From NCBI GenBank assembly GCA_033182465.1, contig CP137330.1:1468501-1532500 (forward strand): DNA of 64,000 bases, written 5' to 3'. Origin of the DNA: Sanghuangporus weigelae. Its lineage: Eukaryota > Basidiomycota > Agaricomycetes > Hymenochaetales > Hymenochaetaceae. Positions 1-64,000 of the stretch are shown here, one piece after another. Each line of letters starts with the position of its first letter. Position 1 is the first letter of the stretch. Below the pieces are notes generated by a model. The model was not told where the DNA came from and did not search any database. It was given only the letters and a program-made list of their open reading frames with translations. A program made the position numbers and the translations under genes.

Positions 1-60
1 GTTCTCATAGCGAGAAAAGTGGTGAAATCACGTGATTGCCAACAATTTTGCAACTAGCTG
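1..60. mobile_element. Right end of a palindromic TA-foldback element (truncated by window edge)
   Basis: The first 60 bases match the right terminus of the seven full-length palindromic elements in this window, ending in CTAGCTG followed by TA at 61-62. The CACGTG hexamer near the end is present. The rest of the copy lies before base 1. It is inserted next to a gag-like reading frame on the minus strand. Confidence 0.9.
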
Positions 61-236
61 TAATCTTTTCCCTGTTGCTCTTTACTTGCTAGGGATTTGC
101 GGAAATTGTTTCGGTATTCTTCGTCATGCTTGCAAGTCCATCCTGCTGATTCGTCACCTTTAGCCCATGCTACATGATCGTAGTGGACTGGCTTTCGGCA
201 ATGTGGATCAGGACATGTTTCTTTGAAATTGTTCGT

Positions 237-1338
237 TCATGTTGTCATCATCCTCCGTTTTACACCATTAGTCTTCTTCGGCCGCCTAGAGGAAGAACCC
301 TTTTGCTTCCTTGGTGCCTTGCAATCCTTTGTATAATGTCCTGACTTTTCACAGTTGTAGCATTTGCCTCCCTTCTTCGGCAAGCCTCGGAGTGCGTCTA
401 CATCCATGGCGTCTGGATCTTGTTTCGATGTTTGTACTGGTGGTAGGAAAGATGATTGTCCATTTGATTTGAACCTTGGGATATATGTTTGACTGCCCAT
501 GAGCCTTTGCCTGGCGTCAGAGTTTGCTAGGTTGCTTGTCCATTCCATCCATGCATCGAGGTCATTCTTCTCGAAAGCGTTGGGTTGTACAGATTCAACT
601 CGTCGTTTGACCCACATGTCTAGTCCTTTGACATAGATGTACTTGAGCATCTGCTTATCCATTGTGTCTGGTGCTCGTGCTTTCAGTCGTCAAAATTCGT
701 CATTGTACGCCCTAATGCTTGCTCCTTTCTGCTGGATGCATAGTAGTTGGAATAGGGCTTCCTGTTCTCCAATGATTGGATGTCCTGCTCGGATCCTCAT
801 CCAGTTCAGCATGTCCTTGAGTGATGCAAACATTCCGTTTGTTGCAGCAATAATTGCAGGTATCGGTTTTAGTTTCCCATTGGCATCGAATGATGTTAGG
901 GTATTCTTTTCTGCAAACCAATCGTAGCTGTTGCCTTCTAGTGCCGCAAATAGGCTCTTTGCAATCTCCTCCTCATCCTTGACTCCGTGCTGTGCCAGCT
1001 TCAAGATACATCGACTAATCCACAGATCAATATCCTCGCTTCGCTTGCCATAGTACTTCGGAAGCTTGATGCTGTGTTTAGAGAGTTGTGTCTGAAGAGT
1101 CTGTAGTTGCTGCTCCAGTGCTTGCACCTTCTGGTCGGTTGTCGACATGATCATATGTGCTTATGGGCACTGCTGGTGGGGAATAGGATGGTGGTGGTAG
1201 ATTCTCTGGCGCTTGGGTTGCTACTGAACCACTTGTTGGTACTGCAGGTACTGTTGGTACTTGGATGATAACCGTTCGAGGTGGGGTTCTGAGTAAGAAT
1301 GGCCTCCGCGTTCGTGATGCTTCTTCGTCTGAGGACAC
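237..1338 (-). pseudogene. Ty3/gypsy-type Gag polyprotein, broken
   Basis: Two consecutive minus-strand frames (1338-690 and 662-237) read as one retrotransposon capsid protein. The upstream part holds a proline-rich leader, a short coiled coil and a capsid-like region containing KLPKYYGKRSEDIDLWI. The downstream part ends in a CCHC zinc knuckle, CYNCEKSGHYTKDC, followed by a basic tail, as is usual for nucleocapsid. A TGA at 690-692 separates the two; the change fits a TGG or CGA codon turned to TGA. No protease or polymerase follows because the window ends. The retroelement is interrupted by the palindromic element at base 1. Confidence 0.75.
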
Positions 1339-2810
1339 TGATTCGTCAGAACTTCCTTCTTGTTGGGTTTGCTCTCTTGGTAGAAAGTATTCCCAGTGTT
1401 GTGCTGCCTGAGCTACTTCTCGAATTCGTTGAGCGTTATAAGAAGCAACGACGCGCTAGGTCCGAAATCACACACGTGACACACATTCCGCCATGTTCCG
1501 CGTCATAACAGTTTAATCCGGCGCGAATTGACATGATTCGAAGCGGAGCAATCTATTACAGCCTCACGCATTAGACTGCCGCCAGGGAAAAACTTACAAC
1601 GTTGGAAATTGCTCAAGGATAGCAGATCAGACGCCTGAGCCACCCAGTCGACTCCACAAAGGAAGGCTCAGCCGACTCGTCTTATCAGTCCCAAGCCCAA
1701 GATTTGAATTGTGAGACTCGGGACCGACACCCAACGCCTCCCAAGCTTCGATCCAATGCAATGTGCTCCGACTTCTCCCCTCTATGTTCTATATGCGCTC
1801 ATATTTTGTTTTATGCCCTATGATCTATGTGCTTGCCACTTTCCAGATATGTTCACCTCGTCTTTTGTTCTCCATGCTCCCCTTTGAGATATACCTTCCG
1901 ACTTCTCTTCGTTTATGGTCCCTGATGCTTCGAAGGCTCAGGATGGACAATGTTATAAATAGACGATCTATTTGTGTAGAGGAGTTCAGTTCAGTCCGGC
2001 CCACAGATCAGTACAGGAGTCAAGTCTGGACCGGAAAGCCCAGTTCTAGTCCCACTCGTCTTCTCTCTTTGCTACAGTCAAAACACCTCGACTCTCACTG
2101 TACTCACTTCGACTCTCTTGCCTCTATCAAATATACGATAGTTCTGTTTCATTCGTCCCGAGACCCCTGCCTAGCAGTCGTGTTCCGAGATCGGTGTGCT
2201 CAGTTCGACTCGCATTGCTGTTAGAGTCTCTACTCGCAACTCACTGGTCCCTTTGTTCAACTCTCATTCCCCCCCCGCTCTGTTCCGCGTCATATTGCAT
2301 CATTACGCTGTGCAACACCTCGCGTTTCATCGCACCCCGTCGCATCGTATTGGATCCTTGTAGGATCACTCTAGCTTCGTTCTAAGCTTCGGAAATATCG
2401 TCCCAAGCTTCATCTCATCATTACTACTCCCCAGGGTTCGAATCCATCGAAGGGTTACCTGTGAGGACATCGTTCGTACCATCGTATCGCCACTGCCAAT
2501 CCTCCTCGCCTCGACTTCTCCCGCTTGCTTCTCAGCTTCTTTTCTCCGCTCAAATCCCCACCCTCGCATACTTTCAGCAGCCTTTAGTCTCAACTCACTC
2601 ATCCCCTCCGAAACCGCTTCGGAACCTAGCTCAACCCTTCGGAATCACCCCAGCTTTGGCCTATAGTCACCCTTCTGCTATTCCATTCGTCTCAATCTTA
2701 CAGAACAGCCCCCAACAGAACTGTGACACTCCTCTGCTAACAGACAGTTCCAAGGAGTTTTAGCGTGTTCAAGTATATTCCTCTAGGTAGTCTCTATTGT
2801 CTGTACTGAT
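1339..2810. other. Non-coding stretch, possibly the LTR of the adjacent gag element
   Basis: No convincing gene. The stretch lies just upstream of the minus-strand gag, where the 5' LTR would be expected. On the minus strand a TGTTAGCAGAGG start near 2745 and a TATTTATA box near 1960 would suit an LTR, but the second LTR is outside the window and the boundary near 1,470 is a guess. A GGTTCGAATCC motif near 2,434 resembles a tRNA B box but has no matching tRNA fold. Confidence 0.25.
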
Positions 2811-2819
2811 GTGAGTATA

Positions 2820-3786
2820 GCTGCATAGGTATGTTGACTTGACTCGATTGTTTGTCCTAGCTGGAGTAGGGCTTCTCGTAGATTATGGATGTCTTGAACA
2901 ATCCTTGATTGATCTAGAGCTATCCTGTTAAGCTCTCCGACTCTCGTCTCGATCATCTGTAGTTGTTGTTCCTGAGTAGTAATCCTGTTTTGGATAGTGT
3001 TGAGCTCTCAGTCAAGTACTCCGTTTCCGTCTATGACCCGTTGATTGAGTGCTCCAGCTGCTCGATCCAATTCCAGAGTATATCTCTCTAGAGCTGCTAC
3101 TTGTGCTCCAATTCTTCGAGTAGTTGTTTCGAGTGCTTCAAATCGATCTTCTACTGCTGTCGCGTATGCTCCAGTTGGTAGACTGTTTGACTGCCCCGTG
3201 TTTGCAGTTCGTTCTTCCAGTCGTTCAACCCTTTCTTGTAGTCTCCTGATCACTGGTGGATACAATATGCTATGGTTTGTTGTTGCGTATAGTATGTCAT
3301 GATCGCTTTCCAGACTACGTAACCTGCTGGTGATGTGTTGAACTCATTCGTCAAGGGATCTGGGTGTAAACCTTGTTTGATTATCGTTTGTTTGCTCGCC
3401 CGTTCGATGACTATTACTTCTGCCGTTGGCGTTTCCTGACTGGTTCATGAACTTCATTTCTCGCCTGATGCTTCAGGGTTATTGTTCCTTGGTGTTGTTA
3501 ACCAAGTAGTTCCTTTCTCGTCGAATGTAGCAATAGTGGAAGGGACTGCTGCTACTTTTGTGGTTGTTGTTTGCGTGCTTCCAACTGCAGGGCTACCAGA
3601 TGCCTTTGCTATTAGGTACACTTCGTCGTTGTAGGGGTTATGATAGTAGATGTGTGATTTAAGTGAATCGGGTTTGTCGTTCTCCAGGGTGTGCACTTGT
3701 CCTGAGGATTCGATATGGGTACTAGTCTCGAAACTAGTGACGTCGATAGGGACTTGAGGTCGACGGTCCTTGCCTCGATAAAACAC
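2820..3786 (-). pseudogene. Degenerate retroelement-like frames with a coiled coil
   Basis: Minus-strand frames at 3786-3454 and 3265-3008, and an open stretch further left to about 2820, look like pieces of one hydrophilic protein. The middle piece contains heptad-rich sequence (RRLQERVERLEERTAN) like the leader of fungal gypsy Gag proteins. No catalytic domain or zinc knuckle is seen. Codon use and position beside a gag gene suggest another decayed retroelement; the assignment is inference. Confidence 0.35.
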
Positions 3787-4362
3787 TAGCCAAGAACCTT
3801 GCCCGTGAGAGGTGGTGGTAGAACTAGCGAGTGATCTTTCGATCCAATGTTAGGGAGTAGGCCCGGGGTTACACCGGTTCGATCCTTTTGCCTAAGCAGC
3901 AGTGTGTTGTGCAGAGGTGATCTTATCTACCCACGTCTGGCTATACCACGCGGTCCCTTACTAGCCTTCCTAGTCGCGGTCCGAGTTATGGATGCTTTCA
4001 GATATGAGGTGATAGTAAAGCAGATTGGGATTTCCAAGAGGCGTGATAGTACAAAGCACACAGTAATAGTCTGGTTAGGACTTTACACCAGTGTGTTAAG
4101 AGGATCGAAAGATGGGGAAATGAGGGCCTAATCCTACAGCTATTTATGCTCCCAGATATTCCATTTTCCATCCTATTTCTTACTCATCCTGTCTCCACTT
4201 TACTCCACCTTTCTCCACCATTACATCTGTTCCTTTGTCATCCTGCTGCGCTTTGCTCCACTTTGCTCCAATCTTTGTAAGGTCGTCTCCACTATGACAG
4301 AATTCTGTGGAGTTGCTGACTGAGACAATAGAGGTGGTGTTCCGATGTGGAATGCTCCACTG

Positions 4363-4953
4363 TCAGTACTCCATAACGATGTCATTGCCGTCATTGAGTG
4401 GCATCTTTGCTCTTGGAGCAATGTAGGCTGCTTGGTATATGATTCTTCGGAATTCATCTTGAGGTCCAGCGAGGGTAAGCATAACTCGCACGTCAGTGTT
4501 GAGGTGCCGGGTCGGTGTAGAGTATGGTCCAAGACATATCATGAACTGCATAAGCTCTGCTGGCGGGTTCTGCTGGGTTCTGGTGACTAGCCATGCTTTG
4601 CCTTCATATCGTATGTCTTGAATGTAATGCCATATCCTTCATTGTATAAGGAGTTATAATTGCTTGGTCTCCAGGTTCGCATCTCTTGGTAAATAAAGGT
4701 TTGCCTGTATCATAGATGCTGGACATGGTGTGTGCAGCTCCGGTCTATACCATCCAATCATTCTCCAGGTTATCGGGTTCGCAGTTTGAGGGGTCCGAGT
4801 TGTGATTGTGAGTTCCTCTCGTTTCTTGGGTACTATTGGGTTTGGTGGATTGGAATGCATTGTATCTTGAAGGTATCGCTCGGTTTCGATGTGACAGTCA
4901 CGTGTACCAACTGTTGCCGTGCATACTATGTAGTATACTTCATAAAGGACCAT
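4363..4953 (-). pseudogene. Unrecognised degenerate minus-strand frame
   Basis: Frames 4953-4654 and 4551-4363 are nearly continuous on the minus strand and appear to be one protein broken by a few stops. The visible part is rich in aromatic and proline residues, for example RMIGWYRPELHTPCPAS. I do not recognise a family. Its place between two retroelement fragments suggests an upstream ORF of a retrotransposon. The flanks 3,790-4,360 and 4,960-5,510 hold no supported gene. Confidence 0.25.
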
Positions 4954-5516
4954 GTAAACTTGTGCACAGACTTGACAGTGCTGAAATGCCAGTGAGGTCT
5001 CTATAAACCTTATTAGCCTTTAGCCTTTTAGTGTTTAGGCTTTAATAGTTGTGCTTCTGGACTTCTAAGAAGTTTGATTGCTTTTTTTGATCGAGGTCGC
5101 TCTGGTTGCTTGGTCGGCGGCGTTAGAGTGGTAGTCCGCGGTAATAGGCGGTCAGCGGTGTTAGCTATTAGCGGGATTATGTATCTGCTTCGGTGCTTCT
5201 AGTGCTCGGGTGGTAATGGGTTACTGTTGCCTAGGCCGCTTGATCACTTGGGCCTGTGATAGCTGGCTTGGTTACTGGTCGCGTTTGGAAAGCTGATCGT
5301 GTTGATCCTGATGCGAGATTTTGAGTGGATCCTTTAGTTGTTTGATGTTTAATGCGCACGATGTACTCCCTCCTGTTTGCTGTGCACAGCATCTTTCCTC
5401 CTGTCTTTCACTCGCTGTATTTAATCCATTTCGGGCTTCAACAGCTCTTTCTACGCATGAAATATATAAAACTGCTTCAACTGCATTTGTTCCTTAGGAT
5501 CCATGTCAGGACCAAA

Positions 5517-6696
5517 TCAGAGATAGCCTGATTGATGATAGAAACTTCGACAATCTGCTGCAGAGGTGCCAAAAGTTTGAAGATATAGGTATTCATACAC
5601 AAGAACCTCATCCCCCTCCGGCGGCGGACTGCGACATAAATTATGTTTAAGCAGTGAGAAAGCTAGCTCAATTGGGTTGAAGTCGGGAGAATACGCTGGC
5701 AAATATTCGAGCCTCATTCCTCTATGAAAGTGGTGAACAAATTCTCAGTAACATATTTGAAAAAAGTTATCACCTTCCTTCGACAAGCTCGAGAAGTTTG
5801 GGAGCTTTGTAGATGGCACAATTGTCCATAATAACGACAGACATCGGTGCCGGAAATGGCTTCATTTTGGCCAAAAGGTCCTCAATGAAAACCATAAAAA
5901 GCTCCATATTGAATGATCCTTCGACAATCATGCATTCCACAATTCCGCTCATAGATATAGCAGGGAGGATGGAATACCTGGAAGCATGAAAACAACGTGA
6001 TGTGCAGATAGCTCTGAAAGTATATCATTTTCCCCTCGTGAATACCTGCTTTCGGCATGCGCGAACTCCCTCTAATGCCCATGCTCTACCATGCACTTTC
6101 ATCAACGAAAACCAACTGCTCTGGAGAATAATTTGCTCTGATGCGAAGCCGATACTCTGCTCGACGAGACTCATTGCATTCTTGCGTATGCTTTGTGATC
6201 TATGTTAAATTGTTGATTTTTTATCAGCCCTTTTGAATAAGCTACAATTACCTCCTTCATTCGAAAGCCTGCCCGGTTAAGAGTTCTACAAATGGTAGCA
6301 TCAGACACTCCCACACCGTATCTTTCTTCAAGCGATTGTCTGAGTTCATCAAGATAGATATTATTGTGACGCGTCACTGTTTTCAAAAGAAACTTGTTCC
6401 TTGTTAGTTACATCTCCGAGATCATGATTCTTCAGTCGTACCTGGGTATCAGCAAAGTCTAATGCCCTTGGACGCCCTGATTTTGAATGGGGTGCAAGAC
6501 ACTCTTCACCAGTTTGCTTCCAAGCATTCAAGACCCGATACACTGAAGCCCGAGGAACCGCGGTGAGATAAACAATGTTTTTTACATCTAGTCCACAGTT
6601 CATGGACATGTGCACGATAACGCGATGCAGGTCATCTGAGATAGGAACTCCATGCATTATGCTGGCAGTGGCAGTGGAAGGAATAAACATAAACAA
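5517..6696 (-). pseudogene. Tc1/mariner (IS630)-type DDE transposase, decayed
   Basis: Reading leftward, an N-terminal helix-turn-helix region (6696-6361) precedes a second HTH-like segment (6386-6171). The catalytic core follows: VFVDES near 6,110 (first Asp), VIMDNCAIYK near 5,830 (second Asp) and SPDFNPIELAFS near 5,670 (Glu). These are the DDE signatures of Tc1/mariner transposases, which cut and paste at TA sites. A frameshift near 6,170 and an in-frame TAG after VFVDESAW, followed by a small deletion, break the frame. Some breaks may be short introns, but not all. It is divergently placed against the intact gene starting at 6,837. Terminal repeats were not found. Confidence 0.8.
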
Positions 6697-6836
6697 AGAT
6701 AAAGAAAGAACTCGCGACAGTGTTGCAGCTTAGTAAGTATAAGGCATTGCCCTATATCTCTCTTCCCCCGCTCCACCTCCTAACACTCACACTCACACAC
6801 CTCCCTTTGCCACACAGTTTGGACTGTTCAGTCAGA

Positions 6837-8856
6837 ATGTCCTACACTTACACTATGTCTCAGAGCCGCCCTGCCACCGTGACACGTGGGCGTGGCATCT
6901 GCCCCACTACCGGGATACGCGGGTGCGACATCCGCCTGCCGACATTTGTTTCCCGCCTCTCAACCCACCCAACCCGTGGCGCATCAAAGGGGGAAGGTGC
7001 GTTCCATGTCTTGTTTTGCCCTGCCCTCCTAAAATCAGGCTCTATAGACCCCATTAAGGGTATGGCTGTTCAGCATATGAGGATTAAAAGGAAACTGGAA
7101 GAGGCTGAGGGTTATCCTCCTGATCAAATAATGGTTCTCACAGATGTGCTATGCGATGTCGTTCATCGGCTTTCTCAGCATGTAACTTGTCTTGATAAGC
7201 GTTGTGATGGCATAGCGAGTGCTGTGGACGATCAACATGCGAAGTTGAAAGACCATTCCGCGATGGTGAAAAAGGATATCTCCGAGTTTGCGATGGTGCT
7301 CTCCGAGACCGTAGAGCATGTGAGGATGCTTGAGGCTTCTTCTTTAGGGGTAAATGACTCGTTCACAATTAGACACACCTTTCCTACCTTACCTAATAGT
7401 CTCTCTTTCTTTTCAGAATGATGCAGCCACGAAGTTGTTAGATGTTCGACGTGGGTATACAATGGCGCAATCTGACGTGGTTCGTAGTTTCACGCTCGTC
7501 CTTCTGAAGTTCCTCAATGTGACAGGTTTCCTGAGCGAATTGGAATGGGCGATGCCAGTCAATCTATGGCACATGTTTTTATTGAAGCTGACGGAACATT
7601 ACCACCTCCACTTTGACGTTCAATCGAGGCCGAACGGAACGTACCTGTTTCATCCTCGTCGCTCTGTTTTCCACTATCTTCTGGAAGAGGAGTGTTATTC
7701 ACCGAATGGTCCATATTTTGCTACTCTTCTGAACACCGCAATTGTCAGAGATTTTCGATCAGAAGCCGATCACCAATGTAACGAAATTGGACGTTTTGGT
7801 ACGGAAACTATTGAGGAATTCTTTGGTCGCGTCTTGAAGTTCTTCGCCCCGCTCATAATATGGGAATATAGCGTGGTTAAGAAGGAAACAGAACAAACAG
7901 GCGTGGAAATTGAATCTCTGAATGCTGCACTTGCTGAGCAACACAACCTTATTAGAGTACTTTCTCGTGGTGGTACAGTGGAAGAAGCGGTATATGCTAG
8001 TCAGCAATGCTCTCAGGCGGGCCATACCAGCAGCGCATCTGGAGGGACTCCTGCGCCACTGAAGCGCCAAGAGAGAGAAGGTATGGACCCTTCACTTAAG
8101 GCAGGTAGCATTTCACAGCAATTCTGAATCTGAAACACTCTATTTGGACAATCAGATATCGTTGTTGGCATTTCGAACGTCGAATCTTCTAGGATCAAGG
8201 TTGACAGCAGTCCTCAAATCGAACGTCCCCCGATCAATTCAGCATTGATAAACCACCTAGAGGGAAACACGGGAGTCTTTGAGAAGGAAATCAAGAAGGC
8301 TCTCGAGAAGCAGCAGAGCTGCACTCATCGGCTTAATGTTCTTCAGCGGTGCCTGCGAGTGCTCGGTGACGAGAAGTTACTGAATCTAGCAATATATGGA
8401 TCCTCACGTGTATACGATCTTATAAAAGCGGGCGCGCTTGAGGTCGAGCTACCCTTCAAGCAGCTGGAAGCCGCATGGACCACGATCAAGAAGGCTTGTA
8501 CAGGAGACGTCAACTCGCAGGAAGTTTTTGATTCCAGTAAAGCTTTGCAGGAGACCGAGAAAGTCAAAACTCTTGAAACAAACGAAGATGAAGTTGATGG
8601 AGCCTCATCCAACACGGAGAAGGAAATCAATAATTTCATTGAAGTGCAGACACGTTACGGAATGAATACGACAAATCCGGACTACCTTATTCTGTTACAA
8701 TGGATGGAGTCAGCTAACCCTGCTCAGACGGATCAGGAGCCAAAGACGACGGACTCGAAGGTGATGGCGACGGACTCGAAGACAAAGGCGACGGACTTGA
8801 AGGCAAAGGCGATAGTCTCGAAGGCAAAGGCAAAGGCAAAGGCAAAGGCGACGTGA
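6837..8856 (+). CDS. Hypothetical protein, about 625 aa, three exons
   Basis: I do not recognise the family. The gene reads intact in three exons: 6837-7349, 7417-8080 and 8156-8856. The introns have GTAAAT..TTTCAG and GTATGG..AATCAG ends and the phases fit. The first ATG used, 6837, follows a pyrimidine-rich leader full of CACTCACAC typical of fungal promoters. Residues 100-170 are helical with coiled-coil character, the centre is a mixed globular region, and the last 40 residues are a low-complexity Thr/Asp/Ser/Lys/Ala tail made by tandem repeats. There is no signal peptide or membrane segment. It lies among transposons and may be a lineage-specific gene or a domesticated transposon ORF; its unbroken frame argues for recent function. 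Confidence 0.7.
8740..8853 (+). repeat. Tandem repeats encoding the Lys/Ala-rich tail
   Basis: About four copies of a 24-bp unit built on GACGGACTCGAAGGCAAAGGC, followed by 6-bp AAGGCA units, lie in frame at the end of the preceding gene. They encode a TDSK..KAT pattern and then (KA)n. Such in-frame arrays are prone to length change. Confidence 0.8.
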
Positions 8857-9359
8857 GCTGGGCGAGGGACCATCTAGCCTTGCCTCACTCCCACTGTGGG
8901 AGGCCGAAAGTACTATGGACCAGACAATCGCTTGCCCTACACGGACGGAATTATGCCCTCTTCACCTCTCCTTTGTCTAGTTTGGCGGTCATTACTCGAA
9001 AGGATCTCATTTCGTATTTATTTATTTCGACTCGGTCTTCTTACTTCTTACGCGGGCACATTGATCCCTTTTGCGGCTGTTTGAGTATACCAAGAGCACG
9101 CTGTGGTAGGTCACCACACAGTGGCTCCATTTGCCTTGCCTTGTAACACGTGTACAGCAGGAATTGCTGTGTCATGCTCTTCTTGTTCCCTCCCTATCTG
9201 AATAAGTATTCTGTTCTTCTATATGTCATTCTACCTCTGTATTCCCGTGTATTTTGGCCGTCATATGCAGTTTCAGATCATATTCTTTTAGTAGCGATGA
9301 TTCAAGTTCCACCTGCTCTCGTTTGATCGAGAGTTTGCCTTCAGTCGTGAATTGCTTCT
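8857..9359. other. Gene-free stretch
   Basis: 3' flank of the preceding gene. Nothing supported beyond a short pyrimidine-rich region; no open frame, tRNA or repeat was recognised. Confidence 0.4.
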
Positions 9360-10730
9360 TGTACTTACAGCTAGTTGCAAAATTGTTGGCAATCACGTGA
9401 TTTCACTACTTTTCTTGCCATGAGAGCCTCAAAACACAGATAAAATCATATCTCACCCAAATCTCAACAGTTTCACATCATCTAAGTTGCTAAATTCATC
9501 TTTTTAAAAGGGCTTTTGCTTAGGAAAAACTAACAAGAAAATAGAGCAAAAAAGGACCCCAAAATGGCAAAAATATCGTTTTTTGCCTCTTCCTTGCATG
9601 TGCATTTTTTTCTGTGATCCCTGCTGGTCCAGCACCTCCCCAAAGCTATCCAGAATGATAATATGATTATAAAATGAATTTACAGACTGAGTTTGAGTTG
9701 AATTGTGTACCAGAATGTGCTGCTTTGAGGCATGCATGAATCACTCAAAACTTATCATTTCCCTCTAGCCTCCCAGGCTCCAGGAAAAATTCTTACAGGC
9801 TAGATTCATGCATGTAAATTTATTTTAGATGTAATAGACTAGGTTTATGTGCTAGCTAGGGCCTCAGCATCCACTGGTGAGCTGGGCTGAACAAGTATTT
9901 CTAGTTGTATGCACTATTCTAGACAGCATCTCCCCAGCTCACCAGTGGATGCTGAGGCCCTAGCTAGCACATAAACCTAGTCTATTACATCTAAAATAAA
10001 TTTACATGCATGAATCTGGCCTGTAAGAATTTTTCCTGGAGCCTGGGAGGCTAGGGGGAAATGATGAGTTTTGAGTGATTCAGGCATGCCTCAAAGCAGC
10101 ACATTCTGGTACACAATTCAACTCAAACTCAGTTTGTAAATTCATTTTATAATCATATTATCATTCTGGATAGCTTTGGGGAGGTGCTGGACCAGCAGGG
10201 ATCACAGAAAAAAATGCACATGCAAGGAAGAGGCAAAAAATGATATTTTCGCCATTTTGGGTTCATTTTTTGCTCTATTTTCTCAATTATTTTTTTGAAA
10301 TGAAAGCCCATTCAAAAAGATGAATTTAGCAACTTAGATGATGTGAAACCATTGAGATTTGGGTGAGATATGATTTTATCTGTGTTTTGAGGTTCTCATG
10401 GTGAGAAAAGTGATGAAATCACGTGATTGCCAACAACTTTGCAACTAGCTGTAAGACACTAGGTAACAAACTGGAGAGAGATGGTGGTGGTTAAAGGTCA
10501 AGTTGCTCTCTCTCTTGGCACACTCGCTTGCTCACCTTATATAGGCTGAGCTTATTAAGCATTATTAAGCATTACAAAGCAAGGCCAAGAAAATAAACTA
10601 ACAATAGAACTCAAATGCACTTGCTTATATAAGAAAATTAAGTTTGACCTTCTTAATATAAAATCTGGTTTCCATCTTGGCTTCTTATCCTGCAAGTCCA
10701 AAGCTTATATCTCTTTATGGTATCCTAACA
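9360..10730 (-). mobile_element. Putative solo LTR (minus), split by palindromic element A
   Basis: Read on the minus strand from 10730, the sequence starts TGTTAGGATACC, contains a TATATAAGG promoter-like box near 10,540 and a GA-rich GAGAGAGAGCAAC leader. This is the usual make-up of a copia-type LTR. The other end may be TAAGTACA at 9360-9367, on the far side of the 1,084-bp insertion. No 5-bp flanking duplication was found, so the left boundary is uncertain. No internal retroelement genes adjoin it. Confidence 0.4.
9368..10451. mobile_element. Palindromic TA-foldback element, copy A (1,084 bp)
   Basis: Begins CAGCTAGTTGCAAAATTG and ends with its reverse complement, flanked by TA (9366-9367 and 10452-10453). 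The two arms of about 515 bp are near-perfect inverted repeats around a loop of about 46 bp near 9,890-9,936. No protein is encoded; open frames in it are shadows of the palindrome. TA duplication and CAG ends fit non-autonomous Tc1/mariner/pogo-type DNA transposons. The loop is type 1 in forward orientation. It interrupts the putative solo LTR. Confidence 0.92.
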
Positions 10731-11514
10731 AAGATCGGACTGTCTCCTGATTTGGTCATGACATATGCCTAAGCATTGACTCATTGTAACGTAGTCATTG
10801 ATAGGGAGACTGAATTGTCTTGTACAAATCTAGACTCATACCCTCAATTCTGATGCACATTATCGGTCTGCTTCAGGTCAATAAGCAATTTGAATATCTC
10901 TGAACAGGGACCTTAAAGAAGCTCGTCGGACCCTGTATAGCTTAGACCAATTCAGTATAAATCATATATGAGTGATGGCGCAGTCTTCTCGATTCGCATC
11001 TTCTCAAAATGCCTTCTCGCAGCCCTTTTACACGCCTTTCACACATGTGGTGTCGTATGAAGAAGGTGTTAAGGTTAATTCATAGGCCTCATCGGATCAC
11101 CATTGAACAGCTACAGTAAGTGTTGGCATTGATATCCAAGTTGATTTCTTCTGACGTGGTATTAGAATCATGATTGAGACGACTGTTACAACTAGGGTGG
11201 AGCCACTTTTCTTGGTAGTTTCACACTGCTATAACTCAATGCTTATCTGGTATGGGCTTCTGTCATTATGCTCTTGCTTTCCTTTCTGATTGCACTGGTA
11301 GAGCACTTACAAATGAGCTGAATCTGAGTTTCGAGGATTTATATGTCACGTCTCATAGAGCTATTGTTTAATAATAATATCGGATCCTGCGCTATTCCTT
11401 ATGTTTATGTCCAGGCAATTTTATAGCCTGACAACGTGACACATGCACAGTCCACTCCTAGTTTTCTCCTTGCTCCCACAACATCACCAGTGAACCCACG
11501 CATCACGCTGTGTC
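10731..11514. other. Gene-free stretch
   Basis: No supported gene. The last 80 bases or so are shared with the 5' flank of the related minus-strand transposase at 32.5-33.7 kb and belong to that transposon; its outer end was not located. Confidence 0.35.
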
Positions 11515-12737
11515 ATGGAAGTAGCACAGCCCGAGCATTTCCGATGAGGCTGTAGGCTGGGCGATGATGCTCAAAAGATTCTTGTGAATCTGAGCCAATA
11601 CTACCCAGCGATTACACTTGCGAGTTATTCAGGAGTTTCATTAGCGACCCTGTACAGAGTTCTAGATTCTTACAGGTGGAATGACGATGTTCATGCGCAC
11701 AGACTCGTGGGTCCCGGAAGGCGAAGGCTTCTTGGATATGAGGACACGAGGGTGTGCGGTTGTGCTCATTCCATTTGATCTATATCAACTCTTCCACCAA
11801 GTTCCTTGTTGGCTCCTTGCAGTATCGCAATGATGCATACCTCGACAAACTACGAGATCAGATCCGAGAGAGACGTGGTTGAGACATTTTGCTTCCGACA
11901 ATATATCGAGCATTGACTCATGCGGGCTTCAGTCTAAAGTTGGTGAGGAGTGTGTTTCCATTCGGCGGGTGATGCATGGCGTGCTCACTTGCTAGTTCTT
12001 TAGATCTCGAAGAGAGCTTTGGAGAGAAGCAAACTGTTGCGTGCTCAGTACCTGGCCCGTATAGGTACTCACTATACCATGGATCAACTGGTCTTCATCG
12101 ACGAGAGTGCTGTGGACCGTCGCGTGTTTCATCGGGGTCAAGCATAGGCGCTGGAGGGTAGTCGAGCATGCCGAAAGCAGTTTTTTGTGCGCAAGACTAG
12201 GTGAGTTTGATCATGATGATGCTATCTAGTGTATAATTGAGTGGCACCTCAATTATCCAGGTACTCTCTCTTACCCGCTATCAGTATTGACGGCATGGTC
12301 GACTATGTGGTGGTTCAGGGTGCTTTCAACATGAGACTCTTCACAGAATTCATCTCAGGTCTTCTTGATAAGATGAACCACTTTCCTCTTCTGCAGTCAG
12401 TCATTATTATGGACAACTGCGCAATACACAAAGCTCCCGAGATCAGGGATCTTATAGAATCTAGGTCATTTGCATTCTCTGTTACTCATAGTGATTCGTC
12501 TGATCTGATCTCTCTTTGTCTAGAGGCACAAAGCTGGAATATCTGCCCCTGTACTCGCCCGACTTCAATCCGATTGAGCTCGCATTTTCTGTGATCAAGG
12601 CCAGGCTTCAAAGGCTGGGACAAAATGAGCAGAGTGGCGACTGGATCATTCGCCAGCTGTACACACAAGCATACTGCATTACTGCTCACGACAGTCACTC
12701 ATTCTTCCGTCATTCAAGGTATGATGTTCCGGAATGA
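11515..12737 (+). pseudogene. Tc1/mariner-type transposase, copy 1 (+)
   Basis: This copy is nearly identical to the minus-strand copy at 32,455-33,719. The segments in order are an HTH region (LSQYYPAITLASYSGVSL), a second DNA-binding segment, VFIDES near 12,098 (first catalytic Asp), SVIIMDNCAIHKAPE near 12,410 (second Asp) and SPDFNPIELAFS near 12,570 (Glu). Stops and frame changes occur: a TGA at codon 11 of the upstream ATG (11545-11547), and a TGA where copy 2 has CAA (Gln). Some gaps look like introns. It is probably inactive. It encodes TA-targeting chemistry of the type needed by the palindromic elements, but terminal sequences have not been matched. Confidence 0.85.
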
Positions 12738-12849
12738 AGTGTCAATCCTTTGCTATATGCATTACCGCTTGTGGTCAAATGTCAGCTATATACATACATA
12801 TATGTCTATGGTTGTAGATAGCTACTTTTATCCTTTTATCTGACCAGTT

Positions 12850-14860
12850 CAATTCTCTATTTGTTTAGATCATCTTTGACGAAGAGAAGCACACTTGCTG
12901 CGAGTGCGTGCGTCACCTGCACCTCATCTTCTGCTGCAAATTTGAGCAAGTCATCAAACAATAACTGTCCAAGTACAGGGTCGACGCGGACGTAACCTTG
13001 TTTCTTGAGAATCTCTGCAAACACCACGAAGTTTGATCAATCGCGGCCCCTCACAGGATCATCTTCGCAAGTCTTGAGCCAAATATTGATGAGTGGATAG
13101 TTTGGCATGACAGGGCGACGGGGGAACGCTATCTCTGAGTGTTGCTGGTATGTACGTGCTCGTTTTGAACGTGAATGTGAGCGCCTGTACCTTTCCTCCA
13201 ATATGGAACTCCCGCTGTCGGACCTCTACCGCCTGTAATGGTGGGCCCTTGATCAAGATCAGCTTCGGTAATGGCAGCGACTGTGCCTATGCCTGCTTCT
13301 GGAAGAAGACCTCGAGGAATGCCACCCATGACGACCACAGCATCTGGTCCGCCCTCGGCTTCTATGATTTTTGTGTTTCTTCGAGCGGTAAGAATAGGTA
13401 TCGGTACTGTCAGAGGACGGGGACTGATCGCATCCCTTTCTCGGTTGGACTGGAGGCAGCGACTTCTCACGAGCAATAGTATCGGGGCCGGTTTGATCAG
13501 AAGTTTGCTTTCTCTGCCTCGTATAATTGCTCATTTTGAATTGTTATAGGATTGCTGTAGTTGTCACTCCATGCGTGCCAGCCAACTGTCAGTTGACAAT
13601 GTCAATCCCGCCCTTCCCGGGAAGATAAACTGGAGACTAACCTTCATTCTGGCATGGTCGGCATACTAGTTAGCAGTATATTGCTGGTGTCGGCCGTCCG
13701 GATGAACAAAACAAACATCTTCCGTGTACTTATTGCAGGCAAGGTTTTGTTTTATCTCTCGTATAATCGGGGCGAGTATCTCCTCCTCAGTGACCTTCTT
13801 TTGGAATGGTGGATCTGTTGGGGCTGTTGAATTCTTCATTGTGGCCACAGCACCACGCTTTTGCGTTGTCTTTGAAAAGCTCGGGTAATAAGATAACAAG
13901 AACACTCTAGGTGACCTAACTAAACCTACTTTTCCTTCATTCATATCCTCAAAAACAATCTCGCAGGCAATATTTTCCTTCTTCTACTTCTTCTTTTGCT
14001 GTTGGATGTAATCCTGCATATCTGCTCTGAGTTCCCAAAGATCGTCGGTTGTTTTGATATACTTTCATGGCAATTTATTCCCATTCTTCTTGAACCAAGG
14101 TGCAGTATAGCCCAGTGCAACAGCTGCATAATGGCAATGTAGAATTTCAGCGACGTTTTTGCGTACATTGTACATGTTGTCAAGTGGCTGTATTGTCATT
14201 TTGTGTAAGGCATGCCTATCGTCAATGAGCACAGCGAATGGGTGATTTTTGGCCACAGTTTCCTTGGATTTCTGACTGCGCACAGGTGTCGATGTCATAA
14301 CATGAGAACTTTCCCTCTCACCTGAGAAAGGATCAGTATAATACAGGACTTTGATTAGTTTGTATATTCACCATTGACTTTATCTGATCCTGTCGGTGTT
14401 TGTTTCTCAGAAGGTGGAGGGGTTTCATGTACTGCCTCAATCTGATCATCACCACTGTCATCATCTATCGGGCCCACGATATCGAGCTGTGATGGTTCCT
14501 CTTCTTCGTAGAGGTAGGTCAAATCATTGCGGTCAATGGCTGCCGACCGCACCTCTGATCAAACATTCTGGTGGGCAATTCAGAAAGGCAGCACAGCAAC
14601 AAGGAAAAAATGGACATCCTTACCTCCTGATCCTGTCTTGTGAAATTTTCAGTGGCAACAACCCTCTTTGTTGGAGGTCGACCTCTTCTCCGCACCAGCA
14701 CATCGCTCTCGGGTATAGGGGCCGGATTCTTCCTGTTCTTCACCACTGTCAGTGCATCCTTTGCCTTCTCAGTAGGTTTTTTTGTCCGAGAGCCTCTGCC
14801 CTCAAGGGAGGATGGCTTAGAACAGCCGGCCGCTTTCCATGGCGACCTTCTGGGAAGCAT
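12850..14860 (-). pseudogene. Decayed gene for an AT-hook protein of unknown function
   Basis: Minus-strand exons can be followed from an ATG at 14860. The first exon is basic and carries an AT-hook core (RRRGRPPTKR, near 14,660). An intron with GTAAGG..GATCAG ends leads to an acidic exon (YLYEEEEPSQLDIVGPIDDD), and another intron leads to a globular exon at 14,298-14,065. Further left come a Ser/Arg-rich segment (13.2-13.5 kb) and a helical C-terminal segment (about 12,850-13,110). In-frame stops interrupt it: TGA after NKLP (near 14,065), TAG after QQQKKK (near 13,985) and TGA after VRGRD (near 13,035). These fit TGG-to-TGA and CGA-to-TGA changes. I do not know the family; it may be a nuclear protein or a transposon accessory gene. 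Confidence 0.5.
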
Positions 14861-15114
14861 GAAAACATGGGGAAAAAAGATACTCTGATTTTTGCCATAT
14901 TATATATGAGCATGCACTCTGACATAATTCGGTAAGCAATAATTCGCATATGTTGAGCAGCCTGCCGGCATCTTGTACATACAGGTACTGTGCACTCTGG
15001 TTGCGCCTCCCACTACGACATACATAGGGGGCGGCGTCGTTGCAACTGAGTTTCCATGGTTGAGGAGCGATACCAGCGACTTAGCGCTCTTGGCTATGAC
15101 TTATCAAGGTTTGA

Positions 15115-15130
15115 TTTTGGGGTATATAAA
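15115..15130. repeat. 16-bp target duplication, left copy
   Basis: TTTTGGGGTATATAAA lies directly against the first base of the left LTR and is repeated exactly at 28281-28296, directly after the last base of the right LTR. It contains a TATA box. Confidence 0.85.
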
Positions 15131-15441
15131 TGTGATGAATGGTAAAGTTCAGTCACACGAAAGATTTCTCTTGCACTCAGATCACTCCGTTACTGACTAG
15201 ATTAACCGTAGTATTAGAGTGGTAGTCGAGAGGGAAGAATCCCTCTTACATTTGCTATCTACCAGCTATATAAACTAAACTATACATGGGGGAAACGTGA
15301 AAACAAAAGCTAACTGAATGCATAGGATCATGATCACATAAGCTATTGGTAAGATACTTAGTAATAGGGTTCCACGTGTAACGTCTGCATTACGCTGCGG
15401 AATCCTACTTAGAAAAGTAGAGTGATGGTTACTTCATCACA
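15131..15441 (-). repeat. 3' LTR of the gypsy element
   Basis: Starts TGTGATGAATGG and ends TTCATCACA, giving perfect 9-bp terminal inverted repeats. It aligns end to end with 27970-28280. A purine-rich tract (GGAGGGCATA on the minus strand) adjoins it internally, as expected for a polypurine tract. Confidence 0.9.
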
Positions 15442-16048
15442 TATGCCCTCCAGAACTTGTTTACAAGTTCTCATAGTAAAGTAGCATAATGGAATAAACA
15501 TAATCTATACATAGAGCATATATTTCCAGTGTGAATCCATAAAAACGGCATAAAACATATGTAAAACAAGTCGATTAGGCAAACGATCGACTTCGCTGAT
15601 CATTTCCGTAAAAAGAGTTTATATAAGCAGCATAGAGGAAAGTAGCACACATATCACATCTCGCGCAGCAGTGTACTATTAACGTTACTTGTCCTTAATC
15701 CTTCATGTCGTTGTCACCAAAGAGGGGCTCTTCTGGTATCGGAGTAAAACTATGTGCAGGGACATTAGGAAACGACGAGCCGGTCATTGGTAAATTGATG
15801 GACTTCGGGGTCATGGAGGTCATCAAAGTACTTGGCGTAGTATCGACGACCCGTGCTGTGAATTGCAAGTGGGTGAGTACTTTTGGGGCCTATACGGAGG
15901 GTTGACTTGGCCCTTCAAACTTGGACGAGCTTGCGAGATTTGGAAGAACGGCAGGGCGAATCAATGAAAGTGTGGTATCATCCCCCACTCTCGGTTCGTC
16001 AGGCTGCTTTTCGATTCCTGGGGCGAGTTTACGTTGGGCTGCCTGGTT
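15442..16048. other. 3' internal region of the gypsy element without a supported frame
   Basis: Lies between the last retroelement frame and the 3' LTR. It contains the putative polypurine tract next to the LTR. The plus-strand open frames here show no recognisable features. Confidence 0.4.
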
Positions 16049-16740
16049 TCAACGACTATATGGGGTACTACCTTCTCGGAAACGAGCCTCACAGACTTTC
16101 AAACCTTGATTCAAGGCAAGATTCTTGCGTCTTGAATAATTGAAATGGTTCTGGATCGCTTCAGCGAGGTGCCTCAGGTCTGCAAATGGTGGCAGGGCTG
16201 CCAATGCATAAAAATCTGGTATGTGTCCATTATACAACCTGCGTATGATTAAATAATGTTCTGGTTGGTTGACACCAGGTGGGATCGAGTTCGTCTCGAT
16301 GTATCGATGGAATTCGAATACCTTCTTCAATTCAGCGGCCAGGAATACATATGATGTGGACGTGGCCATGTCAAACATTGCCCAGGACTGGGTGATTGGG
16401 CCTGCATCCGGTTCAGTGAACCTTTCTGGAGGTACACTCAGGACATTCGAGTTTGGAGCGAAGAAGTTGACGGTTAGAGTCCATAGTAAGTGTTTTGACT
16501 ATTCTTCTGAACTTCTTCCAGTGCTTCTTATATGAGTCCTTCAGTTGGTACATGTTGTTTACGTGCTGAGAGACTAAAGTTGCCTCATGCTCTACCTGAA
16601 TGGTATGTACAGTTATCTGTGGATCATCTGTGTCCGGCTCATCATTCCCCATAGGTAGGTTCTCTATAGAATCGACACCCAAAACCTCGAGGTATGTATT
16701 AAGTGCCTCAAGATGCTTTACTTTCTTGTATGGAAGCCAT
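16049..16740 (-). pseudogene. Extra frame downstream of integrase in the gypsy element
   Basis: Two minus-strand frames (16682-16413 and 16378-16049) follow the integrase C-terminus. The first begins with the tail of a chromodomain-like region and reads MGVDSIENLPMGNDEPDTDD. The second contains FLAAELKKVFEFHRYIETN. They match no enzyme of the retroelement. They may be a C-terminal extension of Pol with a targeting role. Confidence 0.45.
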
Positions 16741-17990
16741 GTGTGGTCTCCGGCTTTCTATATTACTTTGAACAATGAATCTGTACCTTTCCTATAATGG
16801 GTATCTATCGATTCGACAACCCATTCATTAGTACTGTCCTCCAGATTGGTTACTTGACTAACATCCCTTCCAGGAAACAATCTGTTGTCATTCAGCATGT
16901 GTATTCTCAGCAAAGATGCGTGAAAAATGGGGTGTATACCTCGATTTTTCAAACTTCTAGGTAAGTCGATCTCATATAAATTGTTTCCAGCGACCCTAAG
17001 TACCTTATAGGGTCCTATGAACTTTGGCACTAGTTTTTGTGCACGTTGCTTCGGTAAGTTTATGTTCTTTGTTGATAGATACACTAAATCTCCAATTTCG
17101 AATGGTGACATCCGCCGATGTCTGTTAGCTTGCCTCGTTTGTTTCACTCTAGCTTGTAAGATGGAATCGTGTGCTGACATAATTGCTTCTTTCAACTTCA
17201 AGGCAAAAGTTCTTACCCCTGGGTACTCGTCTTGGCTCGGATCATTCTATGATATGGAACGAGGCATTCTTCCATAGTTCAGGAAGAACGGTGCATAACT
17301 AGTTGTTTCCGATTATGCAGAATTGACTGCAAACTCAATCATAGGTAATTTCATTACCCAATCCTTCTGGTTTGGTGAAATGCACTGTCTCAGCATCTGA
17401 GCGATCGTTTTATTCATTCGCTCAGTTGCTCCATCAGTTTGTGGATGGTAAGCACTTGATAGTTTCAATCTTACGTTCAACAACTTATTCAAGTGTTTCC
17501 ACAGTGTACTCGTGAATAATGATCCTCGATCGCTTACAATTGATTCAGGTAAGCCATGCAATTTGTATACATTTTCGAAGATTAACTCAGCAAATTCCTT
17601 TGCTCTGTTCGTTTGCTTACAGGGTATCAAGTGAACCATTCCAGTAAGTAAACATACAATCATGCATATCATATCAAATGAACTAAGTTGATTCTTGGAT
17701 TCAGGAAACGGTCCTATGAAATCCATACCAATAGTTTGCCAAGGCCATGTTGGTGCATTCAATGGATTCAACAATCCATATGGTCTTTGGTGATTGGGCT
17801 TAGAAGTCTTACAGGTATGACATGAATCACAATATGAGCTAATATCTGATACCATTTCTTTCCACCAGACTTAGTCTCTCAGATATTGCAATGTTTTCCA
17901 TGCACCCAAGTGTGCAAGAATTGAATGTGTGTGTTCAATTACAACTTCTCGTGCACTTCTGTTGTTGATCAGAATTTTGGGTATACATAG
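16680..17990 (-). pseudogene. Gypsy integrase with GPY/F module, broken
   Basis: The zinc-binding H-H-C-C region is visible near 17,820-17,930 (HSILAH and CDSCHTC) with a TAA inside it. The catalytic core follows with MDFIGPFP (first Asp, near 17,725), SDRGSLF (second Asp, near 17,520) and ATERMNKT (Glu, near 17,425). Another break near 17,300 precedes the C-terminal part, which has the GPY/F motif KFIGPYKVLRV near 17,010. A chromodomain-like tail (EWVVESIDTHYRKG, then HTWLPYKKVKHLEAL) runs to about 16,680 with one stop at 16,758. Confidence 0.85.
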
Positions 17991-18011
17991 CAGGTATCTC
18001 TTACCCTCCCG

Positions 18012-21000
18012 TCAAAATATTAATCCATTTTCGATGTGGAAAGTTTTGTAGTGAGCAGGGTTCTCAAGGATCAGTTTGAAAAACTGATCTTCATGAAATT
18101 GGTTCTTCAAACAGTTTGGAAACTGCATCTGTGGTTGGGCTTGTGCAATTACATCAGTAAGTGTCGGTTCTACTGATTGTTGCAAATTTTGAGTGTCTGA
18201 TTGTATTGTAGGAAATTGTGGATCAATGGTATCCATTTCCTTGCCTGTATACGTTGAAGTCGCGACTTGCGAAGGTTCAGAGTGGATCGGCGTATAAGAA
18301 CGATCCTGGATCGTCTTACCATTCTGAGTAATCATCTGTGATGGTGAACTGGTATGTCGATCATTTTGCTGAGATGCGTTTGGATTCCGAATTCTCAAAG
18401 TTACTTTCTTAATTTGTGATGTTTGCCTTTCGCCCTCCAGTTCTCTGGGCATGTTATCTTGCTGTTCGCCTCTCTTGAAAGTAATTCTAAGCTTTCTGGG
18501 TACACTGGAAACCGTGTTTATGGTTCGATCCTCGGTTTCCTGAAGTGGTATGGAGTACACTTCAAGTACATTTATGGGATTGATCAGTATCGGACTTGTA
18601 CCTTTGTTTTCAAGGCGGCGCAATATTGATACGTCATTGTCATCAATCTGGTTCGTGTATTCTAATCGTGTTTGCACTGTACCAGGTAAGTCTTCTGCAT
18701 AGATTTGAGATAACGCATCTGCTAAGATGTTTTCGGTTCCTGCTACATAGATTACTTCAAAATTGAAGTCTGAAAATTTCTCTATCCATCTAGCCTGCCT
18801 ACCACTTAGATTCGGCTGTTCGAATAAGTGTTACAGTGGTTTGTGGTCCATAAACCATCAAAAATGTGCACCTTGCAGTAAGTTTTTGTGTCTGAGCATA
18901 GTTTCGACTCCTGCTAACAGTTCTTTGTCATGTACAGGATAATTCTGCTGTGCAGAATTCAACTTAGCAGAATAAAATACAGCAACCTTTGCATCTCGCC
19001 AGTCATCTCCTTGACTGATTATTCCTCCAATTCCAGTGTGAGAAGCATCTGTAGTTACATTGATTGGAGGTGAGTTCTTGCCATACTATAAAACTACACG
19101 ATGATGATTTTGAAAATCATGTACTAATTTGACAATTTGGTCAAACACTTGCTGTTCAGTATAAGACCATCGGAATCGAGAAGTCTCACCCAAAATATTG
19201 GTGAGTACTCCCATTGGTATTCTCAATTGTGGAATATTCAGTGCTAAGTATCCTACTGCACCCAGGAATCGTTTCAACGAATCCTTACTGCTCACTACCT
19301 TCTATTTCTAAATAGAATCTATTTTATGTGGGTTTATCCTGATACCGTTATCATCAACTATATGTCCTAATATGCGTAATTCTGATTGAAACAGTTGCAT
19401 CTTGTGTTTGCTAAGGTAAAACTGTTCTTTATACAAAATGTCGATAACAATTTTCAGATGTCGAATATGATCCTCAACCGTATCAGAATATATCACCAGG
19501 TCATCAAGATAGATATCCATCCAATCTCTCAGATATGGTTGAAAGATGTGATTCATTAGAGCTTGGTACGTCGCTCCACTATTGCAATCTCTCAATTGCA
19601 TTACTTGACTAACCATTGTACCATCCGGTGTATTGAATATAGTTCTCGATACATGCTCTGGGACGACCCGAATTTGCTCGTAAGCATCCTTTCCATCTAT
19701 TAGTGACCTGTATTTCTTACAGCTAGTTGCAAAATTGTTGGCAATCACGTGATTTCACCACTTTTCTCGCCATGAGAGCATCAAAACACAGATAAAATCA
19801 TATCTCACCCAAATCTCAACGGTTTCACATCATCTAAGTTGCTAAATTCATCTTTTCGAAAGGGCTTTCGCTAAGGAAAAACTAACAAGAAAATAGAGCA
19901 AAAAAGGACCCCAAAATAGTGAAAATATCGTTTTTTGCCTTTTCCTTGCATGTGCATTTTTTTCTGTGATCCCTGCTGGTCCAGCACCTCCCCAAAGCTA
20001 TCCAGAATGATAATATGATTATAAAATGAATTTACAAACTGAGTTTGAGTTGAATTGTGTACCAGAATGTGCTGCTTTGAGGCATGCCTGAATCACTCAA
20101 AACTCATCATTTCCCCCTAGCCTCCCAGGCTGCAGGAAAAATTCTTACAGGCCAGATTTATGCATGTAAATTCATTTTAGGTGTAATAGACTAGGTTTGT
20201 GCACTAGCTAGGGCCTCAGCATCCACTGATGAGCTGGGCTGAACAAGTGTTTCTAGTTGTATGCACTATTCTAGACAGCATCTCCTCAGCTCACCAGTGG
20301 ATGCTGAGGCCCTAGCTAGTGCACAAACCTAGTCTATTACACCTAAAATGAATTTACATGCATAAATCTGGCCTGTAAGAATTTTTCCTGCAGCCTGGGA
20401 GGCTAGGGGGAAATGATGAGTTTTGAGTGATTCAGGCATGCCTCAAAGCAGCACATTCTGGTACACAATCCAACTCAAACTCAGTCTGTAAATTCATTTT
20501 ATAATCATATTATCATTCTGGATAGCTTTGGGGAGGTGCTGGACCAGCAGGGATCACAGAAAAAAATGCACATGTAAGGAAGAGGCAAAAAATGATATTT
20601 TCGCCATTTTGGGGTCCTTTTTTGCTCTATTTTCTTGTTAGTTTTTCCTAAGCAAAAGCCCTTTTAAAAAGATGAATTTAGCAACTTAGATGATGTGAAA
20701 CCGTTGAGATTTGGGTGAGATATGATTTTATCTGTGTTTTGATGCTCTCATAGCGAGAAAAGTGGTGAAATCACGTGATTGCCAACAATTTTGCAACTAG
20801 CTGTAGATGCAACTCTACGAAGTACAGATTCAATGTCAGGCAATGGTGAAGATAATTTTTGAGTGTTCGTGTTCCGATCTCGTAAGTCTACAACTGTTCT
20901 CAATCAAATTGGCTCGTCTTTATTCTTACGAGGTTTTTGCAGCAATAACATTGGCATTGTGTTTGAACCGGTAACTACTTTCCGTCTTTCACTCTGAATG

Positions 21001-21080
21001 TAGTCCTTACATTTTTCTTTCCATTAGTCTCTCAAGGGATCTGGATATGTCGAACGACAAAATTTATATTTCTTATTCTC
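18012..21080 (-). pseudogene. Gypsy reverse transcriptase-RNase H, broken and split by copy B
   Basis: The reverse transcriptase has SLIDGKDAYEQIRV near 19,690 and the catalytic MDIYLDDLVIYSD near 19,510. The upstream end (PLPDIESVLRRVAS) lies beyond the insertion, at 20,805-20,870. RNase H shows the tail motif AGTENILADALS near 18,720 and HDKELLAG near 18,930. Stops (TGA and TAA) lie around FMDHKPL near 18,850, and other breaks are near 19,090 and 19,305. A connection-type region at 18,677-18,012 links to integrase. Removing element B with one TA makes the reverse transcriptase frame continuous. Confidence 0.88.
19720..20803. mobile_element. Palindromic TA-foldback element, copy B (1,084 bp)
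   Basis: Flanked by TA at 19718-19719 and 20804-20805. Both arms carry the same alpha-type segment (GCTTAGGAAAAACTAACAAG or close). Loop type 1, forward orientation. Inserted in the reverse transcriptase of the gypsy element. Confidence 0.93.
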
Positions 21081-21088
21081 GTCTATTA

Positions 21089-22172
21089 CAGCTAGTTGCA
21101 AAATTGTTGGCAATCACATGATTTCACCACTTTTCTCGCTATGAGAGTCTCAAAACACAGATAGAATCATATCTCACCCAAATATCAACGGTTTTACATC
21201 ATCTAAGTTGCTAAATTCATCTTTTTGAAAGGGCTTTCATTTAGGAAAAACAATCGAGAAAATAGAGCAAAAAATGACCCTAAAATGGCGAAAATATCAT
21301 TTTTTGCCTCTTCCTTGCATATGCATTTTTTTCTGTGATCCCTGCTGGTCCAGCACCTCCCCAAAGCTATCCAGAATGATAATATGATTATAAAATGAAT
21401 TTACAGACTGAGTTTGAGTTGAATTGTGTACCAGAATGTGCTGCTTTGAGGCATGCCTGAATCACTCAAAACTCATCATTTCCCCCTAGCCTCCCAGGCT
21501 GCAGGAAAAATTCTTACAGGCCAGATTTATGCATGTAAATTCATTTTAGGTGTAATAGACTAGGTTTGTGCACTAGCTAGGGCCTCAACATCCACTGGTG
21601 AGCTGGGGAGATGCTGTCTAGAATAGTGCATACAACTAGAAACATTTGTTCAGCCCAGCTCACCAGTGGATGCTGAGGCCCTAGCTAGTGCACAAACCTA
21701 GTCTATTACATCTAAAATGAATTTACATGCATGAATCTGGCCTGTAAGAATTTTTCCTGCAGCCTGGGAGGCTAGGGGGAAATGATGAGTTTTGAGTGAT
21801 TCAGGCATGCCTCAAAGCAGCACATTCTGGTACACAATTCAACTCAAACTCAGTCTGTAAATTCATTTTATAATCATATTATCATTCTGGATAGCTTTGG
21901 GGAGGTGCTGGACCAGCAGGGATCACAGAAAAAAATGCACATGTAAGGAAGAGGCAAAAAATGATATTTTCGCCATTTTGGGGTCATTTTTTGCTCTATT
22001 TTCTCGGTTGTTTTTCCTAAACGAAAGCCCTTTCGAAAAGATGAATTTAGCAACTTGGATGATGTGAAACCATTGAGATTTGGGTGAGATATGATTTTAT
22101 CTGTGTTTTGAGGCTCTCATGGCGAGAAAAGTGGTGAAATCACGTGATTGCCAACAATTTTGCAACTAGCTG
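21089..22172. mobile_element. Palindromic TA-foldback element, copy C (1,084 bp)
   Basis: Flanked by TA at 21087-21088 and 22173-22174. Both arms are gamma-type (TTTAGGAAAAACAA). Loop type 1 but inverted relative to copies A and B. Inserted just upstream of the reverse transcriptase region; the gypsy frame is open across the empty site. Confidence 0.93.
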
Positions 22173-22174
22173 TA

Positions 22175-22928
22175 AAGGAATAGAATGGTTTATGGCCTGA
22201 AGTGGTGGTAAGGAAGTTTGCGAAGCATCCTTGAACAGATCTCGTGCATATTCCTTAATTTCTAGCCTGCATTTCTCGAGTTCGCGTTTGTAAGTATCAA
22301 TTACCATTGAAGAAAGGTTTGTGACTTGCTCACCTTCCAATGGTAATGGATCCAAACTTTCGATCCAAATTCTTGGTTGGTTGAATCAAATTGAAACTTT
22401 GTGTTGGTACAAAAATGGTGTTCCTAGGATGATATCGTAGTTGTCCAGGTTTATTATGTCGAAATGTCTTTTACATTTCACACTTCTGAACTTGAGTTCT
22501 GCCAAGGTACAGTAATTTATTTTTGTTCTTGAACCTTGGGCTGCCAATTGTACTGCTAATGGTTTCACTAGTGGGATTTGCCTCAAACCTATCTAATCCG
22601 CAAATTTCGTTGATACAAAATCTGCAAGTGATCCTGAATCAATCAGAGCTCTTGCTGGCTGTCCTTCAAGATGTACTATTACGACTATAGGGTTTGGAAT
22701 ACTTCTCTTGAAGTCTTTTGCGTACGCAGATGTCCTTTCGAGCAGGGGTACAGATTGTAAGTTCTTCATAGTCTGTACAGTGTTTATAGAGTGACTACTG
22801 ACAGTAGATTCGTCCATAATCTTTGTCACAGCAGTTTCATTCACTCGCTCCAAGATACCATGTACTAGGTAAGCTATTGTGCCATGTACAAAGTACTCGC
22901 ATTCATCTTCCGAGTAACCTCGTAACAA
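22175..22928 (-). pseudogene. Gypsy aspartic protease and spacer region, broken
   Basis: The frame 22928-22593 ends in ALIDSGSLADFVSTKF, which carries the DSG catalytic triad of a retropepsin. A TAG at 22593-22595 cuts it. The following frame 22586-22386 (RSVKCKRHFDIINLDNYDIILGTPFLYQ) is the second half of the protease fold, where I/L-L-G-T-P-F-L is typical. The stretch 22,355-22,175 leads into the reverse transcriptase and is cut by element C. Confidence 0.85.
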
Positions 22929-22949
22929 GTTGATAACTTGTTGGCTATT

Positions 22950-25900
22950 TCAAGGTACATCTAAATCGAACAACTCTGGTTCGAAGTATTGCTCAATCCC
23001 TGGTTCTTCTATGCAATCGAATAGTTTGGGGTTAAAGATATCTTCAATTTCTTCTCTTACCCCATTTGCGTTCACAACATCTGGTGAATATCTTGCTTGT
23101 CTTCCTAAAGCATACCATGTTCTTATATCGAAACCAGGCATAGATGCTAGTTCGATTGGTAACATGAATTTGTCCTTGTCCTACCAATCTTCGATACAGA
23201 AATACTCATCATTCACTCTCGTAACTTGGAAACGCTTCGAAGTGCCATACTGACGTTTCCATTTCTTGACACACTTGCATTCATATGGATAAGGTATCCC
23301 ATTTTTCAAGCATTCGACTGCACCGTAACTGAATGTATCCTTGTATTCCCATGGCTTCTTTCCATTACAACGTATCATTCTGGGCTTGGTGCATCGTGTT
23401 GTATGATGTTTCAATGGTTTGACATGCAAATCGCACTCTGGTACGTTCAATTTGTAGGTTTTGAAATGGTTGGTGTCGAGCAAATCTGTTCGAGACAAGC
23501 AGAACATGTCTTGTATGAGTGCGTAACTCATCGGATCGCTCTTCAACTCATTATCAGGTTCGTTATATTCAGTCTCATCAATATATATCATTGAGGCGTT
23601 GATTGTATGTTGTCCAGCTGATGATGAAGCTCCTTGCGTAACCACTTAAAGGTCTAGGTACTGTTCATCTCGATTCATCAAACGGAGTTTGTCCAACACT
23701 GCGTAATTGACAGTTACTGCATTGGAAGTATTAGGTGGCATTGGTTCCATTTTAACAGTACTCTTGGTTGGACAATCTTTCGCCATATGTCCAATTTGCT
23801 CACATATGAAACATTGATTTTTAGCTTGCATTTCATCCAATTTCTCCTTACTCCATTTCTTTACATATGGATTCTCGGTCTTTGGACATTTGTCTCTTTT
23901 AGGTGAATCTTTCTTTTTGTTTTTCTCATCTTTGTTCCTATTCTTTGCATTATTAGGACGAATGTTTGTACTATTCGCACTGACATTCCGATGAGATGAT
24001 TTCGCACGTGATTGTTCTGTTTCCTCAAATCGACGTCTATTCTTCCAAGGCTGCTTGCCTTTGGCATTCGGTGAGTTCCTATGTTCTTCTGTATGTTCAG
24101 AATGTGAGTTTTGCTGACTATAACTCTTGGTGTAAATTTCTTCATGCCATTTTACACCAATAGCTTTGTTTGCTCATTCTATGCTGTCCAGTCGATCATG
24201 CAGATCTTTGTAAGACATGGTGTCAGGACTCAGGTTATCAAGATGCAATTGTCTTTGGTATTCTGGATGTAAGCCTTCCCATACTCTGCGAATCAATTCT
24301 CTAGCTGGAATATCACCTAGGTTCTCGGCCATAACCTCCATTTCATACAAATACTTTTGTATGTCTTTACGTCCTTGTCTCATACACTGAAATTGTCTTC
24401 GTAAGTCCTCTGAATAATTCGTTGGGAAACAATAATTTATTACAGCTAGTTGCAAAATTGTTGGCAATCACGTGATTTCACCACTTTTCTCGTCATGAGA
24501 GCCTCAAAACACAGATAAAATCATATCTCACCCAAATCTCAACGGTTTCACATTATCTAAGTTGCTAAATTCATCTTTTCGAAAGGGCTTTCGCTTAAAA
24601 AAACTATCAAGAAGATAGAGCAAAAAATGACCCCAAAATGGCGAAAATCTCGTTTTTTGCTTCTTCCTTGTATGTGCATTTTTTTCTGTGATCCCTGCTG
24701 GTCCAGCACCTCCCCAAAGCTATCCAGAATGATAATATGATTATAAAATGAATTTACAGACTGAGTTTGAGTTGAATTGTGTACCAGAATGTGCTGCTTT
24801 GAGGCATGCCTGAATCACTCAAAACTCATCATTTCCCCCTAGCCTCCCAGGCTGCAGGAAAAATTCTTACAGGCCAGATTCATGCATGTAAATTCATTTT
24901 AGGTGTAATAGACTAGGTTTGTGCACTAGCTAGGGCCTCAGCATCCACTGGTGAGCTGGGAAGATGCTGTCTAAAATGATGCATACAACCAGAATCTCGT
25001 GTTCAGGCCAGCTCACTAGTGGATGCTGAGGCCTTAGCTAGTACACAAACCTAGTCTATTACACCTAAAATGAATTTACATGCATGAATCTAGCCTGTAA
25101 GAATTTTTCCTGGAGCCTGGGAGGCTAGGGGGAAATGATGAGTTTTGAGTGATTCAGGCATGCCTCAAAGCAGCACATTCTGGTACACAATTCAACTCAA
25201 ACTCAGTCTGTAAATTCATTTTATAGTAATATTATCATTCTGGATAGCTTTGGGGAGGTGCTGGACCAGCAGAGATCATAGAAAAAAATATACATGCAAG
25301 GAAGAGGTAAAAAACGATATTTTCGCCATTTTGGGGTCATGTTTTGCTCCATTTTCTCAATCATTTTTCCTAAACGAAAGCCCTTTCGAAAAGATGAATT
25401 TAGCAACTTAGATGATGTGAAACCGTTGAGATTTGAGTGAGATATGATTTTATCTGTGTTTTGAGGCTCTCATGGCGAGAAAAGTAGTGAAATCACGTGA
25501 TTGCCAACAATTTTGCAACTAGCTGTAATTTGGTATAGAACTTCGACAAAGTCCATTTCCTATCTTCGATACCCACTTTCTAGTGATAAAACTCCATAGC
25601 TTTACCCTTCAAGAAACTAGGTAAGATGCCTACTTGTTCCTTTGGAAGTCTTTCTAACCCTGTTTGATGCATATATAGGTTCGTTTCGACCACAAACTTA
25701 TTAAATTTGGTCAAATTGGCCTCTCCCTCGTATGGAGTAGGTGGAATTGCTTTTACTCCCATTGATTGAATTTTGAGGAGTAACATATTCTTCTTCCACT
25801 TACGTTTGACTTGTTTCTTCTTGGATTTGGTACATTCTGAATCACTCAAACGGATACTTGAAGGTTCCATTAATGTATCATTACTAGAATCATCTGAATC

Positions 25901-26323
25901 ATCTGATGAAGGGCTAGACAAACCACTCGAATTACTTGAAGGTAGACTGGTAGGTTTACGAGACGATCGACGGATTGCTTGCTTTAGAAAACTTTGCTGA
26001 CCTAAGTTCTCAGAAGGCTTGATTGATGCAAAACAACCTGTATGTCGTTCTTTCTTCTCTTTCTCATATCTCTTATCTCGCTTTTCCTTGTTCTTAGCTT
26101 TCTTGGTCTCTTGTACACGGGACTGATGTCTTCCAGTAAGAACGGCTATTTTCCGTATCGAACGTCTGGGTCCATCAGGCTTACTATCAGATGAACCATC
26201 TGATAGTTTGCTTTCATTACTTGTGTCCAAGTTCTTAGGTACCTTGTCTTGTCTCTCTTCATCCGAGCTCTCATCGGAACTGTGATCCGGACTTTCTGGA
26301 GGTCCTCTGCGAGATTGATGCAA
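22950..26323 (-). pseudogene. Gypsy Gag polyprotein, broken and split by copy D
   Basis: An acidic/basic Ser-rich N-terminal region (26323-25580) leads to a capsid of the retrotrans_gag type: MRQGRKDIQKYLYEMEVMAENL and GLHPEYQRQLHLDN, near 24,250-24,380. A basic linker and a CCHC knuckle (CFICEQIGHMAKDC, near 23,800) follow. Stops at 25580-25582 (TAG), 24174-24176 (TGA) and near 23,645 break it. A further frame 23645-23181 with 23165-22950 leads on to the protease. Element D splits the capsid region, and the frame is open across its empty site. Confidence 0.85.
24443..25525. mobile_element. Palindromic TA-foldback element, copy D (1,083 bp)
   Basis: Flanked by TA at 24441-24442 and 25526-25527. 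The arms are of different types (left delta, right gamma). Loop type 2, inverted. Inserted in the gag capsid region of the gypsy element. Confidence 0.93.
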
Positions 26324-26419
26324 GTGATACTCGTGTCTTGCCTCGTGTCCGCTTGGATCTTGCTTGATATTCTTCTCCTTCTTTCGGTCATGCTCTCTAT
26401 TGTCCTCCTTACTGGGTGA

Positions 26420-27655
26420 TCAGGATCTGGACTTGTACCGACAATGAGTTCTCATCCTTTCTTTCTTTTCCTTTTCTGCCAGCTTGCCAAGCAATGCGGC
26501 ATCCCAGGCAGATGGTCCTGTGTATCCTGAGTGAAGGGTCTGCATGCGTGCCACTTTGGCACGCATTCTTTCCTCTTCTTCCTCTTGTATACATCTGACT
26601 TTAACTACTTGGAGATACTCCATTTGCTGATCTATATCGGAAACAGACATAAAGGCCAGTCCTACATTTCCGTAATTGCCAGGGTCTGGCAATTTACCCT
26701 TGAATTTTGCTGGTGTTTTCGTGTCTTGACTCGTAGATTCACAGTCATATCCTGAAACTCAAAGAGATCCACTGGAGATGGGCAGCCCTATTGCACTAGT
26801 GGAAGCCCACTCCTGTATCTCTTCTGCACGGCGCTGAAACTGCTTTTCTTCTTTCCAGGCTTTCCTTTCTGCTTTACACTCTGCCTTACTCCTTGGGTCG
26901 GTTTGAATCAAGAAAACTGAGGATTGTTCATCTTCGTAATCTTCTTTGACTTCATCGGACTTGTGGCTCCCATCCCGAGGTGAGTTATTCAGTTCTTCGT
27001 TGAGTTTCTTTACCGCCTCTTTCAGGGATGGATTTGGTCCATCTCGAGGCAATACCACGAATTGATTGGACACATCTAGTCCAAGTTCATGCCTCATGTC
27101 AGTGAACATGCGTTGCACTTTCTGTGCAGCTGATTCAAGTTCTTTCGGAGATAATTCCTTACTGGTACGTTTACTTTCGGAATTTTGCCTTTTCCTGCTT
27201 ACTAGAATGAAACCTTTGTTATCAGCTGTAGTATGGCTCAGTAAATTGCTTGGTACCGTGCTATACTGACTCATAGGGGTTTGTTCCCCAGTTCTGGTGC
27301 GTGTTTCCAGTTTTCTTTCTGATTCTACTGGTTCTGATGTAATTACAGTAGCTGGGCCGGTCGAAGGGTAATACCCTGCTGGTCTCCAGTTGGATATAGA
27401 CAGATTGTCATCTACATCCATCCGGTAAGTACCTTGTACTTCTGGAGCTTTCGCGGGATTGACACGCGGTTCTTCGCAAGGTCTTTCAATTCTCTTGCGG
27501 AAAATTTGAGCTACTTCCCTGATGCGCCCCCTCGCAGGCAGTACTACTGCCGCGGTATCCTGGTGAGCATCCCCACCAGTCAGAGTATCTTCCTCTGACT
27601 CCTTTCGTTTCGTTTGTTCAGTACGAATTGAGTTCGGGGAGAGCTGTTCCTCCAC
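26420..27655 (-). pseudogene. N-terminal ORF of the gypsy element
   Basis: Minus-strand frames 27655-26759 and 26692-26420 precede gag. The protein is hydrophilic, with charged helical stretches (AECKAERKAWKEEKQFQRRAEEIQEW) and no enzyme motif. The first ATG inside the frame is at MDVDDNLS near 27,420; upstream codons lack ATG. It is probably the leader part of Gag, cut off by a stop near 26,758. Confidence 0.5.
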
Positions 27656-27969
27656 AGCTCCTACAGACAGCCGTCTGCCCCAGTATTAATATTTTACAAT
27701 CGGTATGTCTCTGTTGACTTCCTGAACACGTCCTTCCTTGTTGCGCAACATGATAATATCCTTTGATGGATCCATAGATACGGTGAGTACTTGAAAACAA
27801 CACAGAACAAATGAAAATCAGTGAAACTCAGCTATTTTTGTGTTTTTATAGATAATAAGTCAACTGTTGCAGGTACCAGTAGGTTGATCAGACCTGTAGG
27901 CTCCTTAACAACGTCGACTATGACGATAGCAATCAAATACGAAGCAGTTCAGTTGAACAGTCAAAAATA

Positions 27970-28280
27970 TGTGACGAATGGTAGAGTTCAGTCACACGAA
28001 AGATTTCTCTTGCACTCAGATCACTCCGTTACTGACTGGATTAACCGTAGTATTAGAGTGGTAGTCGAGAGGGAAGAATCCCTCTTACATTTGCTATCTA
28101 CCAGCTATATAAACTAAACTACGCATGGGGGAAATGTAAAAACAAAAGCTAACTGAATGTATAGGATCATGATCACATAAGCTATTGGTAAGATACTTAG
28201 TAATAGGGTTCTGCGCGTAATGTCTGCGTTACGCTGCAGAATCCTACTTAGAAAAGTAGAGTGATGGTTACTTCGTCATA
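27970..28280 (-). repeat. 5' LTR of the gypsy element
   Basis: Aligns end to end with 15131-15441. Starts TGTGACGAATGG and ends TTCGTCATA; compared with the expected TTCGTCACA there is one C-to-T change. It is followed immediately by the second copy of the 16-bp duplication. Confidence 0.88.
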
Positions 28281-28296
28281 TTTTGGGGTATATAAA
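28281..28296 (+). promoter_or_regulatory. TATA-box segment, right copy of the 16-bp duplication
   Basis: TTTTGGGGTATATAAA ends 156 bases before the ATG of the downstream gene, followed by a CA- and CT-rich leader. It is likely the core promoter of the 28,453 gene. The gypsy insertion left one copy on each side, so the natural upstream promoter now lies 13 kb away. Confidence 0.55.
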
Positions 28297-28452
28297 TCCT
28301 CAGCCCACCCACCCAACACAACTGACCCCCCAACTCACTCGCTCACAGCCAGCCACTACCACCACTTTGCCATCTCTCGTACCTCTCTATTTTTAATCTT
28401 CTCTTCACATCTCTGCTGTGCCACGTTCACTTCCTGGGCTGTGACTTTCACC

Positions 28453-30867
28453 ATGGCAGATCCTCCTCATTGTGGGTGAATTTAATTGCCATCTAATCAT
28501 CACCGACCCTTCTGACACAACCTCAAAGACACCCCCAGAGACCTTCCTAATACCAACAGAGGTCTGGCGTTCTCTATTGACCTTCCCAACACAACGTCTT
28601 CCACTGGACAGCCAGTCGTGTCGGAGAAGCAGACTGAAATTGGTGCAGATTTTCCTAGATAGGAAAGGGCAGCGACTGATTGATATGGATATTTGTAATA
28701 GATGATATCAGTGAGCTTCAAAGGATCGTCAAGCACGTAGTGACAGAGAAAGGAGTGTTCACCGATCAGGACATCTCGAGAATTATACTGTGCTTAACAA
28801 ATATTGTCGCAGTCGTGGTGTAAGGCCAGGGCAGAATTTCGGATCTCAATGTATAGTCTCAAGAATCTGCACGGAGCATATTCGATTTGGAGTTAGCATT
28901 GCTTGGTGTAAGTATTGTTAATATGATAGCTGATCCAAGCTGATCTTGTCACAGGACAACTTCACAGTAGATAATATCTTATATCGGCATCTGATTAACT
29001 CTGCGATGCAGGCCATTTATGACACATTGTGTGCCGCATTCATGCAGACAGCATATGGAGTGCTGGTACAGGACTTGTGTAAGTCCAACGGTTGGATTGA
29101 TCATAATGGCACATTGGCGCGACACAAATTTTGGCGTGGTTTACCTGAAATATTCGAGTTTAAACAACAGCAATATGAGGCTCTCGCCAGGAAGCGCTCA
29201 ATGAAGGGTGTTATAGAAGGCTCCCTCAGGTTTTATGACAAATACAACGCTGTCGTCAGGCCAGAGTACAAGATCTCGAGTTCCGACCATCTAGATGTAC
29301 TCCTCCGGAAGTTCCTTGGGTGCTTTCATGCGAACATCTGCGACTGACTGCGTTCTTTGCCACAGGATATCGAAAACTACGAGAAGACTTGCATCGTCGC
29401 CCTTGAGGCAATCAGGCAGGCCGAGAAGACCATTTCTGAAACGGAGACCAAGCTGGCAAATCTTCGAGTCCGATTTTCCGCGTCAGTTTGGTATGATAGA
29501 GCGCAGCAGGTCAAACTCAAGCAAAATGACGATGAAACAGCTTGCAAGGGGGTCCAGCAGCTCATCACCATATGCAAGAATCAGAAGTGCATGTGCATGG
29601 CAAAATTGGAGGCAGAGAAGAAACTCTCCGAGGAGTTGAAGGTTTGCAAGGAGCAGTTGATTTGCCTGAGGAACTAGGAATACTTTATCGGTGTCGCTCA
29701 GTACTTGGTTTGGGATGAGCAAGTCATGAAGCTTTTGCAGTCGAAGGATGTAGAGATATTCACTAACTTGGGTAATCGCGCTGCTCATCCAGACAATTAT
29801 CATTCAAGGGCTCTTGCAGCTGTTGATCGCCTCAGCCTGAGGCTCGATGTCGACGAGGCTAGCAGGACCGTCATATGGAAGATAGGGTATATTCTTGTCA
29901 AGTCCAAAGAGAAACCTGACACTCTTTGCGAGCATGAATTTGACCCTGATACCATTGAAGACAATCGCTACTACGCTTGAGAAAATGCGCTTGGCGTCTT
30001 TACATTTCCTAAAGGTCACGAACTAATGTTTTACGACGGAACAACTGCAGCAGGAAAGAGGAAACACGATCTTGAACTGCAAATAGACGTGATGTCAAAC
30101 TTCAATCCAAATGCGGGGGGGGAACAGGGGGAACAGGGGCTACGGGTGCCAACACCTATCGTTTGGTCATTTGAAACCACTGCTCAGCATGGCAGTTCTA
30201 TTGTTTCTCAGCCGACTGCCTCTGAGATCCCGACTGCTTCCGAGACGACTCTGACTGTCCCTAAGACTTCAACTGGCCCCGAGACTCTGACTGTCTCTGA
30301 CACTTCAACTGTCATTGAGATGCCGCCTGTCTCTGCACAGCTGCCAACCTCCCTACCCTCGCCAATCTTGCCGGTCTCGCCAGTCCCCACCTCTCCGCCG
30401 CCGACACCTGGCCCCTCATCTGGGATTCATTTTGCGCCATCCCCTGCAGGAAGTATATCTCCCAGCCTAGCTGTCTCTTCATTCTTCCTGGATCCTATGG
30501 TTCAGCCTGACGAAACGCCCATGGCCTTTTTCGGAAGTGGGGTTTATAGAATGGTGCGACCAATGTATAGTGCCCCCCCAACCCTTTACCTTATCAGCCA
30601 CCCATGGGACAAGGCCAGCTACCAGGATTTTTTGCGCCACAACAAGGCTTTGTACGGCAACAAGGCTTCGCGCCACAACAAGGCTTTGCGCTGCAACAAG
30701 GCTTCGCACCACAACAAGGCTTCATGCCACAACAAAGCTTCGTGCTGATTGGAAACCCATGGGCGCTACACCCAAACCTCTATGTACAACCAAACCAACA
30801 ATTTCAGAGGCACTTCCGTTACCCATCTCATTCACCTTACCCTGCCTCTTATTCTTATCCGATTTAG
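28453..30867 (+). CDS. Hypothetical protein with Pro/Gln repeat tail; gene structure uncertain
   Basis: I do not recognise the family. ATG at 28453 (MADPPHCG) is followed by several exons with short introns. Clear coding pieces are DDISELQRIVKHVVTEKGVF (near 28,705), 28,955-29,346 (globular, helical), 29,357-29,980 (a coiled coil then a compact helical domain) and 30,026-30,867. The last piece is Pro/Thr/Ser-rich, then carries about six repeats of APQQGF-type units. Two defects are visible: a TAG near 29,677 that no good intron removes, and a frame change at a run of seven C near 30,573. The pattern resembles a nucleic-acid-associated protein with a prion-like tail, but that is inference. The gypsy insertion lies in its promoter. 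Confidence 0.5.
30634..30747 (+). repeat. 21-bp tandem repeat encoding Q-Q-G-F units
   Basis: About six imperfect 21-bp units built on CCACAACAAGGCTTCGCG. In one frame they encode APQQGF-type heptads; in the upstream frame the same DNA encodes NKA/S-rich sequence. Confidence 0.85.
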
Positions 30868-31318
30868 TCACGGTTTTAGAGATCCTCTCTGGGACTAGAG
30901 ACAGTGGTGGCGCGAGGCCTATCTTCTCCGTATCATGTCTCTGATGGCGCTGTGCCAGGCTATGGACATCAAGAGAATCTACCAAGCTAGTTTCCTTCAA
31001 GCCTGCAGCAAGGGTATCAGGAATCCTATCAATGGCCATCTGATCCTGGACCACATCTGACCGAGCAAAGGGAGGGGTCTAGTTCATTGTATGGCCTAAT
31101 AGGTCCTGTGCTGTCTCCAGTGACTAGAAATGGATTTTGGCTCCCCTCATCCTGACATATTCGTTCTTTTTCTGTCAGAAATGACTCGTCTTTCATCTCC
31201 CTTAACCTTCAAGAATGACAGTCGAGTATCAACTTGGATTCTCTGGTCACTTCCTTCTCTTACATTTTTTTTGACCTCAGAAAAGTTTTTGTGTAGTTAC
31301 ATCTCGGTTTTGTACAGT
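30868..31318. other. Gene-free stretch
   Basis: 3' flank of the previous gene, up to the palindromic element at 31,321. No supported feature. Confidence 0.4.
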
Positions 31319-31320
31319 TA

Positions 31321-32404
31321 CAGCTAGTTGCAAAATTGTTGGCAATCACGTGATTTCACCACTTTTCTCGCCATAAGAGCCTTAAAACACAGATAAAATC
31401 ATATCTCACCCAAATCTCAACGGTTTCACATCATCTAAGTTGCTAAATTCATCTTTTTGAATGGGCTTTCATTTCAAAAAAATAATCGAGAAAATAGAGC
31501 AAAAAATGAACCCAAAATGGCGAAAATATTATTTTTTGCCTTTTCCTTGCATGTGCATTTTTTTCTGTGATCCCTGCTGGTCCAGCACCTCCCCAAAGCT
31601 ATCCAGAATGATAATATGATTATAAAATGAATTTACAGACTGAGTTTGAGTTAAATTGTGTACCAGAATGTGCTGCTTTGAGGTATGCCTGAATTACTCA
31701 AAACTTATCATTTCCCCCTAGCCTCCCAGGCTCCAGGAAAAATTCTTACAGGCCAGATTCATGTATGTAAATTCATTTTATATATAATAGACTAGGTTTG
31801 TGTACTAGCTAAGGCCTCAGCATCCACTGGTGAGCTGGGCTGAACAAGTGATTCTGGTTGTATGCATCATTTTAGACAGCATCTTCCCAGCTCACCAGTG
31901 GATGCTGAGGACCTAGCTAGCACATAAACCTAGTCTATTATATCTAAAATGAATTTACATGCATGAATCTGGCCTGTAAGAATTTTTCCTGGAGCCTGGG
32001 AGGCTAGGGGGAAATGATGAGTTTTGAGTGATTCAGGCATGCCTCAAAGCAGCACATTCTGGTACACAATTCAACTCAAACTCAGTTTGTAAATTCATTT
32101 TATAATCATATTATCATTCTGGATAGCTTTGGGGAGGTGCTGGACCAGCAGGGATCACAGAAAAAAATGCACATGCAAGGAAGAGGCAAAAAATGATATT
32201 TTCGCCATTTTGGGTTCATTTTTTGCTCTATTTTCTCAATTATTTTTTTGAAATGAAAGCCCATTCAAAAAGATGAATTTAGCAACTTAGATGATGTGAA
32301 ACCATTGAGATTTGGGTGAGATATGATTTTATCTGTGTTTTGAGGCTCTTATGGCAAGAAAAGTGGTGAAATCACGTGATTGCCAACAATTTTGCAACTA
32401 GCTG
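31321..32404. mobile_element. Palindromic TA-foldback element, copy E (1,084 bp)
   Basis: Flanked by TA at 31319-31320 and 32405-32406. Both arms are beta-type (CATTTCAAAAAAATAAT). Loop type 2, forward. It lies directly beside the 3' end of the minus-strand transposase. Confidence 0.93.
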
Positions 32405-32454
32405 TATGTGTCCTTGTGCTGTGTACAATACAATAAAGCGGTCCGGAAAGAATA

Positions 32455-33719
32455 TTATATGGTATTTATCCCTTTTCTGCCACCCTTATTAAGGGACTTT
32501 TTGTAAAATTTCCAATCACTTCCTAGAGGCTGGAGCAACTTTCCGTGAGCAGTAATACAGTATGCTTGCATGTACAGCTGGCAAACGATCCAGTCGCCAC
32601 TCTGCTCGTTTTGTCCCAGCCTTTGAAGTCTGGCCTTGATCACAGAAAATGCAAGCTCAATCGGATTGAAGTCGGACGAGTACGGGGGCAGATATTCCAG
32701 CTTTGCGCCTCTAGACAAAGAGAGATCAGATCAGACGAATCACTGTGAGTAACAGAGAATGCAAATGACCTAGATTCTATAAGCTCCCTGATCTCGGGAG
32801 CTTTGTGTATTGCGCAGTTGTCCATGATAATGACTGACTGTAGAAGAGGAAAGTGGTTCATCTTATCAAGAAGACCTGAGATAAATTCTGTGAAGAGTCT
32901 CGTGTTGAAAGCACCCTGAACCACCACGTAGTTGACCATGCCGTCAATGCTGATAGCGGGTAAGAGAGAGTACCTGGATAATTGAGGTGCTACTCGATTA
33001 TATGCTAGACAGCATCATCATGATCAAACTCACCTAGTCTTGTGCACAAAAAACTGCTTTCGGCATGCTCGACTACCCTCCAGCGCCCACGCTTGACCTC
33101 AATGAAACACCCGACAGTCCGCAGCACTCTCGTCGATGAAGACCAGTTGATCCATGGTATAGTAAGTACCTATATGGGCCAGGTACTAAGCACGCAACAG
33201 TTCGCTTCTCTCCAAAGCTCTCTTCGAGATCTAAAGAACTAGCAAGTGAGCACGCCATGCATCACCCGCCGAATGGAAACACACTCCTCACCAACTTTAG
33301 ACTGAAGCCCGCACGAGTCAATGCTCGATATATTGTCGGAAGCAAAATGTCTTGACCACGTCTCTCTCGGATCTGATCTCGTAGTTTGTTGAGGTATGCA
33401 TCATTGCGATACTGCAAGAAGCCAACAAGGAACTTGGTGGAAGAGTTGATATAGATCAAATGGAATGAGCACAACCGCGCACCCTCGTGTCCTCATATCC
33501 AAGAAGCCTTCGCCTTCCGGGACCCACGAGTCTGTGCACATGAACATCGCCGTTCCGCCTGTAAGAATCTAGAACTCTGTACAGGGTCGCTAATGAAACT
33601 CCTGAATGACTCGCAAGTGTAATCACTGGGTAGTATTGGCTCAGATTCACAAGAATCTTTCGAGCATTATTGCCCAGCCTACAGCCTCATCGGAAATGCT
33701 TGGGCTGTGCTACTTCCAT
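32455..33719 (-). pseudogene. Tc1/mariner-type transposase, copy 2 (-)
   Basis: Near-identical to copy 1 at 11.5-12.7 kb and read leftward from ATG at 33719. It keeps Gln (CAA) where copy 1 has a TGA, but shares the early TGA at codon 11, so the shared break predates duplication or the true start is spliced. Catalytic blocks are visible: the FIDES region near 33,140, IIMDNCAIHKAPE near 32,810 and SSDFNPIELAFS near 32,660 (Pro changed to Ser in the first position). Beyond ITAHGK the C-terminus diverges from copy 1. Neighbouring element E may have inserted in its 3' flank. Confidence 0.85.
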
Positions 33720-34400
33720 GACACAGCGTGATGTGTGGGTTCACTGGTGATGTTGTGGGAGCAAGGAGGAAGCTAGGAGTGGACTGTGCATGCGTGACGT
33801 CTGTGCATGCCACATCACGCATGCACAGTGCTGCTGACTCAAACTTGTGAATAAATATTTTGTCTCGCTTGCTGTGAGCTCCGTAGATGCACAAAACTTA
33901 GACAGTGTGAAGTGAAATATACAGAGTGATTTATGGTATGCCAGCCAGATTTTTGCGATGTCCAATCAAGGAGCTATGTTTGAAACCATGTCCGTGTGTG
34001 ACAAGTAGTTGCACCAACTCTGCCACAAGAAATTTTTCATTGCACTCTCTGTAGACAGCACAGGTACAAATGTTTTGGACTGTACAAGAAGGAAGACATA
34101 AAGTGATTTATGGTGTGTCAACTAGATTTTTGCAAACAGTGGCTATTGAGTTATGCTTTTTACAAAGTTCGGAACTGAAGCCAAGGATCTTTTTCAACTT
34201 TGTTGTCTTTTTCTTCCTGAGATCAATACTGCATCATCTGCAATCTTTCTTATATCCGCTGAAGCGCCCTGAAGAGAGCTTTTTTTAGGTTGCTATTTGG
34301 CGATTTATGGTGCCTTCAGTTGAGAAACTTGGCATTCCTTCATTTATGTGGGCTCAGAGACCAGATATGTGTCAAAAAAGCGCATGAATGTCACATTTCT
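33720..34400. other. 5' flank of transposase copy 2; no gene
   Basis: The first 100 bases or so are shared with copy 1. Several GCATGCACAG and CACGCATGCACAG motifs lie at 33,785-33,830 and may be subterminal transposase-binding repeats. The remainder shows no supported feature. Confidence 0.35.
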
Positions 34401-34402
34401 TA

Positions 34403-35663
34403 CAGCTAGTTGCAAAATTGTTGGCAATCACGTGATTACACCACTTTTCTCACAACAGGCAAAATTGCATATCATCGATAAAGATATTTCATGAGATATG
34501 TAATTACAGCTAGTTGCAAAATTGTTGGCAATCACGTGATTTCACCACTTTTCTCGCCATGAGAGCCTCAAAACACAGATAAAATAATATCTCACCCAAA
34601 TCTCAATGGTTTCACATCATCTAAGTTGCTAAATTCATCTTTTCGAAAGGGCTTTCGTTTAGGAAAAACGATCGAGAAAATAGAGCAAAAAAGGACCCCA
34701 AAATGGAAAAAATCTCGTTTTTTGCCTCTTCCTTGTATGTGCATTTTTTTCTGTGATCCATGCTGGTCCAGCACCTCCCCAAAGCTATCCAGAATGATAA
34801 TATGATTATAAAATGAATTTACAGACTGAGTTTGAGTTGGATTGTGTACCAGAATGTGCTGCTTTGAGGCATACCTGAATCACTCAAAACTCATCATTTC
34901 CCCCTAGCCTCCTAGGCTCCAGGAAAAATTCTTACAGGCCAGATTCATGCATGTAAATTCATTTTAGGTGTAATAGACTAGGTTTGTGCACTAGCTAGGG
35001 CCTCAGCATCCACTGGTGAGCTGGGCTAAACAAGTATTTCTAGTTGTATGCACTATTCTAGACAGCATCTCCCCAGCTCACCAGTGGATGTTGAGGCCCT
35101 AGCTAGTGCACAAATCTAGTCTATTACACCTAAAATGAATTTACATGCATGAATCTGGCCTGTAAGAATTTTTCCTGGAGCCTGGGAGGCTAGGGGGAAA
35201 TGATGAGTTTTGAGTGATTCAGGCATGCCTCAAAGCAGCACATTCTGGTACACAATTCAACTCAAACTCAGTTTGTAAATTCATTTTATAATCATATTAT
35301 CATTCTGGATAGCTTTGGGGAGGTGCTGGACCAGTAGGGATCACAGAAAAAAATGCACATACAAGGAAGAAGCAAAAAACGAGATTTTCGCCATTTTGGG
35401 GTCATGTTTTGCTCTATCTTCTTGATAGTTTTTTTAAGCGAAAGCCCTTTCGAAAAGATGAATTTAGCAACTTAGATGATGTGAAACCGTTGAGATTTGG
35501 GTGAGATATGATTTTATCTGTGTTTTGAGGCTCTCATGGCGAGAAAAGTGGTGAAATCACGTGATTGCCAACAATTATGTAACTAGCTGTATTTATTTTT
35601 GCTTCTCCACATGTCAAAAACACACGTGATTTTCCAAATTCCCAAGAATTTTGCAATTAGCTG
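34403..35663. mobile_element. Small MITE (176 bp without insert) of the same TIR family, split by copy F
   Basis: The left end CAGCTAGTTGCAAAATTGTTGG after TA (34401-34402) pairs with a right end that reads, on the minus strand, CAGCTAATTGCAAAATTCTTGG before TA (35664-35665). Both carry CACGTG near the end. Between them lie only about 100 and 75 bases of unique sequence plus the 1,083-bp copy F and its TA. This is a short relative using the same terminal repeats. Confidence 0.75.
34507..35589. mobile_element. Palindromic TA-foldback element, copy F (1,083 bp)
   Basis: Flanked by TA at 34505-34506 and 35590-35591. The arms differ (left gamma, right delta). Loop type 1, forward. The extreme right end has small changes (TTATGTAACTAGCTG). 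Confidence 0.92.
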
Positions 35664-35945
35664 TATAAAAAGGCAGTAACCCTAGACTAACTAGTATAGA
35701 CATGTTCTTGAAACAACAAGTATTATCATTAGAAGTGTAGATTGTAAGAAGATTCGCTAAATGATTTGTTATGCAATGGACCTCGGGAAATGTCAATGCA
35801 ATACGACAATACGACAAGAGGGACGTTCCAATCCAGCAAGAGTGCTTTCTCCAAGTAGCATTGATGTGTAGTTGACCTGTATGCATCGCGTTAACAAAAG
35901 CCAAAAATGTCAGATCAGGAGAACTCACCTCCACGAAGCCGTGGT

Positions 35946-37950
35946 TCAGAAATGGAATCCGCCCGTGAGTTTCATTATACCATTCGGATCGTATTTCTTT
36001 GCGATTTTCTTAAGCTGGGAAAGGTTGGATCCGAATAGCAGACCCAAAGGGGTATCACCGAGGGCGTAGTTGGAGTATAAAATGTCGTCCCAGCGGCTCA
36101 CGCCTTCGGATACGGCCACTGCCTGAACTTCGTTGCAGAAATCTTTCATTGTGGAAACTACCAAGTCGTGGAATGCTGACTGGTCATCTGGAAGGGAAGT
36201 CTTTGTTCAATTACGGTAGGCAAAAAAAAAACAGAGACCGCTCTCACCTGCTGTCCAATTAGGATTGATTTGATATACGAAAGTCGGCGAAGCAGGTGTC
36301 ACTGGACGAGAAGACGAGTGAGGATAAGCTCCTCCTTTAGAGTGGGAGAAGGGATCTATGAAAGGCTCCGGAATCATATTTATGGCAACGATTGATCCAT
36401 TGCTCGCTGAAGCAAGTGCACTTTCTGCAGCGATAGTTTCCTCGACCATTTTATTTAGAACAGCTGTGGTGTACTTTGTAATGGGTATAACATGGTTGGC
36501 TTCTCTGCAGAAGGAGAGACGGCGTCATATCAAGAGACTTCACGAGAAAAATATAGCGATACTCACCCGAACGTATTGAAACCAAAATCGTAGGTTCCGG
36601 TAGTGACGACGAAATCGGCATAAGTTCTAGCCTTGATGTCGGAGGACAGATTAGGTATGGAAAAGAAGGCGTCGTATATGCCAGACGGCAGAGCGGGAGC
36701 ATCATAAAAGAGAATTACGGACGTCGAGAACTTCGGCGGAAAGGGTCGATATCAGAGTATGAATTGATGAGTACTTAAGTGACGGTGTTACCTGCCCAGC
36801 AGCCGAAGTGTATACATTGGCAATTTGAGCTTTCGGATCCGTGTTGTTAAACGAGAAGTCGCTTATAGCAGCATTCACAGCATCGGTCTCATCTGGACTA
36901 TAAAAAATCGAGCCTCCCTAGCAATCGGGTTAAAACGTCTCAAGCACACATCCATGAAGCTAACCTACATAGACGAGGGTCTGAGGATGGGCTTTATATA
37001 CGATATTCGTGACGATCCCGAAGTTGTTAAGACCACCCTAACTGGAGGCTCAGCGCGCAGTGACAGATAATAATGAAGAGAACGCTACTTTAAGACCAAA
37101 GAACAGGTCTGAGTACGAAGAACTGCTCGTACGGACTTGTTGACCGGAGGGAAGAACAATATTGTGCGAGACGATTGTGTCAATGGTGAGACCATATTGA
37201 TCAGTCTTCCACGAGTAGCCTCCGCCGAGACTCAGCCCACCAACACCTTTACGAATTGCATAAAACTTATACTTCATCTTCATAAAATATCAGACATACC
37301 GACTCCAGCGACACGTCCCCCTACCACCATCACACCCAGTGGTTCGAGTTGACTATATACTTCATCCCAAGTCAGTCCTACGCCAATTGTAACGGTTCCA
37401 CTGCTCTCGTCGTAGCTCAATTGATTGAATCTTGTCAAGGAGATTTGCACGCCCGGGGTTGAGCTGTGTCCGTGGTTGTGGGCGTGTCCTCCGGACTTGA
37501 CCTGAAATAAATGCGATACAGAATGTGTAAAGTGTCAAGTCAGAGAGATACTCACGGCAAAGGGTGCCATAATGTCGCTTCTTCCGATTATCTTAATCTG
37601 TGATATCTGGTTTAGCAGGGCAAGAATATTAGAGTGATACAGTACATCTCACGATCTTGCTAACATCGTCAGCTGTCTGAGGCTCTATCGAACAGGTCGA
37701 ATTTTGGGTGCTAGTAATACCCCAATGTTCGATGTCGGCCTCGTATTGCTCGGAACCTGTATGAATGCACCGATCAACGCTTAGACGGAAATGACTATTG
37801 TCCAGCCCTACCTGGAAACGAAACGAGATGTGGAAAGGAGGATTGCAGGAGTTGACACGCCTTCACTGCAGGGTTGGCTCGTCTACTCGTCGACAAAGCA
37901 CGAGCTGAAGATGCTAAAGCTAGGATTGCGAGAGAGGCGAGCCGTGACAT
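35946..37950 (-). CDS. FAD-linked oxidoreductase, berberine-bridge-enzyme type (paralogue 1)
   Basis: About ten exons with short introns, from ATG at 37950 to TGA at 35948-35946. The start begins a secretion signal (MSRLASLAILALASSARALS). The FAD-binding domain shows VKSGGHAHNHGHSS, where the His after GG is the usual site of covalent flavin attachment, then GGLSLGGGYSW and GGLNNFGIVT. The position equivalent to the second, cysteinyl attachment is not Cys, so mono-covalent FAD is expected. The end (GVSRWDDILYSNYALGDTPL) is the BBE-like C-terminal segment. Such secreted oxidases oxidise alcohols, carbohydrates or alkaloid-like substrates with O2. Intron positions match those of the plus-strand paralogue at 42.6-44.6 kb. 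No break was found. Confidence 0.85.
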
Positions 37951-38965
37951 CTGGAAATAAATGTGGAAATTGCGAAGCCGTAGAGTACGGGCAGACAAAC
38001 AAACAACTCATATGCATGTAGCCAAGATACTTATAGGGTGATATTCCCCACCTAGTGGTCGATGGCATACAGTCGGGCATCATCATGCTGATCAGGGACG
38101 GACATGCCCAGATACAACCTGATGGAACCTTCGGAGCAAAGTCGTGATCTCGGCGTTAAGTTCCTCTTTAGTATAAGGGCTTGATAGGAGATAACCTTAT
38201 ACGGGCAACAAATGTAAAGCATAGCAGTACGTGAGATGGGTTACTTCCGTTACCAAGTGAACCGTCTACTATGATAGACGCAAGGATGGCTCTTATGGCC
38301 CGCCAACATTGAATCCGTGGTACATGTGAGGCTCGCAGGTTGATTGAATCAGAATCTTTATCGCCCAGTAGTCGCACTGGCTTGTTTTAATCGGGTTTCA
38401 ACGCATGATGGCATGTACAGTCAGTAAAGGGGCGAAACTGAGCGCAATGAATTTATAATGTTCTGATCCGCTCTGATCTGCAAGTCTTACCTCCATAAGT
38501 AAGTCTATTGATGATCTGGAACTGCCTGAAGCACGCCGGCCCGGGATCGCATAGGCTGTCAGTGAAATCTCTTGAAGTCGAGAACCGTTGGGCATCCTGT
38601 CAAAGATTGCCTGTATGAAAGCATAAAAGCGAAAGTGGCCCATCGGGTATGCGAATACTTCGAGTTTGTTGGAGGGAGGGACAGAGCTTGCTTGCCAAGG
38701 CAATCGGTATCTTTGACGTTTACGCGGTCATTATTCAAGACATTTTTACTTCCATCAGCAAAGTACTTGTACCTTGTGTTTTATCACTATCAAAAGGCAC
38801 GGCAGGAAAATTCACGTCAATTGGAAAACCAAATCAAAATCAAAGGGTCGGGTAAACAGGGTATGATCTCTGTCGGTTCTTTAGTCAGGCTGCTGATTGT
38901 AAAGGACCAGGAACACTCACAAGAATACTAATACCGGCTAATCCTCCCAGTCAAACAGGCGAAGT
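37951..38965. other. Gene-free stretch
   Basis: Upstream region of the oxidase and 3' flank of the membrane-protein fragment. Open frames here show no domain, signal peptide or splice support. Confidence 0.35.
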
Positions 38966-39580
38966 TCATTCCAGTGATGCCTCTGGTATCCTTGAACGCG
39001 ACGTAGAACTTGCTCTGCTCACCCTAGGTCCGTCATCCTTCTCTTCTTCGCTTGCATCCAAGTTCACCGCACTTCGACTTGAGATTCGGCTGGCGTCGCG
39101 TACTGGCACGATTCTTTCAGGTTGGGCAGTAAGGTAAGAGCGCTTACGTGTACGCCATAGGACGTAAAATATCAAGATGAGGAGCGCGAGGGACGCAAGG
39201 CCAGCGACGAGTCCACCTATAAGCGCTGAGTCTGAGGATTTGCCGACCGATTCTTCGACCGAGTCATCGTCTTCGCGAAGAACGAGCAAATCTGAAATGT
39301 CCCAAAAGGAAGAATTTTAGCGTAAGCATGAAAATCGGCTCTCAGTCTGAAGCCTGTGTGAAGCACCTTTCATTGACTTTTTTGTTGAATATGTATGGAA
39401 TGAAACCGATGCCAGACGAAACTGGAACTGGGCGTAGGGAAGGAAAACGGGCTGTCCAAGACAGTTCACGGTCTCCGTTGCAACTGGGGCCGGTGCCTCA
39501 TGTTGAAGACGAGGCTGGATCCAAACAACGGAGTTACTAGTAATATCGTAGCACGATAAGCGAGCACGCTTCCTTGTGTA
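38966..39580 (-). CDS. Single-pass membrane protein, probably a fragment
   Basis: The minus-strand frame ending at 38966 has an acidic stalk, one strong transmembrane helix (ALIGGLVAGLASLALLILIF) and a basic Ser/Arg-rich cytoplasmic tail of about 70 residues. It is preceded by an intron acceptor (TTTCAG near 39,291). An upstream open stretch (about 39,580-39,345) could encode part of the ectodomain but ends in a stop, and no donor was settled. This layout is common in fungal cell-surface sensor-like proteins with a Ser/Thr-rich ectodomain, which is not present here. It may be truncated or misassembled by decay. Confidence 0.4.
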
Positions 39581-39874
39581 TCAAATACGGGGAAGCGCGC
39601 TCTCCAATCATCGACTCGTCTGAAACTTGGTGGCATTCAGCGACGGCTGCGACGCGCCGAATTGCCTGTGGTGGACTCGGGAGGTGTCAGCTCATATCTC
39701 GATACGTCGCACGTGTGGATCACACGATACTGGAGAACAGGCATTATTATATATTACATGTACAGTACAGCGTATACATTCATAATTAATATTGTTGGGG
39801 ATGTGTCTTCCTACTCATAATAAAATACAATGACTGACTGCACGACATAGTTGTACCGTTCCGAGTCCACATTT

Positions 39875-41208
39875 CTACTTCGCGTAATAAATCTGCTTTT
39901 CATCCCCGAAAACAATCGCACATTTCCCTGTCTTGCCTTTGTCAAAAAGTTTGTATGCAGCATCGGCTTCGTCAATTTGGAAAGTATTCGTTATCGTGAC
40001 CTAAAGCGATTCCGAATTAGCGGTGACGACCCACTTCAACAGAACGCAACGTACCTCGGGGTGTAGATCCCACCTAACCAGAAGGTTGACCAGTTCTTCC
40101 ATCTGACCAGTCGAGCACACCCAACTTCCGTGGATCGTCAGGCCTTTATGGATCACATCCTCGGAAACATCGATTGTCAGTTCACCTTCTTCGCCCACGA
40201 ATACGACACGTCCCCAAACACGTGCAGCTCTTATGCAAGCTAGACGTGCGTTCGCCGCACCGCTGCAATCGATTGCAACATCTACACCGTCTCCTCCAGA
40301 CCAAGCGACAATAGCTTTGATGTCTGCTTCACCTTCTTTGCCTGCAGCGTCACCTTCCACGCACTCGATACTTTCGATGCCCAGCTTATTCGCAAAGGCA
40401 ACGCGATCTGGCTGAAACTCGAGTCCAAGAACTTTTGCACCCATTTTTTGTGCGAGCAGGGCTGTACCTAGGCCGACCGGCCCCAGACCTGTTACGAGGA
40501 CCCGATCTTGCCCGGATATTTGTGCGCGAACGCATGCAGCATACGACGTGCCGAGACCACATCCAAGTATTGCTCCGTCAAGGTAAGTAAGAGGTTTCGG
40601 AAGGCGAACCAAGTCACGAGCTTCGCAAAGAACAAACTCTCCTAATAACATTGTGAGAAGCGTCCAAGCGGAAAAGAAACTACGCTATCAAACATACCAT
40701 GTCCACCATCACGCTGCCAACCGTACGCTTTGCGGTTCGGGTCGACACAATAAATATGATATCCTTGCCTGCAGTAGTAGCATTGACCACATCCCTGAAT
40801 GTGATAGACGGCCACTGGAGTTCCTTCTTTCCAGCTTTTACGCTGTCAGAGCAGTAGCATCCGATGAGAAGTTTGATAACTCACACTTCCGAGACGCCTG
40901 GTCCACGCTTTGCGACAACACCGCACGGTTCATGTCCTGCAATAACACCGAGGTAGCCTTCTGCACCTGTTCTGTGTACCTTGGGACGGTAGATCGCACG
41001 GAGGTCGGAACCACATATCCCTGAAGCTTTTGATTGAATAAGAACCTCCCCGGGTCCTGGCTCAGGAACGGGTACATCGCGTACGTCGACTCGCCGATTT
41101 CCAGGAAGGTAAATACCTATCAGAACAACTGAGTACGCGGAAAGGAAGTAAAGATGATTAAGTGAGCGGACCTTTCATGGTAGAGGGGATCGTAAAGTGG
41201 GAGGCCAT
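39875..41208 (-). CDS. Zinc-containing alcohol dehydrogenase, MDR family
   Basis: Five exons from ATG at 41208 ([12 protein letters not shown]) to TAG at 39877-39875. It has an N-terminal catalytic-zinc region with ASGICGSDL and GHEPCG, and a structural zinc lobe with four cysteines ([15 protein letters not shown]) near 40,760. The Rossmann glycine motif [20 protein letters not shown] lies near 40,480. The C-terminus ([26 protein letters not shown]) is typical of the family. The enzyme oxidises alcohols or polyols with NAD(P)+. Frames are open and splice phases fit, so it appears functional. It lies between the two FAD-linked oxidases, which suggests but does not prove a shared oxidative pathway. 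Confidence 0.88.
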
Positions 41209-42592
41209 TGTTACAATGTATCGAATGCTCTGAAAGACGAGTCGTCTCCGGAAGGAGACACTTTATAACAGATGGTCGATGCGACCGGACCGCAGCACCC
41301 AGACTTAGATATTCTCCGAGCTCCGTTGCTCGTCCTACATCGGTCGACACGTACGGTCATACGTGAATTCACGGATTGCACAAACGGAGAGGACCACATG
41401 AGAAGGGCTCGGAGGAACAAGGAAACCTTGGCTGACTACGATGACCATGAAGAACGAACAGTATCGGAAGAACATATGCTAGTTATAATTCCATGTCTGC
41501 GAATGTTGACCAGTGCATCCAGGTGTGGTGTGCATGATACAGACAAGACTAAACGGTCAAGGCATCGACGCCTGGCTCGAAAGGTCCTACAACGGACGGC
41601 GTTTCTTCGTGCAAAATCCGCCGTACCTTGACGTGGTCGTCGGACTTGACCGTGCGAGATGCGTGTTTGCGCTTGACTCGGCGCTCTCGGGAAGGGGAAA
41701 TCTCGGTCAATGACAATGACAATATGAATGCGGTCCGCTGATTGTTCCCACGATCACTCTAGTAAGTCTACAGATAAACAGTCTCAATTCGTCTTGGACT
41801 GCTTAGCTGAGACTAAACTGCACATTGCTTTCTTCTGTATTCACGAACTCTTGGGTTAACGTTTTTCAGACGCACGCACGGCATTCTGAAAGAGTATCAG
41901 TTTATGATCCGTCATACGACTTCTTCTTGTTCTCAGAGTACTGGTGGCTTACACATCACACTGTGGATGCGTATGTCTTGCCGCTTGGACGCGCGTATGA
42001 GTTACGCCGACGGTCTTTAGACGGAGCAGGTACCGTGAACATACGCGTGCAAGAAGGCCTTGGCGCACAATATAGCATCGAGAGGTCTGAAACCTCCGTC
42101 TCTAACGGCAAAGACCTATCATCTTCTGATTGGGCCGCATTTCCTGTAGCGAGTCGACCATAGTATGACCAGGCAGTAACGAGCTTCTCTTGCTCGGGCT
42201 GGTTTCATACCAGCGCAGGCATAAGTTACATGCGTTGCAAGGCTTGCTTCATGCTTTCCTAAAGCGCGTTGTGTAGGATGAGTGACCACTGATTCTTTGT
42301 CTCCATTAGAGAGATGACTGACTTGTTCTCCACTTGGAGAACCGTAAACTCCGCTGAGTCGATTCGTTTCTATGAAATATTTCTGTTCTCTATGAATCAT
42401 CACGTTCCCTGGCTAATACGCGTGCCCCGGAACCAAATTGTACTCCGCGAGACGCCGTGTCCTCTAAATCACTCATTGCCACTATATGTGGTTCAGGCAG
42501 CGTCCTCCAGCACAAAAAGTATAAGTATATATCCGTCCTTTTTAGCAAGGTAGCGTCTCAGCTTGTTTTTTGGAACGTGTTCGTACTCTGCC
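41209..42592. other. Intergenic region between divergent dehydrogenase and oxidase
   Basis: Probably holds both promoters. Plus-strand frames near 41,272-41,713 and 41,825-42,163 show no domain or signal and are not supported as genes. Confidence 0.35.
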
Positions 42593-44630
42593 ATGGCTTG
42601 GTTACAATTCCTCCTTGCTGGTGTTACCTTCATGATGTTGGGTTCTACCTCTCTCGCATCGTCGATAGTACCTCGAGAGGATTCATCAATAAAGGCATGC
42701 CAACTCTTGCAGACAGCATTTCCAGAGATCGTCTCGTTCCCAGGTTCGCCGATCCGGCCTTGTCACTATTCATTGTTTGGACTAACTTTCGATCTCTGTC
42801 AAGATTCTGAGCATTACAAGGCTGATAACGAACACTGGGCTGTCACCAGCACTCAGAACTCAACATGTTCTATAGAACCTGAGACTGCGGATGACGTTAG
42901 CGAAATAGTGGGTGAAATATATTCACATTGGTAGTCCTGAGTTACTAAATTGTACCTATAGTTGAAGATAATTGGAAGACCTGACATTATGTCCCCTTTT
43001 GCTGTGAGTATGCTGTTGCACGGACATTATATCCGATTTCTGATTGTTTACTCTGAAGATCAAAGGCGGCGGTCATGCCTTCAACATTGGGCATAGCTCA
43101 ACCACGGGCGTGCAAATCTCTATGGCGAGATTTACGGGATTGACCTATGATGCGGAGCGCGGAACCGTCACGGTAGGGACCGGTCTTACTTGGGATCAAG
43201 TTTATAGTCGACTTGAACCGCATAGTGTTATGGTAGTGGGAGGACGGTTTATTGGAGTTGGTAAGTGCCTTCGACGCTCTCAAGGTGAATATAGTACTTA
43301 TATACAATGTCCTGGCTCGTGTAGGAGTCGCCGGACTAAGCCTTGGTGGGGGGTATTCTTGGAAAACCAACCAGTTCGGTCTCACAATCGACACGATTGT
43401 GTCACACAGTGTCGTTCTTCCATCTGGTCAGCAGGTTGTCACATCCAACGCGACATATACGGACCTGTTCTTCGGCCTCAAGGTGTGAGAAACATCACCA
43501 TTTACCAACTAGCTCTCTGATTTCTTACAGGGTGGACTAAACAACTTTGGAATTGTTACAAATATCACATACGAGGTTCATTCACAGACTCTAGTTTATG
43601 TAAGTGGAGCAACTGATTGGTTTCGATGGTCTCGATATGAGCTTACCATTGTTCGTAGGGAGGTCCAATCACATATGGTCTTGATGCTGTTGACGACTTG
43701 AATGTAGCCATTTGCAACTTCTCGGATAACAATACGGATCCGAAAGCGCAGATTCTTCCTCAATACATATCGGCTTCCGGCCAGGTATAAATGTTTTTGA
43801 AATGTTATTCATTTTTAGTATAGTAACGAACACAATATCAAGTTTTCAACAGTCTTGATGCTCTTCTACGATGGCCCGTCAGTTCCGAACAGTCTATTCG
43901 ATGTCTTCCTCTCCATTCCATCCATCTCATCTGATATTAAAACGCGAACATTCGTTGACTTCGTAATGGCTTCCGGAAATATTGATTATGGTTTTGATCC
44001 GTTTGGGTGAGTTTCTGTTGGATTATGCCTCCAGCTGGAATCAGGCTCTGAACATATTTTAGTACTGTACAACATGCCATACCGATGACGAAGTATCCTA
44101 AGCCACTGCTCAACTACATGGTACAGCAAACGATCTCCTTCGAAGACAAGCTCGTAAACGCAAGAGGAAGTGAACAATCAAGTCGTAACGTGACAGTGAT
44201 TATGGTACCAGAACCATTCTTGAACCCGTTTTCTCACTCTCGTGGTGGTGCATATCACCACCCGCCATCACGTCAAGTCACTCCAGGGTCTCCGAATTTC
44301 GCATATGGAATTGACCCTACATGGATACCAGGTGAGTTCTGTCAGCACTGTTTCCAGCCAGCCTTAGTTATTCACGAGCTGCAATCAGAAGAACAGTCAT
44401 CTTTCCATGATTTTGCCATTTCTTCGATGAAAGAGTTCTCGCTTAACATACAGGTAGAGGCGGTGGCAGAAGGCGTCAGCCGCTGGGATGACATTTTGTA
44501 TCCCAATTATGCTCTCGATGGAACTCCCCTGGAACTCATGTATGGATCCAACGTGGAGAAGCTTCAGAAGGTTGCGGCGAAATATGATCCTCGCGGAATT
44601 ATGAAGTTGACGGGTGGACCACACTTTTGA
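42593..44630 (+). CDS. FAD-linked oxidoreductase, berberine-bridge-enzyme type (paralogue 2)
   Basis: Ten exons give about 508 aa: 42593-42743, 42804-42907, 42962-43003, 43059-43260, 43325-43482, 43531-43599, 43659-43784, 43843-44006, 44063-44331 and 44389-44630; phases all fit. The start is a signal peptide (MAWLQFLLAGVTFMMLGSTS). IKGGGHAFNIGHSS keeps the flavin-attachment His, GVAGLSLGGGYSW lacks a second attachment Cys, and GGLNNFGIVTNI and the BBE-like end (GVSRWDDILYPNYALDGTPL) follow. It is collinear in sequence and intron position with paralogue 1, in opposite orientation 4.6 kb away, so the pair arose by an inverted duplication or one followed by inversion. Confidence 0.9.
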
Positions 44631-45261
44631 TGTGGTTACGACAGAATCGCTGTCTTTTCAAGTAAAGAACAAAGTCCTCCTGAGCAACTTTCAGTAGTGA
44701 CTACTAGAGATTACTGCGCTTTGTCACAATTGAAGCTGATATTCCTTGAGCTGCAAGCTTAGAATAAACAACATCATAGATGTTCCATTTGACTTCCAGA
44801 GATGTAATAGTCACTTCACGGAGAGGTTTCAGCCTAAAATGTCTCAAGTCTAAATGCATGTCTGTCACGACGAGGACTTATCTGTATTGATTATCGTGGT
44901 TGTCACTCAAGAGATGCCTGACGCCATAGCAGAAGCGGCCAAGCGGCCAGATGTTGAAGATGATTTGCTGCGCGTTACGTTCACATTGATTCGTCCACGT
45001 CTTATGACACGAATATAGTCACCATAAAAAAGCTTCCGTCCTGGTTCTGGGATGTAAATATTAATGGCTTCATAATCGGCAATCGACAGAACTCGACAGC
45101 CTCGCAGAGCATATGCACAACCAACGGGAGACTGTAAGAGAGTCATTGCTACAGGCAGGAATAAGTGAGACATAGCTCACGTGACGTGGTCTACCACTCG
45201 CATCAAAAATTCCAGCAAATCTTCTATCTCTTCGACGTTCTACTGCCGCTCACCATCCTTG
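44631..45261. other. Intergenic region
   Basis: 3' flank of the oxidase and leader of the SKT5-like gene. A minus-strand frame at 45173-44907 (88 codons) has no recognisable feature and is not counted as a gene. Confidence 0.35.
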
Positions 45262-47917
45262 ATGGCGACGGTGAACTATTCTGCACCGCCAGTGCCTCCG
45301 AGACCGTACAGCAGCCAGGCGGCACCATCACCGCCTCCGCCAATACCGCCATTGCCGCCCGGATTTCGTGACCGTGAAGAAGAGCCGGAGCCCCTGGCCG
45401 CACCACGTCCACAGCGTCTTAATCCGGACTTACCAGCTGATGTGCGTGTAATCGCCAATGTTGGTATAAATTTCTGATTACTTTACCGTAGATGGCACGT
45501 AGTCTCGACGAGCAGCTCGCATACAACAGCAACGGCGACGCTCCTCAACCACAGCCCATCAACATTAATATGGCCATCAATCACGCTCCAGGCTTCGTTT
45601 TCCCTGGCGCACCACCACCACCTCCCTCCTACGGTTCTCCTCCCATGTCCGTTATGGGCTCGCCGTCGCTCCCAATGCCGCAGATTCGAGCAGATGATGA
45701 CGGGCTCTCTGGTCAGATGGGCGGTTTGTCCATCAACGGAGGCTACGGAGCACCACCTCCGCCTAGGCAAAGAGCAGTCAGTAATGTGTCGCCAGGATTA
45801 CCTATTCCGCAATTTCGTGAAGGAGATTCAAGACAGAGGACATACAGTACAGCCGGCCCTCCACCTCCTAACTACAATGCGCCGCCATTTACAATGTCCC
45901 CGCCGCCAATGAATGCCGTTCCTCGTTCTCTAACCTCCGTAGCGCGATCAACGTCGACCGCATCTCCCAGTCTAACCACGCCGCTTCCAACGGTTGCTTC
46001 TCTCCAAGCTGCACTTCCTGCCATCGAGTCTCCGACCGCGGATGTCAGTAGCAGAGTAGCATGGATACGCGATGTATTGCTCCTCGTGAATCGGTCCACT
46101 GCAGTTGCGAACAAGAGACCGCCAATCAGCATCGACCCGATCCTAGGTCCTGTACGCATCACCGATCCAGCCCTGCAACGGCTCGCCGACACTGTTTTGC
46201 CGCTCTTGATTTCCTTAGCTCCTGGCGCTCCGCAACAGGGCGAGCAGCTTGCGCAGCCTCTCGCTGAGGCTCTACATATGCGTGCTTCTCTCACGGCTAC
46301 TGGCGCTTTCCCATCATACCTTCCGCAGAATCAGCGCACCGCATTTCGGGAGTTTGAAGCCGCTGCTCGCTCGGGATATTCACCAGCTTCGTGGTTCAAA
46401 CTCGGCAGAGACTACGAATCATTCAATGATCTGAGACACGCGGTTGATTGTTTCGATCGTGGTTCTCGAGCTGGAGATGAGAGCTGCTTGTATAGGCTTG
46501 GAATGGCAAATCTTTTGGGTCAACTTGGAATGCCGCAGGATTTTGCGAAGGCCCTGCCGATGCTCCAAAGAGCCGCTACGCTGGCGACCATCAATGTACC
46601 TCAGCCGGCGTACGTGTATGCTCTGATTCTTCTCGGAGACACGACCGTTCTCCCTCTCCAGGCCCCAATTCCTTCCCGTCTGATCAATCCTCTGGTGCCC
46701 CAAGGGTCAAATGCTCAGCTCGAAGCGCGCACGCATCTCGAGCGGGCAGCATACCTTCATTTCACTCCAGTAAGCAACTCTTCTCTAGACTTCGAAGAAC
46801 GCATTCTAAGTCGGTGTTTCTCTACAGGCTCAGTACAAGATTGGACACGCCTACGAGTTTGCAGAACCACCGTTCCCGTTTGATGCATTGCTCAGCGTGC
46901 AGTATTACTCTCTAGCAAGTCAGGCGGGTGAACCTGAGGCGGACTTGGCTTTGAGTCGCTGGTTCCTCTGCGGATCAGAGGGTACTGGAAGCGGTGATGG
47001 ATTCAAGAGAGATGAAAGTCTCGCGTTTATCTTTGGTGAGAAAGCCGCGAAGAAAGGTAAGTATTGTGTGCATTCTCCTATTGTAGCTGCCGGACATTCA
47101 TGTTGCTGTTGCACAATTAGGCTTGCCATCGGCAGAATTTGCCATGGGTTATTACTTTGAAGTAGGCGTCGGCTGTGAGCCAAATGTCGAGAAGGCTCTT
47201 AGCTGGTACGAACTGGCTGCAAGCCATGGCAGCAATGATGCGGCACAGCGCTTGACGGAACTGAAGAAAGGCAGTGCCCTGGCACTTACGCGACAAGAGC
47301 ATGAGGCGATCACTGAGAATAAACTCGTGCGGAAGCGAACGCAAGCGAAAGCGCGCTCTGATGCGTCGGGCGCGCATCATCCGGCTGCGTCGGTACGTCG
47401 AGGCGATGCAAATCAGGTCGTCGAGGGTATACGGAAGAATTCCCTTCGGCCTCAACCTCGTCATTCATCCCTCGGTGCTACGGCTGGTCACCAGTCTCCT
47501 CCTCCGCCTATGCCTGCTATGCCAGCGATGCCTTCAATGCAAGCTATGCCAAGTGCATCAGGACCAGCCCCGGCTTCCATTTCTCAGGATCCCGCCGCAC
47601 GATTACGCGATCGTCCACGCTATTCACTTGTTGATCCGGGCTCAAAACCATCTTCGCCATCGCCTCCGGGTGCAGGTCCCCATCGCGTGGCTTCGGCGTC
47701 GGGAGGAGGTGCCGGCGGACGTTTACTGTCAGGACCAGCACCAGGAGGGTACTCACAAGGTCTGGTGCCAAATCCGCAGAGACCGGTTGGACAAACCCCG
47801 AGTCCGGCGGCTTCACCTCCAGAGTCTGGATCCGCTGGACGTGCAAAGTACAGCACGTTTGAAGAGATGGGTGTCCAAGGAGGAAGAGCGGAGGACAAGG
47901 ACTGTGTGATCATGTAG
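45262..47917 (+). CDS. Sel1-repeat chitin synthase activator, SKT5/CHS4-like, prenylated
   Basis: Four exons (45262-45447, 45492-46769, 46828-47056, 47121-47917) give about 829 aa. The start MATVNYSAPPVPPRPYSS opens a long Pro-rich, disordered region. From about residue 330 to 620 there are Sel1-like (TPR-related) repeats such as PASWFKLGRDYESFNDLRHAVDC, and ASQAGEPEADLALSRWFLCG and SAEFAMGYYFEVGVGCEPN further on. The tail is again Pro/Ser-rich and ends in CVIM, a CaaX farnesylation box. In yeast, Skt5/Chs4 binds and activates chitin synthase at the bud neck and is farnesylated. The combination of Sel1 repeats and CaaX supports the same membrane-linked role in septum and cell-wall chitin synthesis. 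Frames are intact. Confidence 0.88.
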
Positions 47918-49306
47918 AGTAAGTTGTAGTATGTGCCTTTGAGCCGTTCTCTTTCTTGTTTCGAGACATATACCCACTCTGCCCTTCGGATTAATAATAC
48001 GCATCTTGGACTTTGGAATCCCTTCCTCCATAAAGAATTGCTTTCTACGCCTTTTCTGACTTTCTCCACTTAAACTGTCTACGAAGCTGACAAACACAGG
48101 TCTCTTGTATGCCCAATAATGTAAAAGCCGGAGTTAATTTAACCAATGATTGATTCTTCGATATGTGATGTTGTTCAATTCGTCTTACAGACCCTGTGTT
48201 GTCCCGTGGATCACACATTCGACCAGTCATCTTTGAAGGCCACTAGCATGCTACAATCCGGCCTAGCCGAATATTGTGCTTGGGGTGACGGACTAGCTTT
48301 TGGAGATTACGCCTGAAAACGAACACGAGTAACCCTGCTGGCGTACTATTGGGGTACTTGTACATTTGCTTCGTATGATCCGAACTGTACTAATTAACCC
48401 CCAATCCCTTACTGTCTATGAACAGTTGACGGCTTCAATCCGAACTTCCTATAGTGATCGGCATGGAAGCCTCATGGAGAGCAGCATTTGCTTTTCAAGG
48501 CACGTAAACTGATGAAGAAAATATAAACTATGACTTTGTTCATTTATATCGGCGTCGTCTGCGCGCTTATTTCAGGAGTTCATATTCTCATTAATTCCAA
48601 TCGGTCTATACCATTCATCGTTTCTCAACGGAGTTCGCAGTACAATACAGGAAGTGTCGTCTTAGGAATTATGAGCGGTCTACAGTAAACATCAGTAGGA
48701 ACTAACCGTTACCATCGTTGTTAGGCAGTAGGTCTGAGCATGCAAATGCTCCAAGTCGGTCATTCCATGGGTAGTCAGACCCGAGCCCGCCTGCTGCATC
48801 ACCAGGATAAGTGAATAGCCAGTCTCCCTCGTCACAGTCGTGTTGGCTGCAGAGAAGTCATCGACGGAGACAAATGGTAAAAAATGGGAGTTACAAACGC
48901 GTAGCCTGATAATTTCATTGAGAACATAATACGAAATCAGATATGACATTTATGTTTAGGACATTACAAACATACCGACACAGGCCGTACAAGGGTCGGG
49001 GCCGAAACTGGGTATCTTGCCATCCTAGTCTGGTCCAAGACGAATACATTATATATACTCCTCCAGGTGTGCGCTAGTAACAAAAGAAAGGCCAAGTTAC
49101 ACATCTTTTGATTACGTGCAGCCAGCCAGGATGTATTCAACAATGCTTCGCTAGAATATGACAGAGCTGTATGTGTCTCCTGCCCAAGTAGCCCAATAAG
49201 ATAAGCCGAAGAACTTGACAGGTGCGATTATAACGCGCTTAAAGTTACGTGTCCGAGCGGTTTGTGGCATTCTATGGCATAGCTACTGATACACTACATA
49301 GAGACG
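47918..49306. other. Gene-free stretch
   Basis: 3' flank of the SKT5-like gene and unassigned DNA. A possible two-exon minus-strand ORF at 48,702-49,049 was considered and set aside. Nothing else supported. Confidence 0.35.
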
Positions 49307-49314
49307 GGTGCAAC

Positions 49315-49836
49315 TAGGGCTCCGACCGTATGCGTATACAAAGGTCTGAAAATTTTGACGTTTACGGCTTATACGCCGTATACGGGAGCTAAGGTCCCGT
49401 GTCTCCCGGTAGCATAGAATTAAGTATGTTTTATACCATTTTTAGTGATTTGGTAGATCACTTACTTGAAAAGTATATTCCCGGGCTACCAAAATGAGGA
49501 AGGGACTGCCGAATTCAATACAATACTGTTCCCACGCATCTCCTTTCTATCACGGTCCACTGAATTTGTCCGCTGCGCCCTTCCTGGCAAGGGTGAACAA
49601 CTTGAAAGTGCGGTAAGCGCTATGTAAGGTCCAGATAACTTAGACTGAGCATATTCAACTCATTTATTTCTATTCTACATTTTCTGTCCTGTAACTGCCG
49701 TATACGGCGTATTCCCCGTATACGGGCTGTCCGTATCCGTATAACGGTCTAAAATACGGGCGTATATGAACGCCCGTATCCGTATGAAAGTTTTTTTATA
49801 CGACCGTACCCGTATACGGATACGGTCGGAGTTCTA
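49315..49836. mobile_element. Non-autonomous hAT-type MITE (522 bp)
   Basis: Terminal repeats TAGGGCTCCGACCGTAT and (minus strand) TAGAACTCCGACCGTAT are flanked by a perfect 8-bp duplication GGTGCAAC (49307-49314 and 49837-49844), the target-site size of the hAT superfamily. Both ends are packed with short CCGTATACGG-type palindromes, as expected of subterminal transposase sites. The centre encodes nothing. The terminal sequence matches the element at 57,213-58,923. Confidence 0.88.
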
Positions 49837-49988
49837 GGTGCAACTGAAACAGAAGGTGTCGGTGTGCTAAAGATAGAGAAGTCCCGAATCCAGTGTCATG
49901 AGTTGGACTGGCTCCATCTTCCATGAAAGCCGTCGAGAAAAAGAAGGCTACATATCACTCACGGGAGGCTTTAGAGGACCCCCGACGA

Positions 49989-50471
49989 TACTGATAGATC
50001 CCTCTGCCTGATCCGGATACAACCTGCCAAAATTCGGACCCTCAACCCTCTGTAAACCCGGATATTTTTTGCAAAATTTTCGCTTCAACCCCCCAAAATT
50101 TCCGGATAAGGGGCATATCAGGTCGGGTCAAGCCTCTGCCAATCCGGATATGGGTTGCCAAGCGTGATGTTGTCTGACTAACAGTACTGGTTGGAATACA
50201 AAAAATCAATGTAGTCAATTCAATTCAATTGAACAGGACAGGATGTACAGGATCGAAACACCAAGACACAGTAGTCTAGTTTATCTATACAAGTACTACA
50301 GGTGCTGACAAAGCCGGATATGCCACGCCCCTTTTGGAACCCTCTGCCTGAATCCGGTCACATTTGCCCTAACCGGCCACCGACTCCCTGCAAATCCGGT
50401 CAAAACCGGGCGCGTCAGCGCCCGGAAATCCGGATACGGACCCCCAAATCTGGCAGAGGCATCTATCAGTA
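49989..50471. mobile_element. 483-bp TIR element inserted in the left TIR of the Argonaute-carrying element
   Basis: Ends are TACTGATAGATCCCTCTGCC and, on the minus strand, TACTGATAGATGCCTCTGCC. The interior repeats ATCCGGATA-type motifs, including a CG-rich hairpin near 50,405. The uninterrupted right TIR of the host element acts as a paralogous empty site and shows that the two halves of the left TIR were once adjacent. The exact duplication is ambiguous (AT or TA). Confidence 0.7.
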
Positions 50472-51052
50472 TTCACTGCGTTCCATAGGTTTGTACAGTA
50501 ATGTCTCTTAGAATACATTATTTAAGCTACACGTGCCTACAAGACGAGTTTGTAGCGCAGATCACTGTAGATCTTGTAGTCTCTTAAAATCATAATATCA
50601 TAAGCTAGAAGATTCAAGTAGATGGCATCTCTTATCCTAGATGATTTCTTGTAGACTGGCCCACCTGTTACATTCTAGTATCTTGTAGATGAACTACTGT
50701 CTCTCGATGAGAATTTTTACCTCAACTTTCCAACACTAAGTAGCAACTTATAGCAAGTGATCTTCATTTCCATATTCAGAGCACAAATCAATCTTGAATT
50801 CACATTAATTACCCCATATAATTACATATTGCTATTCATCGCTATCAGCCAGTTTAGCAAGCATACCATGATCATTTAACGCATGGCGTACATCGAATGT
50901 AATGGTGGAGGTGAAGGTGGAGATGGAGGGAGATCACATTCACTGTGTGCGGAAAAAATGTGAGAGAGATTGTAACACACGCAAATTGTAAAGCAGCACC
51001 TTCACCTTCTTGTTGCCACCGAGCTGAGCAAATGCAAATAAGATACTGAGAT

Positions 51053-52325
51053 ATGGGGGCATCCAGTTCGCAAAGCCTTCAGAGTTCAGAGCTTAAACGC
51101 CTTGCATTCATGGTCTTAAAGGATGGGAACATAGAAGAGTCCAACAGCTCGCTTGAGGTGCAGGTGCGCGAGGCAGTCAAGGCACCGCTTGGAAAGTGCC
51201 GGGCATGTGGCATGAGCGTCAATCCAGACTTCATCATACAAGTGATCCAGCTCCACCACCCGAGTCGAGAGGATCTGCACCGTGACGAGGATGTGGACAA
51301 AGTATCAAGCTTGTTCGAGTCGCTTGCCTCAGTTGTTCTCGCCCTCATGTCAAACAAAGATAATCACATCTATGCGGGACTCCGCCGGTACTCTGAGATC
51401 AGTATCTGGCCTTATTGAGAACATGCTTGACAAAGAAGCCATGGTCAGTATCTGGCCAATCTCGTGCTTAAGATTAACACGAAGCTCAACGGGATCAACG
51501 ATCGGCTGGAGCCTGCTTCCCTGAAATGGCTGGCAAACACGATGGTGGTCGGGTTCGATGTGATTAAGCTGGATGGGAAAGCAGTCAAGGGTGCGCCTGG
51601 TACCGCGGCGGTTGCAGCGTCGTGCGACATGAACTTCGTGCAATACCATGCGAGCGTCTCATTCAAGTTGCAGGGGCTGGAGGAGGAAGTGAGTGTATTT
51701 TCTTATGCTCTGATGCAAGTGACTAACACAGGCATTCGGATGGCCAGCACGCGCGGATCATGACCGCTGAGATCAAGCAGCTGAAGCATTCAGTGAGTTG
51801 AAGAAATACAAGCCGAAGCTGACTTACGTCGCTTGTAGCAGGGGTCACCAGACTTGGTTCTACCCGATGAAGGCAGAAGATGTGGACAGGATCTTGTACT
51901 CTCTGGCGGAACCGGTCATAGACCAGAAGAGCATTATTGACTACGATTTCTACTTGCAGGCTCACACGAGCACGCAAAGTATCGCTCATGCGGCTCACTA
52001 CACGGTCCTCCATGAAGACGACGAGTTCTCTCCCGATGCTCTGCAGCAAGGCATCAACGACACTTCGTACCTCTGGGCGGCGTCCACGAACAGCGTGAGC
52101 TTGGTACCACCAGTCTATTGGGCAAGTCAGGCACGCGCTCGCACACGCTTATACTTGTGCAAAGTGATGTCGTCTGCTGAGAGAAGTAAGGAGGCCAGGA
52201 TGTCGGCTCAGGATGTCATTGGTAAGGCAAAGGGACTCTGGAGGGACGGAGTCTCAGGTGGCAGAGGACGGGTGGCAGAGGATGATGGTGGAGGAAGAAA
52301 GAGAGACGTGATGATGCAAGGGTGA
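51053..52325 (+). pseudogene. Argonaute-like MID-PIWI relic (QDE-2/AGO family)
   Basis: The ATG at 51053 opens a segment like the Argonaute MID domain (VVLALMSNKDNHIYAGLRR). Further on come LVLKINTKLNGINDRLEP and MVVGFDVIKL, matching the start of PIWI with its first catalytic Asp. A short block SDGQHARIM resembles the RDG.S.GQ motif (next Asp) with a deletion. DYDFYLQAHTSTQS and VSLVPPVYWASQARARTRLYL are the typical PIWI end, but the catalytic His position is Ser. N and PAZ domains are absent and some 45 residues before the second Asp are missing. One possible intron is 51388-51438, which joins phases but omits about 25 family residues; otherwise two frameshifts must be assumed. The region near 51,790 also changes frame. 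It cannot be a working slicer. Confidence 0.78.
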
Positions 52326-52622
52326 GAAGTGAAGTGGACAACTTGAAGTCATGACCGGCTTAATATTACAGTAGATGATATAGTATCCTCTGGTGAATCT
52401 CTTCTAGTGTTGCTATATTAATCTACTCAGTTGTTCAGTCTGTCTGTCTATTTTATTTTCATGTAGTATCTTCACACATGACATACACAATGCTACGGTA
52501 GATTCAGTTTTCTGACCCGACTGAACGATCTTGTATATTCTTGCTATCACAACTACTGTAATCTATCGGACATCCTCTAGAATCTCATGGAACGCAGTGA
52601 TTGTCGGGGGTCCTGGCTTTAG

Positions 52623-54713
52623 GTGTAAAAGAGGAATTGTACGGTATAACCGATGAATGTCAATTCAATTATGTAATGTACCTTGCGTTCGACTCCCAAA
52701 ACATATTCTCTCGGGATCTCCCGATTTCCTTTTTGATGCAGGATTTAGATGATTTCTTGCTGGTTAGCAGGATATTCCTGGTTTAGCTACAATTATGATA
52801 AAAGACGCGAGCTTTGTCCTTGCGTCGGAAGTGATTAGCGCATGGGTATGTACTGTATGAGTACTGTATGTACATGTATTTATCTTCTTCACATTTCCTT
52901 GGTGCTAGATGCCGGAAAAGAAATTCATTACTGTTCATTACATGTACGTATTTCTCGGCTCGGACGCGATAACGCTGGGCCGATCGAACGATGCGTGATG
53001 ACGAATTCTCATACTTACCATCCGACCATCTTATTATTTATTCATGTCTTCGCGTCGTTTGCTTCAGTTTCTTTGCCGATCTGACCAGTGCATGATAAAC
53101 AGATGCCGAGACCTTTAATCTTTGAATTCTATATTGCTCGTTATCAGCACAGCTTCGCAAGTGCGACACTAAATCGTGCCTAGGATCTTTGAATATGATG
53201 AAGTTGGACGGACGTCATATAGGATGATCAAAATTGCCGACTTACCGGTTCGAGAAGCTCTCTAAAACTTTCTTACAGTGTGAACTCGTTCATCCTCAAA
53301 CAAACATGAGACTTAATGGATAAAACGGTGGAAACCAAACGAAGGTGGTTGTGAAGCTCTTTCGTTGCGATTATTACCGAGGGGAACTTGGGGATTCGAG
53401 GAATGTGAACTGCAAAAGAATGTACATTACCTATCGACGACTCCAAGCCCAAGACGTATGCGTATGATAGTTTAGTAGTTGGAGCGTCTGAGACGAAAAA
53501 CAGCAACTGCCACTGTACTAAGTCTTAGCAATTAATAGCATGCGGCCGCCTCAGCACTCTTGGCTACCTTGATGTTGATTCGATGTTCCGATACGTCCGC
53601 TTACATTGTAAAGATTCGATGGGACAGTATGACCGTCTCAGAAAAAAAGAATGTTATTATAAATGTTCTACGTGACGAATTTCTATTTACCTGAATCATA
53701 ATAATGCGAACTGGGCCAGTATGTCCGTGGCTGTAATCCGACGAGGATAGCGCGTGAGGCTGGGTCCTGACTAGGTAGAAGAAGAGCTGAAGCAGACACC
53801 AGGTACGATAAGAACAGAATAAGGGCTAGACAACGGATGTGACGATCATTAATATTGTCCAACACAACGTTACGCATGCACGGCAAAGACGGAATGCACG
53901 CGTCTCCGACGCTCTGCTACCAAGATTTCCTTCCTACCTAAGAATGGAGATCGCACTACGCCGTGGGGGCGAATGGACAGCTGACAGATGCTTGTTCGTC
54001 GCAAGAGAAAAATGAAATTCACACAGTCTGGACCCTCCCGTACCATCCAGTACTAGTGCCAGCTTCGAAGATCAACCGGGAGCTAGACAGGTGATTGCCT
54101 AGGAGACCACCGACATGCACAGGCTGGTGTCGGATAATTGCAAACGACTCGAAGTCGTGAGATGCAAGCACAAGGAGAGAGGAAGCGGAAACTTTAATTA
54201 GAACTACGCACAAGGTGAAGGGCGGCCCGCTTCAATCTGGTGCCTGTGTGTGAAGCGGAAGCTGATGAGAGGACAGGGTCCAGTCTCAAAGTGAGATGCT
54301 GTCGCGGTTGTGGAGTGAGGTACGAAATGAGAGAACGTCCGATGTCGAAGGTACTGATTCCAACGAAAATGGCTTCGGATGAAGGTGTATGAATCGCATA
54401 CCAGTTGTGAGCGATAACGACGCGTGACAGACGTGTGGCAAAAGAGGAATCCAGACCTTCCGTAAGCCGCGATCGGATCGGCCCGGGACGAAAACTTCCA
54501 AACACAGCCTTTGGGAGGTCGGGCAGCCGATAACATCGATCTTGGCAAGAATAGTAATATTTATTTCGAGAGATATACTCGCCCGATTTGATTGGCCGAT
54601 AGCGCTTCTTTGATACCTCCTTTCCTCAAAAGGCCCGCCCGTCTGCTACTCATTCTTCTTCTCCGTCTTCCACCACCTTCGCCGCCCTTTTCGAGCGAGC
54701 GGTTATATCAATC
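52623..54713. other. Gene-free stretch
   Basis: No supported gene on either strand. Minus-strand frames around 54,194-54,548 overlap in several phases without domain signals. A CT-rich tract at 54,640-54,700 lies just before the ammonium transporter start and is probably its leader. Confidence 0.4.
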
Positions 54714-56567
54714 ATGGTCAACGTCTCTTACGACGCGTGTAAGTGTCCTCCGCCCGCTTCTCGTCCAGTCCTCACCCGCCCATCTCTAGCTGGAAGTCTC
54801 GTCTATCATCCCGATGATGGTACCGAGGATGTCGTCTACGACCTCGGCGACATGGCCTGGATCATTGCTGCCACCGCTCTCGTGTGGATCATGACTCCTG
54901 GTCTTGGCTTTTTCTACTCTGGTCTCCTACGTCGCAAAAATGCTCTGTCTATGATATTCCTCTCCGTTGGTGTCCTTGCAGTGGTGTCCTTCCAGGTAAA
55001 TGATCCGTCTTGACGTCTCTTCCTTCCCTGCTAAACGTGTCGATACAGTGGTTCTGGTGGGGTTTCTCGTTAGCATTCTCAGAAACTGGCTCCGCCTTTA
55101 TCGGCGACCTTAAATACTTCGCCTTGAAGGATGTCCTCGCTCAGCCGTCCATTGGCTCAACACGCATCCCTTCTCTCTTGTTCTGTCTGTACCAGCTTAT
55201 GTTCGCTGCTATTACGTGAGTATCCGATCCGGAATCTGATTTCGTTGCCTCTGTGTATGTTCGATCTCTGCCTACTTCGCGTGCTGACTTTGGATTCGTT
55301 TCGTCTAGCCCTATGTTGGCTATTGGCGCGTTCGCTGAACATTCGCGTGTCGGCCCTATCTTCGTCTTCACTTTCGTGTGGGCAACGCTTGTATACGACC
55401 CGATTGCGTGCTGGACCTGGAATTCAAATGGTTGGTCCTTTGTTATGGGTGGTCTCGACTTCGCCGGAGGAACGCCCGTCCATATCTCTTCTGGAACGGC
55501 CGCACTTGCCATCGCTATCTATCTTGGCAAGCGCAGAGGTTACGGAACCGAGCGTTTGGCTTACAAGCCCCACAATACATCCTACGTCGTACTTGGCACA
55601 GTCCTCCTGTGGTTTGGATGGTTCGGCTTCAACGGCGGAAGTGTGAGTACCTTGATACTGGCGAGAGTTTGACTGATTGTTTTTGTGGCAGGCTCTCTCA
55701 TCCAATCTTCGAGCAGTGCAAGCGTGCATTGTAACAAACCTCGCTGCATCTGTCGGCGGTCTTACTTGGATGCTATGGGATTGGCGTCTTGAACGCAAAT
55801 GGTCGGCTGTAGGATTCTGCTCAGGAGCTATCTCCGGGCTTGTTGCAATCACTCCCGGCTCAGGTTTCGTCGGTGCGCCAGCGGCCGTAGCCTTCGGTTT
55901 TCTGGGTGGTACTGCCTGCAACTTTGCTACCCAGCTTAAGTTCATCTTCGGATACGATGAGACCCTCGATATCTTTGCTGTCCATGCCATCGGAGGCATT
56001 GTAGGAAACGTGTGTTCATAACTCTATCTTATTAGTATCGTGTCTTGACCTTTGGTACCGTCCAGATCTGTACGGCACTCTTCGCTCAGGCATCGGTCGC
56101 CGGCTTTGACGGCATTGCGGAAATCGACGGAGGCTGGTTCGATCACCACTGGGTACAGCTTGGCTATCAGATTGCTGATTCAGCAGCTGGCTTCGGATAC
56201 TCTTTCGTTATGACAACTATTATCCTTTGGATCCTCCACTTCATCCCCGGCCTACGTCTGCGCTGCGATGAGGAGACAGAAATTCTTGGTGTTGATGATG
56301 CTGAACTCGGCGAGGTAAGATTGGTTATTGCATCTATCTAGCCGGATAACTGATGGGATATTCTTTTCCTTTAAGTTCGCGTACGACTACGTTGGCTTGG
56401 ATGCTGAAATTGGTGCCGGCCTTCCCCATAGCGCATCCGGTCCCGGCGGACCGCACGCTGATGTATCACCTTTTGGTGCAGTTGGTGGCGGACGTGAGCC
56501 GCCGCATCTCCACGTACCTGCGAAACGTGATAGTAGCAGCGATGGCGGAGAAAAGACAGCGTCTTGA
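54714..56567 (+). CDS. Ammonium transporter, Amt/Mep family
   Basis: Seven exons (54714-54738, 54790-54995, 55049-55215, 55309-55642, 55692-56009, 56066-56314, 56376-56567) give about 496 aa with consistent phases. The N-terminal part MAWIIAATALVWIMTPGLGFFYSGLLRRKNA is split here only for description: it is the classic first helix with the LGFFYSGL signature. The pore twin-histidine motifs are both present, in DFAGGTPVHISSG and FAVHAIGGIVGN. Hydrophobic segments fit eleven membrane helices, followed by a hydrophilic cytoplasmic tail rich in Pro, Gly and Ser. It imports ammonium at the plasma membrane; Mep2-type members also act in nitrogen sensing, which cannot be decided here. Intact. Confidence 0.95.
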
Positions 56568-57110
56568 GCGCGTTGGGACTTTCTGTTTAGATCGCGATCT
56601 TGTTACTTCCTTCTTAATTGTATGTGCTTTGTTGCGGTTCCTAATGTTATGTTGTTCTTAAGTGATGCCTCTGCTCCGTACCACTTCCCGCGTTATGCTA
56701 ATCTTTCACACATAATTATTTGCCCGTTGTGTAGGAGTTAGGAGATTTGTGCATCCCCTTGTCACGTGCTCATATATATCTAATTCGGTATGGAGATCAT
56801 TGATTGGCAGATTTACACCTGATGCATCCACAAGAGCAATTAAGTATGGACTCCATTGATCAGATCTCCAAGCCCCCACCGTGTTGGTCGAGTCGGAGTA
56901 TCTCCCTGATGTGACAGAAGTCGTGGTGAGAGATAATTTCGTGTACGAGGGATCTCTGGCCGTATGGTACGACTTAACATGGAGTAAGACAACAGTCAGA
57001 CCTCGTATTCGTCCCACACGACGTCGTACGCGATGAACCGAAAGAACCCAGAGCGAGAGTAGAAGTCCGAGAGCGCGTTACCACGTTGACAGGAAATGCC
57101 CGTCAATATT
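56568..57110. other. 3' flank and unassigned DNA
   Basis: No supported gene. A minus-strand frame (57017-56706) has no recognisable feature. Confidence 0.35.
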
Positions 57111-57399
57111 GAATCATTTTTTCAAACTTAATGGAGTTCTTATCTGGGACGAATATCGTTACATTTTGCATCACATCTGGGACATCATCGGCCAACACGG
57201 CGGCTCATCAAGTAGGGTTCCGACCGTATCGTATACGGATACGGCCGTATAATTAAGACTCTATACGGATACGGCCGTATAGATACGACCGTATATTTGA
57301 GTGCTCAGACCTTTATACGCATACGGGAGGCCCGTATACGGCTTATATGGCGCATACGGCAGCATACTTTCTTAGAAAAAATAATTAAAATAATTATAC

Positions 57400-58720
57400 G
57401 GTCGCTCTAAGTGTTTAAGTATCATAAGGTCCCTAATTGTTCCTGCCTTCAATCTAGCACTTCGGAGAGCAATTGTGTCGCGTCCGCTTGAGAAAATACA
57501 CTCAACAGCAACGAGCCTGAACAATCTTACAGCTAGTTGCAAAATTGTTGGCAATCACGTGATTTCACCACTTTTCTCGCCATAAGAGCCTCAAAACACA
57601 GATAAAATCATATCTCACCCAAATCTCAACGGTTTCACATCATCTAAGTTGCTAAATTCATCTTTTTGAATGGGATTTCATTTCAAAAAAATAATCGAGA
57701 AAATAGAGCAAAAAATGAACCCAAAATGGCGAAAATATTATTTTTTGCCTCTTCCTTGCATGTGCATTTTTTTCTGTGATCCCTGCTGGTCCAGCACCTC
57801 CCCAAAGCTATCCAGAATGATAATATGATTATAAAATGAATTTACAGACTGAGTTTGAGTTGAATTGTGTACCAGAATGTGCTGCTTTGAGGCATGCCTG
57901 AATCACTCAAAACTCATCATTTCCCCCTAGCCTCCCAGGCTCCAGGAAAAATTCTTACAGGCCAGATTCATGTATGTAAATTCATTTTATATATAATAGA
58001 CTAGGTTTGTGTACTAGCTAAGGCCTCAGCATCCACTGGTGAGCTGGGCTGAACAAGTGATTCTGGTTGTATGCATCATTTTAGACAGCATCTTCCCAGC
58101 TCACCAGTGGATGCTGAGGACCTAGCTAGCACATAAACCTAGTCTATTATATCTAAAATGAATTTACATGCATGAATCTGGCCTGTAAGAATTTTTCCTG
58201 GAGCCTGGGAGGCTAGGGGGAAATGATGAGTTTTGAGTGATTCAGGCATGCCTCAAAGCAGCACATTCTGGTACACAATTCAACTCAAACTCAGTCTGTA
58301 AATTCATTTTATAATCATATTATCATTCTGGATAGCTTTGGGGAGGTGCTGGACCAGCAGGGATCACAGAAAAAATTGAACATGCAAGGAAGAGGCAAAA
58401 CCCGATATTTTCGCCATTTTAGGGTCATTTTTTGCTCTATTTTCTCTATAGTTTTTTTTAAGCGAAAGCCCTTTCGAAAAGATGAATTTAGCAACTTAGA
58501 TGATGTGAAACCATTGAGATTTGGGTGAGATATGATTTTATCTGTGTTTTGAGGCTCTTATGGCGAGAAAAGTGGTGAAATCACGTGATTGCCAACAATT
58601 TTGCAACTAGCTGTAGTATAGTACGAAGGACAAAGCTTACCAGGAATACAATGAATGTCTCTGGCAAGACGAGATAAAATGGGAAATCGAGCACGGTCGC
58701 ACGGAACTTGTCAATGTGTG
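57400..58720 (-). pseudogene. hAT transposase C-terminal (dimerisation) fragment, split by copy G
   Basis: On the minus strand, 58,720-58,640 reads FPILSRLARDIHCIP and 57,515-57,400 reads VAVECIFSSGRDTIALRSARL, then MILKHL. Together these are the hAT dimerisation region, where ERVFSSGRDTI-like sequence is diagnostic. Between them are a GTAAGC donor-like site, copy G, and a TTCAG acceptor-like site, so the palindrome may sit in an intron, though the phase does not fit cleanly. The rest of the transposase is missing. Confidence 0.8.
57530..58613. mobile_element. Palindromic TA-foldback element, copy G (1,084 bp)
   Basis: Flanked by TA at 57528-57529 and 58614-58615. Left arm beta-type, right arm delta-type. 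Loop type 2, forward. It is the innermost layer of a three-layer nest. Confidence 0.93.
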
Positions 58721-60355
58721 TGACAAGAAAAAAAACTCCTCTACTCAGTGCCGACTAGTACTGTGCCGTATATGGCGCATATGCCGTATACGGCATTTCT
58801 TTCCCAACTCTATACGGGATACGGCCGTATATATACGGCCCGTATATTTTCTTCTTTTTCTCTTATACGATACGGCCGTATTGCGTATACGGAAAGCCGT
58901 ATACGCATACGGTTGGAACACTATCATCAAGTAGCTGCCAACCACAGCCAAACATAGAGAAGGTCGGTGCGAAAGGCCCCCTATACAATCCATTTGTGGG
59001 CCTGACGGTCGAATGGTCTGAAGAAAGGTCGCTGGTGTCGTTGTCTCCGGTACGCCAGGAATAGGCGAGAAATACTCCACTTTCTTGCGCATATACTGAA
59101 CTCGTTGTACGTCGGGGAAAAGCTTGTTCCTGATGCTCGTGCTCGTGCTGCGCCTTCTCGCGGACAGACGACCATTTTATCAGTTTTAAAGGGACAAATT
59201 CATCCTTTTTCACACGGATGGAGTATATCATTCGGAAAAGGCGCGGAATGATCTCCTTTTCTTACCCCAACACACATGGTTCCTGGTGGACGGAAACGAG
59301 GAAAATGTCGTACCGCCTCTAACGTTCATCAAGGCGTGCAGCTCGTCTAGCCGAAAGTTTATCATGGCGGCATCGCCGCGCAAAAACCACTTCAAATTCA
59401 CTACTAAAGAAACGGGCTACCGCACTGTGTGGATGAACCCGTTTTCGCTTGAAGAATATGTCACAGCGTAAGAAGTTCTTCGCAGTCATCAAAGAAACAA
59501 GTTATGACAGAGATGTCTGTAATAGACGAGGGCCTCAAGTACCCAACACATTGCCACGAGAACGGGACCTGGAAATGTTTTTCCGACTGTATGGCCCGAA
59601 TGCTCGTGCCGCATATGAGAACGTGACAACGCCGAACAATCACAAAGACATGGTTGGAGGCCACATCAGAGGGGTCAGATGGGATGAAATCAATAAATCG
59701 CTCAACAACTTGGCCCAGGGCTACTTCGAATCTGAATTCTCTTATCGTGTGCTTATTGCAAGGCGCCCGCACAACTAGCCTCTTGAATTTTATGTTGAGT
59801 TTGCATCAAGATTCATCGCGAAATTGGTGCTTGAAATCTTCATGCGCCAGGAAACAGAGTACGGTGACAAGTTTTATCACCTATTCTTGACGCCTAAGGT
59901 CAGGGCATCTGCTGGTAACCTATTGGAGGCATTATCTTCAAATATGTTCCCTCTCGGCGGACAATGGCAAATGTGTCGTATGAAGAAGAATACGAAGCGT
60001 TGGCAAGATCAAGTTAACCAGCATTGGGTCATCGATCTTCACCTGCGTTCACTCTCTACTTATTGGACACGAGGGCCAGGCGGTGGAGATATCGCCGGGC
60101 GAGCGGTCTGCGGAATCGCGCGTCTTTTCGAGCGCGAGGCGAGTCGAATACGGACGGAGCCCCTCTCCCCCTGCGCAGGACCGAGCAGGGTTCTATATTC
60201 CGGATGCGGACTATCAGGAATCCTTTGACGCATGGTTATATGAACCGTCTACCAAACACACGGTGATTCTACAATGCATTGTCAAGGTGTCTTTCCATAA
60301 CATCAAGACAAAAGGGATTAAAGTGGTTGAACGTACTGTACTGTCGACGTTGTAG

Positions 60356-61027
60356 TCATATGTGATGAAAAGGGCGGAATAGATATAAACACGCCATATG
60401 ACGACGCCGACTTGATTAGAGACGTGTACCGTCTGGTGTACTGAAGTATGCTTCTCAGGTCTTCGATTGGAATGTAATTTTTGTACAATATTGCAAATAT
60501 GCAATGCATGTCGTTTTAAACAAATTAGGAAACACCTTGCACGTTCTGAGAGGAGCTAGGCCACACACTTAAGAAACCAAAGTGGATATCATTTGTATAT
60601 AAGCGACCTATGTCAATGACTGCACGACATGTCCGGCGATGGATCGCTTCCCGGCGCCTACGGGTATGCAAACGGGCTTGCAGAAGTGTGCCTCAAGTGG
60701 AGGTTGCGGATCTTACAGACTTCGCAAGGTCAAGTGCAGCCGCTTTCCCATCCGCTGAGCCTTTTGATGCCTGGTTCAGGCAGAAGCCCCGCAATCGACA
60801 CCTGAAGTGCGCTCGCGTGCTTTTCGCTGGAGTTAGGTCCCACTCATGCCATAGACGACATGAGTATGGTCACGATCATTCACTGTCTGCACAAATTCCA
60901 TCTCAGACTGTTCAGAGCATTATTCCGGGACCTCTTGGCTTCGTGCTCCCTCATAGCAGTTGCTCAACAAATGCTCCAGGAGATCCAGCTCCTCAAATGG
61001 ACCTCTACCCACTAGCGCCTCCTGCAA
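60356..61027. other. Unassigned stretch with one plus-strand open frame
   Basis: A 179-codon plus-strand frame (60610-61149) begins MSMTARHVRRWIAS and is Arg/Pro/Ser-rich; it runs antisense into the HIR1 relic. No domain is recognised and no introns are seen, so it is not called as a gene. Confidence 0.3.
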
Positions 61028-63338
61028 TCAAGCTTCCGCAGCTCCTGGAGACAAATACAGGTTTGAACAACTCTCAGACTCAGGCGCCGAGGACACGGAC
61101 ACCGACGGTGGACACACAGACGCGAACTCCGATTCCAATCCTCCGCTAGTTGACATCAACATCACTCCCAGTGCACCTGTATCCATCACGCGTTCAGACA
61201 GGAACGTCTTCAAAATCGGCGCAGATAGACCATCATAATCCGTCTCAGGTGCAAAATCGCCGGATGACGGTACACCAACATTCCGCAATCCAAGCATGTT
61301 GACGCCCACTCTTCTAATTTCGCGTACTTCCTTCTCAACTTGATCCCTCACGCGATCTCCACCGAGTGTACGAGCCTTGGGAAGCTTCCCTGCTTCGTTG
61401 CCGAAGGAGACTGAGATCATGTGCCCCTGCTGCGCCATCCACGGTCGAGAGCGCTAATAGGGACGATCATGTCCGACTCAAGATCGTTCCTGTTCTCGAC
61501 ATCCATTCCGTCGTATTCACCGCCACTCACACCAAAGCCAAAGCTGGTGGATGATACAGAGGCAAAGACTGGTGGAGTAAGAAAGAAGCTCGCCGACGGT
61601 ACACTTGTCTGAATATTAGCGGACTGCGGTGGCGGAGGTAGCTGCATGGGAATAGAAGTTGATGTTGAGAGATGCCCGTTGTCGACGCCGAAAGGACAGA
61701 TGCGGTTCCAAGTGAACCTACAGAGGTAGGCTGCACGCGTCTCTGTCCATGATCACGATCACGATTTTTGGGAGCGCGCCGAGCGACGAGCTGGGTCACT
61801 TATTCACCTGGTTGCGAAAGTCCCGCATGTTCGAGTTCATGTAGCCGTTGTGCAGATGGAGGCGTTAAGAGAGGCGTGGCTCGTCCCATTGCGTGTCCAT
61901 TTACAACAACAGACGGCGTCAGCTGAGCGGCAGCCTGAATGCAAGTAACTATTTGGCATAGGTGGAAGGGAGAAGCCAAATTTGCTGAGATACTGACGCT
62001 GAGCAGCTAATGGTGCAATGCCCTCAAATTCGTCCTGGTCAAATGCAAGAGCAGCCAAGGTACCATCGCTCGATACTGCATACAGCACTAGACCATCTGC
62101 AGACCAGACAAGGTCGATAACTGTCTCTCAAAGCAAAGATGTCCTTTGCAATGATGATCGGACGAGCGCTCTTCGTCTGCCAGAAGATGATGGAGCGGTC
62201 ATCTGCGCCCAGGACGATGACGCTGCATATGTTGGATGTTACGACCGGTATCTGCGGATCGCGCAGGAAGATGTGCGGGTTATAGCAGGTGCATTCGACG
62301 GTGTTTTCGTAGCCGGCAAGACTGACGTTGGATGTTCATATATTGCGCGAAATGACGGCTGTGGTGAATTGCTTGTTGCGTTCGACGTTGTTATGTATGC
62401 ATCATCGGGGGACTAGCTGAAGCAGATCCCATGAGCAGACGATTGAGAATATGACGAATGCAGATGCACGCACCTCAGCCGGTGGAAGAACGTGCTGCTC
62501 GGCGAATGTTCAAAAGGTTTTGTGACTGTCACCTCCAGATCCCAGTCCGTGGACCTCCATATGTGCACGATGTGGTCATCCGACTGGATAGCAAGGAATT
62601 TACCCACGGGATCCTAGCAGACACCGTTTACGAAACTCTGGTACATGCTGAATTTGATGAGTCGTTCCAAGGTGTAATCGCACCAGATCATGACCTGTGA
62701 ATCAAGACCAGTCGAAGCAAGGAAACGGACCTCTGGAGCCCAAGCGAGATCTGTTACATCTAATAGATCGGTAAATGCGATGGAAATAATGTTGAATGAA
62801 CATGACTGTAATTAATACCACATTCATGGTCTGGGAGACGCTTGCAGTGAGGGCTTCCATTCTTCAACGTGGACTTCGTCCGAGCCCCAAACCTTTCCAG
62901 TACCTGTTCTGGCGCAGCTCATGAGCACGGGATTCCTTCTGATATGAAAAAGCAAAAAAAGGCCTACGTACCGATCGAGATCCCAGATCATGATAATCTC
63001 GTCATCGCTACCACTTGCAAACCAGCGCCCTGAGTGTGCCCAGCGGACAGTAAGGACGGAGCCAGTGGGCATCCTAGCAGAGCGACTTGGGCGGCCTGTT
63101 GGCTGCGTCGGCTGCCTCGCTGAGAATAGGTTTCGTGCTCCATACGCGGATTTTCGCATCGAGTCCGCCTGTAGCTATGCAGGAGCCATCTGGCTGGACG
63201 TGGACTGAGAATATTGAGAGCCTCTTCGCGTTCTCGCTGCGTGTCTCGTCTGCACAAAATATCAGAACACACACTGGTTGCTTGCATGAATGAATACGAG
63301 CCTTGTTGCATCACCCAGGACGTCTTTGTGAACTTCAT
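61028..63338 (-). pseudogene. HIR1: HIR1/HIRA-like histone chaperone subunit, broken
   Basis: From ATG at 63338 (MKFTKTSWVMQQ) the minus strand encodes WD40 repeats of the HIRA type: RLSIFSVHVQPDGSCIATGGLDAKIRVWSTK is split by a probable intron upstream, then WAHSGRWFASGSDDEIIMIWD, VRFLASTGLDSQVMIW and GKFLAIQSDDHIVHIWRST follow. The C-terminal part has LVLYAVSSDGTLAAL, the segment GIAPLAAQRQYLSKFGFSLPP and a disordered region to about 61,028. HIR1 proteins form the replication-independent H3-H4 deposition complex. Stops break the gene: TAG at 63074-63076, TAG at 62614-62616 and TAG at 62413-62415, the last two where a Trp is expected. A frameshift lies near 62,135. The HIRA C-terminal domain is not seen. 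A working copy presumably exists elsewhere. Confidence 0.75.
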
Positions 63339-63500
63339 TTTATCGCAGCGCTGGTGCTGTTCGTTTGATATACAATGATACAATGGACTGCAAATACATT
63401 ATGTACAGAGGATAATTGAGAGCAATGGCGACAACCAAAAATGCGAGTCAGAAAGTGAGGAAAATACGTCAAGGTCACCTACCTACCTCTTGAGTCTTAG

Positions 63501-63607
63501 GGCCTGTTCGGCTGCAGTCTGACTTGAGATCATGATTTCGGATCACCTCGATTTGCACATGGTGCAAATCGAGATAGTCCGAAATCATCATGTGCACCGA
63601 ACACGCC
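63501..63607. repeat. Small foldback element (107 bp)
   Basis: GGCCTGTTCGGCTGCA at the left pairs with TGTGCACCGAACACGCC at the right, and the inner CTCGATTTGCAC pairs with GTGCAAATCGAG. The whole forms one imperfect hairpin. No clear target duplication was found. It resembles a short MITE. Confidence 0.55.
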
Positions 63608-63796
63608 AAGGTGATTTTCGTGCAATTTATAATGAATATATTTTTTTTTGTGATTTTCGTGCATTTCTTGTCCCCCTCCCCCCAGCTGTCATCCTATATA
63701 TATTCCTCCTGGGATCTTGGTCAAGATCCCGGGGGGCCCCCCACCTTCCTCTTTCGGTAATATGCTTAGGTTATCTCCACCCCTTTTAGGCAACCC

Positions 63797-64000
63797 CCCC
63801 CCCTAGGATCACGTCACGCCCCCCCAGTCCGTCACGCCCCCCCAGCCTGTCACGCCCCCCCAGCCCGTCACACCCCCCAGTCCGTCACACCCCCCAGTCC
63901 GTCACACCCCCCCAGTCCGTCACACCCCCAGTCCGTCACACCCCCCCAGTCCGTCACGCCCCCCAGTCTGTCACGCCCCCCAGCTCACGTCACGTCCCCC
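63797..64000. repeat. C-rich minisatellite
   Basis: About eleven copies of a 17-19 bp unit, CCCCCCAGTCCGTCAC with variants (CCTGTCACG, CCCGTCACG), run to the window end. The C run varies from four to eight. It does not match the TTAGGG-type telomere repeat. Confidence 0.9.

Follow-up and report, generated by a model that had tools for sequence, protein, structure and literature searches.

A probable Pack-CACTA-like element with a captured Argonaute MID-PIWI fragment, nested in a hAT-like MITE of the basidiomycete Sanghuangporus weigelae

Plant Pack-CACTA, or Pack-TYPE, elements carry captured coding DNA between DNA-transposon ends, as described in the available part of the report on them (PMC8903248). 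The element analysed here resembles these plant elements in its transposon ends, its captured coding DNA, its several copies and its lack of a transposase. It differs from them, as far as that part of the report describes them, in its fungal host, in its ends (CACTGCGTTCC versus CACTACAA in plants), in a silencing gene as cargo and in that the searches described below found no autonomous partner. The transduplication of histone H3 by hAT elements in Dothideomycetes is a further related case, in which a chromatin-related host gene is likewise multiplied by a fungal DNA transposon (PMC6710886, accessible portion). Copies are inactivated in both systems. According to that portion, the hAT element captured a transcript or retrocopy, reached hundreds of copies and was inactivated by RIP, whereas the element here appears CACTA-like, captured intron-bearing genomic DNA, is present in about ten copies and has one copy with a RIP-like load. 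Fungal EnSpm, Plavaka and KDZ transposons with TET/JBP genes also have an epigenetic gene as cargo, and those of the EnSpm type share with the present element the CAC..GTG ends and the 3-bp length of the duplications, which are described for fungal EnSpm in general (PMC12730594, in the sections available). Those transposons encode a transposase together with the dioxygenase, whereas here a broken fragment is carried without transposase. The rice CACTA element with miR820 contains, like the present one, sequence matching a host silencing gene, OsDRM2 (PMC3459959, in part). The available text on rice reports a microRNA, repression and co-evolution, whereas in our case no hairpin was found and the analysis is of DNA sequence alone. 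No Argonaute fragment on a CACTA element was found in the literature searched, which comprised titles and the openings of abstracts, with subscription papers mostly outside it; this is no proof of absence.

We searched the genome of Sanghuangporus weigelae (33.87 Mb in 13 contigs, C1 to C13). The window, the stretch of 64,000 nucleotides that was analysed, corresponds to C13:1468501-1532500 and reaches the contig end. The structure of interest in it consists of two nested elements. An Argonaute-bearing element is inserted within the right inverted repeat of an outer hAT-like MITE and has duplicated ATT on insertion. The features are as follows, in window coordinates.

49967..49974, unstranded: left 8-bp target duplication of the outer MITE, GGCTTTAG (partner at 52615-52622)
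49975..50473, unstranded: outer hAT-like MITE, left end with body (94% to the uninterrupted copy C1:4006838-4007349)
50471..50473, unstranded: left 3-bp target duplication ATT of the Argonaute element (flank comparison of copies)
50474..52599, plus strand: CACTA/EnSpm-like non-autonomous element with Argonaute sequence, 2,126 bp (six further full-length copies, 3-bp duplications in 7/7)
50474..50486, plus strand: left TIR CACTGCGTTCCAT, 13 bp (inverted-repeat and consensus search)
51053..51418, plus strand: open frame MGASSSQSLQSSELKR..., 121 aa, MID-like, ended by a stop (ORF list, frame check across copies)
51055..52253, plus strand: Argonaute MID-PIWI sequence captured as genomic DNA, still with part of an intron (limits set by the region homologous to the C2 host genes)
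51078..51091, plus strand: 7-bp tandem duplication TTCAGAG (not present in the old C5:1.27 Mb copy or in the host genes on C2)
51431..51760, plus strand: PIWI fragment 1, matching positions 43-124 of Pfam Piwi (E 8.1e-10)
51689..51731, plus strand: intron-like stretch GTGAGT...CTAACACAG (alignment to host genes)
51771..52325, plus strand: PIWI fragment 2, matching positions 174-297 of Pfam Piwi (E 6e-16), its C-terminus specific to the element
52587..52599, minus strand: right TIR ATGGAACGCAGTG (inverted-repeat and consensus search)
52600..52602, unstranded: right 3-bp target duplication ATT of the Argonaute element (flank comparison of copies)
52603..52614, unstranded: what is left of the outer MITE's right end, GTCGGGGGTCCT (alignment to the C1 copy)
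52615..52622, unstranded: right 8-bp target duplication of the outer MITE, GGCTTTAG (partner at 49967-49974)

Six full-length copies of the inner element exist besides that in the window (C9:1459521, C8:255877, C5:2743449, C6:191584, C5:2707912 and C2:2537013). They are 88-98% identical to the window copy, and all seven, 2,075-2,136 bp long, contain the Argonaute sequence. Each is flanked by a perfect 3-bp duplication (ATT, ATT, AAT, AAG, ACA, ACT, AAT), while among 42 control comparisons of mismatched flanks 4 agree. Duplications of 4-9 bp occur at none of the seven, so the 8-bp duplication of a hAT carrier is missing. The sequence-only reading had a non-autonomous hAT element moving an Argonaute fragment; capture and spread are borne out, and the superfamily is not. 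The genome search that it proposed with the terminal repeats recovers the inner ends. Their 25-base consensus is found at 15 places genome-wide, against none for a control pattern; 13 of these places are ends of the full copies, which have 14 ends in all, and the other two are older remnants. One older remnant, C5:1269960-1271783, has lost its right end; another extends from C9:1712205 to 1729177, is split by about 15.7 kb and shows no left end. On C4 there is an older right-end fragment split by about 3.7 kb, and one frame beside it has no Pfam match. Apart from this C4 fragment, which shows the right end alone, no copy with inner-element ends and a different interior was found. The search with the whole element gave at least 40 matches, which include host genes and short Argonaute-like pieces, and counts from it are lower bounds. 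One piece of this kind, 43-46 bases long (element bases 1454-1500, 87-91%), is found repeatedly close to contig ends. It accounts for 11 of the 40 matches, lies about 3-11 kb from the end (for example L030:1501-1543) and is seen on C1, C2, C3, C4, C6 (both ends), C7, C9, C11 and C12.

Similarity between copies is not uniform along the element. For left flank, cargo and right flank, identity is 97.6, 93.4 and 92.1% between window and C6 and 84.1, 92.0 and 98.3% between window and the copy at C5:2.71 Mb, which suggests that copies have probably exchanged sequence. The copy at C6:191584-193713 differs from the majority of four copies at 106 positions, and C>T and G>A changes make up 92 of these. 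By context, 43 of 172 CpG, 37 of 329 CpA, 10 of 188 CpC and 2 of 303 CpT sites are changed, a load that by these contexts is RIP-like or methylation-linked in pattern.

The inner element begins with CACTGCGTTCCAT and ends with ATGGAACGCAGTG, giving the 5'-CAC..GTG-3' termini of the CACTA/EnSpm (CMCT) superfamily, and its duplications in all seven full copies have the 3-bp length of that superfamily. It also has the make-up of a Pack-TYPE element, with TIRs, captured host coding sequence, several copies and no transposase among the listed frames of at least 60 aa, which comprise the cargo frames and short others; the Pfam scan covered the three cargo frames, and to this extent the absence of a transposase agrees with what the sequence-only reading had stated. 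We would file the element as CACTA/EnSpm-like and Pack-CACTA-like, by ends and duplication length only. Membership of the carrier in a different superfamily that makes 3-bp duplications, such as a Harbinger relative or PlavakaB, is unlikely. Profile matches over the cut-off place Plavaka transposases at five loci of this genome, PlavakaB makes 2- or 3-bp duplications, and no transposase links the carrier to CACTA; the ends described, however, are CATCA..TGATG for PlavakaB and TGT..ACA for PlavakaA (PMC12730594, available sections), and here they are CACTG..CAGTG.

Transposase_21 profiles match at three loci, one of them at C5:367674. In a check confined to the other two, the 13-bp end of the Argonaute element is never matched in more than 10 of 13 bases. 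The two loci that were compared, L082 (C6:2031000-2039000) and L083 (C1:203200-210200), are 98.8-99.1% alike in both aligned blocks, and one of them holds an open frame of 575 aa. In one of the two, the transposase is flanked by a pair CACTACAATAAAAT/CATTGCAATAAAAT (12/14), which looks like a canonical CACTA end and differs from that of the Argonaute element. We rejected this pair as the transposon ends: the repeated unit extends past it. The true ends lie outside the compared stretches, because the aligned blocks extend to either end of the shorter of the two. Searches starting from the Argonaute element's own end gave no partner either. Outside the known copies, the exact 13-bp end occurs at C9:1955905 only (one of seven matches; control 0; about one chance match expected), and a degenerate search gave 75 matches versus 50 in the control, mostly chance. 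The 19-mer CACTGCGTTCCRACACTTT, of which the first 11 bases equal the element's end, is found with at most one mismatch at ten places, for example L084:158-176, and never in the control. The one locus of this kind that was examined was rejected as an autonomous partner, with no convincing second end within 4 kb.

The cargo is Argonaute-derived, as the sequence-only reading had recognised, with Pfam Piwi matches for both fragments. Its homology to host genes extends from element base 583 to 1780 and covers MID and PIWI, short of the final eleven residues; N and PAZ are missing, also as noted before. The comparison with the host Argonautes that had been proposed identifies the donor lineage as that represented by three closely similar genes on C2 at 3.220, 3.262 and 3.288 Mb, within about 72 kb, with 81-83% DNA identity to the cargo. 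Because an intron-like stretch remains in the cargo, the captured material was genomic DNA. About 100 bp of host intron and exon adjoining the intron remnant are missing, including the region of the catalytic-Asp motif. The C2 gene at 3.22 Mb, the one that was scanned, shows matches to ArgoN, L1, PAZ, L2, MID and PIWI across its exons, those to PAZ and MID below the Pfam cut-off. A slicing-type Argonaute has the full N-PAZ-MID-PIWI architecture with a catalytic DEDH or DEDD, and the cargo, with neither N nor PAZ and with broken frames, is not of this type. All three C2 genes read FRAG where AGO3 has YRDG, which places Ala at the catalytic Asp, and YWAS where AGO3 has YYAH, which places Ser at the catalytic His. 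The C11 and C12 Argonautes have FRDG and YRDG, respectively, and Asp at the last position, with YWAD in the C11 gene. The best PDB match, an AGO10 chain that we take to be engineered, likewise reads YRAG. The C2 class looks slicer-deficient, because of the FRAG motif and the Ser at the usual His. The Ser that had been pointed out in the window copy is real and is inherited, not a change of the element, since all three host genes already have it. At codon positions 1/2/3, the host gene pairs differ by 6/4/33, 23/15/88 and 25/15/77, from which purifying selection between the C2 genes is evident.

Small RNAs from the cargo could in principle act against the parent genes. If small RNAs made from transcripts of the copies matched and repressed the C2 Argonaute cluster, silencing of the element would be eased, by analogy with rice miR820; we regard such counter-silencing as quite improbable. 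Of the 2,106 21-mers of the element, 54, 44 and 59 have perfect matches in the three host genes, and the longest shared run is 51 nt, with the gene at 3.29 Mb. When the mismatches were shuffled 5,000 times, 0.1% of the shuffles gave a run this long, which is the lowest value of 12 comparisons and uncorrected for the 12. The rice CACTA-borne miR820, acting on the DNA methyltransferase gene OsDRM2, gives a small-RNA precedent (PMC3459959, in part). Against this, the inverted repeats of at least 12 nt reported within the element amount to the two TIRs and a single 19-nt pair (84%), and neither a miRNA-like hairpin nor long dsRNA was found. Within the 51-nt stretch, 47 of 51 bases match in two of the seven copies, close to the identity of 92.0% that this pair has over the cargo in general; the stretch is lost from the old C5 copy, and its conservation among host genes is expected from protein constraint. 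We rejected it as a maintained target site: within the element family it varies at roughly the general rate. The C2 genes, which look slicer-deficient, need not be silencing effectors. The broader proposal that the whole CACTA family would be a counter-silencing parasite, with antisense or RdRP-made small RNAs dampening the slicer-deficient C2 Argonautes as a fungal counterpart of miR820, is a long shot by the same analogy.

An intact cargo frame is found in none of the seven copies. Pairs of element copies differ at codon positions 1/2/3 by 30/29/38, 37/41/27 and 40/50/32, and window and C8 by 2/3/4. Window and C6 differ by 27/17/38, a third-position skew that is hard to read because the C6 copy carries mostly C>T and G>A changes. 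Host-element pairs are intermediate, for example 59/55/110, because they include evolution before the capture. Near-even differences between copies are as expected of a pseudogene. The cargo would no longer encode a working protein and is most likely a mere passenger. A truncated MID-PIWI protein acting as a dominant-negative decoy is very improbable. Such a protein could start from the 121-aa frame MGASSSQ..., as the 7-bp duplication TTCAGAG brings the start codon at 51053 into the MID reading frame; an ATG in frame after an indel is, however, a 1-in-3 event. Two S. weigelae gene models sourced from NCBI, P0007 (243 aa) and P0016 (240 aa), resemble the cargo of such copies, and P0007 starts with the same residues as the short frame in the window. 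These models, presumably from another assembly or strain, leave room for expression of the cargo, but as predictions only. The broken frames in all seven copies and the near-neutral codon differences disfavour the decoy role. A protein search with the second PIWI fragment returned three proteins, one of them named (S. weigelae, P0016), and none from other named Sanghuangporus species; as broken frames often go unannotated, this is a weak hint that the element does not occur outside this lineage.

The outer MITE is about 510 bp when whole and has AGGACCCCCGAC ends. An uninterrupted 524-bp copy without Argonaute lies at C1:4006838-4007349, and the genome search gave two weaker relatives (73%) on C10 and C2. 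The 8-bp target duplication agrees in 8 of 8 positions in the window and 7 of 8 at the C1 copy (GGCTAATA/AGCTAATA), a length as in hAT elements that other kinds, such as Zisupton, also make (PMC12730594, available sections). When 50474-52602 is deleted and the window flanks are joined, they align straight across the insertion point with the C1 copy, which has one ATT there. The AGGACCCCCGAC ends and the 8-bp duplications belong to the MITE, because the C1 copy aligns uninterrupted through this point. The supposed left 28-bp TIR is composed of AGGACCCCCGAC at 49975 and CACTGCGTTCCAT at 50474, 487 bp apart, while on the right-hand side the corresponding blocks are separated by three bases only. 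With up to three mismatches allowed, a genome-wide search finds the joined 28-bp sequence a single time. The 8-bp direct repeats and both inverted blocks are as first described; their union into one repeat of about 28 bp fails, with the blocks belonging to two elements. That a single hAT element with 28-bp TIRs carries the Argonaute piece, as the 8-bp duplications and paired blocks at the window locus had made it appear, can be practically dismissed, given six other copies with neither AGGACCCCCGAC ends nor 8-bp duplications and a MITE that is uninterrupted elsewhere.

The window also contains seven copies of an element of about 1.1 kb (9364-10455 and near 19717, 21086, 24435, 31318, 34499 and 57527). 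All seven begin with TTACAGCTAG and end with CTAGCTGTA. In at least five of them, among the 25 longest inverted pairs, two arms of about 520 nt (94-97% complementary) enclose a loop of 46-50 nt, and the arms would yield long dsRNA if transcribed. The shared ends suggest TA duplications, and the element may be mariner-like. A tandem repeat of 16-18 bp, of the GTCACGCCCCCCCAGTCC type, occupies 63794-63999 at the very end of contig C13.

The Pack-CACTA-like reading orders the events of the Argonaute element as follows. Both capture junctions are at the same places in the seven copies and the old C5 copy, and the left junction is also common to the old C9 copy. The C9 remnant retains a stretch of about 100 bp that is absent from the window copy (169 versus 68 bases between matched blocks; 177 versus 75 in the host-gene comparison), and the C5 remnant has its own deletion over this region. 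The 7-bp duplication is present in all seven full copies and missing from the C5 remnant. In a midpoint-rooted tree of the seven full copies, the C5 remnant and the three host genes, with the C9 remnant left out, the eight element cargos split from the host genes with 100/100 support and the C5 remnant falls outside the seven. The alignments and this tree fit a single capture, then deletion and duplication, then spread. A non-autonomous CACTA/EnSpm-type (Pack-CACTA-like) element would have taken up genomic Argonaute MID-PIWI from the C2-cluster lineage, and the captured piece would then have decayed by the deletion of about 100 bp, the 7-bp duplication, stops and frameshifts. The element would have kept multiplying with the dead fragment as passenger, presumably by a CACTA-type transposase acting in trans. 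One late copy would have inserted into the right inverted repeat of the older hAT-like MITE and created the nesting in the window. Taken as a whole, we consider a Pack-CACTA-like fungal element with a dead Argonaute passenger highly probable.

Nested elements can mimic a single element with long TIRs. The case shows that in a basidiomycete a CACTA-like element has taken up part of an RNA-silencing gene and multiplied it. It raises a testable question, namely whether silencing is affected by fragments captured from its own genes or whether these are inert passengers.
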